In this document: piece after piece, positions 1-64,000 of the stretch
How positions within the stretch are numbered: the stretch's first letter is position 1
Layout of the letters: every line of letters starts with the position of its first letter
Source of the DNA: Planctomycetota bacterium
GTDB lineage: Bacteria; Planctomycetota; Phycisphaerae; Sedimentisphaerales; Anaerobacaceae
DNA length: 64,000 nt
Direction: 5' to 3'
Assembly (NCBI GenBank): GCA_030605475.1
Contig: JAUWIG010000011.1
Span: 62,001-126,000, forward strand
Position numbers and translations under genes: made by a program
The notes under the pieces: generated by a model
What the model saw: only the letters and a program-made list of their open reading frames with translations
Database searches by the model: none
What the model was told of the DNA's origin: nothing

Positions 1-18
1 ACCGCTATTTAATATATA

Positions 19-31
19 CCGCGCATCGCGG
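19..31. repeat. Short perfect hairpin CCGCG-CAT-CGCGG
   Basis: A 5-bp perfect GC stem with a 3-nt loop lies just downstream of the 70-291 gene. No T-run follows on either strand, so a terminator role is unproven. Confidence 0.3.
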
Positions 32-69
32 GATACGCGCGACGCAATAATACCTGAAAGTCGGATTTG

Positions 70-291
70 TTATCTGATTTTAAGGCAGTCCGGCATAAAG
101 CAGCAGTCGGTGTATGGACACTGGCCGTTTGACGTTCCAAAACAGGGCGTGCATCCTTCTGCTGTTTGGATACAGTGAATAAGTTCTGTCTTTTTCATTC
201 TTCCCGGCTTTATACCGAGACCTTCAGCCTTTTTTCTTATTTTGGGCATATCCATAAGTTTCTTTTTCTTTGCAGCTTTTGTTGCGAACAT
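70..291 (-). CDS. Small SAP/Rho-N-like protein with cysteine-rich tail
   Basis: 73 residues. After a lysine-rich start, residues about 14-43 (MPKIRKKAEGLGIKPGRMKK, then TELIHCIQ) form the helix-extended-loop-helix of SAP or Rho N-terminal-like modules, which often bind nucleic acid. The C-terminal half has six cysteines (EGCTPCFGT..., CPYTDCCFMPDC), which suggests a metal site or disulfides. Proteins with this layout occur in deltaproteobacteria and planctomycetes, usually annotated only as SAP-domain proteins. The ATG at 291 follows a good ribosome site (AAAGGAG, about 8 nt upstream). Function unknown. Confidence 0.75.
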   Translation of the reverse strand: MFATKAAKKKKLMDMPKIRKKAEGLGIKPGRMKKTELIHCIQTAEGCTPCFGTSNGQCPYTDCCFMPDCLKIR

Positions 292-418
292 TCTTCATTC
301 TCCTTTCGGTTCTTCCTTGGAGCTGGGCTTTGCCCCAAAATTAAAGTTTAACTCATCGATTTCTATGATTAACAAAAACCCGTTTATTGCCTCGATATAT
401 TTTATTTTTCGTCTTTTT

Positions 419-474
419 ACTTTTATTTCTTTACTTCTTACTTCTCACTTTCTGCTTCTGGCTCTTGTCTTTCA
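419..474. repeat. Degenerate heptamer array, 8 units
   Basis: Consecutive 7-mers in phase: ACTTTTA, TTTCTTT, ACTTCTT, ACTTCTC, ACTTTCT, GCTTCTG, GCTCTTG, TCTTTCA. Pyrimidine-rich on the plus strand. Member of the window-wide period-7 family. Confidence 0.7.
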
Positions 475-625
475 AGGCTCTTGCGCCCGGCTCGGACACT
501 CCCTCTGCACTTCTGCATTTCGACATATACTATCCGCAATACGCAGCAGACATCTTCCCATACCGGGGTAATATAATAAATCAATCATTTACGCAGGGGG
601 GTCTCCCAAAAGTATTCAAAAGCGC

Positions 626-706
626 GCACTTTTTCGCATTTTTTAGCACTTTTTTTGCATTTTTTCGTACTTTTTTGCGTTTTTTCGCACTTTTTTGCAC
701 TTTTTA
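626..706. repeat. Decamer array with phased T-tracts (likely curved DNA)
   Basis: Eight units of the pattern GCACTTTTTT or GCATTTTTTC follow each other. Seven are 10 nt long and one is 11 nt. Each carries 5-7 consecutive T. A-tracts repeated at helical pitch are the textbook cause of intrinsic curvature. The array lies about 300 bp upstream of the TetR-family promoter. Confidence 0.85.
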
Positions 707-939
707 TCTTGCCCATTTTAACAACCTGCGTATTTGATCGGAGATTTACCGCCTAATTTCCCATCGCCACGCGGCGGGGCAGGGGAGCGCTTTGGCCATC
801 GGTTTTGAGTAAAAAATAGCCGATTTTTAACTTGTCAAAAGGCCGAATTGCCCCTGATTTTTCTTTCATCTCCCGTCTTATGGCAAAATCATAACCTCCT
901 CTGAAATAAGCGCTTATGATAACAACTTTCGGTATCTGC

Positions 940-988
940 GTTTGGTGTTTCGAGTTTTTTGTTTCGTTTTTTACGATTTTTTGTCTTT
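940..988. repeat. Degenerate heptamer array, 7 units
   Basis: Units in phase: GTTTGGT, GTTTCGA, GTTTTTT, GTTTCGT, TTTTTAC, GATTTTT, TGTCTTT. It ends 15 bp before the -35 box of the efflux operon. Confidence 0.6.
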
Positions 989-1003
989 GCGCACAAATTC
1001 CAT

Positions 1004-1032
1004 TTGCCTGTATGAACGAATTGGTGTATATT
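1004..1032 (+). promoter_or_regulatory. Sigma-70-type promoter of the tetR/efflux operon
   Basis: -35 TTGCCT (1004-1009), 17-bp spacer, -10 TATATT (1027-1032). Predicted transcription start is about 1039, directly on the inverted repeat described next. Confidence 0.6.
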
Positions 1033-1038
1033 ATAGTA

Positions 1039-1054
1039 GACTGACCAGTCAGTC
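1039..1054. promoter_or_regulatory. Probable TetR-family operator
   Basis: Perfect inverted repeat GACTGAC-CA-GTCAGTC (7-bp arms, 2-bp centre) overlapping the predicted transcription start. The position fits autorepression of the downstream TetR-family gene and, by read-through, of the efflux operon. Confidence 0.7.
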
Positions 1055-1150
1055 AGCTTCGCTGAAGAGGGCTTTTGAATAGGGCTCTCGAATACAGCGA
1101 AAATCCTAACCGGTTCGTAATTAGAGACTTAGAATACAGGGAAAGGAAAT

Positions 1151-1780
1151 ATGGAGGACAAAAAGACGCAATTAGTTCACCGCCGCAGGGAAGAAATTCT
1201 CACTGCCGCCAAGCATATTTTTGCTAAGAACGGCTTTCGTCGCACAAAAATCGGGGAAATTGCCGCGCATTTAAGTGTAGGCAAGGGAACGCTTTACAGA
1301 TACTTCAAGGACAAAAAGTCATTGTTTCTCGCCGTTTTTGAGCAAGGCATGGCTGGCCTTCGCCAGGCTATGAGAGCCAATATCGAACCAATTATTGACC
1401 CAAAAAACAAGATTTCAGCCGCCGTAAGGACATATTTTGAGTTTTTTGACAATGACAGAGAGCTTGTTGAAATTCTGATGCAGGTCCGCAGCGAGTTCAA
1501 GGACGATTACAGGCGGGTCTTTTTAGCATTGTACAGCGACTATATCGTAAAAATCCAGGAAAACCTGCGTGTTAGCGTAAAAACCGGGGTTTTTCGAAAG
1601 CTGGATGTCGAAAAAACCGCTGAGGCCATCAGCGCAACCCTGCATGGTGTCTTGCAGAGTTTCTATGTTAGGGAGTTCGGCCCCGAAACTGCCGTGCCGG
1701 ACGTTGAAAAATTAACCGACAGAACTGAGGCGGTGACGGCATTATTGTTAAAGGGTTTATTAAAAACAGATAGTGCGTAA
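1151..1780 (+). CDS. TetR/AcrR-family transcriptional repressor
   Basis: 209 residues. The N-terminal helix-turn-helix is at about residues 15-60 (ILTAAKHIFAKNGFRRTKIG, then GKGTLYRYFKDKKSLF), typical of TetR proteins, followed by a helical ligand-binding domain. It is the first gene of an operon with an outer-membrane factor, a membrane-fusion protein and an RND pump, so it probably senses a pump substrate and represses its own operon through the 1039-1054 operator. The ATG follows GGGAAAGGAAAT. Only 21 bp separate it from the next gene. Ligand unknown. Confidence 0.9.
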   Translation: MEDKKTQLVHRRREEILTAAKHIFAKNGFRRTKIGEIAAHLSVGKGTLYRYFKDKKSLFLAVFEQGMAGLRQAMRANIEPIIDPKNKISAAVRTYFEFFDNDRELVEILMQVRSEFKDDYRRVFLALYSDYIVKIQENLRVSVKTGVFRKLDVEKTAEAISATLHGVLQSFYVREFGPETAVPDVEKLTDRTEAVTALLLKGLLKTDSA

Positions 1781-1801
1781 AGTCTTTAATAAGCTGAAGA
1801 T

Positions 1802-3238
1802 ATGAATCTGATAAAGCAAAATTTTGTCCCATTGGTACTTGGTGTGCTGATAACTTTCCAATTAGCTGGGTGTGTCAGCAGTGAGCAATTTTACCAGGAG
1901 GTTAGTTTGTCCAGAGATGCTGCGTACCGGCAATGGAAGAGTCGCAAAGAGCTCCAGGAGCGGTCTCAGACGCGGATAAGTGGTAAGTTAAGTATGGAGG
2001 ATTGCTTAAAGCTGGTTCTTTTCAACAATAAAACACTGCAGAGTGTCGTTGAGGAAAAGGAAATTGCCCGTGGCGGAGAGTTGAAGTCATATTCGGCGAT
2101 TTTGCCATCTGTGGATCTTTCAGGCGATTATACACGGCTTGATAAGGTTAAATCTTTCGGGCCTATTACCGTTGGCGATTTGGATAACTATTCGGCAGGC
2201 CTTAGAGTTACGCAGCCGGTTTTTGCCGGCGGGTCAATAATAGCTAAGATAAACGCGGGTAAATTGTTTTCTTTGCTTACCAACCAGACGGTTCGAGCAG
2301 CGGTTCAGGATGTAATTTACCAAGCAAGATATTGCTATTACGATGTGCTGCTTAACCAGCATTTATATCAAATCAGCACTGATGCGGTTCGTTCGGCCCA
2401 GGTGCATCTTAATGATGTTAAACAAAGACGGCAGGGCGGCGTCGCTTCGGATTTTGACGTTCTGCGGGCTGAAGTGGAACTATCGAATTTCCAGGCTGGA
2501 TTGATATATGACAAGAATGCCATCAATATCGCAAAGGCCAAACTGCTCAAGATAATGGGTGTTTCACAGGATAGCGACTTTGCTCTCTCGGACGAGCTGG
2601 TTTACGCTCCCTCCACAATGACAATGGAGCAGGCGGTTGGAGTTGCCTATCGCAATCGGCCGGATTTATTCAGGCGTCAGCTTGATATAAAGTACCAGAA
2701 GGAGTTACTTAAGATTGCCCGGAGTCGATATTGGCCGAGTATTAGAGGGTTTTATGACAATACCTGGTCAAAGCCTGACCCGCACAACGCCACAGAGATA
2801 GAATGGGGCAGGGCCTGGAGTGCCGGGATTACGGCTACACTGCCTGTATTTGATGGTTTGTCTCGTGAGGGCGAGATAATCGGGCGGAAGGCACGATTCA
2901 AACAAGCGCAGATAGATTTAATCGATGCTGAGGAGACCGCTTTGTTTGAATTGACCAAGGCACAATTAAGTATCGAGAATGCGGAAGAGCTCGTCGAGTC
3001 GCAACGACTGAACCTTGTCAGGGCAGAGGAAGGGCTGCGACTTGCTGAAGTTGGTTATAGAGAGGGGATAAATACACAGGTTGAGATGATAGATGCTCAG
3101 GCCGCTCTGACAACGGCAAGGGCGATTTATTACCAGTCCATTTATTCGCATATAATTGCGAAACTGGATTTACAAAAAGCGATGGGGTCTCTAACGACGT
3201 TTGAAGCTGCGGTGTCAGGAGAGAAAAATGAAAATTAA
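1802..3238 (+). CDS. TolC-family outer-membrane efflux lipoprotein
   Basis: 478 residues. A lipoprotein signal with lipobox LAGC places the acylated Cys at residue 24, as in OprM/NodT-type outer-membrane factors. Two long helical repeats follow (roughly residues 60-260 and 270-460) with typical phrases such as QARYCYYDVLLNQ and RYWPSIRGFYDNTWS. It should form the trimeric outer-membrane duct of the tripartite pump made by the next two genes. The 3' end overlaps the adaptor gene by 11 bp, which suggests translational coupling. Confidence 0.9.
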   Translation: MNLIKQNFVPLVLGVLITFQLAGCVSSEQFYQEVSLSRDAAYRQWKSRKELQERSQTRISGKLSMEDCLKLVLFNNKTLQSVVEEKEIARGGELKSYSAILPSVDLSGDYTRLDKVKSFGPITVGDLDNYSAGLRVTQPVFAGGSIIAKINAGKLFSLLTNQTVRAAVQDVIYQARYCYYDVLLNQHLYQISTDAVRSAQVHLNDVKQRRQGGVASDFDVLRAEVELSNFQAGLIYDKNAINIAKAKLLKIMGVSQDSDFALSDELVYAPSTMTMEQAVGVAYRNRPDLFRRQLDIKYQKELLKIARSRYWPSIRGFYDNTWSKPDPHNATEIEWGRAWSAGITATLPVFDGLSREGEIIGRKARFKQAQIDLIDAEETALFELTKAQLSIENAEELVESQRLNLVRAEEGLRLAEVGYREGINTQVEMIDAQAALTTARAIYYQSIYSHIIAKLDLQKAMGSLTTFEAAVSGEKNEN

Positions 3239-4421
3239 GAATTTAGAATTGAAGGCTGTGCTGAAAGGGCTTAAGCAACTTTTGTTCAGGGAAAAGAGGG
3301 AAAATCGATTAAAATATGAAGCGTGGGTTGCTGTAATAATAATCATCTTTTCCGGTATTTATGTCTTTAAGGCTGTTTGGCAAAAAGAGGAAAGTAAGGC
3401 AAATGAAGCTTCTCTTAAGGTTGTTGCTGAGGCTATTGGAACAGCAGATATTGCTGAGACCATTGCTGTTACAGGCGGTCTTGAGGCTTTGACAAGCGTT
3501 GAAGTTATACCGGAGATTTCAGGACAGCTGGAGCGATTGCGATTGGCGGATAATGCGTTGGTAGATGTGGGAGTTTTTGTAAAAGCAAGCCAGGTTATTG
3601 CCGTTATCAACCATGACATTTATTTAGCTCAATTAGCTGAATGCCAGGCCAATCTTGAAGCCCGCGAGGTTGAATTGGCCGAGGCCGAGCGCGAAAAGAA
3701 ACGAATGGTTGCCTTGTATGAAGGCGGTTCAACCACAGAGCAGAACAAAGACAAGGCTGTAACTGCTGCGGCATTGGCTGCGGCGAGCCTCAAGCAGGCG
3801 AAGGCTGCCTTGACCAGGATAAAGGTTACGCTGGATAAGGCCATTATAGAAGCCCCTATCACAGGAATTGTTTCAAAAAAATATGTTGACGAGGGTAATA
3901 TAGTTGGGCCGGCCACACCACTGGTAAGAATCATACAGATAGAGACCTTAAAAGTGTTGGGTGGGGTAAGCGAGCGCTACCTGCCGCAATTGGTGCCCGG
4001 GAAAACACCGGTTCGAATTGAAACAGATGCATACCCAGAGGACGAATTTGAAGGTACAGTTTACAGAGTCGGTGTTGCTGTTGACCCGGTTACGCGTACC
4101 GGCGAAGTGGAAATTCGTATACCTAATCCGAATATGAGATTAAAGCCGGGAATGTTTGCGAGAATGACAATAGTCGCAACCCAGAGAGAAAATGTAGTGG
4201 TCGTTTCGGATTCGGCGCTGATTAGAGAACGGGATGACATATATGTTTTTGTTGTCAATAACAGCAAGGCTCATCGACAAAGGGTAAAACTTGGATTATC
4301 GCAGGGAGAATATTATGAGGTGCTGGATGGGCTGTCAGTAGGAGATATGGTCATTACCCGCGGTCGAGGACAGTTGAAAGATGGACAAACGGTCGAGGTT
4401 GTTCATGAGGTGAGAAGATGA
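3228..4421 (+). CDS. RND efflux periplasmic adaptor (membrane-fusion protein)
   Basis: About 397 residues. The order is an N-terminal membrane anchor (about 32-50, AWVAVIIIIFSGIYVFKAVW), a lipoyl-like half (VEVIPEISGQLERL), an alpha-helical hairpin rich in Ala/Glu/Lys, the second lipoyl half (IIEAPITGIVSKKYVDEGN), then beta-barrel and membrane-proximal domains. I chose the ATG at 3228 because AGGAGAG precedes it; an upstream TTG at 3201 lacks a ribosome site. It couples the inner-membrane pump to the TolC-like duct. Its stop overlaps the pump start (ATGA). Confidence 0.92.
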   Translation: MKIKNLELKAVLKGLKQLLFREKRENRLKYEAWVAVIIIIFSGIYVFKAVWQKEESKANEASLKVVAEAIGTADIAETIAVTGGLEALTSVEVIPEISGQLERLRLADNALVDVGVFVKASQVIAVINHDIYLAQLAECQANLEAREVELAEAEREKKRMVALYEGGSTTEQNKDKAVTAAALAAASLKQAKAALTRIKVTLDKAIIEAPITGIVSKKYVDEGNIVGPATPLVRIIQIETLKVLGGVSERYLPQLVPGKTPVRIETDAYPEDEFEGTVYRVGVAVDPVTRTGEVEIRIPNPNMRLKPGMFARMTIVATQRENVVVVSDSALIRERDDIYVFVVNNSKAHRQRVKLGLSQGEYYEVLDGLSVGDMVITRGRGQLKDGQTVEVVHEVRR

Positions 4422-7400
4422 GACTTCCTGAAATATCTGTAAAAAATCCTGTTACGACATTTATGATATTTCTCGGTGCTTTGATGGTTGGAGCCCTGTG
4501 TTTGTTTTTGCTCCCCGTTGATCTGCTGCCCGAAATGGATTTGCCTGTTATAACTGTGATGACACCGTATGACGGAGCTGCGCCGGAAGATGTAGAAACA
4601 AAAGTTACTGAGATACTTGAGCGATTTCTTTCAACCGTGCCGGAATTAAAACATATAACTTCTGTCTCAAAGGAGAATATGTCTATTATCTCGCTGGCAT
4701 TTGAATGGGGGACGGACCTGGATACGAGGGCTAATGAAGTTCGAGATGCCGTGGGGGTAGCCAAAATGCGCCTGCCGGATGAAGTGGATGAGCCGCGGGT
4801 TATGAAGATTAATATCTCGCTTTTCCCAATTATGTTTTATGGCGTTATGGCAAAAGAAAGTTATCCACATTTGGAGGATATTTTGGACGATGAGGTGGTG
4901 AACCCACTTAAACGACTGCCTGGAGTTGGGACCGCTGCCGTTCATGTACCGCTGCACCGGCAAATTAACGTTGAACTCGACAGAGAGCGTTTGGCTGGTT
5001 ACGGCCTGACGCCGCAGGATGTGGTTCGGGCTATCAAAAACGAGAATAAGGACACTTCTGCTGGGAATGTCAAGATGGGATTGACCGATTATCTGGTTCG
5101 TGTTCCGGGTGAGTTCAAAGAAGTTGCGCCAATGCGACAGATTGTTTTAACCGCGCGAAACAGCTCGGTCGTTAGGCTTTCTGATGTTGGTACGGTAGAA
5201 GACGGGTTCGAGGAAATCCAGCGATACATTCGAATCAACGGGCAGAATGGGGCCCTGTTAATGATTCAGAAAGAGTCTGAGGCCAATACCGTGCAGGTAG
5301 CTCGGCAAGTCCGTAAACGCATAGAGCAGTTAAAGAAACGTTTGCCGCCTGACATTGAAGTTATAAATGTAATGGATTCGTCAGAGGATATCGAGCGAAC
5401 GATAAAAGACCTGTCTAATACGCTATTGTTGGGTGGTTTGCTGGCCATGGGAGTAGTGCTTGTTTTTCTCCGTCGGTGGCGGGCTGCAATTGTGATAGGG
5501 CTTGCGATACCGTTTTCACTTATAGTTGCCATCATAGTGATATATTTTCTTGATTATACCATTAACATGATGAGTTTATTTGCTATGACGATTGGTATTG
5601 GAATGGTGGTGGATAATGCCATCGTAATCTTAGAAAACATTACGCGGCATCGAGAAGAAGGCGAACGCCCCAAAGAAGGAGCTGTCTATGGCGCTTCTGA
5701 AGTGGCGATGGCTATAACCGCTTCCACGCTGACGACTATATGTATCTTTTTCCCCATCCTCTTTGTTAAGGGAATTACTAAGATTATCTTCACTGAATTT
5801 GCAGTGGTGATAAGCGTTGTTTTACTTGCATCTTTATTCTCAGCCATTACTCTAACTCCGATGCTTTCGTCTACGTTGATGCGTACATCTGTGAAAAAAT
5901 ATAAACGTGGCAAATTCTTTGCCAAAACAGAACAGATGTTCAAGATACTGGCAACCAAATATGCTGAGGTTCTGTCTTGGGTACTGGGTCATCGCAAGAG
6001 CGTCATTGTAGTTGCACTGATTTTATTTTTTACAAGTCTGTCTTTAGTGCCTTTTCTCGGCACTGAATTTATGCCTGCAGAAGACAGGGCAGTAGTCAGG
6101 GGTGAATTACACATGCCCGTCGGCACGCGGGTAGAGGAAACTGCACGTGTTATGGAGGCTGTCGAAGAAATTCTAAAAGAGGAAGTTCAGGAAAGCGAAA
6201 TAATCGCTATCTTCACAAAGTGCGGTACTACGAAAACCGAGATGTCAGCTGTGTTTGGAGAGGAGGGGTCGCACATTGGCATGTTTGGCGTCAAATTGGT
6301 TCCAAAAGTAGAACGCAAGCGCGTTGTTAAAGATATCGCAGCTGCTCTGAGGCGCCGCATTGAAGAGTCAAAAGGCCTACTGCAGATTGATAGATATTCT
6401 CTCGATATAGGTGAACCATTAGAAGGCTTGATTTTAGGCGGTGAAAAGCCGTTAACGGTCAACATTATTGGCGATGATATGGAGGTTACAGATAAAATAG
6501 CGGCTAAAATTAAAAAGCTTGTCCAAAATACCCCTGGAACTGTTGATGTTGGTATATCGAGAGTTAAGGGCAGACCCGAACTCCAGGTTACAGTGGACCG
6601 TTCAAAGGCTTCTGCAATAGGACTGAATGTATCGGACATTGGCGATACAATCCGTGCTTCGTTTTATGGCCGTGAGGCAAGTAAGTATCGTGTTCACGGG
6701 GATGAATATGATGTGTTTGTTCGCCTTCAGGAACAAGACCGTAGCGACATACGTGATGTTCAAGCTACTCCGCTGCGTTTGCCGGGCGGACAGTTAGTCC
6801 GTGTCGACAATGTGGCTCAGACCGATATCGAATTTGGGCCGGTGGAAATCAAACGCAAGGACCAGGGACGAATCGTTAATGTGGAGGGTAATGTTTATGG
6901 CCGTTCACTTGGAGAGGTTGTTGCTGATATAGAAGCTGAAATAGAAGAGATGGATATCCCCGCAGGTGTGGAAGTATACATGGCAGGTCAGGCGGAAGAA
7001 CAGCGGGAATCATTCTTTTGGCTGACACTGGCGTTGATTGTTGGAATGGCTTTAGTATATATGGTTATGGCCTCACAGTTTGAATCCCTGCTCGACCCAT
7101 TTGTAGTTATGTTTTCAGTCCCCTTTGCCTTTACCGGTGCGATATTGGCGGTATTTTTGGGAGGACATCATGTAAACATTATTGTGTTCCTTGGTTTGTT
7201 GATGTTGATTGGTATTGTAGTAAATAACGCAATTGTCCTTGTCGACTACATTAATATTCTTCGTGCCAGGGGATTCGAAATGAATGAAGCTATTCGGCGG
7301 GCTGGACAGACGAGATTGAGACCGGTTTTGATGACGGTGTTTACTACGATTTTTGCGCTTATGCCGATGGCCTTTGCAAAAGGCCAGGGGTCTGAAATAT

Positions 7401-7519
7401 GGAACCCACTGGGCTTAACCGTTATGGGGGGACTTTTGGTTTCGACATTAGTGACGCTTGTGTTAGTTCCTACGATGTACAGTATTTTTGAAACGCACGT
7501 TAAGAAAAGCCCTTCTTGA
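4418..7519 (+). CDS. RND multidrug efflux transporter (HAE1/AcrB-like)
   Basis: 1033 residues, the usual length. It has an N-terminal transmembrane helix, a large periplasmic porter domain, a block of helices at about 330-540, a second porter domain, and a final helix block (about 860-1025). The proton-relay helix reads GIGMVVDNAIVILEN, with one Asp in the VVDNAI context instead of the Asp pair of AcrB. The twin position in the second half is GIVVNNAIVLVDY. Proton-driven inner-membrane pump; substrate not predictable. The start overlaps the adaptor gene by 4 bp. Confidence 0.95.
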   Translation: MRLPEISVKNPVTTFMIFLGALMVGALCLFLLPVDLLPEMDLPVITVMTPYDGAAPEDVETKVTEILERFLSTVPELKHITSVSKENMSIISLAFEWGTDLDTRANEVRDAVGVAKMRLPDEVDEPRVMKINISLFPIMFYGVMAKESYPHLEDILDDEVVNPLKRLPGVGTAAVHVPLHRQINVELDRERLAGYGLTPQDVVRAIKNENKDTSAGNVKMGLTDYLVRVPGEFKEVAPMRQIVLTARNSSVVRLSDVGTVEDGFEEIQRYIRINGQNGALLMIQKESEANTVQVARQVRKRIEQLKKRLPPDIEVINVMDSSEDIERTIKDLSNTLLLGGLLAMGVVLVFLRRWRAAIVIGLAIPFSLIVAIIVIYFLDYTINMMSLFAMTIGIGMVVDNAIVILENITRHREEGERPKEGAVYGASEVAMAITASTLTTICIFFPILFVKGITKIIFTEFAVVISVVLLASLFSAITLTPMLSSTLMRTSVKKYKRGKFFAKTEQMFKILATKYAEVLSWVLGHRKSVIVVALILFFTSLSLVPFLGTEFMPAEDRAVVRGELHMPVGTRVEETARVMEAVEEILKEEVQESEIIAIFTKCGTTKTEMSAVFGEEGSHIGMFGVKLVPKVERKRVVKDIAAALRRRIEESKGLLQIDRYSLDIGEPLEGLILGGEKPLTVNIIGDDMEVTDKIAAKIKKLVQNTPGTVDVGISRVKGRPELQVTVDRSKASAIGLNVSDIGDTIRASFYGREASKYRVHGDEYDVFVRLQEQDRSDIRDVQATPLRLPGGQLVRVDNVAQTDIEFGPVEIKRKDQGRIVNVEGNVYGRSLGEVVADIEAEIEEMDIPAGVEVYMAGQAEEQRESFFWLTLALIVGMALVYMVMASQFESLLDPFVVMFSVPFAFTGAILAVFLGGHHVNIIVFLGLLMLIGIVVNNAIVLVDYINILRARGFEMNEAIRRAGQTRLRPVLMTVFTTIFALMPMAFAKGQGSEIWNPLGLTVMGGLLVSTLVTLVLVPTMYSIFETHVKKSPS

Positions 7520-7530
7520 AAGGTGGACAG

Positions 7531-7821
7531 ATGAAGCTTGTGATGATTTGTTATAATGAGGCAATCGATGATGAAGTTATTGAGCTTCTTGATAAAGCAG
7601 GCGTACAAGGCTATACCAAATGGACGAAAGTGCTTGGCAAAGGACAAACCAGCGGGCCACACTTGTATAGCCACATCTGGCCTAAAGCGAATAATGCATT
7701 ATTTATTGTGCTGCCGGAAGAAACCGCTAATAAGGTTTTTGACCATATCCGAAAAATGAAAAGTAAAGTTGGCGCCGAAGGAGTAAAGGCGTTTATGTGG
7801 GAGATTGATGATATCACCTGA
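7531..7821 (+). CDS. Small PII-like protein at the end of the efflux operon
   Basis: 96 residues from the ATG at 7531, which follows AGGTGG; an in-frame TTG at 7516 is less likely. The pattern KLVMICYNEAIDDEVIELLDKAG, read as two pieces (KLVMICYNEAID / DEVIELLDKAG), with a C-terminal strand-helix-strand, suggests a ferredoxin-like PII fold. Similar short PII-like proteins (for example the DUF3240 type) sit beside RND pumps in other bacteria. It may sense a small ligand or metal and modulate the pump. Family assignment is by pattern only. Confidence 0.6.
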   Translation: MKLVMICYNEAIDDEVIELLDKAGVQGYTKWTKVLGKGQTSGPHLYSHIWPKANNALFIVLPEETANKVFDHIRKMKSKVGAEGVKAFMWEIDDIT

Positions 7822-8021
7822 AGACTGCTTTAAGACAGGATTTTTTTGCTCTGTAAGTGATTTGCGGGCTGTGAGTTAGCAAATAGTACAGAATTTTATG
7901 CATTTCCAAAAATTTTCTGGCCAAACCATCGTTAAAAGTAGATAATGGTCTCGGTTTGTGCAACGAAAGCCCATTTTGCAGTTTATGGCAAGTGGGAGCC
8001 AAATTTTAAAGGGGTGAAGTC

Positions 8022-8777
8022 ATGGAGACTTTCGCAAATTATAAACCAAATGTTGAAATTGTTTCCGATGGGGAGAGTCTTGCACGCCGAAGCCTTGAGT
8101 TTTTTATTGCTGAGGTGGAAAAAGCAATAAAGACGAAAGACACTTTTTACGTAGCGATATCCGGGGGACATACGCCCAGGCGTTTTTTTGAATTGCTTGG
8201 TGAAATGCCGGAAGCGAAAACTCTGCCCTGGGACAAAATACAGTTATTCTGGGTTGACGAACGGTACGTTCCGGCGGATTCGCAATGGAGCAATTACGGG
8301 CTGGCTGCAAGTACGTTCTTATCCAAAGTTGCTATTCCTGAAGAGAACGTGCATCGGATACCGACCGAGTACAGCGATTTTAAGGTCGCAGCCCGTCGTT
8401 ATGAAGAAACAATTCGAGAGGTTTTCGGTCTGGAGGAAAATCAGATTCCTGAATTTGATTTGATTGTGCTTGGTATGGGTGCAGAGGGAGATACCGGCTC
8501 GCTGTTTTCCAATAGCTATGCGCCCCTCGATACGGAAAATTTGGCGTGTGTTGTTTATGTCCTGGACGAAAAGCTTAACAGGATAACCCTGACGAATCCG
8601 GTTTTACGTGCCGCATCTCGTTTGGCTGTGTTGGTTTCCGGAGAAGAAAAGGCTGATATTTTGAAAGAGGTTTTGACCAGCGAGCTGGACGAAGTGCGGT
8701 ATCCTATTCATCTTCTTTGGCCTATTCTTGATAAGATTACATGGCTGGTTGACAGCGGGGCGGCAAAATTCCTGTGA
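8022..8777 (+). CDS. pgl: 6-phosphogluconolactonase (DevB type)
   Basis: 251 residues. NagB/RpiA-like fold with YVAISGGHTPRRFFELLG (about 45-63), FWVDERYVPADSQWSNYG (about 82-99) and LGMGAEGDTGSLF (about 150-162). It hydrolyses 6-phosphogluconolactone in the oxidative pentose phosphate pathway, in the cytoplasm. Family members usually read GxDGHTASLFP in the last motif; here the His is replaced by Asp and the Ala by Gly, so the active site may be altered. The ATG follows AAGGGGTG. No pentose-phosphate partner gene is adjacent. Confidence 0.8.
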   Translation: METFANYKPNVEIVSDGESLARRSLEFFIAEVEKAIKTKDTFYVAISGGHTPRRFFELLGEMPEAKTLPWDKIQLFWVDERYVPADSQWSNYGLAASTFLSKVAIPEENVHRIPTEYSDFKVAARRYEETIREVFGLEENQIPEFDLIVLGMGAEGDTGSLFSNSYAPLDTENLACVVYVLDEKLNRITLTNPVLRAASRLAVLVSGEEKADILKEVLTSELDEVRYPIHLLWPILDKITWLVDSGAAKFL

Positions 8778-8836
8778 TTGGAGTAATTCGGATTGGGGGG
8801 CAAAGCAGGCAGACTTTTTACTTTCTCTCTGGTAGT

Positions 8837-9304
8837 TTACTCGGGAATTACTAATCTCGTTCCCGGTCTGAGCTTGTCAGCATCTTCTATCGTCTTTCGG
8901 TTGGCATCACGAATCTTTTGCCATTTGTTTGCAGAGCCATAGTATTTGTGGGAAATGTAAGAGAGGGTTTCGCCCTTGCGCACGATGTGAAATCTCGTAT
9001 CTGGTTGTTCGTTGCTCGTTGTTCGCTGTTCGTGTGTCGTAAAGTCCGGCACGTTACTTTGTTCAGTCTCAATCTCAGCGGTTGTTTCAGTTAAGTGGGT
9101 GTTGGGTAAATTTGCCGTGAAGCGGGGCTGCTCATCAGAGGTTTCTTCCAAGGGCACGGCGTTGTGAGATTGCAGGGACTCGGCCTTGCGGGATTGCAGC
9201 ACTCTCGATTCGACACTCAGCCTGGGCCGAGTAGAGAGCCAGACTGCGGCAACTGCTATCAGTACCAGGCCCAGGAGTATTCCTATTTTCAAATCTTTTT
9301 GCAT
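8837..9304 (-). CDS. Membrane-anchored LysM protein
   Basis: 155 residues. The N-terminal membrane helix (about 8-25) is followed by a low-complexity periplasmic linker and one LysM domain at the C-terminus (about 105-155: FHIVRKGETLSYISHKYYGS, then LRPGTRLVIPE). LysM binds peptidoglycan GlcNAc chains. The linker segment THEQRTTSNEQPDT is encoded by a tandem heptamer array (9007-9041), so the linker looks repeat-derived. Last gene of the secretion operon. Confidence 0.85.
   Translation of the reverse strand: MQKDLKIGILLGLVLIAVAAVWLSTRPRLSVESRVLQSRKAESLQSHNAVPLEETSDEQPRFTANLPNTHLTETTAEIETEQSNVPDFTTHEQRTTSNEQPDTRFHIVRKGETLSYISHKYYGSANKWQKIRDANRKTIEDADKLRPGTRLVIPE
9007..9041. repeat. Heptamer array inside the LysM gene, 5 units
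   Basis: Units in phase: GTTCGTT, GCTCGTT, GTTCGCT, GTTCGTG, TGTCGTA. They encode part of the linker between membrane helix and LysM domain. Confidence 0.75.
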
Positions 9305-9352
9305 TTAATAATGTGTAGCGTATAAGGAAAACTAAACGCTATCCCCCGATAC

Positions 9353-12300
9353 CTAATCTCTTTTTCCCTTTTTAGTTTTGGTGCCGAGCAACAGCACCGG
9401 TGCGGCTATGGCAATAGATGAATAAGTGCCTATGATAATTCCGAAACCGATTGCGAAGGTAAACCCTCTCAGGCCCGGGCCGCCAAAGATGTACATTATC
9501 AGCACAACTATAAAGGTTGTGAAGGATGTTAAAATGGTTCTGGAAATAGTTTGGTTAATGCTGTCGGTGATTGTCTTTGGGGTTAGGCGGGCCTTGTGGC
9601 GATTTTCCCGGATACGGTCGAAAACAACGATTGTATCATTAAGTGAGTATCCAATGAGTGTCAAGAAAGCGGCTATCATTACCAGGTTGATTTTGAAATC
9701 TCCAATCAGAAGTTTTTCGCCGATTGGCGTTGCTGCGATATAGGTGCAGACGGTGACGGCGCCGAGTGTGATGGATACATCGTGCACCAGTGCAATAATT
9801 GCAGCAAGGCCGTAGCGGACATTTCCGAATCGAACCCAGACGTAAGTAACAATCGCAAACAGAGACAAAACAATGGCAATCAAAGCTCTTGTTTTTTGCT
9901 CTGCGCCGACTGATGGGTTAATCTGAGTTACTCGTGGCAGAGACGTTTCGAGTCTGGCTGCAGCCAGGATTCTGGTCGTTTCGTTTTCGACGAACTGTGC
10001 CCATTCATCATCCGTTAATTCGCGAAAGCCCGCTTCCGGTGCGGCACTAAGATAAACGAAGGATTTTACCGGCTGATTTGGCTCCATCGCGTTTAAGTCT
10101 GAGTCGAGGATTTTATAGGAATACCAGCTAAGGTTCCGCATATCTGGCTTGAATCGTAAATCCGCCAATCTTCCGTCGATTTCCCGGGCTGTGGCGGCTT
10201 TTTCAATTTCGCAGGTGATTCTAACACCGCCCAGAAAATCGACAAGTTCGGGGTAAGAGTCTATGAGTTCTTCAGTTATTTTTTTCTGCGAGGCGATTTT
10301 AGGCCGAAGGTTCTGCTGGATTTCCAGTTCACCCTCGAAGGCATCCAGTATTACACGATTGACAATTTCATCAACTTCCGGCTCCGATATATCAGCCTGC
10401 GGGAAAGCTGTGCTGAGCACTTCTTTTACCAGAGATTTGTTCATCTGACTTGTTGCTATAGTAAATGCAGAGGGATTGCTGAGTGGTGCTACGAGCAGAT
10501 TGCTTAGTTTGCCACCAAATTTAGCCTGGGCTTTTTTAATTGCTGAAGTTACAGTTTCAGCAGTGTACTGGGTTCGTTCCTGCCCGGATTGAGGGAAAGT
10601 TACGGTAGTGGTGGTTTTATTTGTCTCTGTGGTGTTGATTTCATATTGTTTATTTGATTTTCCGATGCTGTAAACGTTTGCTGTCGCAAGTGCGGGATTG
10701 TTCAAATCAGCCCCGACTTTACGGATTCTGCCTTCTACAATCTGCCTGGTGAGTGTTACATTATCTTTCAGGTTGATTTGGACGGAGGTTCCGCCGGTAA
10801 ATTCGATGTCGTATTTATTGTTTTTCAGGTCATCCCTTGTGAAGAAAACAAAAAGACCTGCTGTAATAAGCAGAGTAGAGAGGCAGAAGAAAATTGGTCT
10901 GGCGCCCATCCAGTTTACTTTGGGTTCGTGTATGAGACGCAGCATAAATAAATGGTCTTTGATAATTCGCTTAGTCAGGAGAAAATCGAAAACTACGCGA
11001 GTTACAAACAGAGCAGTGAACATACTCGAGGTGATACCAAGCATAATCACAATGGCAAATCCCTTTATTTCTTCCGAAGCGACCCAGTAAAGAATCGCAG
11101 CGGTGATGAATGTGGTTAGGTTGGCATCGAAGATAGCCCTGAATGCCCTTTGATAGCCGTTTCTTATAGCGATTCGTAGAGAAGCGCGGTGCTGCTGCTC
11201 TTCGCGGATTCTCTCAAAAATGAGGACGTTGGCGTCAACACTCATCCCAATGATTAGTATGATTCCGGCGATGCCCGGCAATGTGAAAGTTGCTCTGACC
11301 AATGCCATTGTTCCGAGTACAAACAGCAGGTTCATCAGCAGTGCCATATCAGCGATTGAGCCGGCCAGTGTATAATAGGTGAGCATGCAGAGCACTACCA
11401 CGACAAGGCCGATTAAGCCGGCTTTGATACCCCGGTCGCGGTTGTCGGCGCCGATGGACGGGCCGATTGTTTTTACAGCGATGGGCTGCTCTATCAGTCT
11501 GGCGGGCAAAGAGCCGGCGTTTAGTTTGTTGACCATATCTTCCACTTCTGTTTGAGTGAAGCTGCCTGTTATTATGCCCTGTGTAAATATTTGCGCCTGG
11601 ATGTTTGGAGCGGATATCGCGATACCATCGAGCAGGATGCACAATGGTCGGCCAATGTTTTTTCCTGTAATTTTTACAAACATCCTTCCGGCTTTTTCAT
11701 CGAGTGTGAAGCCGATAGCTCTTCGGCCCATTTCGTCTGGACGCGGCTCGGCTTTTTTAAGCCTCCACGCCTTTTCGTCGGTGCCGTGCAGCATAACCTC
11801 ATCTCGGCTGTTGCTCGACAGGACATAGTATTTGTCGCCAAATGGTGCAAAAACCGAATTTCCCACATTCCATTCGTCAATATTTTCTATTTCGCACCAT
11901 ACGTACTTACTGTCTGAAGCATATTTGGGTCCTTTTGCCTCAAGGGTTTCGGCGTAACGTTCCATTTCATCGGCGGTCAATTCGGAGCGGTCTCTGGTCG
12001 GCAGTATTCTAAACTCCAATATGCCGGCACCTTTTAGCATTCGCTGCAGGTCTTTTGGGTCGTCGAGACTGCCTCTGAAGGGGTAATATTCGCTGTAGGT
12101 TGCGACTACATTGTCAATTTTCTCCGCCAGGTCAGCGAACTCAATTTTGAGTTCTTCGATAGCCTGGCTTCTTCTGGGTGATTTGAGGGGCATTTCGAGA
12201 CAGAAGTCTATCTGGTCTTTAGTCAGGTTTAATTCGTCGAGGCTTTTTTTTGCGTTTTTGTATTGGACGTTTTTGCCTGTATCCGGATTGGTCAACTGTT

Positions 12301-13021
12301 CAACGACTTCAGCCCAATCGGCGTATAATTTTGTATATTTGGTCAGCAAATCGAGGTTTCTTTCAGAACCGAGGAACTCTATTATGGCTTCTTTTCTTTT
12401 CTCCTCATCCAGTTTGCTCCAGTCGCCGATGTGCATTTTTACGCGGTCGAGATTAATCCCTGCCAATTTGAACATACTTTCCGGCATTTTTAGTTTGCCG
12501 AATAGTCCGTCTCTTTCCTCCTGCAGTTCTTTGCGTTCGTCATAAGCTGTGGCCAGGTCATTGAGAATTTTCAATCTGTCGGGTGAGTCCTGGGCGAATT
12601 TTTCAAAATCTTTCTCCCGCTCTTGTGGTGGTTTTTTAAGAGAACGCATAATTGTCGCGGGGCTGGTATTTTCGGCCAGGAGTTTGCTCATGGCTTTGTC
12701 GAAATTCTGCCGTTTCGCACGTGCGTCTGCGCTGGCCAGAGGCATTTGTATTTCGAAGCGGGTGTTACCCTGCGGCCGCCATATAAGGTTTTGAATGTTG
12801 GCGGGGTCTATTCGCCTTCGCAGAATGGTTATCATTCTTTGAGCCAAGTCTTTTTTTTCGTATTCGGTGAGGTCCTGGGTGTCAATTTCATAAATAAGAC
12901 TTGTTCCACCGGCCAGGTCCAGTCCGGGCTTTAAGGTTTTGCTTGCCGGATATAAAGTCCAGGTTGCGACAACCACCAAAACAATAATTAAAAGAATTTT
13001 CCAGGTCAGACTCTTGTTCAT
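9353..13021 (-). CDS. secDF: Fused protein-export subunits SecD-SecF
   Basis: 1222 residues. SecD half: N-terminal helix, LKPGLDLAGGTSLIYEID, a long charged coiled-coil-like insertion (about 85-320), then the SecD periplasmic and membrane domain with GIAGIILIIGMSVDANVLIF. SecF half: from about residue 720 (YDIEFTGGTSVQI), ending in YSLNDTIVVFDRIRENR. SecDF uses proton motive force to assist SecYEG translocation. Fusion of the two subunits is known in several phyla. yajC lies directly upstream, the conserved order. Confidence 0.95.
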   Translation of the reverse strand: MNKSLTWKILLIIVLVVVATWTLYPASKTLKPGLDLAGGTSLIYEIDTQDLTEYEKKDLAQRMITILRRRIDPANIQNLIWRPQGNTRFEIQMPLASADARAKRQNFDKAMSKLLAENTSPATIMRSLKKPPQEREKDFEKFAQDSPDRLKILNDLATAYDERKELQEERDGLFGKLKMPESMFKLAGINLDRVKMHIGDWSKLDEEKRKEAIIEFLGSERNLDLLTKYTKLYADWAEVVEQLTNPDTGKNVQYKNAKKSLDELNLTKDQIDFCLEMPLKSPRRSQAIEELKIEFADLAEKIDNVVATYSEYYPFRGSLDDPKDLQRMLKGAGILEFRILPTRDRSELTADEMERYAETLEAKGPKYASDSKYVWCEIENIDEWNVGNSVFAPFGDKYYVLSSNSRDEVMLHGTDEKAWRLKKAEPRPDEMGRRAIGFTLDEKAGRMFVKITGKNIGRPLCILLDGIAISAPNIQAQIFTQGIITGSFTQTEVEDMVNKLNAGSLPARLIEQPIAVKTIGPSIGADNRDRGIKAGLIGLVVVVLCMLTYYTLAGSIADMALLMNLLFVLGTMALVRATFTLPGIAGIILIIGMSVDANVLIFERIREEQQHRASLRIAIRNGYQRAFRAIFDANLTTFITAAILYWVASEEIKGFAIVIMLGITSSMFTALFVTRVVFDFLLTKRIIKDHLFMLRLIHEPKVNWMGARPIFFCLSTLLITAGLFVFFTRDDLKNNKYDIEFTGGTSVQINLKDNVTLTRQIVEGRIRKVGADLNNPALATANVYSIGKSNKQYEINTTETNKTTTTVTFPQSGQERTQYTAETVTSAIKKAQAKFGGKLSNLLVAPLSNPSAFTIATSQMNKSLVKEVLSTAFPQADISEPEVDEIVNRVILDAFEGELEIQQNLRPKIASQKKITEELIDSYPELVDFLGGVRITCEIEKAATAREIDGRLADLRFKPDMRNLSWYSYKILDSDLNAMEPNQPVKSFVYLSAAPEAGFRELTDDEWAQFVENETTRILAAARLETSLPRVTQINPSVGAEQKTRALIAIVLSLFAIVTYVWVRFGNVRYGLAAIIALVHDVSITLGAVTVCTYIAATPIGEKLLIGDFKINLVMIAAFLTLIGYSLNDTIVVFDRIRENRHKARLTPKTITDSINQTISRTILTSFTTFIVVLIMYIFGGPGLRGFTFAIGFGIIIGTYSSIAIAAPVLLLGTKTKKGKRD

Positions 13022-13034
13022 AAGCGCTTCCTTC

Positions 13035-13083
13035 GTAGTTTGTGGTTCGTGACTCGTGGTTCGTTACGATTCACCATTCACGA
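13035..13083. repeat. Heptamer array between yajC and secDF, 7 units
   Basis: Units in phase: GTAGTTT, GTGGTTC, GTGACTC, GTGGTTC, GTTACGA, TTCACCA, TTCACGA. It overlaps the yajC stop codon (13078-13080). Confidence 0.75.
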
Positions 13084-13494
13084 TTTATCTTTCGACAAAT
13101 TCTTTCCGATTGCTGTAGAGGCAACCCTTATTTTTGTATTATTCGACTCATCGACTTTCAGCGTGATTTCATCGCTCCTAATGTCAACGACAGTCCCAAT
13201 AATTCCGCCAATTGTTCGAACCTTGTCATTTTTTTCCAACGACTGGACCATTTTTTTGTGCTGCTGTTTTTGTTTTTGAGGCCCTCTAAAAAGGAGGAAG
13301 TACATCGCAACAAACATCAAAAGCAGCAAGAGCCAATATGAACCTCCGAAGGGGCTTTGTCGCCGAGTTACGGGCGGAGCATTGGAGTCAGCTACAGTAA
13401 TTGTTGCTTCGCCTTCCTCAGTGACCGGCTCTGCATCAACGCTTGAAAGCGCCTCTTCACCAGGGGCTTGAGCTAATATCCATATATTGTTCAT
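13078..13494 (-). CDS. yajC: Preprotein translocase subunit YajC
   Basis: 138 residues from the ATG at 13494, which follows AAAGGAAAT. A start 5 codons upstream (13509) is also open. Non-cleaved acidic N-terminus, then one membrane helix at about 50-70 (SYWLLLLLMFVAMYFLLFRG) and the YajC signature RGPQKQKQQHKKMVQSLEKN, KVRTIGGIIGTV. YajC associates with SecDF at the SecYEG translocon. The extended N-terminal tail (about 45 residues before the helix) is longer than in E. coli. Confidence 0.92.
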   Translation of the reverse strand: MNNIWILAQAPGEEALSSVDAEPVTEEGEATITVADSNAPPVTRRQSPFGGSYWLLLLLMFVAMYFLLFRGPQKQKQQHKKMVQSLEKNDKVRTIGGIIGTVVDIRSDEITLKVDESNNTKIRVASTAIGKNLSKDKS

Positions 13495-13510
13495 TTTATT
13501 TCCTTTCATT

Positions 13511-13587
13511 GTTTATATCGTATTGCGTATTTCCTTCGACTAAATACTAACGACTTTTTATTTTTTATCAATAATCAATAATCAATT
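13511..13587. repeat. Heptamer array between tgt and yajC, 11 units
   Basis: Eleven consecutive 7-mers in one phase, including GTTTATA, TCGTATT, GCGTATT, ACTAAAT, ACTAACG and three ATCAAT(A/T) units at the end. It fills nearly all of the intergenic gap. Confidence 0.8.
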
Positions 13588-13595
13588 CTTCTTGC

Positions 13596-14669
13596 CTAGT
13601 CGGCAAATTCGTTTTTTTCCAGGGCCTGTCTTATTTTGGCCATCAATCTCTGATAAAACCTTAGGTTATGCAGTGATACTAAGATTGGGCCGAGCATTTC
13701 TCCGACATTAAAGAAGTGCCTTAAGGCGGCCCGGCTGAAATTAGTACAGCAATAACAGTCGCAGCCGGCTTCGATTGGCCCAGCGTCTTCTATATGGGCG
13801 CTGTTTCTCATTCGTACCGGGCCGTTTTCAGTCAAAGCAAGTGCATTTCGGCCGTTTCGGGTTGGTATGGTGCAGTCGAACATATCGACGCCGGCCTTTA
13901 CGGCGGCAATGATATCGGCCGGTGTGCCGACGCCCATTAGATAGCGAGGCTTATCCTGCGGCAAAAGCTGCGTTGTGTGGGCGACTGTTTTTATCATATT
14001 GTCGTGTCCTTCACCTACACTTAATCCGCCGATAGCATACCCATCAAAGCCCAATTTGACAAGTTCTGATGCGCAATGCGTTCGCAGGGGCAGGTTTATT
14101 CCGCCCTGGACGACGGCGAATAACAACTGGCTGTTATTAGTGTGAGCCTGTTTACACAGCTTTGCCCACGATATGGTTCTTTCCACGGCCTCTTTTAGCT
14201 GTGAATCATCACAGGGAAACGGCGTGCACTGGTCGAAACACATTATTATATCGGCGCCAAGTCGATTCTGGATTTTGGTGGTGATTTCGGCGTTTAAGTA
14301 TGTTCTTGCACCGTCTACGTGGCTGGCAAATTCAACGCCATCGTCATCAATTTTGGTCAGTGAGCTTAGCGAAAAGATTTGATACCCGCCACTGTCGGTC
14401 AGTAGGGGGTTGTCCCATGCCATAAATTTATGCAGTCCGCCGAGCTTTTCGACCACGTTGACTCCGGGTCTAAGCAGCAAATGGTAAGTATTGGCTAAAA
14501 TAAGTACAGAACCAGTTTCTTTGAGTTGCAGCGGGGTGATTCCCTTTACCGCACCAGCGGTGCCGACCGGCATAAAAACAGGTGTTTCGACCTTTCCGTG
14601 TGCTGTGGTTAAAACGGCTCGCCGGGCTGCAGAGCTGGAATCCTGAGAGAGAATTTCGAATTTACTCAT
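13596..14669 (-). CDS. tgt: tRNA-guanine transglycosylase
   Basis: 357 residues. It exchanges G34 of GUN-anticodon tRNAs for preQ1 (queuosine pathway). Motifs: LLTDSGGYQIFSLSSL (about 89-104, catalytic Asp), MGVGTPADIIAAVKAGVDMF and nucleophile region FDCTIPTRNGR, zinc site CDCYCC ... H (about 301-335). The start lies 1 bp after the SpoIID-like gene ends, and yajC-secDF follow, so one transcript is likely; tgt-yajC-secDF is a widely conserved order. Confidence 0.96.
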   Translation of the reverse strand: MSKFEILSQDSSSAARRAVLTTAHGKVETPVFMPVGTAGAVKGITPLQLKETGSVLILANTYHLLLRPGVNVVEKLGGLHKFMAWDNPLLTDSGGYQIFSLSSLTKIDDDGVEFASHVDGARTYLNAEITTKIQNRLGADIIMCFDQCTPFPCDDSQLKEAVERTISWAKLCKQAHTNNSQLLFAVVQGGINLPLRTHCASELVKLGFDGYAIGGLSVGEGHDNMIKTVAHTTQLLPQDKPRYLMGVGTPADIIAAVKAGVDMFDCTIPTRNGRNALALTENGPVRMRNSAHIEDAGPIEAGCDCYCCTNFSRAALRHFFNVGEMLGPILVSLHNLRFYQRLMAKIRQALEKNEFAD

Positions 14670-14670
14670 T

Positions 14671-15978
14671 TCAATAAACTCTTACAATTTTAGAGCCGGG
14701 GTAATAATATGAAAGAATCTGGCTTGCGGTTTTTCGCCTTTTTGCCATTCCTTGAGCACCGTATTGGCACATTCCAACGCCGTGGCCGTAACCTCTGCCT
14801 GCCCAAAATGCCCATTTATCGCCCATATTGATGATGCGGAAGATTGTACTTTTCAATTTGCGGCCGGTCGGGTCGACTGATAGGCGAAAGTCCTCAGCTC
14901 GCAAAGAATCACTTTTGCCGGTTGAGCCGAGGAGTTTGACCAGGGTCAATCGGGAAAATTTTCCGTAGTTACTTTGCCTCGCCGGAATGATATTTGTGAT
15001 TTCGCCGAGTTCTTTTAGCTTTGGGTACCTCTGTAATAGTCTGGTTGTGACGCTGGTTTTGTCGAATAGAGCCATAGGCCAGAAGAAAAAACTCGGTTTG
15101 GCCACGTTCTTACAATAGGGGCAGGGGACGCCAACAAGCGGCTCAAAAGAATCTCCGAATACCCTCTTGCTGTTTTCGGTGTGTCCCCCGCAGGTTGAAC
15201 TGTAGTAAGCAGGAAAGATATTTTCTGAGCCGTCGGTTTGCTTACAGACCAGGACCTGGCCTTGTGTTTGATTGACAATGTTCCAAATCCGAGCCGACTC
15301 AGCTTTGACGCCGAGGTAAACCTGACTTGCCTGTGTTTTCCTGAGGTCCCAGGTGCGTTTGCCGCCAAATTTCTTTTTGATGTACAGGCAATAGGTTCTT
15401 GCGGCAATTGCCTGAGCCTTCAGTGCTGCGGGTTTCCAATAATCAGGCATCTCAGCACCTACTACGCCGGCTAAATATGGTTTAATCGGAACAAGATTTA
15501 CCGCATCAAAAGAATTGCCGTCAGGATTGAGTATGAGCTTTAATTTGCCGCGATAATAATCGCCGTTCAGGCTGAAGATGTGCGGGCTGTCAGGCAGAAT
15601 AATTACTTCGTTATTTGGTAAAGGGCGGCCGGCGATGGTAATTCTGCCGGCAGAAACTGCTACGTTTATCGGCACATCGGCCTGGTCAAAGTATGCTTGT
15701 GTGGTTCCCGTTTGATGGTGTAGGACGGCGAGGGATGAGGTAGTCTTCAGCGTACAGGCTTTAATATTGTCAAGAAGCAAAACCCTTATCCAAAACCGCG
15801 GCTCAATATCCATTTGGGGAGTTGGCCTGGCGAGCTGTCTTTTCATACAGCCGCCAAGAGTTATCAGCCAAAACGACAGGAAAATTACCCAAGGCAGTAA
15901 CTTACTACGATTTGTGGTTGGTTGGGCGATGTGGGACAATGTTAATTCTCGTATTTCGTATTTCGTATCTCGTGTCAC
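14671..15978 (-). CDS. SpoIID/LytB-domain lipoprotein
   Basis: 435 residues from a GTG. The hydrophobic helix WVIFLSFWLITLGGC ends in a lipobox (Cys about 44), suggesting a lipoprotein. The SpoIID domain spans about 160-430: YLAGVVGAEMPDYWKPAALK, AQAIAARTYCLY, a Cys-containing YSSTCGGHTEN, and C-terminal GRGYGHGVGMCQYGAQGMA. SpoIID/LytB proteins are lytic transglycosylases or amidase activators acting on peptidoglycan. The first residues (MTRDTKYEIREL) are encoded by a heptamer array, so the true start may be further in. Confidence 0.88.
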   Translation of the reverse strand: MTRDTKYEIRELTLSHIAQPTTNRSKLLPWVIFLSFWLITLGGCMKRQLARPTPQMDIEPRFWIRVLLLDNIKACTLKTTSSLAVLHHQTGTTQAYFDQADVPINVAVSAGRITIAGRPLPNNEVIILPDSPHIFSLNGDYYRGKLKLILNPDGNSFDAVNLVPIKPYLAGVVGAEMPDYWKPAALKAQAIAARTYCLYIKKKFGGKRTWDLRKTQASQVYLGVKAESARIWNIVNQTQGQVLVCKQTDGSENIFPAYYSSTCGGHTENSKRVFGDSFEPLVGVPCPYCKNVAKPSFFFWPMALFDKTSVTTRLLQRYPKLKELGEITNIIPARQSNYGKFSRLTLVKLLGSTGKSDSLRAEDFRLSVDPTGRKLKSTIFRIINMGDKWAFWAGRGYGHGVGMCQYGAQGMAKRRKTASQILSYYYPGSKIVRVY

Positions 15979-15982
15979 GAAG
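15941..15982. repeat. Heptamer array at the 5' end of the SpoIID-like gene, 6 units
   Basis: Units: GTTAATT, CTCGTAT, TTCGTAT, TTCGTAT, CTCGTGT, CACGAAG. It covers the predicted GTG start and the first 12 codons. Confidence 0.75.
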
Positions 15983-16008
15983 TATGCTTCTTGAAAATTG
16001 TTATTTTT

Positions 16009-17325
16009 TTAATCTAAGCTTCGCAGGGATAATCCAAGATTACCGATAGCTTTTTTGATTTCGTTCAGGCTTGTCACGCCGAAGTTTTTAACGCCGAGCA
16101 GCTCAGCCTCTGTTCTGGATGTCAAATCGCCGAGTGTGCGAATGTTAAGTTTTTGCAGGCACTTTCGAGCGCGCACCGACAATTGGAGGTCGTTCGTAGG
16201 TCTGTTCAATAGTTCGTTATCCTCATCCTTTGCGACCCTGTGGTCTGAGATTTCTACTGAGGCCATCTGCTTTTCCTCCAGAAACATACCGATGCGCAGT
16301 CCTCTTGGCTCCAGGATGTCCTTGATTTCTTTGAGGGAGGTTTCGCCAAAGTTTTTATAAGATAGAAGCTCGACCTCAGTGATGTTCAAAAGGTTACCGA
16401 TTGTTTCGATTTTCATTTTTTTGAGGCAATTTCTGCCGCGTACCGACAACTCAAAATCGGAGATTGGCGTTTCAAGGATTTGGTTTCTGCGGTCTTTTTT
16501 CCTTTGTTTTTCCTCATCGTAGAACATTGTTTTTGAGCTTTCAATGTCTTTTTTGAACATGATTGCTCTTTGATGGTTCGGATGAGACTCCAGGACCTTA
16601 TTAACACATTGAAGTGCTTTGTCGAACTGGCCCATATCTTCATAAAGTACAACTAAATTCATCAGGGCGCTTACATAAACAGGGGTGATTGAAGCGATTT
16701 GCTTGTAATAGTCGATGGCTGCGTCTTCATCGCTGGTTAAATCGCAGCGATACGCCAGGTGAAAAAGGGCCCCTTGATGACTCGGGGATAATTCCAAAGC
16801 TGTTTTGTAATTGTTCGTTGCCTCGTCATAAAGTCCCTGGGCTTCCTGGAGACGGGCGAGCTGGTAGTGATATTCGGCACTTATGTTTTCAAAATTTGCA
16901 CAAGTTTTGAGCTCCCTGGCTGCGGTGTCAAAGTTCGATGCGTAACGATATGTGGCGACTTTTTCTAAAGTTATGCTTAGTGTGTCGGCCTCGTAATCAA
17001 GGCTCTTTTGCAGGTTTTCGATTGCTTCATCGAATTCGCCCATTCTGCGAAGTGCAAAAGCCATGTATATGAATTTTTCTTTGCAGTCCTTTGCTTTTTG
17101 TAGCTTCTCTGATGCTTCACTGTTTCTGCCTAAAATAAAAAGGCCGATTCCTATCGCCAGAGAAGCTTTCTGCCCGGTTTTGGACATATTTTCTTCTACC
17201 TGTTTACTAAAGGCTATCTGGTTGCTTTCGCTGGAGTGGACGAACTCAGAGAGTCTCTTGATTTTGTCTATAGACGGTAAATTGTCGGCAAATAAGTCGA
17301 TACCAAACTCTGTAATCAGTTCCAT
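16009..17325 (-). CDS. TPR protein with two RNA polymerase alpha-CTD-like domains
   Basis: 438 residues. Residues about 60-270 hold tetratricopeptide repeats (GEFDEAIENLQKSLDYEADT, GLYDEATNNYKTALELSPSH, GQFDKALQCVNKVLESHPNH). Two C-terminal modules follow (about 288-350 and 373-438). They copy the helix-hairpin-helix of the RpoA C-terminal domain: PISDFELSVRGRNCLKKMKI with FGETSLKEIKDIL, and PTNDLQLSVRARKCLQKLNI with FGVTSLNEIKKAI. The alpha-CTD contacts UP-element DNA and activators. No polymerase core part is present, so this is not RpoA. Role unknown; a regulator or scaffold is plausible. Confidence 0.85.
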   Translation of the reverse strand: MELITEFGIDLFADNLPSIDKIKRLSEFVHSSESNQIAFSKQVEENMSKTGQKASLAIGIGLFILGRNSEASEKLQKAKDCKEKFIYMAFALRRMGEFDEAIENLQKSLDYEADTLSITLEKVATYRYASNFDTAARELKTCANFENISAEYHYQLARLQEAQGLYDEATNNYKTALELSPSHQGALFHLAYRCDLTSDEDAAIDYYKQIASITPVYVSALMNLVVLYEDMGQFDKALQCVNKVLESHPNHQRAIMFKKDIESSKTMFYDEEKQRKKDRRNQILETPISDFELSVRGRNCLKKMKIETIGNLLNITEVELLSYKNFGETSLKEIKDILEPRGLRIGMFLEEKQMASVEISDHRVAKDEDNELLNRPTNDLQLSVRARKCLQKLNIRTLGDLTSRTEAELLGVKNFGVTSLNEIKKAIGNLGLSLRSLD

Positions 17326-17339
17326 AGGAATCGCTCCTT

Positions 17340-17367
17340 ATTCGTGTATTGTATTTCGATATTTAGG
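17340..17367. repeat. Short heptamer array, 4 units
   Basis: ATTCGTG, TATTGTA, TTTCGAT, ATTTAGG, directly upstream of the TPR/alpha-CTD gene (minus strand). Confidence 0.45.
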
Positions 17368-17470
17368 AAGTAGAACATTATAAGGCCAAACGTAGGATTT
17401 GCAATAGATTTTTTAGCCAACGGTTTTTTGTGGGATGTAGTTGTTAGGTTTGTAGGTAGTGTAAGCGCAT

Positions 17471-17505
17471 AAAAAAGGCCGAGCTAAAGTGAGCCCGGCC
17501 TTTTT
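17471..17505. terminator. Bidirectional hairpin terminator
   Basis: AAAAAAGGCCG and CGGCCTTTTT pair around an interior that also partly pairs (GAGC/GAGC-like). A-run on one side and T-run on the other give a terminator shape on both strands. It lies 29 bp after the stop of the anti-sigma-like gene (minus strand). Confidence 0.75.
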
Positions 17506-17533
17506 GTGATATACTGATAGTCAAGCTGTTTTG

Positions 17534-18799
17534 TTAAATCCCACCATCGACTACGTATCGTTTTGCGGGATTATCGTTTCGTACCGCCAAATTCATCTTT
17601 TTGATTCTTCCATTTTTGAACTTGATTTCGTATGGGACGAACCAGCCAGGATATAGGCCGGATTTGAATGGTTCTCCAATACTGATAATTTCTAAACCGC
17701 TCAAATAATCCTTTAACTTTTGGTCAACTCCTGAGGCCGACCAGAACTTCAGGAATTCGTCCCAGTCTTCGTTTGCACAGGCCTGGAAAAATGCTCTCGC
17801 CACTTCTTTCGGTGTCATCTGTTGATATTTTTCGTTATCGACCAGTTCTTTGGGCTCTTCAAACCAAATAACATTTTCAGGTAGTTCTAACGTAAACAAT
17901 TCCGGCTCAATTTCCAAGTTGTATTCGATGTCAGTTACCTCCAATACCAGCACATCCTCTTCGTTGGTGTGCACATAAACTTCCAAACTTTCCAGTAATT
18001 TGGTTTCGGCGTCGAATGTATAAATTCTTAGGTTGTCAGAGGCAGAAATTGATTTATTCTTGAGCCAGTCATTGGTGAAATCTCCCTGGGCCTTGGCTTC
18101 TATTGTCACTATCAGTTTTTCAGAACCGTCTTCGGCTGTTTCGTGGATTAACTCCATATCTGAGCCTTGTTTTACTGCTAGCTGAGACTCGCGTTCAATA
18201 ATCTTCTCAACGTCAAGCAGAGCTTTTAACCAACCTACAAAGCCGGTTCCGGCATCACCTTTTGCTGCGAGGTTTGACTTGATTAGTAAAAGTGAAGATT
18301 GGCCGTCCATAACTACTACCCGTTTGGGCTTTTCAATACGCCATTTTCCATGGAATGTACCGTCAAATTCTTTCCACATTTCGATAGGGACAAAATCATA
18401 ATTCAAACCGATTAATTCAAAATTATCATGGGCAACGGTACGTATCTGTACTTTGATATAAACTGAGCGGAGGTTCGCCATAGCCTCGGCTGCTTGGGCA
18501 AGTACCTCGGCAGCGGAAGCTGTGGGTATTGATTTATCCAAAAAGGTTATTGAAAGCATTACTGCGATTATTATAACCGCCGCAGCGGCCAGTTTTGTAA
18601 TTGGACTTTTCATAGTTATGCTCCATATATTTTGCGGGCGTGTAGAAGCCGAGGGTTGCCGGCTGGCCCGCGAGGTTAACATTTCAACAGCTTCCGGATG
18701 GGCCTGCTGCCATTTCTCAAAGTTGGGTACTGATTTTTCCGAGCCAATAGCTTCGGTCAAAGCATCATCAAGCCATTTATTGTTTTCAGGTGCTTTCAT
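17534..18799 (-). CDS. Membrane-anchored anti-sigma-type protein
   Basis: 421 residues from the ATG at 18799, preceded by a perfect AGGAGGTGAC. The cytoplasmic N-terminus (about 1-70) is followed by a helix (ITKLAAAAVIIIAVMLSITF, about 70-92) and a large periplasmic domain with repeated FDGTFHGKWRIEKPKRVVVM-like beta-strand segments, resembling outer-membrane lipoprotein-sorting/sigma-E regulatory domains. It overlaps the ECF sigma gene by 14 bp and is translated after it. The arrangement implies it restrains that sigma factor, although I do not see a clear zinc anti-sigma HxxxCxxC motif. Confidence 0.7.
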   Translation of the reverse strand: MKAPENNKWLDDALTEAIGSEKSVPNFEKWQQAHPEAVEMLTSRASRQPSASTRPQNIWSITMKSPITKLAAAAVIIIAVMLSITFLDKSIPTASAAEVLAQAAEAMANLRSVYIKVQIRTVAHDNFELIGLNYDFVPIEMWKEFDGTFHGKWRIEKPKRVVVMDGQSSLLLIKSNLAAKGDAGTGFVGWLKALLDVEKIIERESQLAVKQGSDMELIHETAEDGSEKLIVTIEAKAQGDFTNDWLKNKSISASDNLRIYTFDAETKLLESLEVYVHTNEEDVLVLEVTDIEYNLEIEPELFTLELPENVIWFEEPKELVDNEKYQQMTPKEVARAFFQACANEDWDEFLKFWSASGVDQKLKDYLSGLEIISIGEPFKSGLYPGWFVPYEIKFKNGRIKKMNLAVRNDNPAKRYVVDGGI

Positions 18800-19331
18800 A
18801 GTCACCTCCTGTGAAACCATTGCGTTCTAAATATTTTGCAATCTTCCGCTTTGCTCTGATAAGCCGGCCATTGACCGCCTGAATCGAAATACCCAGCACA
18901 GAAGATATTTGCTCGTAGGGCATATTGTCGTAGTAGCGTAAAACTATCGGCTCTCTGTAGAAGGCCCGCAGGTTCCAGACAGCCCGGCGGATTGCATCGC
19001 TGCGGTTATCTTTATCGTTTTCGTTTTCAGCCGATGGTTGAACATTTACAGCAACAAGCTTGCCCTTAGTTCTTTTCATTTGCCTTGCAACGTTTCTGCA
19101 GATACCGGCCAGCCAGGCAGCGAATTTGTCTTTACTTTTCAGTTTTGGCAGGTCGCGACAGGCTATTACAAAAGCCTGCTGTGCAGCATCTTCGCAGAGG
19201 TGTCTGTCAGCCAGCACCGAGTATGCCAATGCAACCATAGAGCTGTAATAACGCTCGTAGAGGGCAGCGAAGCTGTCCAAATGGCCATTTTGTGCAGCTT
19301 CAACCAAGGATACTTCTGATTTAACAATCAC
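18786..19331 (-). CDS. ECF-type RNA polymerase sigma factor
   Basis: 181 residues. Region 2 at about 15-80 (HLDSFAALYERYYSSMVALA, ...AFVIACRDLPKLKSKDKFAAWL) and region 4 at about 115-170 (REPIVLRYYDNMPYEQISSV, LGISIQAVNGRLIRAKRKI). It directs polymerase to envelope- or stress-type promoters. Paired with the overlapping downstream membrane protein. Candidate -10/-35 elements for its own regulon were not identifiable here. Confidence 0.93.
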   Translation of the reverse strand: MIVKSEVSLVEAAQNGHLDSFAALYERYYSSMVALAYSVLADRHLCEDAAQQAFVIACRDLPKLKSKDKFAAWLAGICRNVARQMKRTKGKLVAVNVQPSAENENDKDNRSDAIRRAVWNLRAFYREPIVLRYYDNMPYEQISSVLGISIQAVNGRLIRAKRKIAKYLERNGFTGGDYEST

Positions 19332-19467
19332 CTTACGCCTGCCAATTCGTAAAAATTCGCTGATATCAGCTTCCGTTATATAGTGTAATTTCGCCCTTAA
19401 AATGTGCGCGAAAAATTGGATTTTTTAACATTTTACCCCGTTTGGTTGCGGGAGCGCATATCTAAAT

Positions 19468-19496
19468 TTGTCTGTCCGTTATGTGAAATCCATAGT
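19468..19496 (+). promoter_or_regulatory. Possible promoter of the ccmF-heme operon
   Basis: TTGTCT (19468-19473), 17-bp spacer, CATAGT (19491-19496): four of six consensus positions in each box. It lies 64 bp before the ccmF start in the divergent gap with the sigma gene. Weak match. Confidence 0.35.
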
Positions 19497-19559
19497 ATAC
19501 TTAGTCTGCAGGGTGATTGCAGAGGATTTATCGCTAAATTTTCTTAGAAGGTGGTATTG

Positions 19560-21506
19560 GTGCTTGTGAATATAAGCTTTTTGGGTGAATGTTTTTTGGC
19601 TGCGATGTTTTTGCTTTGCGGCTTTGCGGCTGTTTTGGGGTTGGCGGCGTTGAGATTAGAGGGCCAGACGGCTGAAAGAGTTTTTTTCTGGGCCAGGCGG
19701 GCAATATTTGTTGCTGTGGTATTTTCCGTGGTTGCATTGGGCCTGCTTACAGTGGCTTTTTTGACGGATGATTTTTCAGTCGCTGTTGTAGGGCAGTATA
19801 GCTCTAAGTCGCTGCCTTTTTTTTATAAGCTAAGTGCCGTCTGGGCAGGCTCGGCGGGGTCACTTTTATTATGGTCGGTTGGTGTGTTTGTGCTGTTTGG
19901 TCTGTGGCTAAGCAGGTCTGAGACAGGTGACCTTAAGTTTGACGCTCTTGCGTTATCTATCGGCTCTGGTGTTTGTCTGGGGTTTTCAGCTCTTTTGGTC
20001 TTTGTAGAAAAGCCATTTGCGAGTTGCCCGGTGACAATTGATGATGGTGTGGGGCTTAATCCGCTATTGCAGAATTTCTGGATGATTATTCATCCGCCTC
20101 TGTTGTTTGTTGGTTATTCAGCTTTTTTGATTCCCTATGTGTTTGTTTTGGCCTGCGTTTTTGCCGGCAGGGCGACGGATTCTTATATTTACAGGCAATT
20201 GCGGCGGAGCCTATTGTTTGGTATTTGCTTTTTGGGTTTGGGCATCGCTACGGGCGCAAAGTGGTCGTATGTTGAATTAGGATGGGGGGGATATTGGGCG
20301 TGGGACCCTGTGGAAAGTGCATCGCTTTTGCCCTGGCTCTTGGGCGTGGCCGCTTTGCATAGTCTGGTTGGTATGCGATTGGGTTCCCGCAAGGCGGGGG
20401 TCCTCTCAGAGAGATTCAGACTCTGGACTGTTGTTCTGGCGCCTGCGCCTTTTATTTTGTGTTTGGTTGCGACTTTTATTACCAGAAGCGGGATTCTGCA
20501 GTCGGTGCATTCTTTTGACCAGAATGTTATGTTCCCAGCTTTATTAGTTTTTATCGCGTGCTGTTTTTTGCTGTGGCTGATTTGCATTATTCGAGCATCG
20601 AAGAGGATTTCTGTTAGTTCGTCTCAGATTAGAGTGTCAGGTTTGAATAAAAGAGAGTTGCTGTTTTGGGCTAATGTCGTTTTTGTCCTCACGGCTGTTG
20701 TTATTGGGGCCGCTACTTTTTGGCCGATTGTTTCGCCGGTCGTTACGAGTTCGCATTCGGGCCTTACCCTGACTCGGCTTTTCTACGACCGTGTGATTTC
20801 AGTAGTTGGGGTTGTTTTGGCTTTTCTGGTTGGGCTTGCTGCGCTGGCTGACTTGCAAAAACGCAGCGGCTTTATATTAAAGATATTGTGCAGCTGTGCT
20901 GCAGGCCTGGTGTGCTTTTTAGCGTTTAGTGTACACTCTAACCACTATTACCACCCGTTAGGCCTGGCTTGTGGGATATGTGGCTTTAGCTTTGTTGCTG
21001 TTTTGATGAAGTTATGGCTTAACTTGCTGAAGGCCGGCGGCAAAGTCGGCGGCAGCATTGCCCATTTGGGGTTGTTGCTTTTGGTGGTCGCTGCCGGGTT
21101 TTCCTCAAAAGAACAAACTGTTCAAGCAAGATTAACTAAGGGAGAAAGGGTTACGCTTGGCGAGTACACAATCGTTTATGATTCATTTAAGCATAAGCTG
21201 TTTGCTGACGTAACTAAAGTTGGGCCTGAAATTGTCATAAGAAAGAGAGGCCTGGTAAAGAATTTGTGGCCGCATAACGTTTTATATTCGAATGGTCGGA
21301 GCGCATCTGAAGTGGCTGTTCACGCAGGCCTGCTTGAGGATATTTATATCTCGTTTGATGGTGTAGTGCGGGAGGGTGTGATAGTGATAACGGCGAAGGT
21401 AAAGCCATTAATGTTGTGGCTGTGGTTTGCGTTTTTGTTAATTGTGGCTGGGCCGGCTTTGGCGATGCTCAAAGGCAAAAGAGGTGAGAGATGCAGAGTA
21501 AGTTGA
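19560..21506 (+). CDS. ccmF: Cytochrome c heme lyase subunit, CcmF-like
   Basis: About 648 residues, with a dozen or more membrane helices. The tryptophan-rich heme-handling WWD segment reads GWGGYWAWDPVESASLLPWL (about 240-260). Conserved His-bearing loops include IIHPPLLFVGYSAF. A periplasmic domain follows, then a last helix. CcmF transfers heme to apocytochrome c CXXCH motifs. I chose the GTG at 19560 because AAGGTGG ends 5 nt before it; upstream GTG 19551 lies inside that site. It opens the heme operon, linking heme supply to cytochrome c maturation. No other ccm gene is in the window. Confidence 0.88.
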   Translation: MLVNISFLGECFLAAMFLLCGFAAVLGLAALRLEGQTAERVFFWARRAIFVAVVFSVVALGLLTVAFLTDDFSVAVVGQYSSKSLPFFYKLSAVWAGSAGSLLLWSVGVFVLFGLWLSRSETGDLKFDALALSIGSGVCLGFSALLVFVEKPFASCPVTIDDGVGLNPLLQNFWMIIHPPLLFVGYSAFLIPYVFVLACVFAGRATDSYIYRQLRRSLLFGICFLGLGIATGAKWSYVELGWGGYWAWDPVESASLLPWLLGVAALHSLVGMRLGSRKAGVLSERFRLWTVVLAPAPFILCLVATFITRSGILQSVHSFDQNVMFPALLVFIACCFLLWLICIIRASKRISVSSSQIRVSGLNKRELLFWANVVFVLTAVVIGAATFWPIVSPVVTSSHSGLTLTRLFYDRVISVVGVVLAFLVGLAALADLQKRSGFILKILCSCAAGLVCFLAFSVHSNHYYHPLGLACGICGFSFVAVLMKLWLNLLKAGGKVGGSIAHLGLLLLVVAAGFSSKEQTVQARLTKGERVTLGEYTIVYDSFKHKLFADVTKVGPEIVIRKRGLVKNLWPHNVLYSNGRSASEVAVHAGLLEDIYISFDGVVREGVIVITAKVKPLMLWLWFAFLLIVAGPALAMLKGKRGERCRVS

Positions 21507-21619
21507 GCATTCTTTTTTTCCTCAGCTTTTGCTTTTTCTCGTCTGTGGTTGATAATTATAGTTGTTTTGCTTACACTGTACTGGAATCGAAAAACAATAA
21601 AAAACAAAAGCGGCGCTAA
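21491..21619 (+). CDS. 42-residue hydrophobic ORF between ccmF and hemA
   Basis: The ORF starts at ATG 21491 inside the last codons of ccmF, with AGGTGA just upstream, and its TAA overlaps the hemA ATG by 1 nt. The product has a hydrophobic stretch (SILFFLSFCFFSSVVD, about 5-21), two Cys and a very basic tail (KNNKKQKRR). The perfect tiling between its neighbours argues that it is translated. The layout (one membrane helix plus basic tail) recalls the small CcmD partner of heme-handling proteins, but I cannot show homology. Confidence 0.5.
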   Translation: MQSKLSILFFLSFCFFSSVVDNYSCFAYTVLESKNNKKQKRR

Positions 21620-22893
21620 TGAAACTTGTTTTGAATAGTATAACCTATCGAAACTCTCCTGTAGAGGTGCGTGAGAAGGTAAGTTTTACGTCCCAGCAGC
21701 GGCGGTTTATGCTGAAAAAAATGCATGCTGAGGAGGGAATAGCCGAGGCGGCGGTTCTTGAGACCTGCAACCGAATTGAATTCTACGTTTATGCCAAAAA
21801 GGATTTTGGTGTAAGTGGGTTTTTGACGGAGCTCATTGGACAGGTACAGCCTGCGGCGGTCGATGCGTGGAGTGAGATGAGCCGGCAAAAAACCGGGATT
21901 GATATTGTTCGGCATCTTTTTGAAGTGGCTGCGGGTCTTGATTCGCAAATGATTGGTGAAAATCAGATTTTATCGCAGGTGAAATCCGCTTACGCAGAGT
22001 CCCTTGATTGCCGGATGAGTAAATTTATGTTTCATCGGCTCTTTCACAATGCCTTTCGGGTGGGGAAAGCTGTGCGAGCCGATACGAATATCAATTGCGG
22101 TGCGGTCTCGGTCGGTTTGGCTGCTGTAGAGTTGGCCAGGAGAGAAATTGATTTGTCCGGTAGTACGGCAATGGTGATAGGCGCCGGCGAGAACGCTGAA
22201 CTCGTGGCAAGGTATTTGCTTAAAGCGTCACTGCAATGTTTGATTATAGCAAATCGCGATACGCAAAAAGCACAAGCTTTGGCCTCGCGGCTTAAGACGG
22301 GCCAAATAATTGGTCTGGAAGATATAAGTGGAAAACTGGGTGATATTGATTTGTTGATTAGCTCGACGGCTGCTGTCGAGCCGATAGTGACATACAAGAT
22401 GGTTGAGGATGTTTTAGCGCACCGGGACAAACGGCTGCTTATGATAGATATCGCTGTGCCGAGGGACATAGATTCGCAAGTCAATCGATTTGAATGTGTC
22501 ACGCTGTACAACATCGATGATTTGAACGAGCAGATAAGCCGGAATAAGAAAAAGCGCAGTAGTGAAATTCCCAAGGCTCAGCGAATCGTTGCCGAATTCA
22601 CAGACAAGTTTTCTAAGTGGTATGATTCGCTGAATCTTGTGCCGGTGATTTCGCAGCTGACGCGGAAGGGTATTGACCTGGCTCACAGTGAAGCGGCGCG
22701 TTACGCAAAAGATTTTGGCGAGGCTGGCGGTGATAAACTGGAGCGTTTTGCCGAATCACTGGTCAAGAAAATATTGCATGGGCCAATCAGTTTTCTTAAA
22801 GCCGGCGCGGACGAAGAGCCAAGCACAGAACAGCTTGAAGGCGTGGATTTGATAAATAAAATGTTCCTCTCGCAAGGTGAACATGAGCAATGA
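21619..22893 (+). CDS. hemA: Glutamyl-tRNA reductase
   Basis: 424 residues. It reduces Glu-tRNA(Glu) to glutamate-1-semialdehyde, the first step of C5 tetrapyrrole synthesis. The catalytic Cys lies in VLETCNRIEFYVYA (about 48-61). Also present are AAGLDSQMIGENQILSQVK, the NADPH-binding region VIGAGENAELVARYL (about 185), and a C-terminal dimerisation helix. Overlaps the 42-residue ORF by 1 nt and hemC by 4 nt. hemL (the next enzyme) is not in the window. Confidence 0.96.
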   Translation: MKLVLNSITYRNSPVEVREKVSFTSQQRRFMLKKMHAEEGIAEAAVLETCNRIEFYVYAKKDFGVSGFLTELIGQVQPAAVDAWSEMSRQKTGIDIVRHLFEVAAGLDSQMIGENQILSQVKSAYAESLDCRMSKFMFHRLFHNAFRVGKAVRADTNINCGAVSVGLAAVELARREIDLSGSTAMVIGAGENAELVARYLLKASLQCLIIANRDTQKAQALASRLKTGQIIGLEDISGKLGDIDLLISSTAAVEPIVTYKMVEDVLAHRDKRLLMIDIAVPRDIDSQVNRFECVTLYNIDDLNEQISRNKKKRSSEIPKAQRIVAEFTDKFSKWYDSLNLVPVISQLTRKGIDLAHSEAARYAKDFGEAGGDKLERFAESLVKKILHGPISFLKAGADEEPSTEQLEGVDLINKMFLSQGEHEQ

Positions 22894-23816
22894 TGGATGT
22901 TCTTACTGTTGCAACTCGTGGGGGTAGACTGGCCATTGCTCAAACTGAGATTGTCATCTCCGTGCTGAAAAAAATTCATCCGGATGTACAAATCAAAATC
23001 AAAAAAGTAACCACCGAAGGCGACCGGGACAAACGGACAGCTTTGTGGAAGCTCAAGACGAGCGGTTTTTTTACCTCGCAGGTGGAAGATTGCTTACTGG
23101 CCGGCGAGGCTGACTTTGCAGTTCACAGCTTCAAGGATTTACCTACGCGCCAGCGAGAGGGGCTGACTATCGCGGCAGTGTGCGACAGACAATTTGCTGA
23201 GGATTGTCTAATAACGGCCGATTCTGTTAGTTCAATCGACCAACTTAGGGCAGCGGCAAAGATAGGCACTTCAAGTTTAAGACGGGTAGTTCAGCTCAGA
23301 CGTCTAAGAGAAGACCTTGAGCCAACACCTATCAGAGGCAATGTCTTAACGCGAATAAGATTGCTCGAAGAAAGGAAATTCGATGCGATTATTTTAGCAA
23401 GGGCTGGGATGGAAAGGCTTGGTCTGGGAGAGAAAGTTTCTTTTTGTTTTGACCCGAAGCAATTTATTCCGGCGCCGGCACAGGGTGCACTGGCGATTCA
23501 GACCAGAAGCGGTGATGCTGCGACAAGCAAGTTGATAGCAGCCATAGATGACAAAGTGGCTCGGACGATTGCTTTTGCAGAGAGACAAATATTGGTGACA
23601 ACGCAATGCGGCTGTCACGCTCCGGTAGGGGCCTTTGCAAAAATTGATGGGGACGATATCGAAATTTGTGCGTTTGTATCGGATTTGGAAGCTGAAAATT
23701 TTGTCAGGCGAGAAATTACCGGCCCGGTCGTGGAGGCGGGCAAGCTGGCGGAAAAAATCGCTAATGAACTTCTCGAAGCCGGCGGCAAAGAGATTTTAAA
23801 GAAGTTGGAAAGATGA
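22890..23816 (+). CDS. hemC: Porphobilinogen deaminase (hydroxymethylbilane synthase)
   Basis: 308 residues. Polymerises four porphobilinogens to hydroxymethylbilane. ATRGGRLAIAQTEIV at the N-terminus, FAVHSFKDLPT (about 70-80), IGTSSLRRVVQLRRLR, and the cofactor-binding Cys in TTQCGCHAPVGAF (about 237-249), where the usual GGC is replaced by CGC. The start overlaps the hemA stop (ATGA) and its stop overlaps the next gene by 4 nt, so translation is coupled. Confidence 0.96.
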   Translation: MMDVLTVATRGGRLAIAQTEIVISVLKKIHPDVQIKIKKVTTEGDRDKRTALWKLKTSGFFTSQVEDCLLAGEADFAVHSFKDLPTRQREGLTIAAVCDRQFAEDCLITADSVSSIDQLRAAAKIGTSSLRRVVQLRRLREDLEPTPIRGNVLTRIRLLEERKFDAIILARAGMERLGLGEKVSFCFDPKQFIPAPAQGALAIQTRSGDAATSKLIAAIDDKVARTIAFAERQILVTTQCGCHAPVGAFAKIDGDDIEICAFVSDLEAENFVRREITGPVVEAGKLAEKIANELLEAGGKEILKKLER

Positions 23817-25405
23817 TAAGTGACGAGAGACAAGGCAAGGTATATCTGGTCGGGGCTGGGCCGGGCCGGGCGGGTTTGATTACGGTTCGCGGGACAGAGG
23901 TTCTAAAATCTGCTGACTGTGTAATTTACGATAAGCTGGTCAATCCTGACCTCTTAAATTATACCAGGCCCGATGCTGAGATTATCCATGTGCCCAAACG
24001 GACTGGTGCCGGCTCCTTTACGCAGGAAGAAATAAATAGGCTTTTAGTCGAAAAGGCATCCAGCGGACAAATAGTCGTGCGGCTAAAGGGCGGCGACCCC
24101 TGCATTTTTGGCAGAGGTGCCGAAGAAGCTGCCGTTCTTGCTGAAGCGGGAATAGATTTTGAAATAGTGCCCGGTATAACCGCCGGTATTGCGGCCGGTG
24201 CTTATGCCGGCATTATGCTCACCGACAGAAACTACAGTTCGCAGGTGGTTTTTGTTACCGGACAGGAGGCAGAAGGAAAACAAAAAAGCAATATCGATTG
24301 GCCGCTGTTAGCTAAATTCGGCGGCACAATAGTTTTTTATATGGCGATGGGGAATCTGGATTTTATTACCGGCGAGCTGATAAAAAACGGTGTGGGGAAA
24401 GAGACACCGACAGCGGTAATTGCCGATGTTAGTTTGCCGAATCAAAGAGTTGTAGAAACTTCGCTTGCACAGATAAGTGAAAAGTGTAAGGCGGAGAAGA
24501 TTGGGCCGCCGGCAATTGTGGTTGTTGGTGCCGCCGCCGAGAGCGATGCGGGATTGAACTGGTTTATGAATAAGCCATTGTTCGGCAAAGCTATTGTTGT
24601 AACTCGCAATGAAAAGGGCAACGCTGATTTTGCGGCTAAGATTATCGCTGAGGGCGGCAATCCACTAAAATTTACAACGATAAAAATCAAGCCTTTGACG
24701 CAGAGCAACCGGTTTCTAAAGACACTTGCTAAAATAGTGGAATACGATTGGATAATTTTTACCAGCGCAAATGGAGTAACCATTTTCTTCGATTGCTTAC
24801 AGAGTTTGGGCAAAGACGGGCGAGTTTTTGGTTCTGCGAAGATTGCTGCTATAGGCAGCGAAACAGCCGGTCGATTAAGCGAATTTGGTATAAGAGCTGA
24901 TTTCGTGCCGAGTGTTTTTACAAGTAAAGAACTTGGCAAACAGTTAATCGGCTTTGCGAATTTACAAAGCAAAAAGGTTTTGCTCTTGCGCTCGCAGCTT
25001 GCCCCGTTAGAAGTAAATCGGCAGGGGCGACAGCCACCTCCTCGGGATAGACTTCTAACCGGGCTTGCTTCAAATGAGCTTGCCGGGCTGCTCATTCAGG
25101 CGAAAGCTGAAGTCGATGACGTAGCTGTTTATACTGTTGTAGCGGAGAAGAGCGAATGCAAGTGGTTGGCTGAAAAGATAACCGAGGGAACGATTGATTG
25201 GCTGACATTTGCCAGTCCATCTTCGGCAAGAGGATTTTTTGAACAAATCGGCAGCGAGTTAGTGAATTCGAGCAATATTAAAGTAGCATCGATTGGGCCG
25301 GTCACTTCCGAACAATTGAAAAATCATGGCGTCAGAGTTGATGTGCAGGCGGCTGAGCATACCATTGACGGATTACTTGCTGCCATAAAAGGGATGTATG
25401 AATGA
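23813..25405 (+). CDS. cobA-hemD: Fused uroporphyrinogen-III C-methyltransferase / uroporphyrinogen-III synthase
   Basis: 530 residues. Residues 1-245 are the SAM-dependent methyltransferase (VYLVGAGPGRAGLITVRG, VRLKGGDPCIFGRGAEEA), making precorrin-2. Residues about 255-530 are the synthase (FTSANGVTIFFDCL, WLTFASPSSARGFFEQ). One protein therefore closes the ring and commits it to siroheme. The HemD half contains a segment of about 24 residues (LEVNRQGRQPPPRDRLLTGL and flanks) encoded by an inverted-end repeat at 25002-25063, absent from the usual LLLRS...ELAGLL context. Likely an in-frame repeat insertion. Confidence 0.93.
   Translation: MISDERQGKVYLVGAGPGRAGLITVRGTEVLKSADCVIYDKLVNPDLLNYTRPDAEIIHVPKRTGAGSFTQEEINRLLVEKASSGQIVVRLKGGDPCIFGRGAEEAAVLAEAGIDFEIVPGITAGIAAGAYAGIMLTDRNYSSQVVFVTGQEAEGKQKSNIDWPLLAKFGGTIVFYMAMGNLDFITGELIKNGVGKETPTAVIADVSLPNQRVVETSLAQISEKCKAEKIGPPAIVVVGAAAESDAGLNWFMNKPLFGKAIVVTRNEKGNADFAAKIIAEGGNPLKFTTIKIKPLTQSNRFLKTLAKIVEYDWIIFTSANGVTIFFDCLQSLGKDGRVFGSAKIAAIGSETAGRLSEFGIRADFVPSVFTSKELGKQLIGFANLQSKKVLLLRSQLAPLEVNRQGRQPPPRDRLLTGLASNELAGLLIQAKAEVDDVAVYTVVAEKSECKWLAEKITEGTIDWLTFASPSSARGFFEQIGSELVNSSNIKVASIGPVTSEQLKNHGVRVDVQAAEHTIDGLLAAIKGMYE
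25002..25063. repeat. 62-bp inverted-end repeat (CCCCGTTAGAA family) inside hemD
   Basis: Begins CCCCGTTAGAAG and ends CTTCTAACCGGG. The same end pair and the same 62-bp length occur at 37632-37693 and 48256-48317; a larger copy is at 27604-27722. Here it is translated in frame. Confidence 0.75.
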
Positions 25406-26565
25406 TAAATATCTCAAAGTTATATTGCGGACTGGCGGGTGAATCCGACGATTTGAGGTACTCAGCAGGTGGTTCGTTTGGCCCGGTTGTTGTTTATAAT
25501 TGTACCAGCCGATGTAACTTGCGTTGTCTCCATTGCTATAGTTCCTCAAAATCTGGTCAACGCGGTGACGAGTTGAGTACAGCCGAGGCGAAAAAATTAA
25601 TGTCGCAGCTTGCGGAGGCCGACTGTCCGGTGGTTTTGTTTAGTGGCGGTGAGCCGTTATTGCGTGATGATTTATTTGAATTGTTGGCCGAAGCGAGGCG
25701 GCTGGGATTGCGAACCGCCATTTCGACCAACGGGACGTTGATAGATTCGGCCACTGCCAGGCAACTTGCCGGGGTCGGCGTAAGTTATGTTGGGATTTCT
25801 ATTGATGGAGATGAGAAGTTCCATGACAAATTCAGAGCTTCAAAGGGCAGTTTCAAATCGGCTGTGGCGGGAATTGAAAATTGCAAAAAAGCTGGGCTAA
25901 AAACAGGGTTGCGTTTTACCATAACGAAGGCGAACGCAGAGCAAGTCCCTGTTGTTTTTGATATTGCCGCTTCAGCAGGTGTGCGAAGGATTTGCTTTTA
26001 TCATTTGATTCGGATCGGCAGAGCAAAAGGGCTTGACGAGCAAATCCTGACGCCGGAGCGAACGCGACGGGTTCTTGATGTGATTATAGAAAAGACAGAT
26101 AATTTTGCCAAAAAAGGTTTTATCGACGAGGTGCTTACGGTGGACAATCATGCTGATGGGCCTTATCTTCTGCTAAAGATGGCTGGGGAAACTCAAAACT
26201 CAAAACTCAAAACTCAAAACTATGAAAAGGCCAGGCAGCTTTTACTTGCCAATGGCGGTAACAAAATCGGAGAGAAAATCGCCTGCGTCAGCTGGGACGG
26301 CAGTGTGTATCCGGACCAGTTCTGGCGGAATTACTCGGTTGGTAATGTTAAGGATAAAACTTTCAGGCAAATCTGGGAGAATTCGAATGAGCCGGTATTG
26401 AATAGGCTGCGCAAAAAGAGTGAATTTGCCGATGGCAGATGCCTGAAGTGCAGGTGGTTTGATTTGTGCAGAGGCAACTTTAGATTTTTGGACACCGAAA
26501 TCGACGCTGAATATTGGCTCAACGAGCCGGCTTGCTATTTGATGGACGAAGAGATTGAAAATTAA
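25402..26565 (+). CDS. ahbC: 12,18-didecarboxysiroheme deacetylase (radical SAM)
   Basis: 387 residues. N-terminal INISKLYCGL and the radical-SAM cluster motif CNLRCLHC (about 36-43), GGEPLL, then a C-terminal SPASM-like cysteine set (CVSWDG, CLKCRWFDLC). AhbC removes the two acetate side chains of didecarboxysiroheme to give Fe-coproporphyrin III. The N-terminus and its place between cobA-hemD and hemB/ahbD support AhbC. A 30-bp ACTCAAA array (26191-26220) adds the segment TQNSKLKTQN. Overlaps cobA-hemD by 4 nt. Confidence 0.88.
   Translation: MINISKLYCGLAGESDDLRYSAGGSFGPVVVYNCTSRCNLRCLHCYSSSKSGQRGDELSTAEAKKLMSQLAEADCPVVLFSGGEPLLRDDLFELLAEARRLGLRTAISTNGTLIDSATARQLAGVGVSYVGISIDGDEKFHDKFRASKGSFKSAVAGIENCKKAGLKTGLRFTITKANAEQVPVVFDIAASAGVRRICFYHLIRIGRAKGLDEQILTPERTRRVLDVIIEKTDNFAKKGFIDEVLTVDNHADGPYLLLKMAGETQNSKLKTQNYEKARQLLLANGGNKIGEKIACVSWDGSVYPDQFWRNYSVGNVKDKTFRQIWENSNEPVLNRLRKKSEFADGRCLKCRWFDLCRGNFRFLDTEIDAEYWLNEPACYLMDEEIEN
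26191..26220. repeat. Near-perfect ACTCAAA heptamer array inside ahbC
   Basis: Four and a quarter identical ACTCAAA units, in frame within ahbC, encoding TQNSKLKTQN. It is the least degenerate array in the window and so perhaps the youngest. Confidence 0.85.
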
Positions 26566-26580
26566 AAATCGACAATCGAA
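26553..26580. repeat. Heptamer array at the ahbC 3' end, 4 units
   Basis: GATTGAA, AATTAAA, AATCGAC, AATCGAA. It overlaps the ahbC stop and abuts the ribosome site of hemB. Confidence 0.65.
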
Positions 26581-26595
26581 ATGAAGGAGCTTTTT

Positions 26596-27588
26596 ATGGG
26601 TTTTCCGAAAATTAGAATGCGAAGGCTGCGAACCAATAGCTCTATGCGAAGGTTAGTGCGTCAAACTTCGTTGAGTGCGGATGATTTAGTTGAGCCATTG
26701 TTTGTTCGCCCAGGCGAAGGTCTTAAAGAGCCGATTGAATCAATGGCCGACTGTTACCACTTTTCGCCGGATACGGCTGCCGAGGAGGCCGCCGAAGTTG
26801 CCGCTTTAGGGATACCAGCGGTGCTTCTTTTCGGCCTGCCTAATAAGAAAGATGAAAAAGGCTCAGAAGCCTGGTCGGAGAAGGGCGCGGTTCAGCAGGC
26901 TGTCAGGGAAATCAAGAAAGCTGTGCCTGAATTATTAGTCATTACTGACGTTTGCCTTTGTGCGTACACTGAAAGCGGGCATTGCGGCTTGGTAAAGAAT
27001 GGCAAAATAGATAACGATTCCACCTGCGAATTGCTGGCCAAAGTTGCTCTGTCGCATGCTCAGGCCGGGGCTGATATAGTCGCTCCTTCAGATATGATGG
27101 ACGGGCGCGTAAAGTACATTCGCGAAGCGCTGGAAGAGAATGACTTTAAGGATGTAGCCATTATGGCCTACTCGGCAAAATATGCATCTTCTTTTTACGG
27201 GCCTTTCAGGGGGGCTGTAGATTCGGCGCCGTCCCCTGCTTTCGCAGGGACAGGTCTTGCAGACCGCAAAAGCTATCAGATGGACGTGAGCAATAGCGAT
27301 CAGGCAATGCAGGAAATCGCGCTCGATATAGAAGAAGGTGCTGATATCATAATGGTCAAGCCCGCCCTTCCTTACCTCGACATAATATATCGAGCCCGGC
27401 AGCGTTTCGATTGTCCCATAGCTGCCTATAACGTCAGCGGCGAATATATGATGCTTAATTCCGCTGCACAGGCAGGGCTGTTGGATAAAGAGTTTGCTAT
27501 GATGGAAGTACTCACCGCAATTAAACGGGCTGGCGCCGATATTGTTATTACCTATTTCGCTAAGGAAGCGGCAAAATTACTAAAGTAA
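26596..27588 (+). CDS. hemB: Delta-aminolevulinic acid dehydratase (porphobilinogen synthase)
   Basis: 330 residues from the ATG at 26596, preceded by AAGGAG; a second ATG at 26581 overlaps that site and is less likely. Condenses two 5-aminolevulinates. Zinc-type cysteine cluster [14 protein letters not shown] (about 118-131), Schiff-base lysines in [18 protein letters not shown] and [12 protein letters not shown]. Between [10 protein letters not shown] and DRKSYQMD it carries about 10 extra residues ([10 protein letters not shown]) encoded by a GC palindrome at 27231-27265, which looks like an in-frame repeat insertion. Confidence 0.96.
27231..27265. repeat. GCGGGAA-type palindrome inside hemB
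   Basis: GTCCCCTGCTTTCGCAGGGA forms a stem (CCCTGC/GCAGGG), followed by CAGGTCTTGCAGACC. The same layout (CCCGCTTTCGCGGG then CAGGTTTTGCAGG) recurs in non-coding DNA at 63831-63860. Confidence 0.7.
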
Positions 27589-27603
27589 CAAAGCAAATCG
27601 TCA

Positions 27604-27722
27604 ACCCCGTTAGAGGGACCCCGCAAGGCGGGAACTCAAATTCAATGAAGAATGGGGTAATAATATGACATAGATATGATACAAAAAGGGAAAATTTCTA
27701 CCTGTGGCAGAGCTAACGGGGT
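27604..27722. repeat. 119-bp composite repeat between hemB and ahbD
   Basis: Outer ends CCCCGTTAG and CTAACGGGG belong to the 62-bp family, and a GACCCCGCAAGGCGGGAAC palindrome is nested inside. The right end lies within the first 16 codons of ahbD, so the ahbD N-terminus is repeat-derived. Confidence 0.65.
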
Positions 27723-28737
27723 CAAGCCTCGTCTTATAGCCTTTGAAGCTACTCGCCGATGCCGGTTTAATTGCCGACACTGCCGGGCAAACGCCGGTAT
27801 CGGTGGCAATGATGAGCTGACCACCAGCCAATGTAAAAAAATCCTTGCATCTGTAGCAAAATTCGGTAAGTGCGTAATTATTCTGACCGGCGGTGAGCCG
27901 ATGGAACGCAGGGATATCTATAAGCTCATTCAATACAGCCGCCAGTTAGGATTGCGGCCGGTGATGGCCACCTGCGGGTACCTGATTGACGAGAAGTCCA
28001 TTACTAAGTTGAAAGAGGCGGGAGTTTTGGCTTTATCCTTTTCTCTGGATGGTGCCTCAGCCCAAACCCACGATGCGTTCAGGGGCAGTAAAGGAGCATT
28101 TGACTCAGTGATAAAGGCGGCTAAGTTAGCCCGCCGGAAACGTGTTCGTTTTCAGATTAATACCACAATCAGCAAAATCAATGTGGACGAGGTTACCGGC
28201 ATAGCTGAATTAGCTAAAAGCCTTGGGGCCTATTGTTTTAATCCGTTTATACTTGTTCCGACCGGCCGAGGCGAGCAAATAGCTGATGAAATTCTTGACC
28301 CGGTAGAGTATGAAGCGTTGTTGAATGAGTTGCTTCGGATGAAGCTTGAATCGGAAATTGAGGTGCGCGTCACCTGTGGGCCTCAGTTTGCGAGAGTAGC
28401 TCGACAAGCAAAAGCAGAACAGCGAATAGGTGGCGTTAATGGTTGTATGGGCGGCAGGGGGTTTGGTTTTATAAGCTATCGCGGCGATGTGCAGACCTGC
28501 GGGTTCCTTGACATATCGGCAGGCAATTTGATTGAAAATGGTTTTGACTTCGGCAAGATTTGGTTAGAGTCGAAATTCCTGCAGGAGATTCGCGATTTGT
28601 CCGGCTACAGGGGAAATTGTCGAGATTGTGACTTTGTCGGCGTCTGCGGGGGTTGCAGGGCAAGGGCTTATGCGACCAGCGGTGATTACTTGGCTGGGGA
28701 CCCGGTTTGTAATTACCGGCCGGGAGATAAAAATTGA
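27676..28737 (+). CDS. ahbD: AdoMet-dependent heme synthase (radical SAM)
   Basis: 353 residues. PRLIAFEATRRCRFNCRHCR (about 18-37) carries the CxxxCxxC cluster motif, LTGGEPM follows, and the C-terminus has CRDCDFVGVCGGCRARA for auxiliary clusters. AhbD oxidatively decarboxylates the two propionates of Fe-coproporphyrin III to vinyls, yielding heme b without oxygen. The first 15-18 residues come from the repeat at 27604-27722, and the ATG at 27676 lacks a strong ribosome site, so the real start is uncertain. Overlaps ahbAB by 4 nt. Confidence 0.9.
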   Translation: MIQKGKISTCGRANGVKPRLIAFEATRRCRFNCRHCRANAGIGGNDELTTSQCKKILASVAKFGKCVIILTGGEPMERRDIYKLIQYSRQLGLRPVMATCGYLIDEKSITKLKEAGVLALSFSLDGASAQTHDAFRGSKGAFDSVIKAAKLARRKRVRFQINTTISKINVDEVTGIAELAKSLGAYCFNPFILVPTGRGEQIADEILDPVEYEALLNELLRMKLESEIEVRVTCGPQFARVARQAKAEQRIGGVNGCMGGRGFGFISYRGDVQTCGFLDISAGNLIENGFDFGKIWLESKFLQEIRDLSGYRGNCRDCDFVGVCGGCRARAYATSGDYLAGDPVCNYRPGDKN

Positions 28738-29711
28738 GTTTGCGTTTAACAAAACTGCAAAAACAATTATGCAATCTGCTTCAAAAGGGCTTACCTGTTT
28801 GTTCAAGGCCGTTTGCTGAAATAGCAAAGTTGTTGAATAGTGATGAGAAAGAAGTTTTGCAGCAAACGCGTAAGTTGAAAACAGCGGGGGTCATCCGGCG
28901 GATTGGCGCGATTATAAATTATCGCGCGCTTGGCAGGGTAAGCACCCTGGTTGCCGCCCACATCCCACAAGAGAACCTGCAGGAAGTTATCGAGACGGTT
29001 AATTCGCTCAGGGATGTCTCTCATAATTATCTGAGGCAGCATTACTATAATTTATGGTTTACTTTGCAGGCCGAGTCACCCGGACAAATTGAGGTTACAC
29101 TATCAAACCTTTCGGCCCGTTTCGATATTGATTTTCACAGTCTGCCTGTCAAGCGTATTTTTAAGCTTGACGTTCGCTTTGACACTGAGAGCGAGGGGCA
29201 GCTGTCACAGGATGTTGAAGAGATTCCAGAGAGCGAAGCTGTGGAGCTAAGCGAAAGTGAAAAGCTAATCCTCTTGAAATTGCAAGATGACCTGGAGCCA
29301 ATTGCAAAGCCCTTTGATTTTCTATGCAGTGAGGGCTTGGGGACTGAAGAGGCTTTGAGGATTACAAAAGAGCTGATTGATAAGGGTGTCATCCGACGCA
29401 TAGCGGCTGTTGTTGACCATCGCAAATTAGGATTTGTCGCTAATGTATTGTTTGCCGGCGAAGTCTCACAGGACAAAGTTATCGAAGCCGGCAGAAGATT
29501 GGCTCGTTTCGGGATAGTGAGCCATTGCTATGAGAGGAAGACTCTTAGAGATTGGCCTTATAATCTATTTGCGATGATGCACGGCCGAAGTATAGGAGAA
29601 ATTCAGCGCGTGGTAGATAAGTTTATTGAAGCTGAAAGAATAGCTTCATTTGAGCTGTTGCCGACCGCGGCTGAGCTCAAAAAACAGCCTGTCAAACATC
29701 AGTTCTATTAG
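28734..29711 (+). CDS. ahbAB: Fused siroheme decarboxylase AhbA-AhbB
   Basis: 325 residues from a TTG (TTGA overlap with ahbD). Two Lrp/AsnC-like halves: 1-160 (winged helix LQKQLCNLL...GVIRRIGAIINYRALG, then HNYLRQHYYNLWFTL) and about 170-325 (GVIRRIAAVVDHRKLGFVAN, SHCYERKTLRDWPYNLFAMM). The two halves match the AhbA and AhbB subunits that jointly decarboxylate siroheme to 12,18-didecarboxysiroheme. In Desulfovibrio these are separate genes forming a heterodimer; here one chain holds both. Last gene of the operon. Confidence 0.92.
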   Translation: MSLRLTKLQKQLCNLLQKGLPVCSRPFAEIAKLLNSDEKEVLQQTRKLKTAGVIRRIGAIINYRALGRVSTLVAAHIPQENLQEVIETVNSLRDVSHNYLRQHYYNLWFTLQAESPGQIEVTLSNLSARFDIDFHSLPVKRIFKLDVRFDTESEGQLSQDVEEIPESEAVELSESEKLILLKLQDDLEPIAKPFDFLCSEGLGTEEALRITKELIDKGVIRRIAAVVDHRKLGFVANVLFAGEVSQDKVIEAGRRLARFGIVSHCYERKTLRDWPYNLFAMMHGRSIGEIQRVVDKFIEAERIASFELLPTAAELKKQPVKHQFY

Positions 29712-29742
29712 CTAAGGCATCTGGAAACAAGTGAAAACAAGA

Positions 29743-29770
29743 GGCAAGCTATTATGGCTTGCCCCTTTTC
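29743..29770 (+). terminator. Rho-independent terminator after the heme operon
   Basis: Stem GGCAAGC / GCTTGCC with a 7-nt loop, followed by CCTTTTCTTA. 31 bp downstream of the ahbAB stop. Confidence 0.8.
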
Positions 29771-29781
29771 TTACCTATTGA

Positions 29782-29809
29782 GTGCTAACAGCTAACAGCC
29801 GAAAGCTAA
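29782..29809. repeat. Heptamer array, 4 units
   Basis: GTGCTAA, CAGCTAA, CAGCCGA, AAGCTAA in the gap between the heme operon and the convergent secreted-protein gene. Confidence 0.6.
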
Positions 29810-29846
29810 TCAGTTTTTGCATATGCAAGAGCAGTTGGACGGCGGC

Positions 29847-30935
29847 TCACTTGACGTCGAACCAATCTCCCTGGCAGGTATTACCTCCGGTATCAGCGCA
29901 TCTGTACCGAAACACCGCACGCACAGGCTCCTCGAAAATGAGGAGCCTGTACTGCTTATCTTGCACGCATGAATCTGTTCCTGGTACGCAGTGGCAGACC
30001 CTTTTGTCGGAGGGGGTGAGCTTGCTTTCGGTGCACTTTTTTCCTGAACATTCTGACTGTTCCGATGCAAGTGGTATTTCCCGTGCAGGCGGCGTCACAT
30101 CCATGGGGACCCCACCCCTTAAGATTTTCATCAAAACGAGTTCACCGATGCCCGTATCAACCATACCTTGGATGACATTGCGCAGATTCGCACCGCAGCT
30201 AATGGGTATGCCTCGGTATTCGACTATAATATCGTTGGGCTCGAGGTAACCGGGGGGAGTGTCGTCACATAGGAAGGCGACTGTCGCCGGCCCTGTGATA
30301 TCTTCGCCATCGAATGCGAACCCGATGCCGACGATAGTCTGATGAATGCAATCCTCACCGTTTGGGTCAGAGCAGCCCAGCCATTTTTGGGCGAAGTAAC
30401 CAAAGTCGACAAAGTCAACGTCGCAATCGTGGTCAAGGTCACCGGGAAGGTATCCCCACCTGCCACAAGAGTTCGGCTCAGGGGCGACCACCATTGCCTC
30501 CACAATAGGGCTGACTCGCTCTCCATTTCTGGTCAGATAGACGCGCCCTTGTTCTACAAGTGGGGTCTTTGCATTGACCTTCCAGCTTGGGTATATCCCT
30601 GTACCGGTGAATTCGTTAGAGGGGTCGGTCTGATAACCGTACCGCCCGATGTACCACGGTCCCTCCGACCAGTCCGGAGGTGGGATAACTTCAACGTAAG
30701 CGGGGGCGACATGAGGTCCTTCAACGTCGACTTCATTGACGCCGAGTACAGAAGGGTCCCACTGAGCGATGTTCAGTTCCCAACTGTGCTGATAAGGGAA
30801 ATCGCCACCGATTTCCTCCCAGCCGAGGTAGTCAAAGCTGAACTCAAACTCTGCTCCCAGGCAGCGAGCCGGGGCGAAGAAGAAAACCCCCAATACCGCC
30901 AATATCACTGCTAAAGTCAATTTTAGTGTTTTCAC
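29847..30935 (-). CDS. Secreted protein with dockerin-like and PDZ-like segments
   Basis: 362 residues. Signal peptide at 1-28 (LTLAVILAVLGVFFFAPARC). The middle has the planctomycete dockerin-like calcium motif GDLDHDCDVDFVDFGYFAQK (about 167-187). Next, PPGYLEPNDIIVEYRGIPIS with a following helix and strand (GELVLMKILRGG) resembles a PDZ peptide-binding fold (about 220-285). The C-terminal 70 residues are rich in paired cysteines. Exported, probably extracellular; function unknown. Upstream is the repeat-rich gap containing a promoter pointing this way. Confidence 0.65.
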   Translation of the reverse strand: MKTLKLTLAVILAVLGVFFFAPARCLGAEFEFSFDYLGWEEIGGDFPYQHSWELNIAQWDPSVLGVNEVDVEGPHVAPAYVEVIPPPDWSEGPWYIGRYGYQTDPSNEFTGTGIYPSWKVNAKTPLVEQGRVYLTRNGERVSPIVEAMVVAPEPNSCGRWGYLPGDLDHDCDVDFVDFGYFAQKWLGCSDPNGEDCIHQTIVGIGFAFDGEDITGPATVAFLCDDTPPGYLEPNDIIVEYRGIPISCGANLRNVIQGMVDTGIGELVLMKILRGGVPMDVTPPAREIPLASEQSECSGKKCTESKLTPSDKRVCHCVPGTDSCVQDKQYRLLIFEEPVRAVFRYRCADTGGNTCQGDWFDVK

Positions 30936-31151
30936 AATTAATCCTCCTAAATAAAAAGCGTTCTTTCTGGGTAATTTTTGCTTTTTATAAAGCTGAAAAG
31001 AACTGAGATAAAAAGAAAAGCATCCTCACCTGCTTCTCGCTTAGACAACAATATCTTATTATCCAGTTTAGCAAGGTGTTAAACTAAAATCAAGGAGATT
31101 ATCGGGCGATGGGGGTGAAATTGGGTTTGATTGGGTTTGTTTTGCATAATA

Positions 31152-31186
31152 GTTCATAGTTCGTAGTTCGTGGTTCGTTGTTATAA
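31152..31186. repeat. Heptamer array in the inverted composite copy, 5 units
   Basis: GTTCATA, GTTCGTA, GTTCGTG, GTTCGTT, GTTATAA. Corresponds in position to the 63014-63048 array. Confidence 0.8.
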
Positions 31187-31252
31187 TTCCTTGTTTTTAC
31201 TAAGCTTACATTAATTTCGGTTTTTCGGAAATTGGGTTTGTTTTGCATTATT

Positions 31253-31292
31253 TGTTAAAATTGGTTGATTGGTTGAATGGGTAAATGTTATA
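31253..31292. repeat. 8-mer array in the inverted composite copy
   Basis: TGTTAAAA, TTGGTTGA, TTGGTTGA, ATGGGTAA, ATGTTATA. Period 8, not 7, matching the period-8 array at 62903-62942. Confidence 0.7.
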
Positions 31293-31348
31293 CCAGCTTT
31301 CTCGGGCACAAGTTGGTAGAAACCTAGCGGCCATTATAAGCGAACTCC

Positions 31349-31376
31349 ATTTGCGATTTACGATTGATGATTTATT
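31349..31376. repeat. Heptamer array, 4 units
   Basis: ATTTGCG, ATTTACG, ATTGATG, ATTTATT, inside the gene-less composite copy. Confidence 0.6.
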
Positions 31377-31399
31377 TCCGCCGGTGGGCGGGTTATCGT

Positions 31400-31434
31400 G
31401 GTTAGTCGTTAGTATTTAGTGAATAGTATTTAGT
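31400..31434. repeat. Heptamer array, 5 units
   Basis: GGTTAGT, CGTTAGT, ATTTAGT, GAATAGT, ATTTAGT. On the minus strand it reads ACTAAAT/ACTAACG, as in the array before the 62308 gene. Confidence 0.75.
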
Positions 31435-31478
31435 TGGAAGAACTATGGCCACCTAAGGGGCGAGCAAAACATACGGGA

Positions 31479-31507
31479 ATTTTAACATATTTTCAAACAA
31501 AAGTCAA
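31479..31507 (-). promoter_or_regulatory. Promoter of the gene-less composite copy
   Basis: On the minus strand: TTGACT, 17-bp spacer, TAAAAT. Boxes are identical to the 62108-62136 promoter and the spacer differs in one base. It points towards the secreted-protein gene, whose start is about 540 nt downstream. Confidence 0.65.
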
Positions 31508-31547
31508 GAAAAAAGGGCAAAAAAACACCGGACACCTTTAATTCGCC

Positions 31548-31573
31548 CAAGTTGCACACCCTGCCTTGCTAAA
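31548..31573. repeat. 26-bp repeat at gene 3' end (copy 1)
   Basis: CAAGTTGCACACCCT followed by (G)CCTTGCTAAA. The second copy is at 32684-32708. Each overlaps or abuts the stop codon of a minus-strand accessory gene. Confidence 0.65.
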
Positions 31574-32528
31574 CAATCGTTGCACAAATTCTATTATAAA
31601 GCTTTTTATGCAAGTCTTCTGGAGAATCATATACGATGTGATTGTACTGTCTTGTGTCAAAATGCAATTTTTTAACATCATCTTTCTTAACGGTGAAAAT
31701 AGTAGGCCTGCCTAATCCTTTAGCAAAACCAGCCTCAAAATATACCCCTCCTCTTTGTCCAGAGAAATCTGATATAAGGAATTTGCAGCGTTTAATTTCG
31801 GCAATGATTTCATCGCAAATTTTCCCATTGAAATCCTGTAGGTCGATTCTTACTGCGATATAACCAGCATCTTCGATTGCTTGCTTAATACCATTTTTAT
31901 AGTAAGCATCCATTGATTCGTCAAACCACATAGCAACAAAAACACGTTTGCTATCTATCGCTGTCTGTTGCAGACTTTCGACTATCTCCCAGCACTTTGC
32001 AGTAAGATTTATATCACGGTCATCTATGTCATTACAGTCGCACCTTATTAATTCTTGCTCAACCAACTCCCTGATAATGGTTTCACAAGCTGTTTTATCC
32101 AAAGCAAATAGATGCAGTCTATCTGCTGATGTGTCATAGATGTTGAGCTGAATAATATCGAACGGTCGTTCAGATAATCGGCTCAAATTAAGAAGTGTTC
32201 TATTAAGAAAATCACTGGCTTTTTTTGGAAACTCATCCAAAATATCATCGACAGAAACCTGAGGATAGCTACAAACCTTGTCCACCTTATCTGTCTTATT
32301 ACTCAATGCTATGCCGCCCAGTCCTTTTAGCCGTCTTTCGTTCAAAATACAGGCTATTTTGAACTTATTCTTCGTTTCATTGATATGAGAATTACGCTCT
32401 ATAAAATGGTGATTGAGTAAATATGGCCCACAGTACTTGCATCTATAATCCTTTACATTGTGCATAAGGGGAGCAGTATATATTTCGCATTCACTGCCAC
32501 AGAAAAAACAATTTTTATCTTCGCTCAT
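31569..32528 (-). CDS. Zinc-ribbon protein with nucleoside deoxyribosyltransferase-like domain
   Basis: 319 residues. N-terminal zinc ribbon with CxxC pairs C7/C10 and C30/C33. The middle (about 40-190) is unrecognised. The C-terminal domain (about 195-315) begins KRVFVAMWFDESMDAYY and continues with CKFLISDFSGQRGGVYFEAG and FAKGLGRPTIFTVKKDD, matching the nucleoside 2-deoxyribosyltransferase/TIR-like fold with its catalytic Glu in YFEAG. Such domains are used in metabolism and in nucleotide- or NAD-attacking conflict proteins. The ATG follows GAAAGGAG. It sits in a repeat-flanked accessory island, so a defence role is possible but unproven. Confidence 0.7.
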   Translation of the reverse strand: MSEDKNCFFCGSECEIYTAPLMHNVKDYRCKYCGPYLLNHHFIERNSHINETKNKFKIACILNERRLKGLGGIALSNKTDKVDKVCSYPQVSVDDILDEFPKKASDFLNRTLLNLSRLSERPFDIIQLNIYDTSADRLHLFALDKTACETIIRELVEQELIRCDCNDIDDRDINLTAKCWEIVESLQQTAIDSKRVFVAMWFDESMDAYYKNGIKQAIEDAGYIAVRIDLQDFNGKICDEIIAEIKRCKFLISDFSGQRGGVYFEAGFAKGLGRPTIFTVKKDDVKKLHFDTRQYNHIVYDSPEDLHKKLYNRICATIV

Positions 32529-32572
32529 TCAAAGACTCCTTTCACATATCCTCCTAACAATGATTATAAAAC

Positions 32573-32645
32573 GTACAACACAGACTTCTTTCTTCATAAC
32601 AAGTTCCCGTTGGTTCTTCAATATTTATCCGCCTATGGCGGACTC
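32573..32645. repeat. Upstream flank repeat (copy 1) with small hairpin
   Basis: Sequence from AACG..ACAA..AGACTTC to ATTTATCCGCCTATGGCGG, upstream of the 31569-32528 gene. It aligns over about 70 nt with 33418-33489. The hairpin CCGCC-TAT-GGCGG differs from copy 2 (CTGCC-TTAA-GGCAG) by a paired base change. Confidence 0.65.
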
Positions 32646-32669
32646 GTCCAATTTCTTTTATTAAATGAT

Positions 32670-32708
32670 TCCGCGTGTGCAAACAAGTTGCACACCCTAC
32701 ATGGCTAA
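32670..32708. repeat. 3'-end repeat (copy 2) with GTGTGCAA hairpin
   Basis: 32684-32708 repeats the 31548-31573 sequence (CAAGTTGCACACCCT, then TGGCTAAA). Here it is preceded by GTGTGCAA, giving the stem GTGTGCAA / TTGCACAC with a short loop, just after the stop of the 32713-33372 gene (minus strand). Confidence 0.6.
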
Positions 32709-32712
32709 AGTC

Positions 32713-33372
32713 CTATTTCCGACAACCGATTGTCTCGACGCAAATCTTCTCGATATCCAACACTAGTTTATCAACCTTCCTGAGTACCGTGTCCTCCGTA
32801 TCTGACGCCTCATCATCAAACCCATCGATTTCTCTCGCTATTTCCTCCCAGATTTCATTGAGGTCATCGTTATACTTACCAGAGTCACGTTTCCTATAGT
32901 GTTTGCGACGGAGATTCTTAATCCGAAGGAGTAGCTTCCGGTACGGCCTGGAAATGTCAAACCTGACGTTGCTCAGTTTCTCCAGCAAGTCGCCTGCATC
33001 TTGGCCATTCTGTGCCATGAAACGATAGCGCAAGGAACGAAACCTGGCAAAAAGCTCAGGACGATTGCTACACATTTCTATTTGTATAAATGCTTCATTA
33101 AGCATCCGAGTCTCAGCTTCTGTCTCATCGGGCGATTTCTGACGTGATGAGCCGTCGCCCTCACGACTCAGCGGCATTCTCACAGCCTCATAGAAGTCTT
33201 TTGCTTCATATGCCAGTGCCAAGACGTTCTCTGCCAGGTCAATGCGCTTCTTTCCAACATGTTCCCGACGCCACGTCATGATGCCCCAGACTGCAACTAC
33301 CGCAGCGCCTATGGTTGCCATAGCGCTGACTACCGGTATGATGATACTTGACGTAATCTGAAGCCAATTCAT
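32713..33372 (-). CDS. Membrane-anchored helical protein of unknown function
   Basis: 219 residues. One N-terminal membrane helix (SIIIPVVSAMATIGAAVVAV, about 9-28), then a cytoplasmic, charged, mostly helical domain with Arg/Lys-rich YRKLLLRIKNLRRKHYRKRD. No enzymatic motif. Short single-pass helical proteins of this style are common hypothetical genes in accessory regions. The ATG lacks a strong ribosome site. Its flanks are homologous to those of the neighbouring accessory gene, although the two proteins are unrelated. Confidence 0.65.
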   Translation of the reverse strand: MNWLQITSSIIIPVVSAMATIGAAVVAVWGIMTWRREHVGKKRIDLAENVLALAYEAKDFYEAVRMPLSREGDGSSRQKSPDETEAETRMLNEAFIQIEMCSNRPELFARFRSLRYRFMAQNGQDAGDLLEKLSNVRFDISRPYRKLLLRIKNLRRKHYRKRDSGKYNDDLNEIWEEIAREIDGFDDEASDTEDTVLRKVDKLVLDIEKICVETIGCRK

Positions 33373-33417
33373 GGCAATATCTCAGATGCCCGAACAATCA
33401 TTAGCTACTTCATATAG

Positions 33418-33489
33418 AACGGGACAAAAGACTTCATTCTGTATAAGAAGTTTCCGTCGTTTCTTCATTATTTATCTGCCTTAAGGCAG
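33418..33489. repeat. Upstream flank repeat (copy 2) with small hairpin
   Basis: AACGGGACAAA, AGACTTC, AAGTTTCCGTCGTTTCTTCA and ATTTATCTGCCTTAAGGCAG, upstream of the 32713-33372 gene. Aligns with 32573-32645 at roughly four of five positions in its central 48 nt. Confidence 0.65.
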
Positions 33490-33626
33490 TTTTCATATCC
33501 CGTCATTATACCCAATCCCTCAATTCCCGCCTTTTAATTCGTATCTCCCTTCCCTTCGATTTCACTCAGGGTAAACTCCCAAGCTCAGGGTAAACTTATC
33601 TCGTGAAGCGTATCTCGTGGCTGAGA

Positions 33627-33657
33627 TCCTTCGACTCCGCTGCGCTTCGCTCAGGAT
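33627..33657. repeat. TCCTTCGACT...GCTCAGGA inverted repeat
   Basis: Ends TCCTTCGACT and GCTCAGGA around a GC-rich centre. Related copies lie at 54964-54984, 62167-62190 and 63077-63195. This interspersed palindrome is seen in many bacterial genomes. Confidence 0.6.
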
Positions 33658-33754
33658 GACAAACGGACGATTCAAAGAAGTATTCCGCCCCCTGGTGTTT
33701 CCGTATTTAGTTAGATAAAATAGCGTAATAGACCGTAAAAGTCAAAGGAATAAC

Positions 33755-33780
33755 AACCCCGCAACAAATTGCTGGGGTAA
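33755..33780 (-). terminator. Hairpin downstream of hisI
   Basis: ACCCCGCAA / TTGCTGGGGT pair with one bulge. On the minus strand a T-rich stretch (TTGTTATTCC) follows. It lies 26 bp beyond the hisI stop. Weak T-run, so moderate support. Confidence 0.45.
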
Positions 33781-33805
33781 ATATTTTTGGATTGGGGCTG
33801 GCGCT

Positions 33806-34219
33806 TTATTTTTTGTAGGTTTCTTTGGGGTCATAGACTTTTTCTGCGATAAATTCCAGCACCTTGTCGCTGCCTTTCTTCAATGCGCGGTAAAAACAGG
33901 ATTGATAGCCTACGTGGCATTGGCCGGCATCGACGGTTACTTTGAGGACAAGTGAGTCCTGGTCGCAATCAACGAGTATTTGCTCCACTTTTTGGAGATG
34001 GCCGCTCTCTTCGCCCTTTTTCCATAATTTGCGGCGTGACCTGCTGAGGTACGTGGCATAGCCGGTTTGAATTGTCAAATCAAGTGCCGCTCGATTCATA
34101 TAGGCTGTCATCAGGACCTGGCCGGTTTTTGCGTCCTGAGCTATAGCCAGTATCAGGCCATTATCGCCGAATTTCGGGATAAATTCCAAACCTTCTTCAA
34201 TAGCTTGCTTTGCTGCCAT
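33806..34219 (-). CDS. hisI: Phosphoribosyl-AMP cyclohydrolase
   Basis: 137 residues from the ATG at 34219, preceded by GGGAGA. The frame stays open to 34291, but those 24 extra residues are atypical. Third step of histidine synthesis: opens the adenine ring of PR-AMP. Motifs: DGLILAIAQD-like FGDNGLILAIAQDAKTGQVL, SRSRRKLWKKGEESGH, metal-binding LVDCDQDSLVLKV and CHVGYQSCFYR. No HisE half and no other his gene nearby. Divergent from the membrane-protein gene starting at 34360. Confidence 0.95.
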   Translation of the reverse strand: MAAKQAIEEGLEFIPKFGDNGLILAIAQDAKTGQVLMTAYMNRAALDLTIQTGYATYLSRSRRKLWKKGEESGHLQKVEQILVDCDQDSLVLKVTVDAGQCHVGYQSCFYRALKKGSDKVLEFIAEKVYDPKETYKK

Positions 34220-34359
34220 TTGTGGGGTCTCCCAAATTGTTATTGTTAGAGGATTGCCGTTTTGTAATCTTTTTGCAAAACGCGGTCCCAATATCTTGTC
34301 AAGAGAAGTTTTACCTGTTATTATTTACTGAAACAAGTGTTTTTTTTAGGAAGCAGAAG

Positions 34360-35424
34360 TTGCCGAACGGCCCAAAGTCAAAGAAAACCAAGCGCATTTT
34401 CGTGTTCCTGCGATTTGCAGTGGTTGTCTGTGGAATCATTTGGGCGATATTTTGGGTCTCCCGTGAAGTAGGGTGGGACAATTTGGCGAAAACTCTCCTT
34501 AGAATAGATTTGGGAGTTTTTGCGGGAGTTCTCGGTATTTTTGTTATCGGCCAGATAATAGTAGGATTACGCTGGTGGCTACTGCTGAGGTCTCAATCCA
34601 TCTTTATAGATTTTTGGGCTGCCGTCAGGCTGCATTTTTTAGGGCTTTTTTACAATAATTTTATGCCGAGTTCTGTGGGAGGGGATTTGATTCGGGCCTG
34701 GTACGTTACCAAGCACACCGATAGAAGGTTCGAGGCGGCTTTAAGCGTATTTGTCGACAGGGCGATTGGGTTGTTAAGCACGCTGGTAATCGCCGCTTTT
34801 TTCTATTCACTTTTCCTGCGAGGCAAGGGTAGTGTGATAACTTCCGGCGGTGGGGGTAAGGGTGGTATGCCCAAGTCTGTCGCTGAGTACAAGTGGATTC
34901 TTCTTTGGCTGGTTGTGGTCGTAGCGGCGGTTTTTTGCGTGCTCTTGCTGCACAGGCGGGGCCGGGCGATACTGGAGAAGGCTTGGTCACATATTTGCGT
35001 GTACGGCGTGAAGATGATTAAGAAACTGAGGGATGCAATAATTATTTACTGCAGCAAGCCCCTGACAATCCTTGGAGTATTTGGGCTGACGGTTTTTTTA
35101 CAGATTATGGTAATCACGGGTTTCTGGTTTCTCGGAGTAAACCTGGGGATTGAAGCCAGCATTAAGTATTATTATGTCTTCTTCACGCTGACATGGGTGT
35201 TGGGGGCGGTGCCTGTGAGTATTGGTGGCGCGGTAGTGGTGGAAGGTTCGCTTGCTTACCTGTTTATTCAGTTTGCTGGCGTTGGGGCCGAGGCGGCGTT
35301 AGCGCTGGCTCTGTGCCAGCGGATTGTATGGATGCTCGCTTCTTTGCCGGGAGCGGTGATACACTTGATTGGTGCACATTTGCCGAAAGACTTTTTTATT
35401 GACTACGAGAAGTCCATAACTTAA
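34360..35424 (+). CDS. LPG-synthase-type integral membrane protein (flippase-like)
   Basis: 354 residues from a TTG at 34360, preceded by TTTAGGAAGC; the frame is open to 34210 but would overlap hisI. About eight membrane helices. Family marks: YNNFMPSSVGGDLIRAWYV and PVSIGGAVVVEGSLAYLF. This is the membrane domain of lysylphosphatidylglycerol synthases (UPF0104/flippase-like superfamily) without the aminoacyl-transferase domain. Such stand-alone proteins are thought to move lipids or isoprenoid-linked intermediates. Substrate unknown. Confidence 0.8.
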   Translation: MPNGPKSKKTKRIFVFLRFAVVVCGIIWAIFWVSREVGWDNLAKTLLRIDLGVFAGVLGIFVIGQIIVGLRWWLLLRSQSIFIDFWAAVRLHFLGLFYNNFMPSSVGGDLIRAWYVTKHTDRRFEAALSVFVDRAIGLLSTLVIAAFFYSLFLRGKGSVITSGGGGKGGMPKSVAEYKWILLWLVVVVAAVFCVLLLHRRGRAILEKAWSHICVYGVKMIKKLRDAIIIYCSKPLTILGVFGLTVFLQIMVITGFWFLGVNLGIEASIKYYYVFFTLTWVLGAVPVSIGGAVVVEGSLAYLFIQFAGVGAEAALALALCQRIVWMLASLPGAVIHLIGAHLPKDFFIDYEKSIT

Positions 35425-35535
35425 CCTATGGTGTTTCGGGTAAAAATAGAATTTTTGTGCCCGGCTTTTAATAAAATTTAACTGAAAACCAAGAATTACC
35501 TAAATTGACAGCAGTGAACAACTGTTGTTAAAAAT

Positions 35536-36240
35536 ATGCCGATTACAGGACGCTTAAAAAGCTACTTCTTTCGTGGGCTGGCGGTACTATTGCCGACCAT
35601 AGTAACCATCTGGATACTTGTCTGGGGGTACAGTTTCATCCAGGACAATATCAGTATTCATATAAAACGCGGTTTAGTTCGGCTGATAATAATTGCGGGC
35701 GGCAGCGAGGAAGAGTTGAGCAAATTCTGGATAGATGGGGCTTTATCCATAGCGGGCTTTCTTGTAGCACTGTTTGCCGTTTGCATAGTGGGAGCAATAT
35801 TAGCCAGTGTGGTTGGGAAGACCCTATGGCGAGTGGTCGAAAAGTTCATAATGAATACACCGTTTTTAAGACAGGTCTACCCTTATGTAAAACAGATTAC
35901 CGATTTTTTGTTCACGCAAGAAGAGAAAAAGAGACTGTTCTCGAGAGTCGTCGCGGTCGAGTATCCACGAAAGGGTATATGGTCAATGGGTATGGTTACC
36001 GGCAGTGGGCTTAAGAAAGTGGTGGACAAGGTGGAAAAGGAATTTCTTACTATTCTTATACCTACTTCGCCGACACCGTTTACCGGCTTTGTGATAATGG
36101 TCCCGAAAGAACAAACTATAGAGTTGGATATGACAATAGAAGAAGCATTGAGGTTTGCCGTCAGCGGCGGGGTTATAGTGCCGGATAGTAACCAGGTGGC
36201 AGCCGCCTTGCCGAAAGCAGATTCAGAAAGTAATGAATAA
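35536..36240 (+). CDS. DUF502 membrane protein
   Basis: 234 residues. Two membrane helices at about 10-35 (GLAVLLPTIVTIWILVWGYS) and 65-95, then a soluble domain with PFLRQVYPYVKQITDFLF and TSPTPFTGFVIMVPKEQTIE, the DUF502 signature. In plants related proteins (LCV-like) affect leaf and chloroplast traits. The bacterial role is unknown. Its position before hpf and the PTS genes suggests one transcription unit. Confidence 0.88.
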   Translation: MPITGRLKSYFFRGLAVLLPTIVTIWILVWGYSFIQDNISIHIKRGLVRLIIIAGGSEEELSKFWIDGALSIAGFLVALFAVCIVGAILASVVGKTLWRVVEKFIMNTPFLRQVYPYVKQITDFLFTQEEKKRLFSRVVAVEYPRKGIWSMGMVTGSGLKKVVDKVEKEFLTILIPTSPTPFTGFVIMVPKEQTIELDMTIEEALRFAVSGGVIVPDSNQVAAALPKADSESNE

Positions 36241-36281
36241 AAACGGATTTTGTTATCGGAAAACAGTTAAGGAGAACGATT

Positions 36282-36602
36282 TTGCTTTTTACTATTAGCG
36301 GCAAGCATATCGAGATAACAGAAGGTATTAGAAGACACGCTGAGGAAAAGACTGCTAAGCTTCCCAGGTACTACAATAGCATCAATCAGATTGAGGTAAT
36401 TATCGACGGCAGTGCTGCCAGCAATACCAGCGTGGAGATAATTGCAAGGGCCGAACATAGCAAGATTTTCGTTGTTACCGAAACGGGTGTAGATGCCTAC
36501 AAATGTATTGACGTAGCTGTCCACAAACTTGAAAGACAGCTCAGAAGAAAAAAGACCAAGGAACGAAACAACAAGCACACGGGCTGTATAGAGTCAGCAT
36601 AG
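36282..36602 (+). CDS. hpf: Ribosome hibernation promoting factor, short form
   Basis: 106 residues from a TTG, with AAGGAGAACG upstream. TISGKHIEITEGIRRHAEEK at the start and the beta-alpha-beta-beta-alpha core of the HPF/YfiA family, without the long-HPF C-terminal dimer domain. It binds the 30S decoding region and inactivates ribosomes in stationary phase. hpf next to ptsN is a classic arrangement (in proteobacteria rpoN-hpf-ptsN); rpoN is absent here. Confidence 0.92.
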   Translation: MLFTISGKHIEITEGIRRHAEEKTAKLPRYYNSINQIEVIIDGSAASNTSVEIIARAEHSKIFVVTETGVDAYKCIDVAVHKLERQLRRKKTKERNNKHTGCIESA

Positions 36603-36684
36603 CTTGTGGGCTTATGATAGTGTTGTTTTGTGATTGTGATTTGGCTGGGTAGGCCGGTTAAGGGAGTGCTTTTCGGGAGATAAA

Positions 36685-37158
36685 ATGAAATTTGCGGATT
36701 TTGTCTGTTTTGAGGCAATAATTCCTGAACTCCAGGCTAACGACCGTGATGGTGTGATAGCAGAGCTCGTTTCGGCACTTGATAAAGTCGGGCAGCTCGG
36801 AAAGGGCAACTGTGAAGAGATTATCAAGGAGGTGATAAAAAGAGAAAAAGAAGCAAGTACGGGAATGGGTAAGGGTGTCGCTGTGCCTCATGTGAAGCAT
36901 TCGGCGGTTAAAGATGTAGTTGCTACGGTTGGGCAGAGCGGCACTGGTATTGATTTTTCTTCGCTGGACAAACAGCCGGTTTATTCGGTGATACTTTTAA
37001 TCAGCCCTGTGGACAATCCTGACAAACATTTACAAGCAATGGAGAGCATTTTCAAGCATTTGCAGCAGGAGAAGTTTCGCAAATTTCTCAGACAATCCCG
37101 TGGGCTTGAGCAGATTGAAGATCTGCTCATAGAGGCTGATGAAAGTCCGTCTTTATAA
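36685..37158 (+). CDS. ptsN: PTS IIA component, nitrogen/fructose type
   Basis: 157 residues. IIA fold of the fructose-mannitol family, with the phospho-accepting His in GVAVPHVKHS (about residue 74). With HPr and enzyme I just downstream, and no IIB/IIC permease in the window, it is more likely a regulatory output of a PTS chain than part of sugar import. The ATG has weak GGGAGA about 8 nt upstream. Confidence 0.88.
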   Translation: MKFADFVCFEAIIPELQANDRDGVIAELVSALDKVGQLGKGNCEEIIKEVIKREKEASTGMGKGVAVPHVKHSAVKDVVATVGQSGTGIDFSSLDKQPVYSVILLISPVDNPDKHLQAMESIFKHLQQEKFRKFLRQSRGLEQIEDLLIEADESPSL

Positions 37159-37250
37159 TAGTGTAAATTTATGGATGTGTGTCACCCGGCACCGCATCGA
37201 TGGAAAACGTGAAGGGACGGGACCTGAAAATGCGGACAGGAGAAGGTACC

Positions 37251-37625
37251 TTGGAGAAAGTGGTTTGCGAAGCGGAAGTTGAGATAAAAAACGCAGAGGG
37301 ACTTCATATGCGCCCCGCAATGCAGTTTGTTGATATTGCAAGTCAGTTTGATTGCGATGTTACCGTCAGCAATGTTGAAAACAGTGTGGATGGCAAGAGT
37401 ATTATGCAAATGAGTATGCTTGCCGCAACTTGTGGCACTAAACTGAAAATTAAAGCAGAAGGTGCAGATGCCCAACAAGCCGTCGATGCTTTGAGAGAGC
37501 TTGTGGAAGAGAAGCATTTTGATGAACCGCTGCCGAAACAAGAAAACAAAAAGAGGTCAAAAGTTAAAATGCAGAAATCAAAATGTGACCCCGAACATGA
37601 TAAAAGGTGCTTGGGAGCCCAATGA
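37251..37625 (+). CDS. ptsH: HPr phosphocarrier protein with C-terminal extension
   Basis: 124 residues from a TTG at 37251, which follows AGGAGAAGG; this gives a normal HPr N-terminus, while the open frame upstream to 37179 does not. EGLHMRPAMQF carries the enzyme-I-phosphorylated His, and DGKSIMQMSMLAA the Ser that HPr kinase modifies in many bacteria. After about residue 90 comes a basic tail (KQENKKRSKVKMQKSK...) encoded by a heptamer array (37556-37583), so the tail may be repeat-derived. Confidence 0.9.
   Translation: MEKVVCEAEVEIKNAEGLHMRPAMQFVDIASQFDCDVTVSNVENSVDGKSIMQMSMLAATCGTKLKIKAEGADAQQAVDALRELVEEKHFDEPLPKQENKKRSKVKMQKSKCDPEHDKRCLGAQ
37556..37583. repeat. Heptamer array encoding the HPr tail, 4 units
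   Basis: GTCAAAA, GTTAAAA, TGCAGAA, ATCAAAA, in frame with ptsH. Confidence 0.6.
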
Positions 37626-37631
37626 CATATA

Positions 37632-37693
37632 AACCCCATTAGAAATCCTGCAATGGGCAATACAATACAGAAAGGAAGGATTTCTAACGGGGT
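37632..37693. repeat. 62-bp inverted-end repeat (CCCCATTAGAAATCC ... GGATTTCTAACGGGGT)
   Basis: Non-coding copy of the family in hemD and kdsC. The terminal arms pair over about 14 bp (ATTAGAAATCC with GGATTTCTAA). Confidence 0.75.
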
Positions 37694-37720
37694 GAAAATG
37701 CGAAATGTTTCAAAATTTTT

Positions 37721-37804
37721 GAATTCTAATTTGTGATTTTGCTCTTTAATTTTTGATATTTAGTTTTAAATTATGGTCTTTAGCTTTTAGTTTTTAGTTC
37801 AATT
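37721..37804. repeat. Heptamer array upstream of ptsI, 12 units
   Basis: Twelve 7-mers in phase from GAATTCT to TTCAATT, the last ones TCTTTAG, CTTTTAG, TTTTTAG. It ends 16 bp before the ptsI ATG and fills the ptsH-ptsI gap with the 62-bp repeat. Confidence 0.75.
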
Positions 37805-37820
37805 TTGGCAGAGCGGCGCC

Positions 37821-39560
37821 ATGGAAATAAAAAAAGGAATAGCTGTTTCGCCGGGCATTTCTATTGCCAAGTTGTTGATTATTGATTCCGAAGATTATCG
37901 AATTCCTCGGCGTTCAATAGAGCCTTCGCAGCGAATGATGGAGGTTCAACGCGCAAGAAACGCCTTTAAGGGCGCAATCAGTGAACTAACCAAACTACAA
38001 GCAGAGCAGGAGGCAATTGAACAGCGTAAAATAAAAGACATCTTCGCCGTTCATTTGCGTTTCCTGCACGATAGAAGCCTGCGAAAGAAAATAACGGATT
38101 TGGTCCATTTGGAGTCGGTGACGGCAGAGTATGCCGTCTCCACAACTCTGCGGGAGATTGCATCACATTTTACCAAGGCAAAAGATGCTTATATCAGCGA
38201 ACGAGCGGCGGATATTTACGACATTGAAAGACGTTTGCTCAGGCAGCTTCTTGGCAGTAAGCGTGAGGATGTTGAGCATCTGACCAAAGAGGTTGCGATT
38301 GTTGCTCGGGAGTTGAGTCCTACCCAAGCTGCCGGGTTTAACAAGAAATTTGTGAAAGGGCTTGCTACCGACGCAGGCGGACGAACGAGTCATACAGCTA
38401 TTGTTGCCAGGTCTTTAGGTATCCCGGCAGTGGTGGCGTTGGAAGACCTTACAGAAAGCGTCAGCGGGGGAGATACTGTCATTATTGACGGCAATCGCGG
38501 CATTGTCGTTGTAAATCCGGATGATGAGACAATCCGGCAGTACGAACAGTATTCGCTCGAATTTGCAGAGCTTGAGCATAAACTTGACGCGATAAAGGGA
38601 AAACCAGCCGTAACCCGGGATGGTGTGAGGATAGCATTGTTAGGTAATATTGAGTTTCCGGATGAAGCGGAGCTGGTCCTGCAAAAAGGAGGAGAAGGGA
38701 TAGGATTATACCGCACGGAGTTTTTGTATCTTAACAGGCCGAGCGAACCCACAGAAGCCGAGCACTATCAAGCTTATGTTGAGACTATCAGTGTTTTTAA
38801 GCATCGGCCTGTGATAATAAGGACTGTGGACCTTGGAGCGGATAAATATACCCAGAGCAAGCGTTTCGCTCCTGAGCCAAACCCGTTTTTGGGCCTGAGG
38901 TCTATCAGATTTTGCCTGCGGAACCTTACAATGTTCAAGACGCAGCTGCGCGCGATTTTGCGGGCCTCGGTTCTTGGTGAGGTTAGGGCAATGTTTCCGT
39001 TGGTCACGAATATTCAGGAGCTGATGCAGGCCAAGATGATTTTGCGCGATGTTATGGACGACCTTGATGAGGAATCCATAGCGTACAATAAAAACATTCA
39101 GATAGGGATTATGATTGAAACGCCGTCAGCGGCTTTAATGGCCTCTACGTTGGCGAGAGACGTCGATTTCTTCAGCATCGGAACAAACGACCTTACTCAA
39201 TATACTTTGGCTGTTGACAGGGGTAACGAACTGGTTTCTACACTGTATTCGGCGGTGGACCCTGCAGTGTTGCGGCTTATCAGGACGGTTGTTCAAGATG
39301 CATACAAAGCGCAAATAGATATTAATATTTGCGGTGAAATGGCTTCTGAGCCGGAGTACGTCATGCTGTTACTGGGTATGGGGGTCAGGACAATTTCGCT
39401 TGCTCCGCCAATGATACCGGAGATAAAACGAATTATTCGCTCAGTTACGATGGAAGACTGCAACTATTTAGCGAGGAAAATACTTGGTATGAATTCTGAA
39501 AGGCAAATTGCCAGTTTCCTGCGCGATGCCACGAGGAAGGTTTTGCCCGAAGCTTTTTGA
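37821..39560 (+). CDS. ptsI: Phosphoenolpyruvate-protein phosphotransferase (enzyme I)
   Basis: 579 residues. Takes phosphate from PEP and passes it to HPr. Phospho-His in GGRTSHTAIVARSLGIPAVV (about 190-209), PEP-site segment GIGLYRTEFLYLNR (about 290-303), IETPSAALMA and SIGTNDLTQYTLAVDR (about 450-465), active Cys in NICGEMASEPE. Full length. The ATG follows GGCAGAGCGGCGCC, without a clear ribosome site. Confidence 0.97.
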   Translation: MEIKKGIAVSPGISIAKLLIIDSEDYRIPRRSIEPSQRMMEVQRARNAFKGAISELTKLQAEQEAIEQRKIKDIFAVHLRFLHDRSLRKKITDLVHLESVTAEYAVSTTLREIASHFTKAKDAYISERAADIYDIERRLLRQLLGSKREDVEHLTKEVAIVARELSPTQAAGFNKKFVKGLATDAGGRTSHTAIVARSLGIPAVVALEDLTESVSGGDTVIIDGNRGIVVVNPDDETIRQYEQYSLEFAELEHKLDAIKGKPAVTRDGVRIALLGNIEFPDEAELVLQKGGEGIGLYRTEFLYLNRPSEPTEAEHYQAYVETISVFKHRPVIIRTVDLGADKYTQSKRFAPEPNPFLGLRSIRFCLRNLTMFKTQLRAILRASVLGEVRAMFPLVTNIQELMQAKMILRDVMDDLDEESIAYNKNIQIGIMIETPSAALMASTLARDVDFFSIGTNDLTQYTLAVDRGNELVSTLYSAVDPAVLRLIRTVVQDAYKAQIDINICGEMASEPEYVMLLLGMGVRTISLAPPMIPEIKRIIRSVTMEDCNYLARKILGMNSERQIASFLRDATRKVLPEAF

Positions 39561-39566
39561 TAGGCC

Positions 39567-39645
39567 CCCACTTTGCGATTTATCGGGGTCCCCAAACGCC
39601 ATTTGTTGCGTTCGAGGGCCACCCCGCAAAATAGGAACCCGATGT
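39567..39645. repeat. GTTTTGCG/GCAAAAT-type palindromic repeats
   Basis: CCCCACTTTGCGATTTATCG, then CGCCATTTGTTGCG and CCCCGCAAAATAGGAACCC, in the gap after ptsI. Related copies at 42955-43093 and 48851-48963. Confidence 0.55.
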
Positions 39646-39682
39646 TGTTCTGGGGATTTGTTGTGATTTCGGCCCTTATCCC

Positions 39683-42600
39683 TTATGGTGCACTTTCATA
39701 AAGTTCCTGAATTTCATCCGGACCCAGAGCATAGTCGTAGATGCGCACCTCGTCGATGAGGCCGTGGAAAGCCCAACATCTGTCACCTGTACTGGAGCTC
39801 CCATAATTACCGATATTTGCCGTAGTCGAAAGAGTATTTAAGCCGCTGTAGGTTCCGGTAGCCATATCATTGGCATCGACATAAACGTGATAATCGCCGG
39901 CGCCGGGAGTATCGCCTTCTGCCCACGTCAAGGCTATATGGTACCAGGTTTCGACCTCTAAAGTTGTGATGTTAGCATGTAGCTTATAGGCGCCACCAAG
40001 CCCCAGATGGAGGTTGGTATAAGCGAGGTCCATATAGAAATGTATTCTATTACCGGTGTTGTTCTTGGTACCGAAAAACATTCTGGTGCCGACCTGTCCT
40101 TCTGAGGAGAGATTAGCCCAGAGAGCAACCGTTCCCGCCGTTGTTGTCATTCCTGTGGTGGGAATTTCAATCTGCTGCCAAAAACCACTGTCATTAAAAT
40201 CTGCAGCACCATTGATTTTCCCACCGGTTGGTGCCCAGGCTACTACATTGTTAAGAATCGTACCATCAAAGCCGTTACCGGAAGAATCGTGGGCGGTCTC
40301 GCCGGCATCCTCATCAAGCTTGTACCAGGCGACAATAGACAGCGTGGTAAACCTCCACACATCACCGGTGGTCGTACCATTGACATTCTTCTCATCGATA
40401 CGCCAGTAGTAAGTGGTGTGTAATTCAAGGGTGCCTGGGTCATAGCTGTTGGGTTCCTGGTTGCCTTTGTACACGTTGGGGTCCTCTGGTCCAGTAGCCA
40501 CTGGCCACGAATCATTGGCCTCGTTCACATCATTAAAATCGGTACCGAAGTACACATCGTGTGATGTTGTACAATAACCTGCTGTCCAGCTCAAATCAAT
40601 ATCTTGGCCTAAGCCTGTTGCCGGATGTGCCGGATTGGGATTACTGGCTTGACCTGGCACCAGCATATCTAACCAATGTAACGCCAATAAATCAAGGTCG
40701 GCAGAGTCAGCTTTGCCGCTGTGGTTGATGTCGGCGCCGCCGCACCAATCGCTCGCCGAACAGCTGTCGTCCAACCATCGCTCGGCAAAAAACGCAAAGT
40801 CTTTAAAGTTTACTCTGCAGTTATCATTCAAATCGCCGTCCAGCCTCTCGGTTGCCGTGAAGCTCCAGACTTCGCTCCAGTCGCTCCAGGCCCCCCAATC
40901 ATCCTTGGTTCGCACCCGCCAGTAGTATGTGTGGTCGTCCAGAAGCCAACTCCACTCATCGGGCACGTCCCATTCCGGGTTTGACGAGAAGATGATGCGG
41001 TCGAAGTTGGGGCAGATTGGATGCAGCATGTCCGGGCGTGGACTGACCTGGATATGGTAGTCGGTGATACTGCCATCGGTGTCCGTTGCAGGTATCCACT
41101 CAAGCTTGTTCAGCAGCACCAGAGGCATCCTGCTACCATCAATCGGCGTGACCGGCCCGGTCGGCGGAAGCGGCGGACTGGTTGCGGAACTCTCGCTCCA
41201 GCCGTGGGTGAGCCGAACCGGGGCGCTTGGCTCAGACTCGTCGCTGTAGGCCACGTTGTTTGTGCCCACCGAAAGAGACGGAAGCGCAGTGCCTGACATT
41301 TGAACGTCCGTCTCGATGTAAATCTCTTTCATGAAGGCATCGTTTGGCTCGGCCTGCGACTCAAGCTCGAACTTCACAAAGTATTGGTAAATAGCCGGAG
41401 TCAGCAAGGGAGCGAGGTTGGTATCAATGTCGATTTCTATCTGCTCGGCAACGCCGGTATTTGTCTGAGACCAAACCTCAATCCAGTTGTTAGGCTCGTA
41501 AACAGATATATAGATTCGACATTCATCCGACACAGTGTTTCTGAAGAACTTTCCACCCACTCGGCCTCCAACTACCGGGTAGGGGGTGTTGACCTCATAC
41601 ACGACATGGCCGGGTGCTCCAGCCGCTATGGGCTCAAGCTGCCAGAGCAGGTCGCCCCCGAGGACGGGGTGGATGTTTACGTCCTCGAATGTGCCGTGAG
41701 GAAATGCACCAGCACTGAGATTGGGTTCATAGGTCATCTCGCCGTTGGTAAGTTGATAGGGCTCCAATTCAGGGTGGCCGCGTTCGTTGGCGCCATAGCG
41801 CCACTTTCCGATGTGGCTCCAGTTCCACTGAAACTTCTCGCCGGGCCGCAGTGTCATTGCCATCGTGCTCAGATACGGCTCAATATCGGGAAACTCTGTG
41901 ATGTTTTTGGTATTGTTTTCGTATTGATAACCGCGTTTTTTCAGCCCTGTGCTTGCAAATCCACCGCCGTGGGTGCGGTCGCATAATATGGGATTAGCAG
42001 CTATGTCGTCGTAGGATGCGGGTGTTGTGCTGTCGTTCTCAAGATGAAACATACGTTCGTCGCCGTCATACACGTGCCAGTCACCATCGTGCCGGGTCTC
42101 AGCTATGCGGTGAGCGCCGCCCATAGATACCGTCCGGGTATCCGCTGCAGGAAAACCCGCTTTCTGGCAGAGCACGGCGGTGACGGCGGCGGCGAACTGA
42201 CAGCCGCTGCAGTAGTAGCAATTGGCCCACTTAACGGGGTTCGCCAGTTCCGTGTTAGTACCGGTAGACCCCGGCCCGACGCGGCGGTCGTTGTCATGGC
42301 ATTGCACCTCGATGCTGGTAGTGAAGGTCCAGATTGCCATTGCCTTCTCGGCGTCGGTCATACCAGACTTCAGGACGCTATCGACAATGTCGTCTGCCGA
42401 GTACCAGTCGCGTCGTTCGTTAATGACGATTCTGGGGTTCACTATGTTGGTGCCGCTGATATTTTCAATAATGAGATACTCGTTCGGCTGAAACTTGCTT
42501 TCCAGACGCTTGTAGCCCCTGTTAGGGTCATCACCTAAAAAGGGTGCTTCAAGGTAGTCGGCTGTGTTAAACTCGTCAAGGGTCCCACCCACCTCTACCG

Positions 42601-42745
42601 AATATGTGTGTGGTCTGGTGGTCACCACTTCGGTGTGTTCTTCGGTTGCTTCTGCAGGCGTGCACAATGTAATCGCGATAACCGGCAGGCATACAGCAAT
42701 GCTTAGCCACATCCTTACTTTTGTTTTTTTCAGATTATCTTTCAT
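39683..42745 (-). CDS. Secreted multidomain protein: transglutaminase-like, dockerin-like, LamG
   Basis: 1020 residues. Signal peptide (about 12-33). Residues about 125-240 form a transglutaminase-like papain fold: Cys in CYYCSGCQFAAAVTAVLCQK, His in MGGAHRIAE, Asp in HVYDGDE. Fibronectin-like segments follow (DHTYYWRVRTKDDWG; HTTYYWRIDEKNVNG), then a dockerin-like calcium pair (GDLNDNCRVNFKDFAFFAER and GADINHSGKADSADLDLLAL, about 640-700) and a LamG/concanavalin-like domain at the C-terminus (about 805-1010: WYKLDEDAGETAHDSSGNGF, FHGLIDEVRIYDYAL). Probably extracellular polymer processing or binding. Confidence 0.82.
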   Translation of the reverse strand: MKDNLKKTKVRMWLSIAVCLPVIAITLCTPAEATEEHTEVVTTRPHTYSVEVGGTLDEFNTADYLEAPFLGDDPNRGYKRLESKFQPNEYLIIENISGTNIVNPRIVINERRDWYSADDIVDSVLKSGMTDAEKAMAIWTFTTSIEVQCHDNDRRVGPGSTGTNTELANPVKWANCYYCSGCQFAAAVTAVLCQKAGFPAADTRTVSMGGAHRIAETRHDGDWHVYDGDERMFHLENDSTTPASYDDIAANPILCDRTHGGGFASTGLKKRGYQYENNTKNITEFPDIEPYLSTMAMTLRPGEKFQWNWSHIGKWRYGANERGHPELEPYQLTNGEMTYEPNLSAGAFPHGTFEDVNIHPVLGGDLLWQLEPIAAGAPGHVVYEVNTPYPVVGGRVGGKFFRNTVSDECRIYISVYEPNNWIEVWSQTNTGVAEQIEIDIDTNLAPLLTPAIYQYFVKFELESQAEPNDAFMKEIYIETDVQMSGTALPSLSVGTNNVAYSDESEPSAPVRLTHGWSESSATSPPLPPTGPVTPIDGSRMPLVLLNKLEWIPATDTDGSITDYHIQVSPRPDMLHPICPNFDRIIFSSNPEWDVPDEWSWLLDDHTYYWRVRTKDDWGAWSDWSEVWSFTATERLDGDLNDNCRVNFKDFAFFAERWLDDSCSASDWCGGADINHSGKADSADLDLLALHWLDMLVPGQASNPNPAHPATGLGQDIDLSWTAGYCTTSHDVYFGTDFNDVNEANDSWPVATGPEDPNVYKGNQEPNSYDPGTLELHTTYYWRIDEKNVNGTTTGDVWRFTTLSIVAWYKLDEDAGETAHDSSGNGFDGTILNNVVAWAPTGGKINGAADFNDSGFWQQIEIPTTGMTTTAGTVALWANLSSEGQVGTRMFFGTKNNTGNRIHFYMDLAYTNLHLGLGGAYKLHANITTLEVETWYHIALTWAEGDTPGAGDYHVYVDANDMATGTYSGLNTLSTTANIGNYGSSSTGDRCWAFHGLIDEVRIYDYALGPDEIQELYESAP

Positions 42746-43162
42746 CTTAACTCTCGCTCCTGATACTTATTTTGAATATTGTGCCATAAACAAACCATTA
42801 TACCAAAATCCCAAACAATTGACAAGGAAAAGTCTTGCAAAGATTAAACAAGGCAAAGAGAGAGGCAAGGACAGCTATTGGGGTCTCCTACGACTGCAAA
42901 TGTAGAGTGTACCGGCAAGAAAGAGTTTTGGAAGAGACATCGTTTTGCAAAAGGGAGCCCCGTTTTGCGAAAAAAGAACGCAAAATGGGAACCCAAAAAA
43001 ATGCTTGTTTTTAATACAAAGATAAGCATAATGCTAAAATATAGCGTAGGGATGATAATGTTCTCATTTTGCAATTTATCGCAAAACGGGGTCTTAATGT
43101 ATAGCAGATACGCCAAATGCTATTAAGGAGATAGGCACATAACCGTTTCAAATGAAACTATT
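42746..43162. other. 417-bp gap with palindromic repeats
   Basis: Apart from the repeats at 42955-43093 I see no coding potential. It lies between divergent genes and must hold both promoters; none is clear. Confidence 0.5.
42955..43093. repeat. GTTTTGCG/GCAAAAT-type palindromic repeats
   Basis: CCCCGTTTTGCGAAAAAAG with CGCAAAATGGGAACCC, and further on CTCATTTTGCAATTTATCGC followed by AAAACGGGG. The outer arms CCCCGTTTTGCG and CGCAAAACGGGG are complementary, so the whole 139 bp may form one long hairpin. Confidence 0.65.
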
Positions 43163-43897
43163 TTGGTGCTGATTAAATTCAAAGTCCGGGGCAATTTGAG
43201 GTTTCTGTCGCACGCTGAAATGATCAAGGTTTTTCAGCGAGCCTGTGTTCGAGCGGGTATAAAAGCTGAATACACTCAGGGTTTTAATCCTCGTCCAAAG
43301 CTGTCTTTGCCTTTGCCGAGAAGTGTCGGGGTTGAGTCGGATGATGATTTACTGTGTCTTCGGGTGTCCTGTGACCCGGACGAGTCGCGAGTCGCGAATT
43401 GCGAGTCACAAATTAAGGCCGGACTTTCTAGCCAGCTGCCTGAGGGTTGTGAACTGCTTTCGGTCAGTATTGCCAAAGCAAAGACCTCGTTTCAGCCAAG
43501 TGCAGCTACGTATGTGCTTGTCCTGCACCAATTAGGCGCGAGCCTAAGCTCAATTGGTGCGGGACGGCAGGAGTATCTTAACGAAAAGTTAAAAGCTACG
43601 ATTAAGCGTTTGTTGGAAAGTGAAAGTCTTAATCTCCAGCGGCGGGACGAAAAAAAATCGAAATTCAGAAATGTCGATGTTAGACCTTTCTTGAAATCAA
43701 TTGAATTTGATAATAAAGGCAGGGGCCCCAACCGCAGTAAAGAGCGTTTGGGAACCCGTATAACTGTTGAATGCAAAATCAGTTCGGCGGGCTCGATACG
43801 GATTGACGAGATTTTGAAGCTGCTGGAACTGGATGTAGAAAAGTTGGCGGCACCGATTAGGCGAACGAGCATTCAATGGCAGGTTAGTGAATTGTGA
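43163..43897 (+). CDS. DUF2344 protein (TIGR03936 family)
   Basis: 244 residues from TTG (GTG 43166 also possible). Start KFKVRGNLRFLSHAEMIKVF then YTQGFNPRPKLSLPLPRSVG are the family marks. This domain is usually the C-terminal partner of a radical-SAM protein (B12-binding type) encoded alongside; no such partner lies upstream here. It directly precedes RNase G, a common order. A heptamer array (43382-43409) encodes SRVANCESQ, and a palindrome (43528-43563) encodes HQLGASLSSIGAG. Both look like repeat intrusions. Confidence 0.85.
   Translation: MVLIKFKVRGNLRFLSHAEMIKVFQRACVRAGIKAEYTQGFNPRPKLSLPLPRSVGVESDDDLLCLRVSCDPDESRVANCESQIKAGLSSQLPEGCELLSVSIAKAKTSFQPSAATYVLVLHQLGASLSSIGAGRQEYLNEKLKATIKRLLESESLNLQRRDEKKSKFRNVDVRPFLKSIEFDNKGRGPNRSKERLGTRITVECKISSAGSIRIDEILKLLELDVEKLAAPIRRTSIQWQVSEL
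43382..43409. repeat. Heptamer array inside the DUF2344 gene, 4 units
   Basis: GAGTCGC, GAGTCGC, GAATTGC, GAGTCAC, translated in frame. Confidence 0.7.
43528..43563. repeat. CACCAATT palindrome inside the DUF2344 gene
   Basis: CACCAATT-AGGC-GCGA-GCCT then AAGCTC-AATTGGTG: a nested perfect inverted repeat within coding sequence. Confidence 0.65.
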
Positions 43898-43925
43898 ATC
43901 AAACCACAAGACACGAGGTAAAACA

Positions 43926-45467
43926 ATGGCAAGAGAGATGCTTGTAAATGTGGCGGAGAGCGAGGAGTGCAGAGTAGCGGTAGTGGAGGATGGTTCGCTT
44001 GAAGAGCTGTATGTAGAAAGGGCGAGTCTGAGCAGCCATGTCAGCAATATTTACAAAGGAAAGGTCGTAAATATCGAATCCGGCATACAGGCGGCATTTA
44101 TAGACTTTGGCACAGGCAAGAATGGTTTTCTTCACATCAGCGACCTGCACCCTCGGTATTTTTCCGGGGCCGGCAGTTTCGATGAGCGTCATCGGGATAA
44201 CGAAAGCATTGGGCGGAAGAAATCGTTGAAGAAACGGCGGCCTATCCAGAGTTGTCTGCATAAAGGCCAGGAGGTCATTATTCAGGTAACAAAGGAAGGG
44301 ATGGATACCAAGGGGCCGACCCTTAGCACATACCTTGCTTTGCCCGGTAAGTACCTGGTTATGATGCCATGGATGCGAAAGCACGGAGTTTCACACAAGA
44401 TTGAAGATGAGGATGAGCGTAAGAGACTGCGCCAAATTCTTGAAGAAAGCAGACCGCCTAAGAAGATGGGCTTTATTATCAGAACAGCAGGACAGGGATG
44501 CTCAAAAAAGGATATTCAAAACGACTTGAGATATCTTGTGCGATTGTGGAGGTCCATTGAAAAACGAATAGAAAAGGAAAAAGCACCCTGTGAGATTTAT
44601 CAGGAATCGGATTTGGTCATTCGGGCGCTGAGGGATGTTTTTAACAGTAAGATAAGCAAAATAATATGTGATTCAGAAAAGGTGTTTCGCAAGATAAGGG
44701 ACTTTCTTTCCGTAGCTACGCCGCGTTTGAAACGAAGGGTAGTATATTATGATGGCAAAGTTCCGCTGTTTCACAAATACCAGATTGAGGATGAAATCGC
44801 TAAAGTTCAATCCCGCACGGTAGAACTTAAAGGCGGTGGTTCGATTGTAATAGAGCAAACCGAGGCATTGGTCTCGATAGATGTCAATAGCGGTCGATAC
44901 CGCAAGCAGCAAAGTGCCGAACAGACTGCTTACAAAATCAATATGGAGGCGGCGACTGAAATCGCCCGCCAACTTAGACTCCGAGACCTTGGGGGTTTGA
45001 TAGTTTGCGATTTTATTGATATGCGCAGCGAGAAACACCGCAGGAGTATAGAAAAAGCTTTCCGGGCGGCCGCCAAAGCTGACCGGGCCCGTTCGAAAAT
45101 ATTGAGGATAAGTAAGTTCGGCGTAGTAGAAATGACGCGCCAGAGAATGCGACCTTCACTGCAGTCCAGCACCTATCTGGCATGTCCGCATTGCGGCGGT
45201 ACAGGCGTTATTAAAAGCCATGAATCATTGGCTATTGAGATTATTCGGTTGTTGAATCTTTCAGCGTCAAATGACCAAATTAAGCGAGTTGAGTTGTTTG
45301 CGTCTCCGGAAGTCGCTGATTACCTGCAGAATGCCAGGAGAGCCGCGATTGTAAATATAGAGCAGCTCAGCAATAAGCGCTTTATTATTCATTCCTCGCC
45401 GAATTATATTGGCGAAAAACACGATTTGGTCTGTTATAACGAGCGGGGAAGCGTAGTAAAGCTATAG
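43926..45467 (+). CDS. rng: Ribonuclease G/E family endoribonuclease
   Basis: 513 residues from the ATG at 43926, preceded by GAGGTAAAACA; an upstream in-frame ATG at 43887 overlaps DUF2344. N-terminal S1 domain (about 35-120: NIYKGKVVNIESGIQAAFID), catalytic DNase-I-like domain with the magnesium-binding Asp in ALVSIDVNSGRY and LIVCDFIDMRSE, zinc-link CPHCGGTG (about 415-422). Processes rRNA and mRNA 5' ends. No long RNase E scaffold tail, so RNase G type. Confidence 0.94.
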   Translation: MAREMLVNVAESEECRVAVVEDGSLEELYVERASLSSHVSNIYKGKVVNIESGIQAAFIDFGTGKNGFLHISDLHPRYFSGAGSFDERHRDNESIGRKKSLKKRRPIQSCLHKGQEVIIQVTKEGMDTKGPTLSTYLALPGKYLVMMPWMRKHGVSHKIEDEDERKRLRQILEESRPPKKMGFIIRTAGQGCSKKDIQNDLRYLVRLWRSIEKRIEKEKAPCEIYQESDLVIRALRDVFNSKISKIICDSEKVFRKIRDFLSVATPRLKRRVVYYDGKVPLFHKYQIEDEIAKVQSRTVELKGGGSIVIEQTEALVSIDVNSGRYRKQQSAEQTAYKINMEAATEIARQLRLRDLGGLIVCDFIDMRSEKHRRSIEKAFRAAAKADRARSKILRISKFGVVEMTRQRMRPSLQSSTYLACPHCGGTGVIKSHESLAIEIIRLLNLSASNDQIKRVELFASPEVADYLQNARRAAIVNIEQLSNKRFIIHSSPNYIGEKHDLVCYNERGSVVKL

Positions 45468-45589
45468 GTTCGGCTACTGTGATGAGTGTATAATTAAAAA
45501 GTAGATAGGGTAGGAATAACTTACCTGTAGTGTTATGGACTGGTTATCAAGCTCGGAAATATGTTATTCTAAAGCCAGGAGCCAGTAGG

Positions 45590-45892
45590 ATGCTGACGCA
45601 AAAAAAAGTGATGAAAATTTTAAGGAAAGAACTTCCATATTTTGTCTCTGAATATGGTGTAAAAAGAATAGGTCTGTTTGGCTCATATGCAAAAGGGCTA
45701 CCAGCAGGAGATAGTGATATAGATATTCTGGTGGAGTTTGACAGACCAATAGGTCTTAAGTTCGTTGAGTTTGGCGAATACCTTGAGAAACTATTAGGTA
45801 GAAAGACAGATATTCTGACCCCTGCTGGGATAAAGGGGATAAGAATCAAAAAAATTGCTGAGGACATTATGGAGCACGTCATCTATGTCTGA
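45590..45892 (+). CDS. mntA: MNT-type nucleotidyltransferase (antitoxin of HEPN pair)
   Basis: 100 residues from the ATG at 45590 (AGTAGG just upstream). The nucleotidyltransferase motif GSYAKGLPAGDSDIDILVEF (about 31-50) has the G-S-X10-D-X-D metal site. Small MNT proteins of this kind AMPylate or shield their HEPN partner, blocking its RNase. The stop overlaps the next gene by 8 nt. Confidence 0.9.
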   Translation: MLTQKKVMKILRKELPYFVSEYGVKRIGLFGSYAKGLPAGDSDIDILVEFDRPIGLKFVEFGEYLEKLLGRKTDILTPAGIKGIRIKKIAEDIMEHVIYV

Positions 45893-46232
45893 AAGAAGAG
45901 ATAGAGATTTTCTTAGTGACGGTAAGGAAGCTATTCTAAGAATAAATGCTTACATAGAAAAATTGAGTTACGAAGAGTTTCTGGAGGATATAAAAACTCA
46001 GGATGCTGTAGTTCGTAATCTTGAAATCATAGGTGAGGCAACGAAGAATATATCTGAAGAATTAAAAATAAGATATCCACAATTGCCTTGGAAAGACTTG
46101 GCAGGAGTAAGAGATAAGCTGATACACCATTACTTTGGTGTAAATCTTGACATCGTATGGAATATAGTTAAAAAAGAGTTGCCTGAAATCGTCTTGCGAT
46201 TTGAAGAAATCTTAAAAATTGAAATCGATTGA
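45885..46232 (+). CDS. hepT: HEPN-domain RNase toxin (HepT/DUF86)
   Basis: 115 residues from the ATG at 45885, inside the end of mntA. All-helical DUF86 protein with the HEPN active motif RDKLIHHYF (R-x4-H-x-Y, about 77-84) and EIIGEATKNIS, the family signature. Together with mntA it forms a type VII toxin-antitoxin module. Located in an accessory insert between rng and kdsD. Confidence 0.92.
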   Translation: MSERRDRDFLSDGKEAILRINAYIEKLSYEEFLEDIKTQDAVVRNLEIIGEATKNISEELKIRYPQLPWKDLAGVRDKLIHHYFGVNLDIVWNIVKKELPEIVLRFEEILKIEID

Positions 46233-46380
46233 AGAATTCAATGATACTTAGGCAGTGGAAGCCATAGTATTTGCAGTATTTGTCGAATTGTTAGGCCGTA
46301 TATAAGTTAAACTGCGAAGAATAGCGTTTTCAATTCATCAGATTTGGAGTAATAATTGTGAACCACGAAAGGAGGGCAAA

Positions 46381-47241
46381 ATGGGTCGCACTGCAATAGA
46401 CAAAAATGTGCGTCGCGCAGTTCTTGATGCTCGCCGTATGATCCAGGAAGCAGAAAAAAACGATTGCAATGAAGCGGAAACACGCCGTCGTATCGAAAGA
46501 ATCTTTGAATCTCTCATGGGATATGATGTCTTCGAGCACTTATCGCGAGAACGTGCAGTTAGAGGAGCAGGTGAAACTGAACACGTTGACTTTGCAATAC
46601 AACTTGGACAAGGTGAAAAAGCTAAACCGGTAATAATGCTTGAAATCAAACGGGTGAACGTGGAATTATCCCGAAAACATCTCAAGCAAGTCTCATCGTA
46701 CGCGATAAATGCAGGATGTGAATGGATTTTATTAACCAATAGTAGAGAGTGGAAGCTTTATCATGTATCCTTTGGTCAACCTCCAGTAACGAAACTCATT
46801 CATTCTTGGAATATTCTTACGGACGATGTTTCGGTTCTTGCAAAACGTTTCGAACTAATCTCCTTCAAAAGCGTAAGGAAAGGTACTCTTGATGAAGTTT
46901 GGGAAAAGACAAACGTACTTACTCCTCGCAATCTTCTCCAGGCCGTGCTGTCCGAGGATTCGATAAAACTTCTCAGACGAGAGTTAAGAAAGGAATCAGG
47001 AGTTCTTCTTTCTCCTGAGGACATTTTATCTGGTATCCGCCGACTGCTCAATGAAACAGCGCTCACTGAGTTAGAAAATGTGCGAGTATCTTTACCTGAG
47101 CAAAAACGACGGGGGAGAAGAAAGAAGGTGAAGAAAGTATCTCAAGAAACTGTAATTCCCAAGCTATCGGTTAATAAGAAAACTGGAGAATCGGAACAAA
47201 TAAAATCATCTACTGGCTCAGTTAATTCACAACAAACTTAG
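46381..47241 (+). CDS. Stand-alone HsdR_N (type I restriction R N-terminal) protein
   Basis: 286 residues. Nuclease-fold domain at about 25-150: ERIFESLMGYDVFEHLSRER, then ETEHVDFAI and VIMLEIKRVN (the D...E-x-K of PD-(D/E)xK enzymes), then the Lys-rich helix KHLKQVSSYAINAGCEW and VLLTNSREWKLY-like ILLTNSREWKLYHV. No helicase domain and no HsdM/HsdS nearby. The C-terminal 60 residues are basic (KRRGRRKKVKK) and may bind DNA. It could be a solitary nuclease or regulator; it sits with a HEPN/MNT pair. Ribosome site AAAGGAGG. Confidence 0.8.
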   Translation: MGRTAIDKNVRRAVLDARRMIQEAEKNDCNEAETRRRIERIFESLMGYDVFEHLSRERAVRGAGETEHVDFAIQLGQGEKAKPVIMLEIKRVNVELSRKHLKQVSSYAINAGCEWILLTNSREWKLYHVSFGQPPVTKLIHSWNILTDDVSVLAKRFELISFKSVRKGTLDEVWEKTNVLTPRNLLQAVLSEDSIKLLRRELRKESGVLLSPEDILSGIRRLLNETALTELENVRVSLPEQKRRGRRKKVKKVSQETVIPKLSVNKKTGESEQIKSSTGSVNSQQT

Positions 47242-47252
47242 GAGTAGAGTAA

Positions 47253-48230
47253 GTGGAATTCGACCTTGACTACGCACGAAAAGTAATCGAAGCGGAAGCT
47301 GAGGCCATAAGGTCTATTACGCCGATTGTTGATGCTTCTTTTGCCGGAGCTGTGGAGATGATTTATAACTGCAGCGGCTCGGTAATCGTAAGTGGCATCG
47401 GCAAAGCGGGTATCATTGGGCAGAAGATAAGCGCAACTTTGGCATCGACCGGCACACCGAGTCATTTTCTCCATCCTGCTGAAGCCGTTCATGGTGACCT
47501 GGGCAGGTTGCGTAAAAACGATATAGTGATTGTTCTAAGCTATGGCGGTGAAACGGACGAGGTTACTCTGCTGATAAATTTGGTCAAGCAATTGGAGATT
47601 AAGCTGATAGCGCTCACCAGCGATAGCGATTCGACTTTGAGCAAGCACAGCGACGTGGTGCTGTGTATGGGACAGATGAGCGAGGCTTGTCCGCTTGGCG
47701 CTGCTCCGAGCGTTTCTACTACTTGTATGCTGGCTGTTGGTGATGCACTCGCCTTTACCGTTATGAAGGCGCGTAATTTTAGTGTCGAGGATTATATCAG
47801 ATTTCATCCCGGCGGTTCGCTTGGTGCAAAGCTGATGACGGTTGAGCAATCGATGATGTTCGAACCGGGCGAAAAATTACCCATCGCAGAAGTTACTGAT
47901 ACAGTAAAACAATTGCTCAAAAAGACCAGTGATGTAAAACGCCACGGAGCTGTAATGGTCGTTGATAAAGACGGCAAATTAGCCGGTATAGTTACCGATG
48001 CCGACCTTCGACGTTTGATGACGAAAAAGGGACAATCCACCTTCAAGCTCAAAGCCGGTGATGTTATGACAACCGATTGCAAAAAGATAAGAGCCGATGC
48101 TCTTGCTGCAGAGGCAACGGCTATTTTCCATAAATACAGAATTGATGAACTACCGGTCGTTGATGGTAACAACAAACCTGTTGGCTTAATTGATGTACAG
48201 GATATTGTAACAATAAAAGTTGTTGGGTGA
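47253..48230 (+). CDS. kdsD: D-arabinose-5-phosphate isomerase
   Basis: 325 residues from GTG, with AGGAG 13 nt upstream. N-terminal SIS domain (IVSGIGKAGIIGQKISATLA, then HPAEAVHGDLGRL, CPLGAAPSVSTTCMLAVGDA) and two C-terminal CBS domains (from about 210: HGAVMVVDKDGKLAGIVTDA). Converts ribulose-5-phosphate to arabinose-5-phosphate, the first step to Kdo. kdsC and an LptC-like gene follow, as in many Gram-negatives. Confidence 0.96.
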   Translation: MEFDLDYARKVIEAEAEAIRSITPIVDASFAGAVEMIYNCSGSVIVSGIGKAGIIGQKISATLASTGTPSHFLHPAEAVHGDLGRLRKNDIVIVLSYGGETDEVTLLINLVKQLEIKLIALTSDSDSTLSKHSDVVLCMGQMSEACPLGAAPSVSTTCMLAVGDALAFTVMKARNFSVEDYIRFHPGGSLGAKLMTVEQSMMFEPGEKLPIAEVTDTVKQLLKKTSDVKRHGAVMVVDKDGKLAGIVTDADLRRLMTKKGQSTFKLKAGDVMTTDCKKIRADALAAEATAIFHKYRIDELPVVDGNNKPVGLIDVQDIVTIKVVG

Positions 48231-48234
48231 GCAG

Positions 48235-48822
48235 ATGACAGAGCAGTCGAAGGCAAATCCCGTTAGGAATTCTGAAAACGGAGACAATCTTGAAAAAGGG
48301 AAAATTTCTAACGGGGTAAACCTTGCAGACATACAAATGCTGGTCCTGGATGTTGACGGTGTTTTAACGGATGGAAATTTGATAATTGATGAAGATGGCG
48401 GCGAAAGTAAATCTTTCAGCACGCTTGATGGTCATGGGATTTGGATATGGCGAGAAGCTGGGCTGAAGGTCGCTTTTTTGAGTGGCAGGCTGTCTGAGGC
48501 AACAAGGCACCGAGCTGAGCAACTTAAAATAGACTATTGTATCCAGGACTGTCATAATAAACTGCCGGCGCTTAAGAAACTTCTTGAGCAGGTAGGTCTT
48601 TCGGCAAACAGGATAGCCTACGTTGGCGATGATTTGCTGGATTTGCCGGCAATAAAATACGTGGGGTTTGGAGTAGCTGTTGCCAATGCAGTTGATGAAG
48701 TTAAGGATATGGCTGATTATGTAACCACCCATTGTGGTGGTAGTGGCGCTGTGCGGGAAGTAATAGAATACATTCTGAGAAATACCGGCAGATGGCGGCA
48801 GATTGTGGAAGGGCATTTTTAG
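48235..48822 (+). CDS. kdsC: 3-deoxy-D-manno-octulosonate 8-phosphate phosphatase
   Basis: 195 residues from the ATG at 48235. HAD phosphatase without cap: LVLDVDGVLTDGNLIIDEDG (about 36-55), GRLSEATRHRAEQL, YVGDDLLDLPAI. Releases Kdo from Kdo-8-phosphate. The N-terminal 30 residues (ANPVRNSENGDNLEKGKISN) precede the normal start of the domain and are encoded by the 62-bp repeat 48256-48317, so they are an added tail. Overlap with kdsD is avoided by 4 nt. Confidence 0.94.
   Translation: MTEQSKANPVRNSENGDNLEKGKISNGVNLADIQMLVLDVDGVLTDGNLIIDEDGGESKSFSTLDGHGIWIWREAGLKVAFLSGRLSEATRHRAEQLKIDYCIQDCHNKLPALKKLLEQVGLSANRIAYVGDDLLDLPAIKYVGFGVAVANAVDEVKDMADYVTTHCGGSGAVREVIEYILRNTGRWRQIVEGHF
48256..48317. 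repeat. 62-bp inverted-end repeat inside kdsC 5' end
   Basis: Starts TCCCGTTAGGAATTC and ends AAATTTCTAACGGGG. Translated in frame as the N-terminal tail of KdsC. Confidence 0.75.
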
Positions 48823-48850
48823 TTTTAACTTTGGTGTTAAGTTTTTGAGT

Positions 48851-48963
48851 AGACCCTGTTTTGCGAGGTATTGCAGGGGCCCCAAACGCACCTTTTTTCT
48901 GTGTTTGGGAGCGGGTCCCATTTGCAGTATTTCGCAAATGAGGCCCTGAACCCACAAAATGGG
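48851..48963. repeat. GTTTTGCG-type palindromic repeats before the LptC-like gene
   Basis: CCCTGTTTTGCGAGGTATTGC, read as pieces CCCTGTTTTGCG and AGGTATTGC, then a perfect CATTTGC / GCAAATG stem at about 48918-48940 and CACAAAATGGGAA. Fills most of the kdsC-lptC gap; a short heptamer-like run (CAGCTAA, CTAAAAG, CTAATTA) leads to the ATG. Confidence 0.55.
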
Positions 48964-48987
48964 AATCCAGCTAACTAAAAGCTAATT

Positions 48988-51213
48988 ATGAGCTTTAAAT
49001 CGCGGAAATTTTTTGTAGGACTTATTTCGCTGGTGGTTATGCTTGCGGTATATCTGCTCGTAAGCTGGCTAAGCGAGACACCTCGGATTGACATTGATAC
49101 GGAAGCAAAATTCACTAAGACTGTTGCTGATAGCAACGTTGGCGACTTTGGTGGTGAAGTCGGGATGATTGGCGACGTTGGGGTCGAAACTATCCAAAAG
49201 GCCAAATACGCACACTTGAACAAAGATAAAAAAGTCGACCGGGAATTTGGGTTTGAAAAACTTTTGCATGTAGCAGGGGACGAATGGGATATTGAAAAGC
49301 CGTTTATGAATATTTTTCGGCGCAATTTTAGATGCCACATCACGGCCGACAAGGGAAAGGTTCAGGTTGAAGCTGGTGTTGACAGGCCAAGACCGAAGGA
49401 CGCCACACTTACTGGAAACGTAGTTATTCATATTTTGCCTGAAAGTGGCAGCGACATCAAAGAAAGCTATGTTTATCTTGATGATGTTGTTTTTATCAGC
49501 GAAGAATCGCAATTTTCGACTGTCGGCCCGGTCAAATTCGTTTCCCAGCATGCTCAGATGAACGGCACCGGGATGGAACTTGTCTATAATGACGAGCTGG
49601 GCCACCTTGAATTTCTTAGAATAATTCATTTGGAGACTTTGCGCCTGAAGACCTCCTCGGAGGCATCTTTGTTTTCACCACCGCAAACAGACGCTGCCGG
49701 TTCAGCCGGTACCAGCAGCCAGGTGCAAACAGAGCCGCCTCTCGAACCTGTTGCGGCCGATGTTCCTCAAGAAACAGAGCCATCGCCGACAGCGAGCACA
49801 CAAGTAGCTGAGCAAGCCGAAGGTGAACGCTACAAATGTGTATTCAGTAAGAATGTTGTTATAGATTGTCCCCAACAGTTGATTTTTGCTGATGAACTTT
49901 TCATCAACAACATAACCTCAGGTGAAAACGACACAGCCTCAGGTAAAAACAGTGTAGCCTCAGGCGAAGAATCCGCCAGAGCTGATACCGGCGGTACGGA
50001 TAGCGTCAGCACAGATAGCGTAAAGCCAAACAACGTGCCCGTTGTAAGTCGGAGTGAGCCGGATGAATCTCGTGAAGAGTTTGTTGATATTGTTGTAACC
50101 TGTGACAATGGTATTTTCGTTACGCCGATGGACTCTTCCGGAGCGCTTAAAAATTTTGCTAAACTTGACCCTGAGGCAACTGTGGCAGGCGGCAGAGGTC
50201 TCGAAAACTTTGGTGATACCGGGGGTCGGCCCACGTTCGTTGCTCAAAGAATCGATTATGACTATGGCGCACCTGCTCATGATATCGTCGCCGGTGGTCC
50301 ATCGGAGCTTACATTTTACGCAAATGACATAATGGGTGCTGAAACCACCGTTCCGGTAAAGGTGACCGCTCAGAAAATGGCTAAATTTATGCCGGCGTCA
50401 AATCAGGCTGTCTTTGAAGGCGACAGTCGATGCACAATGATTCGAATCGATTCAGGTATTCAACAGAAATACATGCTTTCGGCTCCAAAGCTTACGGTAA
50501 ATTTATCCAGGGACAAATCTAAGCAGTCTTCCGCTTTTGCTGCTGGCATAGAACACCTCACTGCTGCAGGTGGTAATGTCAGGCTTGCAACAGTTAAAAG
50601 AACAGGAGAAAAATTACTCGGTGGTGTTGAGCTGAAGTGCCGCAGGTTCGACTATGACACTGCCCGGCAGTTGCTTTTGGCTACCGGGCCGGGAATAATA
50701 AAAGTCGATAATTCCAACATCGCCGAGCCAAAAAAACGCCCGGGTAGATTAAGTTTGAGGAGACAATGTTATGCAATTGTGCAAGGGTTTGAGACCTTGA
50801 AGTACTTCCTGGAGGCCAATGAGGTTGTTGCTGATACTCCATTGCACCAAATACATATTGGCTATGTCCCTGTTATTAAAGGCCGATACGGGCAGGCAGT
50901 TAAAGCCACCGCAAGTCATATAGAGGCTTTCCTTTACGAAACTGCCGACCATCGCACTGAACTTTCAGCGCTTAGCGCCACAGGCGGCATTACTTATGAG
51001 GAGGAAGCAGGCAAGGGGAAAAAAGGCAGAGCTGTTCAATTCGTAGGCAGCGAATTATTTTATGATGCCAAAAAGTCTATAATCACAGCTTGTGGTGATG
51101 AGTTTCAGCCGTGTCTCTTAAATGGTGCCCTTGTTGAAGGGGTTGAATACAACTTAAAGACCGGCAGAGCCAAAAGTAAGATTGTCGGCCCCGGCGCGTT
51201 GCAGATGAGATAA
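48988..51213 (+). CDS. lptC: Very long LptC/OstA-like envelope protein
   Basis: 741 residues, against about 190 for E. coli LptC. N-terminal membrane anchor (about 8-28, FVGLISLVVMLAVYLLVSWL). Beta-rich LptC-like region to about 215, with GNVVIHILPES and AQMNGTGMELVYNDELGHLE. A low-complexity Ser/Thr/Glu linker (about 225-370) contains ASGENDTASGKNSVASGEES. More beta-jellyroll segments follow (YMLSAPKLTVNLS, VQFVGSELFYDAKKS). Order after kdsD-kdsC and the fold pattern suggest LPS transport across the periplasm. It may combine LptC and LptA roles, since no lptA/lptB follows. Confidence 0.7.
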   Translation: MSFKSRKFFVGLISLVVMLAVYLLVSWLSETPRIDIDTEAKFTKTVADSNVGDFGGEVGMIGDVGVETIQKAKYAHLNKDKKVDREFGFEKLLHVAGDEWDIEKPFMNIFRRNFRCHITADKGKVQVEAGVDRPRPKDATLTGNVVIHILPESGSDIKESYVYLDDVVFISEESQFSTVGPVKFVSQHAQMNGTGMELVYNDELGHLEFLRIIHLETLRLKTSSEASLFSPPQTDAAGSAGTSSQVQTEPPLEPVAADVPQETEPSPTASTQVAEQAEGERYKCVFSKNVVIDCPQQLIFADELFINNITSGENDTASGKNSVASGEESARADTGGTDSVSTDSVKPNNVPVVSRSEPDESREEFVDIVVTCDNGIFVTPMDSSGALKNFAKLDPEATVAGGRGLENFGDTGGRPTFVAQRIDYDYGAPAHDIVAGGPSELTFYANDIMGAETTVPVKVTAQKMAKFMPASNQAVFEGDSRCTMIRIDSGIQQKYMLSAPKLTVNLSRDKSKQSSAFAAGIEHLTAAGGNVRLATVKRTGEKLLGGVELKCRRFDYDTARQLLLATGPGIIKVDNSNIAEPKKRPGRLSLRRQCYAIVQGFETLKYFLEANEVVADTPLHQIHIGYVPVIKGRYGQAVKATASHIEAFLYETADHRTELSALSATGGITYEEEAGKGKKGRAVQFVGSELFYDAKKSIITACGDEFQPCLLNGALVEGVEYNLKTGRAKSKIVGPGALQMR
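49914..49975. repeat. Three tandem 20-bp units encoding the Ser/Gly linker
   Basis: CCTCAGGTGAAAACG, CCTCAGGTAAAAACA and CCTCAGGCGAAGAA recur about every 20-21 bp within the LptC-like gene, giving ASGEN, ASGKN, ASGEE. Confidence 0.6.
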
Positions 51214-51246
51214 CTTGTCGTCTGGCTGTCAAGGATTATAAGCTAA

Positions 51247-51927
51247 TCAAGCACAAAGTTTTTGGAGGTCGTCTATACTCAGTTCATCGAGTTGCGCTAC
51301 GATTTTTTCAGCCATTGTCAATTGCTCTGCATCGTAGGAGTTTGTTACTGCGATGGTATGCATCGCCGCTGCCTTGGCGGCTTCGAGTCCCCAGTGTGAA
51401 TCTTCAATTACAACGCACTGGTCGGCCAATATAAGAGACTGTTTTCTTTCGTTGAGTTTTTGCAAAGTCAGCACGAACCCATCTGGATTTGGCTTTCCTT
51501 TTTTAACCTGCTCAGCGGAAACTATCACCTCGAAGAAAGAACGCAGCCGGTTTTGTTCTAATACCGCTTCAATTTCTGCCAGCAGTGCCCCCGAACATAT
51601 AGCCATTGGTATATTGTTTTGTTCGAGCATCCGAAGGAGGTCTCGCACGCCTTTGATTATTCTGGCGTCAGTTTTTGCCAGTTTTTTGAATATTTCGTTT
51701 TTTTGCTTTGCAAGACTTCTAATCTGCTGCTCTGTGAGCGTCACCAGACCTCTATCAACCACCAACCTGAAGACATCGACGTCAGTTAAGCCGAGATAAT
51801 CTTTGTAGTAATCCTCTGTTGCTATTTGGGGGCCGAATTGAGTTAACACCTGATTAAAGCAACGAAGGTGCAGCATCTCAGAATCGGTTATCACTCCGTC
51901 GAAATCGAATATAACTGCTCTAAGCAT
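51247..51927 (-). CDS. HAD-family phosphatase (beta-phosphoglucomutase-like)
   Basis: 226 residues. AVIFDFDGVITDSEMLHLRC (about 4-23) gives the nucleophile DxD motif; a helical cap follows, then PMAICSGALLAEIEAVL, a Lys in VKKGKPNPDGF and VIEDSHWGLEAAKAA. Subfamily I with alpha cap, like phosphoglucomutases and phosphoglycolate phosphatases. Substrate not deducible. 10 bp after the acyl-CoA dehydrogenase gene in the same direction, so probably co-transcribed. Confidence 0.85.
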   Translation of the reverse strand: MLRAVIFDFDGVITDSEMLHLRCFNQVLTQFGPQIATEDYYKDYLGLTDVDVFRLVVDRGLVTLTEQQIRSLAKQKNEIFKKLAKTDARIIKGVRDLLRMLEQNNIPMAICSGALLAEIEAVLEQNRLRSFFEVIVSAEQVKKGKPNPDGFVLTLQKLNERKQSLILADQCVVIEDSHWGLEAAKAAAMHTIAVTNSYDAEQLTMAEKIVAQLDELSIDDLQKLCA

Positions 51928-51937
51928 CGCCTCTCCT

Positions 51938-53788
51938 CTACTCGGTGGGTACGGGCCCTATCAGAGCTTCATAGTTGGTGAATGTTGACTTATCGCCGCT
52001 ACGAATTACCTCTGTCAGCGATGCAATTTTAGGTGCATTCCTCGTAATGTATCTTCTGGCAATCATCGCCTTGCGCTCTCTTATAGAAATTATCTTATCA
52101 TTATTTGCAGAGTTGTCTTGTGTAGAGAGTGGGACTTTCATATCAACTTTTGTGCTGGCCTGACCACAGAGCAGGTAACCGTTAATCAAATCTATTGCGA
52201 TATCGACTAACGCTCTGCCGTAAAGGTCCATATATTTGTTGCCTTCTTCTTTTACAAAGACAACTGAGCTTTTCAATTGTTCTGTTCCTTCAGCAAGTTT
52301 TTCGAGCAAATCTTTTACTTCGGGTCCATAGCTTTGTTGAGACAGTTCAGTAATGAATTTTTCCGCTGTGCCGCTACAGACACCGCGAACCGTAGCAACA
52401 ATCTGCAATTGGCTTGTCCCCTCGTAAATAGTTGTAACTCTGGCATCGCGGGCGTGCCGTTCGCAGGCGTAGTCCCGCATATAACCGCTGCCGCCAAGGA
52501 CCTGAATCGAATCGTAAGAGACCCTGTTGCACACCTCGCTGCAGTAATATTTACTCATCGGCGTCAGCATTCCCACATATCTCTTGTATTTTCGCAAATC
52601 TCTCTTAAGCTGCTTGGCCTCTGCTTTATTCCTGCTGTCATTCCCGCGCAAGCGGGAATCAGCTTCAAGTTGCCTGGCATAACCGAGGGACCCCGCTTTG
52701 CGGGAACCCATTTCCATATCCACTATGCGTGATGTCTCGTACAGAAGTGCTCGGCTGGCCTCGATAGCAATCTTCATATCCATTAGCATATCGCGAACTG
52801 CCGGCAGCTTTTCAATAGCCACGCCGAACTGGACTCTGTGCGCGGCGTAATCGCGAGCAATGTTGAAGGCGGCTTCGGCAATACCAACCGACTGGGCTGC
52901 AATGCCGATACGAGCGCCGTTCATCAAGCTCATAACGTAGGTTATAAGCCCACGCTGGCGCTCGCCGATTATCTCACACGGCGTGTTGTCAAAGAATATC
53001 TCGCAGGTTGGCGAGCCGTGAATGCCCAATTTATCTTCCAGCCGACGAATATGAACTGTCGACCCTCTGTCGCAAATAAACAGGCTCAATCCCCGACCGT
53101 CGCTCATCTCCGGCTCACTGCGGGCCAACACCAGCAGCACGTTGCCGCAGCCGTTGGTTATGAACCGCTTTACGCCGTGCAGAAACCAGTTGCCGGCCTC
53201 GTCCTGAAACGCGCGTAGCTTGACCGACTGCAAGTCGGAGCCTGCGTCAGGTTCGGTCAGGACCATCGCACCGGTTACCTTACCGGAGGAAAAATCGTGC
53301 AGATATTTCTCTTTGATTTCTTCCGACGCAAAGGCATTGATTGTCTCAGCAATTCCCTGCAGGCCGAATATGTTCATAACCGAAGCGTCTGCACGTGAGA
53401 CAATCTCGGTGGCTATTGAGTAAATAAGATTTGGGAAGTTCAGGCCACCAAATTTATGTGGCAAAGTAAAGCCCATCACGTCAGCTTTGGCAAGTTGTTC
53501 AAGGGACTCGAGTGTACCCTTTGCATAGGTTACTGTTCCGTCTTCGTTAAGGGTATTGCCCTGGCGGTCAACCTCTTCGGCACGCGGCGCAATAAAATCT
53601 GCACTTAACTGCCCGAGTGAATCAAGCACCATATCATAATTTTGCACCGCCTCCTCGGCATCAGCCGGGGCATAATCGAATTCGGTTGCAAACTTAAAGT
53701 TCTCTTCGCGAATTGCGGCCAATTCGCGCAGGTCTGTATGCTTGAACAAAAACTGTATATCGTCGTTATCCCTGTAGAAGTTCGCCAT
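51938..53788 (-). CDS. Acyl-CoA dehydrogenase with in-frame repeat insertion
   Basis: 616 residues. FAD-binding acyl-CoA dehydrogenase: MGFTLPHKFGGLNFPNLIYS, VLTEPDAGSDLQSVKL, FITNGCGNVLLVLARSE, and RVTTIYEGTSQLQI with the catalytic Glu. The C-terminus is extended by about 130 residues, as in some anaerobic types. Between SRIVDMEMG and KQLKRDLRKYKRYV a segment of about 32 residues (GSLGYARQLEADSRLRGNDS and flanks) is encoded by palindromes at 52637-52709. Oxidises an acyl-CoA and passes electrons to the EtfAB encoded upstream. Confidence 0.9.
   Translation of the reverse strand: MANFYRDNDDIQFLFKHTDLRELAAIREENFKFATEFDYAPADAEEAVQNYDMVLDSLGQLSADFIAPRAEEVDRQGNTLNEDGTVTYAKGTLESLEQLAKADVMGFTLPHKFGGLNFPNLIYSIATEIVSRADASVMNIFGLQGIAETINAFASEEIKEKYLHDFSSGKVTGAMVLTEPDAGSDLQSVKLRAFQDEAGNWFLHGVKRFITNGCGNVLLVLARSEPEMSDGRGLSLFICDRGSTVHIRRLEDKLGIHGSPTCEIFFDNTPCEIIGERQRGLITYVMSLMNGARIGIAAQSVGIAEAAFNIARDYAAHRVQFGVAIEKLPAVRDMLMDMKIAIEASRALLYETSRIVDMEMGSRKAGSLGYARQLEADSRLRGNDSRNKAEAKQLKRDLRKYKRYVGMLTPMSKYYCSEVCNRVSYDSIQVLGGSGYMRDYACERHARDARVTTIYEGTSQLQIVATVRGVCSGTAEKFITELSQQSYGPEVKDLLEKLAEGTEQLKSSVVFVKEEGNKYMDLYGRALVDIAIDLINGYLLCGQASTKVDMKVPLSTQDNSANNDKIISIRERKAMIARRYITRNAPKIASLTEVIRSGDKSTFTNYEALIGPVPTE
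52637..52709. repeat. Double GC palindrome inside the acyl-CoA dehydrogenase gene
   Basis: GTCATTCCCGCGCAAGCGGG forms stem ATTCCCGC/GCGGGAAT; about 40 bp on, GACCCCGCTTTGCGGGAACC forms CCCCGC/GCGGG. Typical interspersed genomic palindrome, here in frame. Confidence 0.75.
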
Positions 53789-53846
53789 AACCTATTCCCT
53801 GATATCCTGCTTCCTGTTCACCTGATAACCTTTGTCCTCCGTCCGC

Positions 53847-53874
53847 TTCACGATTCACGAGATACGGATTTGAT
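53847..53874. repeat. Heptamer array over the etfA stop, 4 units
   Basis: TTCACGA, TTCACGA, GATACGG, ATTTGAT. Encodes the last residues of EtfA and its stop. Confidence 0.65.
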
Positions 53875-54885
53875 TCCCTTTATTATCCTGGGCACCGCTT
53901 GGTTTAGGTCGCCGACTATCTTGTAATGTGCAATGCCGAATATGGGTGCGTTGGAGTCGTTATTGACAGCGATGATTTTTTGACTCTGGGACATTCCAGC
54001 CTGATGTTGAATTGCGCCGCTAATTCCCACGGCTATATATAGGCTGGGCCTCACCGTTGTCCCGGTTTGCCCGACCTGATGGTCGCTGTCGATAAAGCCC
54101 AGGTCAACTGCCGCTCGGGTAGCTGCCGGCGCTGCACCTAAACAATTTGCTAAATCCCAGATGAGTTTGAAGTTGTCTTTACTGCCCACGCCTGCTCCGC
54201 CGGCAACGATTATCCTTGCCGTTTTGAGATTGACCTGTCTCTCGCGTTTGTGCTCGGCCAGAATCTCTAAGGGTAAATCCTGTTGGGATAACTGTGCTTT
54301 TTCCTGGATGATTTCACCTTTACGGCCGGTGTCAGGTTCTGGCATCGGCATCACACCTTCGCGCACCGTTGCCATTTGCGGCCAGCGGTCGTAATTTATG
54401 ATGGTGGCGATTATATTTCCGCCGAAGGCAGGCCTTATCTGAAACATCAAATTCTTATGCAACTGCACATCTTTGCCGGGCTTGTGGTCGCCGATTTGAA
54501 GGTCCGTACAGTCTGCCGTAAGTCCCGCTTTTGCGGCGCTTGCAATTCGAGGGGCCAGGTCCCGCCCCGTAATTGTAGCCCCGTAAAGCACTATCTGCGG
54601 CTCATACTTATGAATCAAATCGAAGATTACTTTTGCGTAGCTGTTCGTCTGGTAATGTTCAAGCAGCGGATGTTCAGCCAGATATATTTTGTCGGCGCCA
54701 CAGTGGATTAGCTTTGTCGCAAGGTTTTTGACCTTATCGCCTAAAAGCACCGAAGCCAATTTTACGCCTAATGTATCAGCCAGATGTCGGCCTTTACTCA
54801 TCAGCTCAATTGGCGTATCTTCTAATTGCCCGTTATGCTGCTCACCAAATACCCAAACCTCACCTTGCCTGTTAACATCTATCAT
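53848..54885 (-). CDS. etfA: Electron transfer flavoprotein alpha subunit
   Basis: 345 residues. N-terminal alpha/beta domain (GEVWVFGEQHNGQLEDTPIE), then the FAD-binding C-terminal domain: GGAGVGSKDNFKLIWDLANC, QVGQTGTTVRPSLYIAVGIS, GAIQHQAGMSQSQKIIAVNN. Carries electrons from the acyl-CoA dehydrogenase encoded next. Order etfB-etfA-acyl-CoA dehydrogenase on the minus strand. The C-terminal residues SVSRES come from a heptamer array. Confidence 0.95.
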   Translation of the reverse strand: MIDVNRQGEVWVFGEQHNGQLEDTPIELMSKGRHLADTLGVKLASVLLGDKVKNLATKLIHCGADKIYLAEHPLLEHYQTNSYAKVIFDLIHKYEPQIVLYGATITGRDLAPRIASAAKAGLTADCTDLQIGDHKPGKDVQLHKNLMFQIRPAFGGNIIATIINYDRWPQMATVREGVMPMPEPDTGRKGEIIQEKAQLSQQDLPLEILAEHKRERQVNLKTARIIVAGGAGVGSKDNFKLIWDLANCLGAAPAATRAAVDLGFIDSDHQVGQTGTTVRPSLYIAVGISGAIQHQAGMSQSQKIIAVNNDSNAPIFGIAHYKIVGDLNQAVPRIIKGIKSVSRES

Positions 54886-54886
54886 A

Positions 54887-54942
54887 ATTCGTATCTTTTA
54901 TACTTCGCTATTCGTCATTCCTTGTTCGATATTGGATATTCT
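54887..54942. repeat. Heptamer array between etfB and etfA, 8 units
   Basis: ATTCGTA, TCTTTTA, TACTTCG, CTATTCG, TCATTCC, TTGTTCG, ATATTGG, ATATTCT. It starts 2 bp before the etfA ATG (minus strand), where a ribosome site would normally be. Confidence 0.65.
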
Positions 54943-54963
54943 GTTTTTCCTTGTTCGGTACCC

Positions 54964-54984
54964 GTCCTGAGCACGGTCGAAGGA
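54964..54984. repeat. CCTGAGC...GTCGAAGG repeat
   Basis: GTCCTGAGCACGGTCGAAGG, a short copy of the family at 33627-33657, between two heptamer arrays in the etfB-etfA gap. Confidence 0.55.
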
Positions 54985-54992
54985 TTCGATGT

Positions 54993-55034
54993 TTGTATCT
55001 TGTGTCTCGATTCACGAGTCATAATTCACGAAAT
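54993..55034. repeat. Heptamer array over the etfB stop, 6 units
   Basis: TTGTATC, TTGTGTC, TCGATTC, ACGAGTC, ATAATTC, ACGAAAT. Confidence 0.7.
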
Positions 55035-55937
55035 AATCTTATCTTCAATCAACTCGCCAATCATATTCGAGATTCCCTTCTCGTTGGCTGGAACGTCCTT
55101 GCTCTCTTTGGCGGCAAGAACAACGCTCTGGATGCGGTGGACTTTAGTTGGTGAGCCGCTTCGGCCGCACCAGTTCAAATCAGCGCCGAGAAAATCCAAA
55201 TCCCATTGTTTAATCAGCAGACATTTTTCATTTAATTGACCGCACTTGTGCTTGGCGAGTTCTTTGATTACCGCCTCGTCCACGTCGGGATTTTCAGCTT
55301 TGATTTTCTGCTCAATCTCAAGCGGCGTGTGTGCTTTTTTATATCGCATCATTTTTTTTGCCGCAGCAACTCTCGGCTCATTTGCCTCACCGGTTACGGT
55401 TAAAAGCACCGGCAGGCTGGTTTTAATCTGCTGCCAGCCGGCCCCGATATTTCGCCGGGCCGTTATAGTTTTGCCGTTAAGCTCGACAAGCTCTTCGACG
55501 TATGTAATCTGCGTAACGCCCAATTTCTCTGCCAATTGCGGCCCGACCTGTGCGGTATCGCCATCAATCGCCTGTCTGCCGCAAAGGACGATGTCGTAAT
55601 CGATTTTTTTGACCGCACAGCTTAGAATGTAGCTGGTTGCCAATGTATCACTTGCGGCGCATCGCAGGTCGGTTATTAAAATCGCGTCGTCGGCTCCCCG
55701 AAAAAGCGAATCGCGAAGAATCGCAGCCGCCCCCGGCGGGCCCATCGTGATAACGGTTATCTTGCCGCCGAATTTATCCTTAATCTGCAGGGCCAATTCG
55801 AGTGCATTAAGGTCTTCCGGATTGAAAATGGCGGCTAAAGCGGAACGGTTAACAGTACCGTCATCATTCATCGCCTCACCTGTAATCCTTTTAGTATCAG
55901 GAACTTGTTTGATTAGAACAGCACAATTGTAAGCCAC
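55026..55937 (-). CDS. etfB: Electron transfer flavoprotein beta subunit
   Basis: 303 residues from GTG, with GGAGG 9 nt upstream. AVLIKQVPDTKRITGEAMND at the start, NPEDLNALELALQIKDKFGG, the ETF-beta signature VLCGRQAIDGDTAQVGPQLA (about 118-137). Longer than the usual 255 residues through a C-terminal extension. Partners etfA downstream. Whether this ETF bifurcates electrons cannot be told from the sequence alone. Confidence 0.94.
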   Translation of the reverse strand: MAYNCAVLIKQVPDTKRITGEAMNDDGTVNRSALAAIFNPEDLNALELALQIKDKFGGKITVITMGPPGAAAILRDSLFRGADDAILITDLRCAASDTLATSYILSCAVKKIDYDIVLCGRQAIDGDTAQVGPQLAEKLGVTQITYVEELVELNGKTITARRNIGAGWQQIKTSLPVLLTVTGEANEPRVAAAKKMMRYKKAHTPLEIEQKIKAENPDVDEAVIKELAKHKCGQLNEKCLLIKQWDLDFLGADLNWCGRSGSPTKVHRIQSVVLAAKESKDVPANEKGISNMIGELIEDKIIS

Positions 55938-55970
55938 TTATCGCCTCCGTAGGTTCAGCGTATAGCAATA

Positions 55971-56019
55971 ATTCGTTGTTCGTATCTCGTTCGAGATACG
56001 ATTCACGAGATACGAATTT
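55971..56019. repeat. Heptamer array with internal palindrome, 7 units
   Basis: ATTCGTT, GTTCGTA, TCTCGTT, CGAGATA, CGATTCA, CGAGATA, CGAATTT, all in phase. 55981-56000 is a perfect inverted repeat, CGTATCTCG-TT-CGAGATACG, so the array changes strand sense in the middle. Confidence 0.8.
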
Positions 56020-56171
56020 TAGCGGGATTTGCCGCCAAGTCAATCCTAAAAGCAAGCAGGTTCACACAGCGATAGGCACCGGTTGTGCAAAAGCCGCTAA
56101 ACTCGGCAGCCAAAAAGGTCGATTTTATGCATATATGCGCCGCCTTTGTAATCAAATACGGCAAATTTTCT

Positions 56172-56199
56172 TTGACAACGGTTCATATAAACTGATAAT
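56172..56199 (+). promoter_or_regulatory. Sigma-70-type promoter of the kinase gene
   Basis: Perfect -35 TTGACA (56172-56177), 16-bp spacer, -10 GATAAT (56194-56199). Confidence 0.7.
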
Positions 56200-56267
56200 C
56201 ATACTTTCAGAATACTTGTACTGGGGTGGGAACGGAAGCTGAAGGCTCGGCTTTCCCGAGAAGACCG

Positions 56268-57503
56268 ATGAAGAACGAAACAAGTTACGATACGGTATTC
56301 GGCAAAATGGCTGTGGACCAGGGTCTCTGCACAGATGCAGAGTTGCGCCGCTCGCTTGAGGAGCTGCAGTCTCGCCGGAAGGTCAATCCTATAATTCTTA
56401 AGAACCTTATGATTGACCTCGGCTATGTTACGGCGACCCAGGCCGAAAGGTTAAAGAAAAGTATAAAGGAGAGCAAGGTTGCCGCCCATCAGATTCCGGG
56501 CTATAAAATACTTGGCAAGCTTGGTGCCGGCGCGATGGCCATTGTTTACAAGGGCCGGCAATTAAGTTTGAACCGCACCGTTGCGATAAAGGTTTTGCCT
56601 AAGCGTTTTAGCGAAAATCCAGAATACGTGGAACGGTTTTACAAGGAAGGTCAGGCCGCCGGAAAGCTAAATCATAACAACATTGTCCAGGCCTTTGACG
56701 TTGGAGAGGCAGGGGGGTATCACTATTTTGTAATGGAATATGTTGAAGGAAGAACTTTGCATGAGGATTTAGCAGCAGGCAACGTTTTTGCCGAAGATAA
56801 AGCGCTGGATATAATCATTCAGGTTGCTCATGCTCTTGCTCACGCCCACGCCCACGGCCTTATTCACCGTGATGTCAAGCCCAAGAATATAATGATAAAC
56901 ACTGCCGGCGTGGTTAAGCTCGCTGATATGGGTTTGGCGCGTGAAGTAACTGACATCAAGGCGGCGCAAACCGAAAAGGGCAAAGCTTACGGCACGCCTT
57001 ACTATATTGCGCCTGAACAAATTCGAGGCGAGGTCGACATTGACGGCAGGGCTGACATTTATGGTCTCGGAACGACTTTTTATCACATGGTAACGGGTCG
57101 AGTGCCGTTTATGGCGGAAGACCCTATGGATGTTATGAGAAAGCACCTCAAGGAGCAGCTGGTTCCGCCGGACCACATAAATACTGCGCTTAGCGCCGGG
57201 GTATCTGAAGTGATTGAAGTTATGATGGCAAAGCGCAAGGAGAGCCGCTACGACAACGTTGAAGAGCTGATGACTGATTTAGAGGCTGTCCGCGATGGCC
57301 AGCCTCCGCTCAGGGCGCACAAGAGATTTGATGTTTCTATGCTTGGGCAGCTGGAAAGCGGAGAGGCTGTCGAAGAAGAGGAAAAAGTTTACAAAGAGGA
57401 TACCATTGCGCATTACCGGATTGCGATATTGGTTTTAAGTGCGGCAGTGGCGCTATTCTTCCTCGTCATCGTTTTCCTCTTGATTAGCTGGCTGGAGCTT
57501 TAA
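56268..57503 (+). CDS. Membrane-bound Ser/Thr protein kinase (Hanks type)
   Basis: 411 residues from the ATG at 56268 (GAGAAG upstream; a GTG at 56226 is also open). N-terminal regulatory segment of about 70 residues (DTVFGKMAVDQGLCTDAELR) like those before planctomycete kinases. Kinase domain about 80-345: GKLGAGAMAIVYKGRQ, VAIKVLP, catalytic HRDVKPKNIMI, DMG in place of DFG/DLG, APE. C-terminal membrane helix (about 385-409) with almost nothing beyond it, so no periplasmic sensor domain. Substrate unknown. Confidence 0.93.
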   Translation: MKNETSYDTVFGKMAVDQGLCTDAELRRSLEELQSRRKVNPIILKNLMIDLGYVTATQAERLKKSIKESKVAAHQIPGYKILGKLGAGAMAIVYKGRQLSLNRTVAIKVLPKRFSENPEYVERFYKEGQAAGKLNHNNIVQAFDVGEAGGYHYFVMEYVEGRTLHEDLAAGNVFAEDKALDIIIQVAHALAHAHAHGLIHRDVKPKNIMINTAGVVKLADMGLAREVTDIKAAQTEKGKAYGTPYYIAPEQIRGEVDIDGRADIYGLGTTFYHMVTGRVPFMAEDPMDVMRKHLKEQLVPPDHINTALSAGVSEVIEVMMAKRKESRYDNVEELMTDLEAVRDGQPPLRAHKRFDVSMLGQLESGEAVEEEEKVYKEDTIAHYRIAILVLSAAVALFFLVIVFLLISWLEL

Positions 57504-57505
57504 GC

Positions 57506-57575
57506 GATTGACTATTGATAATTGGTAATTTAACTTCAGCAATCGTTAATCAATCTTAGATAATCATTAATCATT
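57506..57575. repeat. Heptamer array, 10 units, abutting the next gene
   Basis: Ten 7-mers in phase from GATTGAC to AATCATT (with AATCGTT, AATCAAT, AATCATT, AATCATT). It ends 5 bp before the ATG at 57581 and fills the whole gap after the kinase. Confidence 0.8.
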
Positions 57576-57580
57576 GACTT

Positions 57581-58609
57581 ATGCCAAGAGGAGGCGCACA
57601 TTTTTCTTCCGAGGAGCTGGCTCGGGTCCTCAGTTATTACGACATTGGCGTAATTCATCAGGTAACACCTTTGTCTGCGGGAAATAAGCGTGCGCCGAAG
57701 ATGGTGATTATATCAGAGCAGGGTAAATTCTTCTTGAAGCGCCGGCCCAAGGGCAAAGACGACTTCTACCGCGTCGCCTTTGGCCACTCCGTCCAGACTC
57801 ACCTGGAGAAAAAATCTTTTCCGGTCACCTCTCTTGTGACCACCCGCGACGAGAATAATACAATCCTGCAGTTGAACAATCACATTTACGAATTTTTCAA
57901 GTTCGCTGCCGGCCTTCGCTACGACGGCTCGGCTGAAGCTACTATTGATGCAGGCCGCAAACTGGCAAAATTTCACCGGCATTTAGCTGATTTTGCCTGC
58001 CAGTGGAAGCCGTTAAAAGGCAGTTTCCATGATTCCACAACCGTCCGCAGGCATCTCAAAACGGTCGGAGCTGACAAAATGGCCGGCCCGGACAAAAAAT
58101 TACAGGCCACTGCAGAGGCGATAATCATTCTTTATAACGGCTCCAGTGTTCATGTAAGTGAGCTTGGATTCGACTCCTGGGCCGAGCAGGTTGTGCACGG
58201 CGATTGGCATCCCGGAAATATGCTCTTTTCCGATAACAAGCTCACTGCCGTTCTTGACTTTGATTCGGTAAAGATTGCGCCGGCTGTTACCGACCTCGCC
58301 AACGGAATGCTGCAGTTTTCGATTGTCGGCGACCGTCCAAACCCCGCCGATTGGCCCGGTTATCTCGACCAGGCCAAGCTCGTTCAGTTCTTAAATGGTT
58401 ATCGCGAAGAGATAAAACTCAAAGCCAATGAGCTAAATTCCCTGCTCGATTTAATGATTGAGACGATGATAGCCGAGGCGGTGCTGCCGGTAGCCGCGAC
58501 CGGCTTTTTCGGCAACCTCTCCGGCCTGGATTTCCTAAAAATGATTCGCCGAAAGTCAGAATGGCTCGACAAAAACCGCAAAAAACTGACTCAGGCGATT
58601 GGGGCGTGA
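57581..58609 (+). CDS. Aminoglycoside phosphotransferase-like (APH/CotS-type) kinase
   Basis: 342 residues. Small-molecule kinase fold: KFFLKRRPKGKDDFYRVAF with the ATP Lys (about 50), catalytic VVHGDWHPGNMLFSDNKLTA (about 205-224) and metal-binding LDFDSVKIAP. Closest in style to spore-coat CotS/homoserine-kinase-like APH enzymes. Substrate unknown. There is no ribosome site, because the heptamer array occupies the leader; translation may depend on the upstream kinase gene. Confidence 0.82.
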   Translation: MPRGGAHFSSEELARVLSYYDIGVIHQVTPLSAGNKRAPKMVIISEQGKFFLKRRPKGKDDFYRVAFGHSVQTHLEKKSFPVTSLVTTRDENNTILQLNNHIYEFFKFAAGLRYDGSAEATIDAGRKLAKFHRHLADFACQWKPLKGSFHDSTTVRRHLKTVGADKMAGPDKKLQATAEAIIILYNGSSVHVSELGFDSWAEQVVHGDWHPGNMLFSDNKLTAVLDFDSVKIAPAVTDLANGMLQFSIVGDRPNPADWPGYLDQAKLVQFLNGYREEIKLKANELNSLLDLMIETMIAEAVLPVAATGFFGNLSGLDFLKMIRRKSEWLDKNRKKLTQAIGA

Positions 58610-58731
58610 CCCGTGAATCACAGTGCATAAGGGCATCATCCCGACCGTTATTTTTCCTGTTTGTCATCCCGACCGTAGTGGAGGGAACTATTAAATTAAA
58701 AGCCGGCCCTGCCGGCCTCAAATGGCTATAT

Positions 58732-58759
58732 ACTGAATACTAACGACTAACGACTAATT
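58732..58759. repeat. Heptamer array, 4 units
   Basis: ACTGAAT, ACTAACG, ACTAACG, ACTAATT. Same unit sequence as the array preceding 62308. Confidence 0.7.
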
Positions 58760-58825
58760 TGCCCCTTGCCTTTTCACTTCTTTTGTGTTATTTTCTGTGC
58801 CTAAAGGCGTAATAAGGATACGAAG

Positions 58826-58855
58826 TTGTTTGGCGGGTTATACAGACTGTATAAT
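58826..58855 (+). promoter_or_regulatory. Sigma-70-type promoter of the three-ORF operon
   Basis: -35 TTGTTT (58826-58831), 18-bp spacer, perfect -10 TATAAT (58850-58855). Confidence 0.6.
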
Positions 58856-58880
58856 CATTGTTCGAATGGGAGAATAGACC

Positions 58881-58988
58881 ATGACCGAGTTAAATGAAGA
58901 AAGGATGCTGGAACTGATCTCCGGTGAGGAATCCGAATCAGTCGAGTTCAAGACGGCCATCTGCCTTAAGGCGCGAAAGGGACATTGA
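58881..58988 (+). CDS. 35-residue AlbA_2-like fragment
   Basis: ATG at 58881 with GGGAGA upstream and a promoter before that. The product MTELNEERMLELISGEESES continues VEFKTA, which matches the opening of AlbA_2/Schlafen-like DNA-binding domains (x-x-E-S-x-x-x-E-F-K), then diverges and stops. Either a truncated remnant of a larger AlbA_2 gene or a leader peptide coupled to the next ORF, whose ATG lies 3 bp after the TGA. Confidence 0.5.
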   Translation: MTELNEERMLELISGEESESVEFKTAICLKARKGH

Positions 58989-58990
58989 CG

Positions 58991-59866
58991 ATGGCATCAC
59001 CAGTCCTAAGCTCTCAGGATACCTGCTCCGTATGTGGTGCTCCTCTCGAAGCCACTATGCGGCACTGTCCCACATGCAGGACCGACGCCGGTGCCCCGAA
59101 TGTTCGGCGCTGCCGCACCGATGAGAATCTGAAAGCCCTGGCTGCAAGGTTTGATGATGCACAAGCCAGAGCTTCTGCAAGCGGCTGTGCGAAGGAGTTC
59201 AGCGATTTAGCTGATATGGTAGAGAACAAATCTGGTGTTGTAGTCGCTATGCCAGCACAGGTGGCGATGGCACTATTCCAGGACCCCAACTCGTTATACA
59301 CGAACTACGAACAGTTGGTAGGTGCCAACGTGCGAAAGCCTGCAGATTTCGACAATGATCGGCAGCGATGCGGAACGGTGGGAGTACTGTTCGGAAGCTA
59401 TGCGAAACACATAGCGTATGGTGCATTGTCCCTGACAGAGGAAGGTTCACCCACTTATGGTGACGTCCACTGTCGATTGCGCTCTGTCACTATTGATAAG
59501 CGCACTTCTTTCCTTGTAACGAATAGTTACAGATTCGTCCGGGATTATAGCATCGTTGCTGGGGACAAGTTACCGGCTGGTTACATGGCATGCTGGAATC
59601 ACCGGCACAGTCTTGTTCTTGCGAAACTGGCGGACCGACTTTCAACTGGACAGACCGAATCTGATTGGCTGGTGCTCCTCATTCAGTCGGACGGCAAGGA
59701 TCGACAGAATGATGATTTCGTTGAAGCTCAAATTTATGAGGGTTTCGATAGAAACGCTATCGAGTCTATGGTAGCAACCACCGGTAAGATCTTGAAAAAA
59801 GCTGATAAAATGTTCTTTAAATTAGCTATTTCCGAGTTCAAACGTCTTGGAGGGACAACGAAATGA
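58991..59866 (+). CDS. Zinc-ribbon protein of unknown function
   Basis: 291 residues from the ATG at 58991 (AAAGGGAC 7 nt upstream). N-terminal zinc ribbon CSVCGAPLEATMRHCPTCRT (about 12-31). The rest, about 60-290, is globular and unrecognised: MPAQVAMALFQDPNSLYTNY, GSPTYGDVHCRLRSVTIDKR, NDDFVEAQIYEGFDRNAIES. The TYGDVH...SFLVTNS...VEAQIYEGF order is faintly like ADP-ribosyltransferase folds, but I would not assign it. Its stop overlaps the TPR gene by 4 nt, so the two are translationally coupled. Confidence 0.65.
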   Translation: MASPVLSSQDTCSVCGAPLEATMRHCPTCRTDAGAPNVRRCRTDENLKALAARFDDAQARASASGCAKEFSDLADMVENKSGVVVAMPAQVAMALFQDPNSLYTNYEQLVGANVRKPADFDNDRQRCGTVGVLFGSYAKHIAYGALSLTEEGSPTYGDVHCRLRSVTIDKRTSFLVTNSYRFVRDYSIVAGDKLPAGYMACWNHRHSLVLAKLADRLSTGQTESDWLVLLIQSDGKDRQNDDFVEAQIYEGFDRNAIESMVATTGKILKKADKMFFKLAISEFKRLGGTTK

Positions 59867-61956
59867 TTGGGATCTCGTCAAGAAGCGCGGGAGTTCTTCT
59901 TCTTCCCAAATCAGGAACAGACGAGTACTCCGTTCTCGATGTAGTCGGGGGGGAGGAGCAAGACCCGGTTGAGGCCAAGTACCTCTATTCAGCCGTGCAG
60001 GACTGGGAGGAGATCGGGGGTCCCGATGCCGACTCTCTTCTGAAAACAGCTTCTCGTGAATATTGGCTCGCCCAGACTGTTTCCCTTCTTCGATTGGCAA
60101 TCGGCGGGCTTGAAGAATCCCTTGAGAAGGAAGTTTTGGAACATGTTGAGGAGCTCCTCGGCTCCCGTGTGTCTTCTGAGACAGTCCTTGATCGCCTCCT
60201 CGTCGCACCCTTGGCCGTTCCAGGTTCTTGTGTCGCCCTTGCTAAGTCTGCTCTGAGTGACGGTTTCTCGGCAGTAGCATCTATTCTTGACGAGTTGGCG
60301 GAGTTGCAGCCACTGCTCCATAGATTGACCGACCTCTGGCTGTCTCTGGCGGAAATAGCGTTTAGCCAATTCTCAGAGTCGAAGGAAAGGATCTGGGCAA
60401 CAGTGGTGGAGAAGTGCGGGATAAAGCAACTCCTCAAAGCTGGCAGCAGACATGATTTCATAACTAAATGGAATCTTCTGGTGTTCCACTTCCCCACACC
60501 TCAGTCTCGGTCTGGAGTAAGTATACTAGGAAAAGAACTCTCACGTCGATTATTCCCCAGTGAAGCACAAGAGGAGATAATGATTGGCACTGTGCTGGAA
60601 GAGGGCGAACCTGAGCCGCGTTATCAGATAGAGCGCGTGATAAAAGATCACGAAGTTTTCGAGAGCGTGAAAAAGCAAATTGCCGCCATCGCACAGGCTG
60701 TTTCTGAAGGCCGCGACGCGAGAGCAAGGAAGTTTCTCAGAGAACTCATCCAAGAACAGACTTTATCCTCGAGCGGAGAGAGTTATGCGGTGAAGTCGCT
60801 ATGCAACATAGCCAAACGTTGTGCTGATATGTTCAGAATCGATTTCGAGGTCGTTTGTCTCGACAAGGCCCTCCAGTTAGACCCCTTAGACGCGTGGACT
60901 CTTGTCCAGTACGGGGACCACCTAAAACGGGTGGAGAACTACGACGGCGCACTGGGGGCTTTTGAAAAAGCAGAAAATTTGGGAGAAAGCGTCGTCGCAA
61001 AATCATCTGTAGCAGACGTGTATTCCCAGCAAGGTGACTATGCAAGGGCCATTCTTACCTATGAAGCCATACCGAACTTCCACGACTACCCCGAGGTACT
61101 CACTGCGATTGCGGATAATCTCCGAAAAAGGGGACGTATGAAAGATGCCCAGGAAGCCTACCGGGAGTTGATCTATCTTGCAGAGCAAGGACTGCCTGAA
61201 TTCGTCGGGAGCGAGATTCGGGCTCAAGCAGGCATAGCAGAGATAGCGAAGAGACAAGGAAAACTCGAGGATGCATTGCAAACCTACTATGGAATCCTAG
61301 CGCGACAAGACATAGGCGATCGAGACAGACTCATCTACAAACTAGGGCTGTGCAATGTTCTTAAGCTCATGGAGAAATTCGACGATGCGTATGCGGTCGT
61401 GGACGAAGTCATCCAGCAGTACCCCTTCGTAATGGAAGCCCGATTCATCCGGGGATCGATTCTCGGCTTGGTTGGTCGGGAACTGGAAGGACTGAAGGAC
61501 TTACCCGAAAGCAGCGTTTCTCGTTCTTGGCGAGAATGGTTGCGGCGTTATTATCGTGGTCTTCTCCTTTTGAAACTCAAAAGGTTTGGAGATGCGAAGA
61601 AGAACCTTGTAGAAGAACTCCCCAAAGCCATCGCTTCTGGGGAAGAGAAAGCTATTCTCCGTATGGCGGCCGCACTATGGTTCCTCAGAGAGGACGAGAC
61701 TTTCGAAGCGGATGGGATTCTGTCAGAGATCCCCGACATGCATGACTGCCACGCACAGTATCTGTCTTTGGTCTTGAAACTACACTCGGCAACGCGGAAA
61801 AAAGACCTCGCCACAATGGATTCATTGAGGAAGCGGATCGCTGGGCTCCAAGTTGTGGATGCGGGATTGGAGAAAGCCGTTGTGGCACTTGGCGAGAGGA
61901 ATTTCTCTCTTGCCTTAACCTACGAGACGGACGCTCTCCTTAAACTAGCCGCATAG
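59863..61956 (+). CDS. Large TPR-repeat protein coupled to the zinc-ribbon gene
   Basis: 697 residues, cytoplasmic (no signal or membrane helix). The N-terminal 300 residues are helical and unrecognised. TPR-like repeats run from about 305 to 540: DALQLDPLDAWTLVQYGDHL-type segments, ENYDGALGAFEKAENLGESV, GDYARAILTYEAIPNFHDYP, GRMKDAQEAYRELIYLAEQG, GKLEDALQTYYGILARQDIG. Probably a protein-protein scaffold for the zinc-ribbon partner. Base composition is richer in G/C and less repeat-laden than the neighbourhood, which may indicate transfer. A strong terminator follows. Confidence 0.7.
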   Translation: MIGISSRSAGVLLLPKSGTDEYSVLDVVGGEEQDPVEAKYLYSAVQDWEEIGGPDADSLLKTASREYWLAQTVSLLRLAIGGLEESLEKEVLEHVEELLGSRVSSETVLDRLLVAPLAVPGSCVALAKSALSDGFSAVASILDELAELQPLLHRLTDLWLSLAEIAFSQFSESKERIWATVVEKCGIKQLLKAGSRHDFITKWNLLVFHFPTPQSRSGVSILGKELSRRLFPSEAQEEIMIGTVLEEGEPEPRYQIERVIKDHEVFESVKKQIAAIAQAVSEGRDARARKFLRELIQEQTLSSSGESYAVKSLCNIAKRCADMFRIDFEVVCLDKALQLDPLDAWTLVQYGDHLKRVENYDGALGAFEKAENLGESVVAKSSVADVYSQQGDYARAILTYEAIPNFHDYPEVLTAIADNLRKRGRMKDAQEAYRELIYLAEQGLPEFVGSEIRAQAGIAEIAKRQGKLEDALQTYYGILARQDIGDRDRLIYKLGLCNVLKLMEKFDDAYAVVDEVIQQYPFVMEARFIRGSILGLVGRELEGLKDLPESSVSRSWREWLRRYYRGLLLLKLKRFGDAKKNLVEELPKAIASGEEKAILRMAAALWFLREDETFEADGILSEIPDMHDCHAQYLSLVLKLHSATRKKDLATMDSLRKRIAGLQVVDAGLEKAVVALGERNFSLALTYETDALLKLAA

Positions 61957-62072
61957 TTCACATTCACAGATTTCGGATTTTTGGGACAGGTGGGGTAACT
62001 CCGCCCAGAGGACCCCTGCCTAAGAATTGCAGGGACAGGCGGGGCTAAACATAACGGCATAAATCACCAGAG

Positions 62073-62106
62073 CGGCCAAAAAAAATGCTTTTTTGGCCGT
62101 TTTTTT
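62073..62106 (+). terminator. Strong Rho-independent terminator
   Basis: CGGCCAAAAAA / TTTTTTGGCCG stem with a short ATGC-containing loop, followed by seven T. Ends the three-ORF operon. Confidence 0.9.
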
Positions 62107-62107
62107 G

Positions 62108-62136
62108 TTGACTTTTGTTTGAAAATCTGTTAAAAT
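62108..62136 (+). promoter_or_regulatory. Promoter of the STGPRT-family gene
   Basis: TTGACT (62108-62113), 17-bp spacer, TAAAAT (62131-62136). Same boxes as the minus-strand promoter at 31479-31507. Confidence 0.75.
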
Positions 62137-62166
62137 ACCAGCATGTTTACCGCTAAGCAAACATAA

Positions 62167-62190
62167 CCTGTCCTGAGCCTGTCGAAGGGA
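62167..62190. repeat. CCTGAGC...GTCGAAGG repeat
   Basis: CTGTCCTGAGCCTGTCGAAG followed by GGA, inside the leader of the 62308 gene. Confidence 0.55.
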
Positions 62191-62272
62191 CCCGCCAGTA
62201 GGCGCCAGATATAGCGGAGAACCGCACGAAAAGGCCCACCAGCCCAGTCAAATCCAATTTTTCGTGAATAAA

Positions 62273-62307
62273 ACTAACGACTAAATACTAAAGACTAAGG
62301 ACTAATC
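62273..62307. repeat. Heptamer array abutting the ATG of the STGPRT gene, 5 units
   Basis: ACTAACG, ACTAAAT, ACTAAAG, ACTAAGG, ACTAATC, then ATG. The fourth unit supplies the only ribosome-site-like AAGG, 7 nt before the start. Confidence 0.8.
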
Positions 62308-62916
62308 ATGACTACCGAAGCACAAACTTGCGCCAACCGCCGTAACGCACAAAAATCGACAGGCCCACGCACCAGCGAAGGCAAGGCCGCCATCTCACAA
62401 AACGCCGTCAAACACGGCCTCTTGGCCCGCCACGACGTAATCAGCTCAGAAAGCCAGGCTGACTTCGACCTCTACCGCCGGCAGTTGCTCGCCGAGCTGG
62501 CCCCCGTCAGCCCAATGGAATCTATGCTCGCAGAACGCATTGTTACTCTCTCCTGGCGGCTAAAACGAGTTGGACGAATCCAGAACCAGGCCATCGACGC
62601 CCTGAACGCACGTAATACCTCCAGCCCACTAACAAAACTCACCCAATCCCTGTCTTTCAATATCGCCGGCAAATCGCTAAGCAATGCGGGCGGCTTTAAC
62701 GGCGAACTAACTCTCGGCCGTTTGGCCATAAAGGACTTCTCAAATGCAAGGGTCCTCGACCGACTCTTAATGTATGAACGCCGAATAGAGCACAGTCTCT
62801 ACAGAACGATACTCGAGCTTCAAAGACTCCACCTCATCAGAAAACTGGACACGGGATGTGAAATGCCAATAACCTTGGAGCGAAGAGGAAACCCCTTAGG
62901 GGAATTAACCAATTAA
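62308..62916 (+). CDS. NAQKSTGPRT-family protein (hypothetical)
   Basis: 202 residues. N-terminus CANRRNAQKSTGPRTSEGKA and AISQNAVKHGLLARHDVISS, a pattern that recurs in many hypothetical proteins of planctomycetes and some other phyla, often in several copies per genome. The rest is helical, with SMLAERIVTLSWRLKRVGRI and LDRLLMYERRIEHSLYRTIL. The NAxKHG segment may bind nucleic acid; no catalytic motif. Its stop lies within the 8-mer array. It is the cargo of a dispersed composite repeat, so it may be connected with that repeat's spread. Confidence 0.75.
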   Translation: MTTEAQTCANRRNAQKSTGPRTSEGKAAISQNAVKHGLLARHDVISSESQADFDLYRRQLLAELAPVSPMESMLAERIVTLSWRLKRVGRIQNQAIDALNARNTSSPLTKLTQSLSFNIAGKSLSNAGGFNGELTLGRLAIKDFSNARVLDRLLMYERRIEHSLYRTILELQRLHLIRKLDTGCEMPITLERRGNPLGELTN

Positions 62917-62942
62917 CCATTTAACCACTCAACCAATTATAA
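62903..62942. repeat. 8-mer array at the end of the STGPRT gene
   Basis: AATTAACC, AATTAACC, ATTTAACC, ACTCAACC, AATTATAA. Period 8; it includes the last codons of the gene (ELTN). Confidence 0.75.
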
Positions 62943-63013
62943 CAATTTATGCAAAACAAACCCAATTTGCTGGATGCTCAAATGAACGCAAGTTCTTTTA
63001 TAACAAGGTATTA

Positions 63014-63048
63014 TAACAATGAACAACGAACAATGAACAATGAACGAT
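63014..63048. repeat. Heptamer array, 5 units
   Basis: TAACAAT, GAACAAC, GAACAAT, GAACAAT, GAACGAT, immediately before the second core. Confidence 0.8.
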
Positions 63049-63076
63049 TATGCAAAACAAACCCAATCAAACCCAA

Positions 63077-63195
63077 CCCGTCCTGAGCGCAGTCGAAGGA
63101 CCTGTAGTGAGCTTGCCTGCCCTGAGCTTGCCTGTGGTGAGCTTGCCTGCACTGAGCTTAGTCGAAGTGTCGAACCAGTCGAAGGGGTCGAACCT
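63077..63195. repeat. Cluster of CCTGAGC / GTCGAAGG units
   Basis: CGTCCTGAGCGCAGTCGAAG, then four GAGCTTGCCTG-like units about 18-20 bp apart, then GAGCTTAGTCGAAGTGTCG and CAGTCGAAGGGGTCGAACC. A local tandem expansion of the interspersed palindrome. Confidence 0.65.
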
Positions 63196-63239
63196 ATTTC
63201 AAAAGGGATTACGGGACTGACGGTGGAGCATTCAATCTT

Positions 63240-63674
63240 CTATCTTATTTTCTTCTCGGCCAGCGCTTTGGCCTGGCCAGGATTACTTTTGCCCCTTAGC
63301 TTTAGGATATGTCTCAGGCTGTCTCTTATGCTGATTATGCCAACCAGTTTTTTATTTGATGTGATGGGGACTCTTCTAAAAATATTCCTCATCAAAAAAT
63401 CGCAAATATCCGTAAAACTTTCTTCTTCATCGAAGCGAATTGCGGGTTGTGTCATAAAGTCGCTCACTGTTTTATTTTCAGCGTCCTGCCTTTCACGGAA
63501 CAATCTGAGCAGGTCCTTTTCTGAAACGAGCCCAACCAGAGTCATATCGTCATCGACCACAGGCATGCCGGATATGCCATGCTCCACAGCAAGCTGCACG
63601 GCCTCATAAACAGGTGTGTCTTCTTTTACGCTGATTATATTTTCTTTGGTCATAATGTCTTTTGCCCTGAACAT
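63240..63674 (-). CDS. Protein with two CBS domains
   Basis: 144 residues, consisting almost only of a CBS pair: residues 7-60 (DIMTKENIISVKEDTPVYEA, HGISGMPVVDDDMTLVGLVS) and 70-125 (VSDFMTQPAIRFDEEESFTD, RRVPITSNKKLVGIISIRDS). CBS pairs bind adenine nucleotides and act as energy sensors. There is no effector domain, so it probably regulates another protein. Start: ATG at 63674, with AGGAGC upstream. Confidence 0.9.
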   Translation of the reverse strand: MFRAKDIMTKENIISVKEDTPVYEAVQLAVEHGISGMPVVDDDMTLVGLVSEKDLLRLFRERQDAENKTVSDFMTQPAIRFDEEESFTDICDFLMRNIFRRVPITSNKKLVGIISIRDSLRHILKLRGKSNPGQAKALAEKKIR

Positions 63675-63830
63675 GATATGCTCCTATCTGAATTTTTTGC
63701 TTATACAGGCCCAAAAAAGGGAATTTAAAAAAAAACGACTTCCCGCAATCTTATATTATCGAATATTATCGAAGGAAAATTATGAAAATTAACGGATATT
63801 TTGAATTTTTCTATATTTCTGCTACCCGCT

Positions 63831-63860
63831 TTCGCGGGCACAGGTTTTGCAGGAATGACA
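63831..63860. repeat. GC palindrome related to the hemB insertion
   Basis: CCCGCTTTCGCGGG stem followed by CACAGGTTTTGCAGGAATGA, parallel to 27231-27265. Confidence 0.65.
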
Positions 63861-63865
63861 GGGAA

Positions 63866-63893
63866 GATAGGGTTTAGGGTATAGGGGGTAGTT
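63866..63893. repeat. Heptamer array, 4 units
   Basis: GATAGGG, TTTAGGG, TATAGGG, GGTAGTT. Confidence 0.65.
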
Positions 63894-64000
63894 TTACTTT
63901 ACCACTCCATTACTGTCGCGGCTCTGTAAAACCCCGGCCGGATGGCGGGGCTAAACATTTTTTAATCGGATACCTTTTTCTTACTGTACTGTGCAACAAT

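Follow-up and report, generated by a model that had tools for sequence, protein, structure and literature searches.

The window, by which we mean the whole 64-kb stretch of DNA that was analysed (G000:C13:62001-126000), is part of a 2.4-Mb genome, G000, that is assembled into 58 contigs and is 91% complete. Two genes, A and B, lie on its reverse strand, each having an upstream flank that aligns with that of the other, and each having a copy of a 26-bp repeat near its stop codon (Table 1). A sequence-only reading of this DNA had taken the genes to be unrelated and their repeated flanks to be real, and both points hold: gene A and gene B have no Pfam or PADLOC family in common, and the 26-bp repeat and the upstream flanks both lie far above chance. 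Local alignment of the flanks (32645-32556 against 33489-33393) gives a score of 41.0, compared with a mean of 10.6 (sd 2.1, maximum 22.5) for dinucleotide shuffles, none of which reaches the observed value in 1000 trials. Between its two copies (31548-31573 and 32684-32709) the 26-bp repeat shows 88% identity, and a pattern fitted to both finds 2 matches at no more than 3 mismatches, against a mean of 0.00 in 100 shuffles.

Gene A matches no family in the Pfam, PADLOC or NCBIfam scans. Gene B matches a PADLOC TIR effector (E 8.2e-10) and, below the cut-off of that family, Pfam Nuc_deoxyrib_tr (E 0.0062); CxxC motifs are visible by eye at its N-terminus, and homologues occur in 20 other genomes of the 89 in the window's family (E 1e-10). 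A third site of the same type lies elsewhere in the window on the forward strand. A short ORF begins closer to it, at 58881, than the 293-aa ORF, whose match to a double zinc ribbon is weak and below cut-off. Within positions 58766-58882, a promoter-like TTGCCTTTTCACTTCTTTTGTGTTATTTTC stands ~70 nt 5' of this site's box and resembles stretches that precede boxes at two other loci, L144 and L158; the cassette start at the third site is nearly identical in L158. Dispersed repeats occupy 33540-33640, 5' of the array, and 33540-33604 is 97% identical to positions 5508-5572 of L039.

Table 1. Features mapped in the window; attI sites and cassettes are assigned from sequence.
Feature	Position	Strand	Basis or remark
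attI copy 1, 5' of gene A	33393..33489	-	Profile match 33469-33413, E 2.2e-6; alignment to copy 2
Crossover G|TT of attI copy 1	33395-33393	-	Reads GTTCGGG; core box degenerate
Candidate cassette gene A, 219 aa	32713..33372	-	ORF; hydrophobic N-terminal stretch judged by eye
REP-like hairpin (GTAGGGTGTGCAACTTGTTTGCACACGC) and 26-bp repeat	32673..32709	-	3' of the gene A stop codon
attI copy 2, 5' of gene B	32556..32645	-	Profile match 32619-32556, E 9.5e-7
Crossover G|TT of attI copy 2	32558-32556	-	Reads GTTAGGA; core box short by 11 nt
Palindrome TCCGCC-TAT-GGCGGA within attI copy 2	32628..32642	.	Stem of the sequence-only reading
Candidate cassette gene B, 319 aa	31569..32528	-	C-terminal half TIR-like / nucleoside deoxyribosyltransferase-like
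26-bp repeat, copy 2	31548..31573	-	REP-like hairpin, left half only; array end
Third site, attI-type	58827..58862	+	Profile E 9e-8; exact 24-nt core box 58839-58862
ORF, 293 aa, 3' of third site	58985..59866	+	TTG start listed

The repeated site and its integrase

A copy of the flank on contig C48 of G000, searched in 60 genomes (its own and relatives), found matches in 36, and these separated two modules, one REP-like and one ending in the 24-mer TATACAGACTGTATAATYATTGTT. Exact copies of this 24-mer, which we call the box, turn up in 78 stretches from the GTDB collection; the records are titled Planctomycetota, Brocadiaceae, Desulfobacterales, Sumerlaeota, Actinomycetes, Hakubella, Terriglobia, Chloroflexi, Tectomicrobia and a Woesearchaeon, labels that for metagenome-assembled genomes (MAGs) may mislead through contamination. 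The box is also present on one viral contig. Across several bacterial lineages, whole and reduced copies of the site precede single genes that are unrelated to one another, mostly with no integrase gene close by. When up to 2 mismatches are allowed, the box is found in 47 of 89 genomes of the window's family and in 21 of 392 genomes of a phylum sample, among them G000, with 18 of the other 20 belonging to family f53; a reversed control pattern gives no match in either set.

A profile scan around the boxes, which left out stretches shorter than 300 bases, revealed an integron integrase (IntI) signal 5' of 26 of 84 exact boxes, whereas a search of the reverse strand gave 0 of 84 and the downstream control 1. 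In 15 of these 26 the box begins 144-147 nt past the end of the IntI match, and in 3 it begins 10 nt past that end; two of the 15 (L132 and L185) depend on brief alignments to the central part of the profile, and one further match (L202) lies 1.1 kb from its box and is probably unrelated. At L126 (JABTVC010000004.1), a complete IntI gene stands co-oriented 5' of the site, its product scoring 472 bits against TIGR02249 (cut-off 265) and matching IntI4 of PDB entry 2a3v at E 1e-85. This tyrosine recombinase adjoins the site at L126 and, in interrupted form, at L171 and L172; none adjoins it in the window's genome. The two interrupted genes are near-identical copies within one MAG, and the reading frame of each is missing its central part (profile coverage 3-161/242-327 and 3-170/238-327).

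Passages of PMC3607928 describe intI transcribed toward attI in Treponema, and passages of PMC9668308 a semi-conserved archaeal attI immediately downstream of intI; given this arrangement and the IntI 3' ends to the left of the boxes, we call the site attI. A Xer/dif-like site was also considered, its palindromic core resembling a tyrosine-recombinase site, but was rejected because the adjoining recombinase is IntI. The attI of L126 has no match in the plasmid and phage collections.

Several loci vary on this layout. IntI genes of G011, G021 and G023 have no site of this type 3' of them within the available stretch. Two genomes of the window's own family, G104 and G110, carry intact IntI genes (L273 and L274) with different attI-like ends, ..TAATTACTGTTGGCGCC and ..CATATACATTGTTAGATG, indicating that other attI subtypes exist in the family. 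At L161 (Desulfobacterales, JAUUWG010000022.1), three attI-type sites stand in tandem, preceded by IntI-like C-terminal remnants, with a TIR-domain-like ORF upstream and classical-attC-like stretches after genes. A divergent extra site at ~6990-7010 of L174 ends in AATTATTGTTAGGC and is followed by another ORF.

To compare the window with such sites, we used a 174-position profile built from 19 sites that lie 3' of an integron integrase gene or remnant in other lineages. These are named loci, of which L127, L139 and L166 are labelled Planctomycetota only, and labels alone cannot bar a member of the window's family; because L126, L171 and L172 come from one MAG, the 19 are not all independent. 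In the 64-kb window the profile has only three significant matches, at the two flanks and the third site, and a fourth match (E 0.034) overlaps the third site on the opposite strand; no match occurs in 40 dinucleotide shuffles or in the reversed window. Judged by these alignments, the upstream flanks are identifiable as decayed copies of an integron attI site.

Crossover point and cassette ends

Comparison of 151 distinct sites places the crossover within GTT. The comparison used 346 pairs whose similarity reaches 80% or more across the 60 nt left of the box but stays below 60% from +4 to +43. The second condition itself favours a drop, although just 3 pairs resemble each other on both sides. 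In the 346 pairs, identity is 0.995 at GTT, ~0.46 at +1 to +4 and ~0.27 beyond. The bases after GTT are R at 133, R at 115, R at 115 and Y at 115 of the 151 sites, giving the integron crossover core, GTTRRRY, to which neither of the two window flanks is a full match. One cassette, starting GGATGCAGAAAGATAAAGGAG, stands behind different left halves in L063, L069, L070 and L079 (3 pairs), and is 95% identical over 312 bp between G000:C19 and G022:C112. Genes tend to start close downstream of the site: at 108 of 132 sites an ORF of at least 60 aa begins no more than 60 nt downstream, whereas 28 have one in the other orientation and random positions average 50.8 (maximum 62).

Two further candidates for exchange were set aside. 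A 287-aa gene present in duplicate, on contigs C10 and C53 of G000, is not bounded by GTT on its 5' side, and so lends no support to the crossover; the 88% block shared by its copies ends within the tail after a REP-like repeat. A cassette common to G022 and G034 (91%) begins inside a truncated attI left half and not at GTT.

The earlier proposal that the two genes are cassettes exchanged at conserved borders is therefore borne out for the upstream border, where the similarity of 346 pairs ends at GTT and one cassette follows several left halves. Its companion claim, that the borders do not fit the attC consensus of integrons, was right in that they are not attC-like, but they do match attI 3' of IntI, with a crossover at the integron core GTTRRRY. 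Because the GTT boundary is sharp, we infer that circular cassettes would have been inserted by IntI at the G|TT of the attI copies, in which case sequence to the left of GTT would be site and that to the right cassette.

The stop-proximal border is a different matter. The 26-bp repeat had been taken as a matching 3' border, a view that we abandon: the upstream and stop-proximal borders are not a matched pair, the former being an attI copy and the latter a separate REP-like hairpin that is also found where the attI site is missing. We presume a likeness to REP elements from the GTAG before a short hairpin and from variants that keep pairing (left arm GTGTGCAAC versus GGGCAAC, right arm GCACAC versus GCCCAC). 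In the window the hairpin is whole at ~32673-32700 and present by half at 31548-31566; in G000 the repeat sits after accessory genes, with a tail that is mostly GGAATCATTYAATAAA. Set against REP elements that have REP-associated transposases, G000 offers a single weak Y1_Tnp match (PF01797, 27 bits), at G000:C24:17767-18042 (L212), possibly such a transposase.

The compensatory hairpins that had been described within the upstream flanks (CCGCC/GGCGG at ~32628-32642 and CTGCC/GGCAG at ~33476-33489) do exist, but structural constraint on the stem was dropped as an explanation since such palindromes are dispersed. A hairpin of this kind, followed by GATAAATATT, is found in G000 away from the attI site as well, and the stem thus looks like a dispersed palindrome lying inside the border rather than part of it. 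Between genes of G000, and away from attI, there are further copies of the palindrome TCCGCC..GGCGGATAAATATT (L010-L013, L015 and L017).

Classical cassettes would carry an R'' complementary to R' behind the gene. After 16 of the 84 sites were dropped (no ORF, or a cut one), an exact 7-nt complement of R' was found in the interval from -60 to +150 nt around the stop codon at 22 of 68 genes, compared with a mean of 2.07 (maximum 8) when R' was shuffled among sites; L154 and L167 being near-identical, these 22 are not all independent. In the window's family (52 sites, 5 dropped) the match occurs at 4 of 47 (control mean 0.54, maximum 3), and such ends are absent at 43 of these 47 family sites and at both window genes, indicating that classical attC is missing there. 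Several family genes instead run into the next attI. Gene A is followed by the REP-like repeat and then by attI copy 2; since it ends at an attI and not an attC, its layout (attI-gene-attI) resembles the DeltaattI type. The REP-like module joined to attI was considered as an attC and set aside as unlikely: the one site folded gave no convincing hairpin, and the module also occurs alone, with variants that keep pairing.

These data bear on two other accounts of the sites. It is unlikely that they are an unusual attC and the array an ordinary CALIN, that is, a cluster of attC sites lacking an integrase. Such an account would suit the position of sites between genes in tandem arrays and the 36-nt inverted arms of a full site in L161, but it is at odds with sites directly 3' of IntI genes, with the separate complementary R''/R' ends that come after cargo genes, with outer arms that do not pair as R''/R', and with the fold of one Phycisphaerae site, whose z is only -1.55 and -0.76 on the two strands. 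Less probable still, and by our estimate very improbable, is an account unrelated to integrons, in which the flank, as a MITE- or REP-like mobile element, brings a promoter or regulatory sequence to the 5' side of genes: the fixed 144-147 nt between the IntI end and intact copies (15 of 26), the stop of similarity at GTT with RRRY next, and the complementary R'' at 22 of 68 downstream genes all speak against it, even though the site core contains TATAAT, copies are dispersed and often single, and in G000 they are accompanied by the REP-like repeat and the palindrome.

Apparent absence of the integrase, cargo and relation to known integrons

No match to TIGR02249 in G000 exceeds the cut-off or reaches E 1e-30, an absence that in a 91% complete genome could reflect assembly gaps. 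IntI above cut-off is present in 14 of 67 box-carrying genomes, and in 4 of 47 within the window's family. We located hisI in 29 of 31 genomes searched (30 loci); an attI match within ~1.5 kb of it occurs at the window's own hisI only, and no hisI locus offers an orthologous empty site with a full left half. With attI beside hisI in G000 alone, the array looks like a lineage-specific insertion; with both of its sites damaged and no above-cut-off IntI in the genome, it is probably a relic that no longer functions.

Some copies elsewhere appear to derive from complete integrons by internal deletion. When aligned to L126, loci L138, L150, L154 and L186 share a junction, 315|1275, with the same 6-nt overlap, position 315 lying in the leader before intI and 1275 near the intI 3' end; the coordinates of L250 fit this junction, and a second one, 251|1405, is common to L129, L177 and the first copy in L174. 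In the leader stands TTGCATTCTTCTTCATTTTTGTATTATCATC, or a sequence close to it, which also precedes intI in L171 and L172. Chiefly in anammox planctomycetes, intI is thus deleted to leader plus attI, with the identical breakpoints in several copies and genomes that are typical of MITE-like elements. The single-contig genome G199 has two stub-attI units whose sequences agree at 98.3% over 240 nt and diverge directly past GTT. The five boxes of G355 occupy separate loci, on either strand, and three of these boxes follow C-terminal remnants of IntI.

The shared junctions and the copies in G199 and G355 suggest non-autonomous units, and the near-identity of the G199 copies suggests movement as a unit through a recombinase acting in trans. 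Vertical inheritance followed by cassette turnover may also account for the shared junctions, given that every carrier of either junction bears the label Brocadiaceae, Brocadia or Planctomycetota. We therefore put forward only tentatively, at somewhat under an even chance, the idea of mini-integrons: intI-deleted units in which the intI promoter/leader is joined to the last intI codons and attI (or to attI alone), and which would spread in a MITE-like way through an integrase provided in trans, each capturing and expressing different single genes, the window's array being a worn member. Least probable of all the accounts considered is that cassettes entered secondary, attG-like genomic sites singly and share a flank through target-site preference only, because, while most G000 copies are isolated single genes on different contigs and IntI1 is mentioned in a passage of PMC12901181 as inserting cassettes into genomic attG sites, the left sides hold attI sequence well past a short target (profile alignments in the window span 36-78 positions) and the two units of G199 agree far into it.

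A scan for further cargo covered ten more proteins encoded close to site or REP-like copies in G000. Matches above Pfam cut-offs are to FRG (with PADLOC PDC-S15), HNH_5, HepT-like and TPR families, those below cut-off to a Cthe_2314-like HEPN and a double zinc ribbon, and four proteins have no match in the domain scans. A bias of the cargo toward defence is plausible, its role in defence being presumptive. Close homologues of gene B elsewhere have attI nearby in 1 of 5 cases (L341).

Overall, we consider it highly likely that genes A and B are cassettes of an integron array that has decayed, lacks an integrase and has an attI copy ahead of each gene. The attI-gene-attI units would have formed through attC loss, the integrase having acted in trans or been lost; loss of intI and then decay of the sites would have come later. 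IntI as the maker of the insertions, and the route by which the sites multiplied, are what we infer from these patterns. Integron searches target intI and attC, so that attI-only arrays would be missed, as the window array nearly was; our literature search found no paper joining integron, attI and Brocadia, and no title or abstract opening describing attI-only platforms. Should the deletion derivatives be mobile, a genome could keep promoter-attI landing pads at numerous separate loci, and cassettes could then be expressed without one long array. If true, this would change the picture of cassette capture in uncultured planctomycetes, anammox bacteria and desulfobacteria. L126 provides a named intact IntI/attI pair.

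Among known systems, the integrons of Treponema and archaea share with these sites an attI 3' of intI and cassettes co-oriented with intI, but here many copies of attI have no intact intI beside them and often retain a remnant of its 3' end. A CALIN, a term used in passages of PMC9668308, resembles the array in having cassettes in a genome without an integrase, but is defined by attC, whereas the site repeated here is attI. The array can also be compared with the attI-ORF-DeltaattI cassettes that PMC12901181 counts at 96 in 1,685 class 1 and 14 in 57 class 2 integrons. There they form a small minority, in arrays beside the integrase, whereas in one planctomycete family 43 of 47 tested sites lack a classical R'' and 43 of 47 carrier genomes lack an above-cut-off IntI. 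In both settings, a partial attI replaces attC behind the gene, and the length of attI retained varies.

What the first reader, a model, noticed from the sequence alone, without database searches (positions are those of the whole stretch)
58826..61956. Three-ORF operon of unknown function with its own promoter and terminator
Promoter 58826-58855, a 35-residue AlbA_2-like ORF, a 291-residue zinc-ribbon protein, a 697-residue TPR protein, strong terminator 62073-62106. ORF junctions are 2 nt apart and 4-nt overlapping, so translation is coupled. The unit is free of the heptamer arrays that fill its surroundings and differs in composition, consistent with recent arrival. A two-protein module of an uncharacterised catalytic partner and a TPR scaffold is typical of unexplored defence or signalling systems.
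Basis: inference. Interest (0 to 1): 0.7.

Follow-up and report, generated by a model that had tools for sequence, protein, structure and literature searches.

The report
Integron-delivered candidate phage-defence gene pair
The 'promoter' in front of this unstudied gene pair is a recombination site of bacterial gene-capture elements (integrons), the first gene looks like a distant ADP-ribosyltransferase, and the same kind of site precedes known anti-phage genes in related bacteria, so this is probably a captured phage-defence module.

Summary
The coding layout is real. The promoter and three-gene readings need revision. The 'promoter' (core 58836-58860) is a copy of a 25-bp site found in 45 of 119 relatives and in a distant Planctomycetota family. 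Its junction matches the integron core GTTRRRY. It occurs in co-oriented arrays, recurs with different neighbours, and can follow integron-integrase genes; one full-length intI lies 18 nt upstream. I read it as the att site of 'reverse' integrons (intI co-oriented with cassettes). The host genome has no intI over cut-off, and no 3' att site was found, so this is a stranded cassette-type insertion. The 35-aa 'AlbA_2' ORF is probably a fossil. The real unit is two genes, conserved as a pair in four Planctomycetota and a Rhizobium plasmid. Gene 1 is a zinc ribbon plus a domain distantly related to DUF3626 (hhalign 81-83%, P about 1e-5), the domain of the ADP-ribosyltransferase SopF. Gene 2 has a shared N-domain plus a variable C-domain: TPR here, a complete ribosomal protein S2 in Rhizobium. 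Genes behind the same sites elsewhere include many anti-phage matches (TmtA, HEC-05, ApeA/HEPN, TIR, Mrr); a length-matched control looks like housekeeping. Best reading: an integron-delivered, ART-type anti-phage module. Enzyme activity and defence are inferred.

The parts
58811..58860 (+). Integron-type att site (class B variant); core GGTTATACAGACTGTATAATCATTG at 58836-58860, exchange point G|TT at 58860/58861
   Evidence: Same core in 45/119 relatives, reversed-pattern control 1 hit; 95 sites give junction consensus GTTAGGC/GTTRRRY; follows intI genes or remnants elsewhere
58838..58854 (.). 17-bp palindrome TTATACAGACTGTATAA, overlapping TATAAT (58850-58855)
   Evidence: Perfect copy in the window, chance expectation 0.02
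58881..58988 (+). 35-aa ORF, probably a decayed 5' gene fragment
   Evidence: Stop in G034, absent in G040, different end in L154, no Pfam hit, no codon-position bias
58991..59866 (+). Gene 1 (291 aa): N-terminal zinc ribbon plus DUF3626-like domain
   Evidence: Homologues; C12/C15/C26/C29 invariant; DUF3626 profile match
59258..59788 (+). DUF3626-like (putative ADP-ribosyltransferase) region of gene 1, residues about 90-266; motifs YG..hcrL...I..RTSF..tNS and DDFVEAQIY
   Evidence: hhalign P 8.6e-6, score 46.2 against at most 20.0 in 60 shuffled controls
59863..61956 (+). Gene 2 (697 aa): shared N-terminal domain (about 1-240) plus TPR array
   Evidence: Pfam TPR; N-domain shared with G166 gene 2 and, weakly, with Rhizobium P0012
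60784..61512 (+). TPR region of gene 2 (about residues 308-550), the variable C-terminal part
   Evidence: Pfam TPR_2/TPR_12 over cut-off; replaced by ribosomal protein S2 in Rhizobium P0012
62069..62103 (+). Terminator-like hairpin; belonging to the unit not shown
   Evidence: 15-bp stem plus T-run; similarity to G040 ends at the gene-2 stop

Best explanation
A foreign two-gene module was delivered by a planctomycete 'reverse' integron: IntI recombined it at the G|TT of an att site, leaving that site as its 5' border (shown by comparison; the recombination event is inferred). The att site puts a TATAAT about 25 nt upstream of the first start codon of the insert and so may also supply transcription (inferred). 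Gene 1 is a zinc-ribbon protein with a DUF3626-like, probably ADP-ribosyltransferase, domain (relationship supported; activity inferred). Gene 2 binds it through a shared N-terminal domain and senses or restrains through a variable C-terminal part, TPR here and ribosomal protein S2 in Rhizobium (domain swap shown; role inferred). On phage infection the partner releases gene 1, which ADP-ribosylates a host or phage target, possibly in translation, and stops infection (inferred from gene 1's kinship and from neighbouring cargo).
For: Site: 25-bp core 1-7 times per genome in 45/119 relatives, reversed control 1, and in most genomes of distant family f52. 95 sites: GTT in 83, top 7-mer GTTAGGC, ORF start at a median of 22 nt downstream, 88/95 against 65% at random positions. 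Arrays at 0.3-0.8 kb spacing, same orientation. Same cassette genes with different upstream halves; similarity begins at the core, and in the MTRSE pair ends inside the next att site. Full-length intI (455 bits) with an att palindrome 18 nt after its stop, and partial intI genes directly upstream of cores at three further places. Module: next to the site in G000, G034 and G040, in three unrelated contexts and with two att variants; L154 lacks the site and its similarity stops at the core. Pair conservation. DUF3626 relationship; SopF has DUF3626 (PMC6682159) and is an ADP-ribosyltransferase (PMC10333799). Cargo: against control.
Against: No att site was found 3' of the operon, and the host genome has no IntI over the family cut-off. 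The seven full-length IntIs of the window's own family have no such site nearby. Gene 1 is below Pfam's cut-off for DUF3626 and PADLOC has no model for either protein. The structure model failed (mean pLDDT 34). Few homologues exist. The Rhizobium gene-2 N-domain match is weak (11.1 bits against at most 4.1 in 500 shuffles). A TATAAT is partly forced by the palindrome.
Confidence: 0.5

Rival explanations
1. The conserved element is not a recombination site but the operator-promoter of a regulon: a dimeric regulator binds the palindrome over the -10 and controls many unrelated genes, this operon among them.
For: Perfect 17-bp palindrome over TATAAT; TATAAT intact in 74/95 sites; ORF starts close downstream.
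Against: Junction consensus is the integron core GTTRRRY; sites follow intI genes or remnants and form arrays; identical genes carry different upstream halves. The 51-nt short form lacks the upstream region yet keeps the core.
Confidence: 0.08
2. The pair is a toxin-antitoxin (stabilisation) module kept by the integron, with the ART-like protein as toxin and the partner as antitoxin, without a specific anti-phage role.
For: Two tightly coupled genes; integron arrays are known to hold toxin-antitoxin cassettes (reviewed in PMC8876359); one sampled cargo gene matches an addiction-module family.
Against: The partner is large with an exchangeable sensor-like C-terminus; the other cargo is dominated by defence families.
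Confidence: 0.25
3. The pair modifies the cell's own ribosome or translation apparatus (housekeeping or stress modification), which would explain the S2 fusion.
For: Complete S2 domain fused to the gene-2 N-domain in Rhizobium.
Against: Very rare and patchy: 3 of 99 relatives, 3 of 294 across the phylum including the window's own genome; associated with att sites; the TPR version has no ribosomal domain.
Confidence: 0.1
4. The cassette is a decaying relic with no present function.
For: Lost 3' att site, no intI, fossil first ORF.
Against: Genes 1 and 2 are intact in the window and G040 at 74% identity; gene 1 differences favour third codon positions (53 against 28-35).
Confidence: 0.1

Closest known systems
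Reverse (unusual) integrons of Treponema, Blastopirellula and relatives
   Same: intI transcribed toward attI and the cassettes; IntIs of Treponema, Kuenenia and Blastopirellula cluster (PMC3607928, PMC6557892)
   Different: Here the last ~26 bp of the att site are nearly invariant across two Planctomycetota families and include a palindrome and TATAAT; the window locus has no intI and no 3' att site
Single or clustered attC sites lacking integrase (SALIN/CALIN)
   Same: att site(s) and cassette-type genes without intI in the genome
   Different: Only the 5' att site remains here; scored with sequence evidence, not with the IntegronFinder model
DUF3626 family (PF12294), including the SopF ADP-ribosyltransferase
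   Same: Collinear YGaL..GsPxYG..hxxL...xRT(S/T)F..xxS and D(F/Y)(V/I)EAxx motifs; profile match P about 1e-5
   Different: Added zinc ribbon; conserved W202, R205 and K212-L213-D215 block; below Pfam cut-off; obligate partner gene
CmdTAC (mRNA ADP-ribosyltransferase defence, PMC11618068) and DarTG
   Same: Works-like comparison: ART effector kept with partner protein(s) in one operon
   Different: No sequence relationship shown; no SecB-like chaperone or macrodomain found; two genes
Vibrio gene-less promoter cassettes (PMC11014356)
   Same: Cassette-borne promoters serving downstream cassettes
   Different: Here the promoter-like element would lie in the recombination site itself

Membership tests
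Integron gene cassette | GTTRRRY core at the 5' junction | tested here: inconclusive
   Window reads G|TTCGAA: GTT kept, RRRY not fully; across 95 sites GTT in 83 and GTTRRRY in 29
Integron gene cassette | Site recurs as co-oriented arrays with unrelated genes and shuffled junctions | tested here: met
Integron gene cassette | att site at the 3' end of the cassette | tested here: not met
   None downstream of 61956; similarity to G040 ends at the stop codon
Complete integron (this genome) | Integron integrase gene (TIGR02249 over cut-off) | tested here: not met
   Own genome best hits are partial Xer-like matches
Reverse integron type (elsewhere) | intI co-oriented with and directly upstream of the att site | tested here: met
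   G361:C1:1941044-1941988, 455 bits, att 18 nt after its stop; partial intI at G239, G352 and G361 beside cores
DUF3626 (PF12294) | Pfam gathering score | tested here: not met
   No hit at E up to 5
DUF3626 (PF12294) | Profile-profile similarity with collinear motifs | tested here: met
   hhalign 81-83%, P about 1e-5; 60 shuffled controls score at most 20.0 against 46.2
ADP-ribosyltransferase | NAD+-dependent transfer, ART fold | not testable with these tools
   Structure model failed, pLDDT 34
SLFN AlbA_2 (35-aa ORF) | Pfam PF04326 match / intact ORF in homologues | tested here: not met
   No hit; stop in G034, absent in G040
Known anti-phage system (PADLOC) | HMM match to a defence protein | tested here: not met
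   No hit for the window proteins
CmdTAC | ART toxin, antitoxin and SecB-like chaperone | tested here: not met
   No SecB-like domain; two genes only

The most novel reading that the evidence does not exclude
A new class of bacterial immune module: a DUF3626-like ADP-ribosyltransferase effector held by a partner whose exchangeable C-terminus acts as sensor or decoy (a full copy of ribosomal protein S2 in Rhizobium, TPR here), spread among anaerobic Planctomycetota by reverse integrons whose att sites carry their own -10 box, so every captured gene arrives with a promoter.
Probability: 0.2. Interest if true: 0.85.

Novelty: new variant of a known kind. Interest (0 to 1): 0.62.

Why it matters
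It links three things that can be tested. (1) Integrons of uncultured anaerobic Planctomycetota, including what look like anammox bacteria, appear to stock anti-phage genes. (2) Their recombination sites contain a conserved -10 sequence, which would address the open question of how cassettes far from Pc are expressed. (3) An ART-like protein with a partner that can carry a whole ribosomal protein S2 would be a decoy-type sensor of a kind I did not find described. The 25-bp site also gives a handle for finding further defence genes in these genomes.

Tried and rejected
AlphaFold model of gene 1 from four sequences: pLDDT 34, not used. Phage, plasmid and viral-contig searches with gene 1: no phage or viral relative, one plasmid relative. 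Operator/regulon reading of the palindrome: considered seriously, dropped after the intI and array evidence. Linking the sites to the seven full-length IntIs of the window's own family: no site near them. LexA box: considered and dropped from memory of the E. coli consensus (arms in the opposite order); not tested. AlbA_2 as first gene: not supported. Single-sequence DUF3626 comparison was weak and was redone with profiles. Covariation of the class A stem: only modest (one pair with 18 CG, 6 GC, 3 TG).

Full report
What is there. Gene 1 has a zinc ribbon, gene 2 TPRs. A 15-bp hairpin with a T-run lies at 62069-62103, but similarity between the window and its relative G040 stops immediately after the gene-2 stop codon, so that terminator cannot be assigned to the unit. 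The stretch has the most deviant tetranucleotide composition of 122 window positions, although its GC (0.510) is like that of its neighbours.

The first ORF is probably a fossil. In G034 the same reading frame contains a stop; in G040 it is missing and the upstream site joins almost directly to gene 1; in L154 it ends differently. Differences are not concentrated at third codon positions (10/3/9 and 7/4/6), whereas in gene 1 they are (35/28/53). Pfam finds no AlbA_2 in it; a real SLFN_AlbA_2 gene exists elsewhere in the genome.

The 'promoter' is an integron att site. It holds a perfect palindrome (TTATACAGACTGTATAA). A 25-bp core around it occurs in 45 of 119 relatives, up to 7 copies per genome, with one hit for the reversed pattern, and again in most genomes of a distant family, f52, while most other planctomycete families lack it. 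In 95 sites the core is followed by TT; GTT is present in 83 and the commonest 7-mers are GTTAGGC, GTTAGGT and GTTAGCA. This is the integron core-site pattern GTTRRRY (established knowledge; the GTT/AAC criterion is also used in PMC6557892). Sites occur in co-oriented arrays at 0.3-0.8 kb spacing. Two recurrent cassette genes show where the exchange happens: they carry different upstream halves in different genomes, similarity begins at the core, and for the second gene it runs on into the left half of the next att site. Most full sites are 84 nt, some 51 nt, with paired L''/L' arms.

The integrase. In f52 the DNA just upstream of many sites encodes the C-terminus of an integron integrase. TIGR02249 finds partial intI genes directly upstream of cores at G239:C1, G352:C4 and G361:C1:2978395, and a full-length gene over the cut-off (455 bits) at G361:C1:1941044-1941988 with an att palindrome 18 nt after its stop. 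The integrase is co-oriented with the cassettes, as in the reverse integrons of Treponema and Blastopirellula; the IntIs of Treponema and Kuenenia cluster together (PMC3607928, PMC6557892). G205 (4.41 Mb) is probably a Kuenenia, by size only (inference). The window's genome has no IntI over the cut-off, and seven full-length IntIs of its own family lack this site nearby. The window locus is therefore a stranded insertion: a 5' att site but no 3' site and no intI.

The module arrived with the site. Three genomes carry it behind such a site in three unrelated contexts and with two att variants, class B in G000 and G034 and class A in G040. A fourth homologue (L154, 70% identity) has no site, and its similarity to the others stops at the core.

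The two genes belong together. Homologues are rare: 3 of 99 relatives for gene 1, counting the window's own genome, three named MAGs in GTDB, one distant planctomycete and one two-stop fragment among 294 genomes, one Rhizobium plasmid, none in phages or viral contigs. Wherever the next gene is readable, gene 2 follows. In distant G166 gene 2 aligns with P0003/P0006 over residues 91-230 (26% identity, pairwise E 3e-6). On Rhizobium pRL9b4 the ORF overlapping gene 1 by 14 nt is 510 aa: about 260 residues weakly similar to the gene-2 N-domain (11.1 bits against at most 4.1 for 500 shuffles), then a complete ribosomal protein S2 (PF00318, 1.4e-96); the record annotates the S2 part alone as rpsB. 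So gene 2 looks like a fixed N-domain with an exchangeable C-terminus.

What gene 1 is. Pfam, NCBIfam, PADLOC and PDB sequence searches give only the zinc ribbon. The motif YGaLS..GsPtYG.vhcrL...I.kRTSF..tNS ... DDFVEAQIY suggested DUF3626 from memory, and I tested that. A single-sequence comparison was weak. Against a profile of seven DUF3626 proteins the gene-1 family scores 45-46 with probability 81-83% and P about 1e-5; 60 column-shuffled controls reach at most 20.0 and the reversed profile 15.1. DUF3626 is the domain of SopF (PMC6682159), an ADP-ribosyltransferase with an I-Y-E triad like diphtheria-toxin-type enzymes (PMC10333799). That gene 1 has this activity is an inference.

What its neighbours in the same niche do. 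Among 76 different first genes behind these sites, Pfam finds Mrr, HNH, GmrSD, ApeA/HEPN, TIR, Abi_alpha, PIN and addiction-module families among the 25 of 42 families shown, and no obvious housekeeping. PADLOC matches 56 families. Among the 20 largest, near-full-length or long matches are HEC-05 (1.7e-104), PDC-S11 (8.7e-116), PDC-S21 (1.1e-108), PDC-S58 with an ApeA domain (2.1e-81) and TmtA (1.1e-95), with weaker matches in four to five more. A length-matched set of 76 other genes from the same loci gives 21 PADLOC families, best 7.5e-38, and a Pfam list of housekeeping enzymes. The comparison counts families, not proteins, so the enrichment is described rather than tested statistically.

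Mechanism. Shown: att site, two-gene conservation, domain exchange in gene 2, distant DUF3626 kinship. Inferred: capture by IntI; transcription from the TATAAT that 74 of 95 sites carry; ADP-ribosylation by gene 1; control by gene 2; anti-phage effect. It works like other ART-based defence modules such as CmdTAC (PMC11618068), but no membership is claimed.

Confidence. Integron origin of the 5' element about 0.85; gene 1 as an ART-fold protein about 0.6; anti-phage function about 0.45 (own estimates).

Noticed in passing
L152:12800-14332 (Rhizobium leguminosarum plasmid pRL9b4): A 510-aa ORF fuses a gene-2-like N-domain to a complete ribosomal protein S2; the public record annotates only the S2 part as rpsB.
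   Followed up: partly
G000: C3:71444, C19:35242, C48:27608, C4:25674, C10:23653, C56:1276: Six further copies of the att core in the window's own genome, one in a tandem pair (C19), with no integron integrase over cut-off.
   Followed up: partly
L064 (7699), L062, L081, L101: A class of sites lies only a few bases to tens of bases after a conserved ...SNTV.AVL stop, in L064 the end of a fibronectin-III-like ORF; unexplained.
   Followed up: no
L102-L108: Full-length IntIs in the window's own family without this att core nearby, suggesting at least two integron types in these Planctomycetota.
   Followed up: partly
L170/L171 (G205): Repeated unit: intI 3' end, palindrome GGTTTATACAGACTGTATAAACC, then 134 bp to an 84-nt att site; several dispersed copies of integron heads with decayed integrases.
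   Followed up: partly
window 62108-62136: Good sigma-70-like promoter (TTGACT-17-TAAAAT with TG) upstream of the 202-aa ORF at 62308, which has no Pfam match.
   Followed up: no

Follow-up and report, generated by a model that had tools for sequence, protein, structure and literature searches.

Near the end of the window, by which the whole analyzed stretch of 64,000 nt is meant, a promoter is followed by a gene for a small protein (the STGPRT gene), an array of 8-bp repeats and two identical 18-bp cores with a second short array between them, and a related copy without the gene lies in the opposite orientation elsewhere in the window (Table 1). The cores, the promoter boxes, the 8-mer and 7-mer arrays and the ORF are all located where an earlier reading, made from the sequence alone, had placed them, and the promoter–core distances of 841 and 259 nt in the gene-bearing and gene-less copies, respectively, reproduce the difference of 582 nt that it had reported. 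The 18-mer, a strict form of the 13-bp core AAACRAASCCAAT, is matched four times in the window, against 0.12 matches expected from shuffled sequences.

Table 1. Features of the two element copies (positions in the 64,000-nt window)
Feature	Position	Strand	Description
Type A 5' module	62108..62136	+	Sigma-70-like promoter: TTGACT (62108-62113), 17-nt spacer, TAAAAT (62131-62136); 22 copies in the genome
Heptamer array	62271..62307	+	ACTAACG ACTAAAT ACTAAAG ACTAAGG ACTAATC, in the STGPRT 5' UTR
STGPRT gene	62308..62916	+	202 aa, all-helical; no Pfam, NCBIfam or PADLOC family
8-mer array	62903..62939	+	AATTAACC
Core 1	62949..62966	+	ATGCAAAACAAACCCAAT; 13-bp core at 62954-62966
Inter-core 7-mer array	63015..63045	+	101-bp spacing class
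Core 2 and half-core	63050..63077	+	ATGCAAAACAAACCCAAT (core 2, 63050-63067) and CAAACCCAAC (half-core); 3' end of the conserved unit
Gene-less copy	31130..31507	-	-35 box at 31502-31507; RBS and ATG of the gene persist as a relic at 31332-31348
Core 1 of gene-less copy	31231..31248	-	
Core 2 of gene-less copy	31130..31147	-	

The two copies in the window belong to a multicopy composite family with gene-bearing and gene-less forms, as the sequence-only reading had supposed. The genome (2.4 Mb in 58 contigs) contains 28 exact 18-mers, 60 when up to three mismatches are allowed (four for the reversed control), and 59 exact copies of AAACRAASCCAAT, against two for the reversed-pattern control. 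A genome-wide pair search returned many pairs, rather than these two copies only or cores standing singly; the cores mostly form direct pairs that fall into two spacing classes, 89-92 bp and 101 bp. The exact 18-mer and the 101-bp spacing are therefore too narrow as the defining traits for which they had been taken, since the 13-bp core and the shorter class also occur. The twin-core module as a whole can be aligned across 26 units of this genome, and the stretch preceding core 2 is of two kinds, namely a 7-mer array in units of the 101-bp class, or a tract without repeats, found mostly in the 89-92-bp class. The position of the array is conserved between copies, and its repeat unit changes. 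Between positions 63080 and 63200 of the window, CTGAGCTTG and CAGTCGAAGG form a separate family of short repeats, with tandem and interspersed copies, which is often found 3' of the element in this genome.

The promoter proved to be only one of a set of 5' modules that replace one another, and it does not mark a constant end of the element. Its module, TTTTGTTTGAAAATNTGTTAAAAT, occurs 22 times in the genome, and in 19 of these cases a core follows on the same strand 0.2-0.8 kb downstream. Besides this type A, a type B beginning with TCAATCAAA...GCG and a type C, TTGACRYATAAC...TATAAT, were distinguished, and gene-bearing copies are headed by module types that are also found on gene-less copies. 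Paralogues with 92-96% identical genes may carry different modules (A in the window copy and B in the second copy of its genome, L002; B in L081 and C in L082), and paralogues within one genome share the gene and the cores but not the flanks. In a complete copy, a 5' promoter/leader module, for which at least three exchangeable types exist, is followed by the STGPRT gene, an array of short period and a proposed recognition module at the 3' end, which has at least two AAACRAASCCAAT cores. Heptamer-like arrays of other sequences are also seen upstream of many of the planctomycete gene copies inspected, in a constant position just before the RBS and start codon.

The gene itself is far rarer than the cores, with only two copies in the genome (the window copy and one at C30 with 93% protein identity). 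Three gene-less copies, including that at 31130-31507, retain GGAG...ATGGC, which corresponds to the RBS and start of the STGPRT gene. These relics agree with the derivation of gene-less copies by internal deletion proposed in the sequence-only reading, and support the view that most copies probably lost the gene in this way while keeping their ends.

The AlphaFold model of the STGPRT protein (pLDDT 82, pTM 0.66) is all-helical, with two N-terminal helices, a loop between them that carries the conserved, basic STGPRT motif, and a subsequent long helical hairpin. Between dispersed paralogues, dN/dS is 0.12-0.29, which indicates purifying selection. The conserved residues include T18, G19, P20, H36, E71 and Y156. 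The protein matched no family in Pfam, NCBIfam or PADLOC, the last of which also excludes a match to the defence proteins it covers; profile searches against solved structures in the PDB gave nothing significant, and Foldseek and VIA-align returned only generic coiled-coil or helical-hairpin matches that indicate no function. No Pfam, NCBIfam or PDB sequence match marks the protein as an HUH (Y1) transposase, although a missing fold match does not by itself exclude this. A viral origin received no support, as no relative was found in viral contigs and PHROG matches were weak (E 0.04 or worse). Comparison of the gene neighborhoods revealed no common neighbor, no conserved gene set and, in agreement with the sequence-only reading, no linked transposase; the commonest neighboring "ORF" was discarded as a mechanical reading of the repeat itself. 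In searches of the open-access literature, no paper mentioned the STGPRT motif or this planctomycete repeat.

The gene and the core are linked well beyond the window genome. A scan of species genomes yielded 80 loci with relatives of the STGPRT protein, 67 of which could be tested for cores. At 59 of the 67, an exact core lies 400-1400 nt past the start codon, in the 3' part of the gene or shortly after it, and at the other eight the exact core is absent. This 3' zone holds 117 cores (1.76 per kb), compared with five (0.012 per kb) in the remainder of these loci, an approximately 150-fold difference, and the sense strand carries 107 of the 117. The linkage is seen at 54/57 loci in Planctomycetota, consistent with the wide occurrence in planctomycetes claimed earlier, and at 2/4 in Alphaproteobacteria, 1/3 in Acidobacteriota and 2/2 in an Acidimicrobiia-labelled MAG. 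In these counts, loci that come from the same genome are not independent of each other, and the taxonomic labels of MAGs may be erroneous. Cores dispersed at a distance from the gene are present in these genomes as well.

Presence of the gene and abundance of the core coincide across genomes as well. Among 41 relatives, at least 10 cores were found in 15/15 gene-positive and 4/26 gene-negative genomes (Fisher p 6e-8, phylogeny ignored), and among 248 genomes of the class, at least five cores were found in 17/31 gene-positive and 2/217 gene-negative genomes (p 5e-16, phylogeny likewise ignored). The gene is patchily distributed (31 of the 248), and 14 of the 31 gene-positive genomes have fewer than five cores of the AAACRAASCCAAT form. 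Core-rich genomes in which no intact gene was detected are the relatives G008, G010, G011 (with a gene fragment) and G019, and G241 in the class sample. G092, from a distant planctomycete family, has 11 gene copies, 10 of which carry two to four variant cores, GCCRAACGAACCC, on the opposite strand; 508 such sites are present in this genome, against none for the control, and in the 12 stretches inspected they form clusters of uniform orientation. Because a matching core variant stands beside these divergent genes, the core and the protein family appear to have diversified together. At three loci of G092 (L348, L350 and L351), the variant-core clusters alternate with a repeat of approximately 130 bp that holds the inverted repeat CGGTGCCACGGGTCGGCGGTAC...CCGGCGACGCCGTGGCACC. 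As separate observations, the gene in the window and that of L061 (G022), which belongs to a different genus, differ by a dS of only 0.33 with a dN/dS of 0.49, for which horizontal transfer may be responsible, and a 2.9-kb stretch is 99.97% identical between L201 (G012) and L202 (G008), whose genomes are placed in different genera, probably through a binning error in one of the two.

The ends of the element were compared in 43 twin-core units of G195, which belongs to the same genus as G014 and to another genus than the window genome. The units end sharply at CCAATTTTA on the 3' side, with unique sequence beyond, and most of the longer gene-less copies (mainly 360-530 bp) start at TCAATCAAA. 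The precise ends expected by the sequence-only reading, TCAATCAAA...CCAATTTTA, were thus resolved in this relative and only there. Positions and orientations are lineage-specific: at some loci, a unit present in one of the genomes G195 and G014 is absent at the same junction in the other. In four such locus pairs the 3' end coincides with the stop codon of a convergent gene or lies no more than approximately three codons from it, and the element-terminal TTA reads as TAA on the strand of that gene. Two of these four intergenic regions contain, in the other genome, a unit that is turned the opposite way and faces the other gene. An apparent restriction of synteny to the 3' flanks was an artefact of short windows, as 5' synteny resumes 1-3 kb away in most pairs tested. 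There are no terminal inverted repeats, TCAATCAAA and CCAATTTTA not being inverted repeats of each other, and no target duplications were apparent by eye in the G195 flanks, where the compared genomes are approximately 75-80% identical and offer no close empty sites. At such divergence, homologous recombination between copies is inseparable from insertion, so that movement of the copies, which the divergent genomes suggest, could in part be explained by recombination. In relatives, the upstream TPR gene does not adjoin the CBS homologues found, and a search for neighbors of the CBS gene therefore gave no empty site that could be used for the window copy. At five G195 loci (L264, L276, L278, L280 and L293), a hairpin such as AATTTTATCCGCC...GGCGGATAAAATT lies beyond the 3' end and is possibly a further module or a terminator.

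A possible mechanism was considered on this basis. We favor, with a probability of roughly 60%, a modular family of dispersed DNA elements with a cognate protein. The STGPRT protein would be expressed from the element promoter and may bind the core, in DNA or in the transcript, through its basic N-terminal STGPRT motif. It could then engage copies that carry the core in a process of copying or recombination, by which gene-bearing and gene-less copies alike would spread to intergenic sites, and recombination between copies would shuffle the modules. The role of mobility factor given to the protein by the sequence-only reading draws on linkage and co-occurrence, and the protein might perform the movement, recruit another enzyme or act as a host regulator with mobile sites. 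That STGPRT is itself the mobility enzyme, and hence represents a new class of small all-helical DNA-mobilizing proteins without a known nuclease or recombinase fold in several phyla, is a tentative idea that we consider rather doubtful. Several observations count against the favored model as a whole, namely that no catalytic family or fold was recognized, that in some core-rich genomes no intact gene was detected, that the exact core is missing from eight of the 67 gene loci, that 14 of the 31 gene-positive genomes of the class have fewer than five cores, and that neither inverted repeats nor target duplications were seen.

The same observations lend themselves to a reading in which the repeats are passive and are moved by an unlinked transposase, for example of the HUH/IS200 type, with STGPRT as cargo or regulator and the core as the terminal recognition sequence of the foreign enzyme. 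Ends without inverted repeats or visible target duplication would be in keeping with single-strand transposition. That no nuclease-like fold was found in the protein and that some core-rich genomes lack the gene also speak for this reading. Mere cargo is, however, hard to square with the linkage of gene and core across phyla and with the matching core variant in a distant family; moreover, neither a palindrome nor a conserved fold was found, and no neighboring gene is common to the loci. This reading is considered improbable. A comparably low likelihood is assigned to host-useful sites, with STGPRT as a nucleoid protein or a transcription or RNA-binding regulator, its own 3' cores as autoregulatory sites and spread through the usual processes of duplication and recombination. 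Purifying selection on the gene, strong promoters that point toward the cores, the placement of units in gene-flanking intergenic DNA against the stop codons of convergent genes and an all-helical protein with a basic N-terminus would all suit such a role, but the patchy distribution in the class, the frequent gene-less deletion derivatives with sharp ends, the lineage-specific positions and orientations and the lack of a conserved neighboring gene set would not.

Strong promoter modules aimed at the cores could also produce structured non-coding RNAs that act as sponges or regulators. RNAalifold gave only -1.4 kcal/mol and no shared structure for 23 full-length copies, no Rfam family matches the element, and the 5' modules are freely swapped, so that this explanation seems very unlikely. 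Conservation of the core as a peptide (NKPN, KQSQ or KTNPI) in the protein tail or in small ORFs, as might be supposed from its location inside the STGPRT reading frame in many lineages, is ruled out for practical purposes by the reading-frame test: gene-overlapping cores occupy the three frames about equally (13/10/10), and cores also lie outside the ORF and, in some lineages, antisense to it. The use of all three frames indicates selection on nucleic acid, DNA or RNA, rather than on a peptide.

The favored model of a dispersed element with its own protein most resembles REP/REPIN sequences and their RAYT (TnpA-REP) proteins, in which a short repeat likewise has tens to hundreds of copies between genes and also flanks a gene that is present once or in few copies, repeat variants have co-diversified, several phyla are involved and some genomes keep repeats without the gene (PMC2817692, PMC3733652, PMC3116915). 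Here, too, a short repeat is dispersed in high copy number and linked to a gene flanked by it. RAYTs belong to the HUH tyrosine transposases, and REPs are palindromic with a GTAG or CGTC tag (PMC2817692, PMC3733652, PMC3116915), whereas the STGPRT family is all-helical without a recognized HUH domain, and AAACRAASCCAAT is not self-complementary, occurs predominantly in direct repeats at 3' ends of copies that carry promoter modules, and has no shared fold (23 copies). In the absence of the palindrome and of an HUH signature, the element is regarded as REP/RAYT-like in its working and is not classed as a member. In retaining the ends of a gene-bearing copy along with relics of its start codon, the gene-less copies are like MITEs and internal-deletion derivatives of IS elements, but terminal inverted repeats, visible target duplication and a recognized transposase are all missing. 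BIMEs are similar as short intergenic mosaics of combinatorial modules and arrays, and the pneumococcal BOX is also a short mosaic intergenic element with combinatorial modules; in contrast to both, the repeat described here has a specific protein gene linked to it in several phyla. The TAACTGA heptamers of Beggiatoaceae, direct repeats upstream of start codons with a horizontal distribution (PMC4679880), resemble the heptamer arrays just 5' of start codons, but the heptamer unit of the element varies from copy to copy and its arrays belong to a larger element.

These results suggest that, in several bacterial groups, a protein and a DNA repeat that spreads itself form a partnership not described before. 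If this is true, it would be a second, unrelated lineage on the very short list of bacterial partnerships between a protein and a dispersed repeat. It would also account for many short hypothetical planctomycete ORFs whose frames run through the core and end in QNKPN/KQTQ/KTNPI tails, and would give an uncharacterized protein family a concrete candidate for its DNA or RNA ligand.
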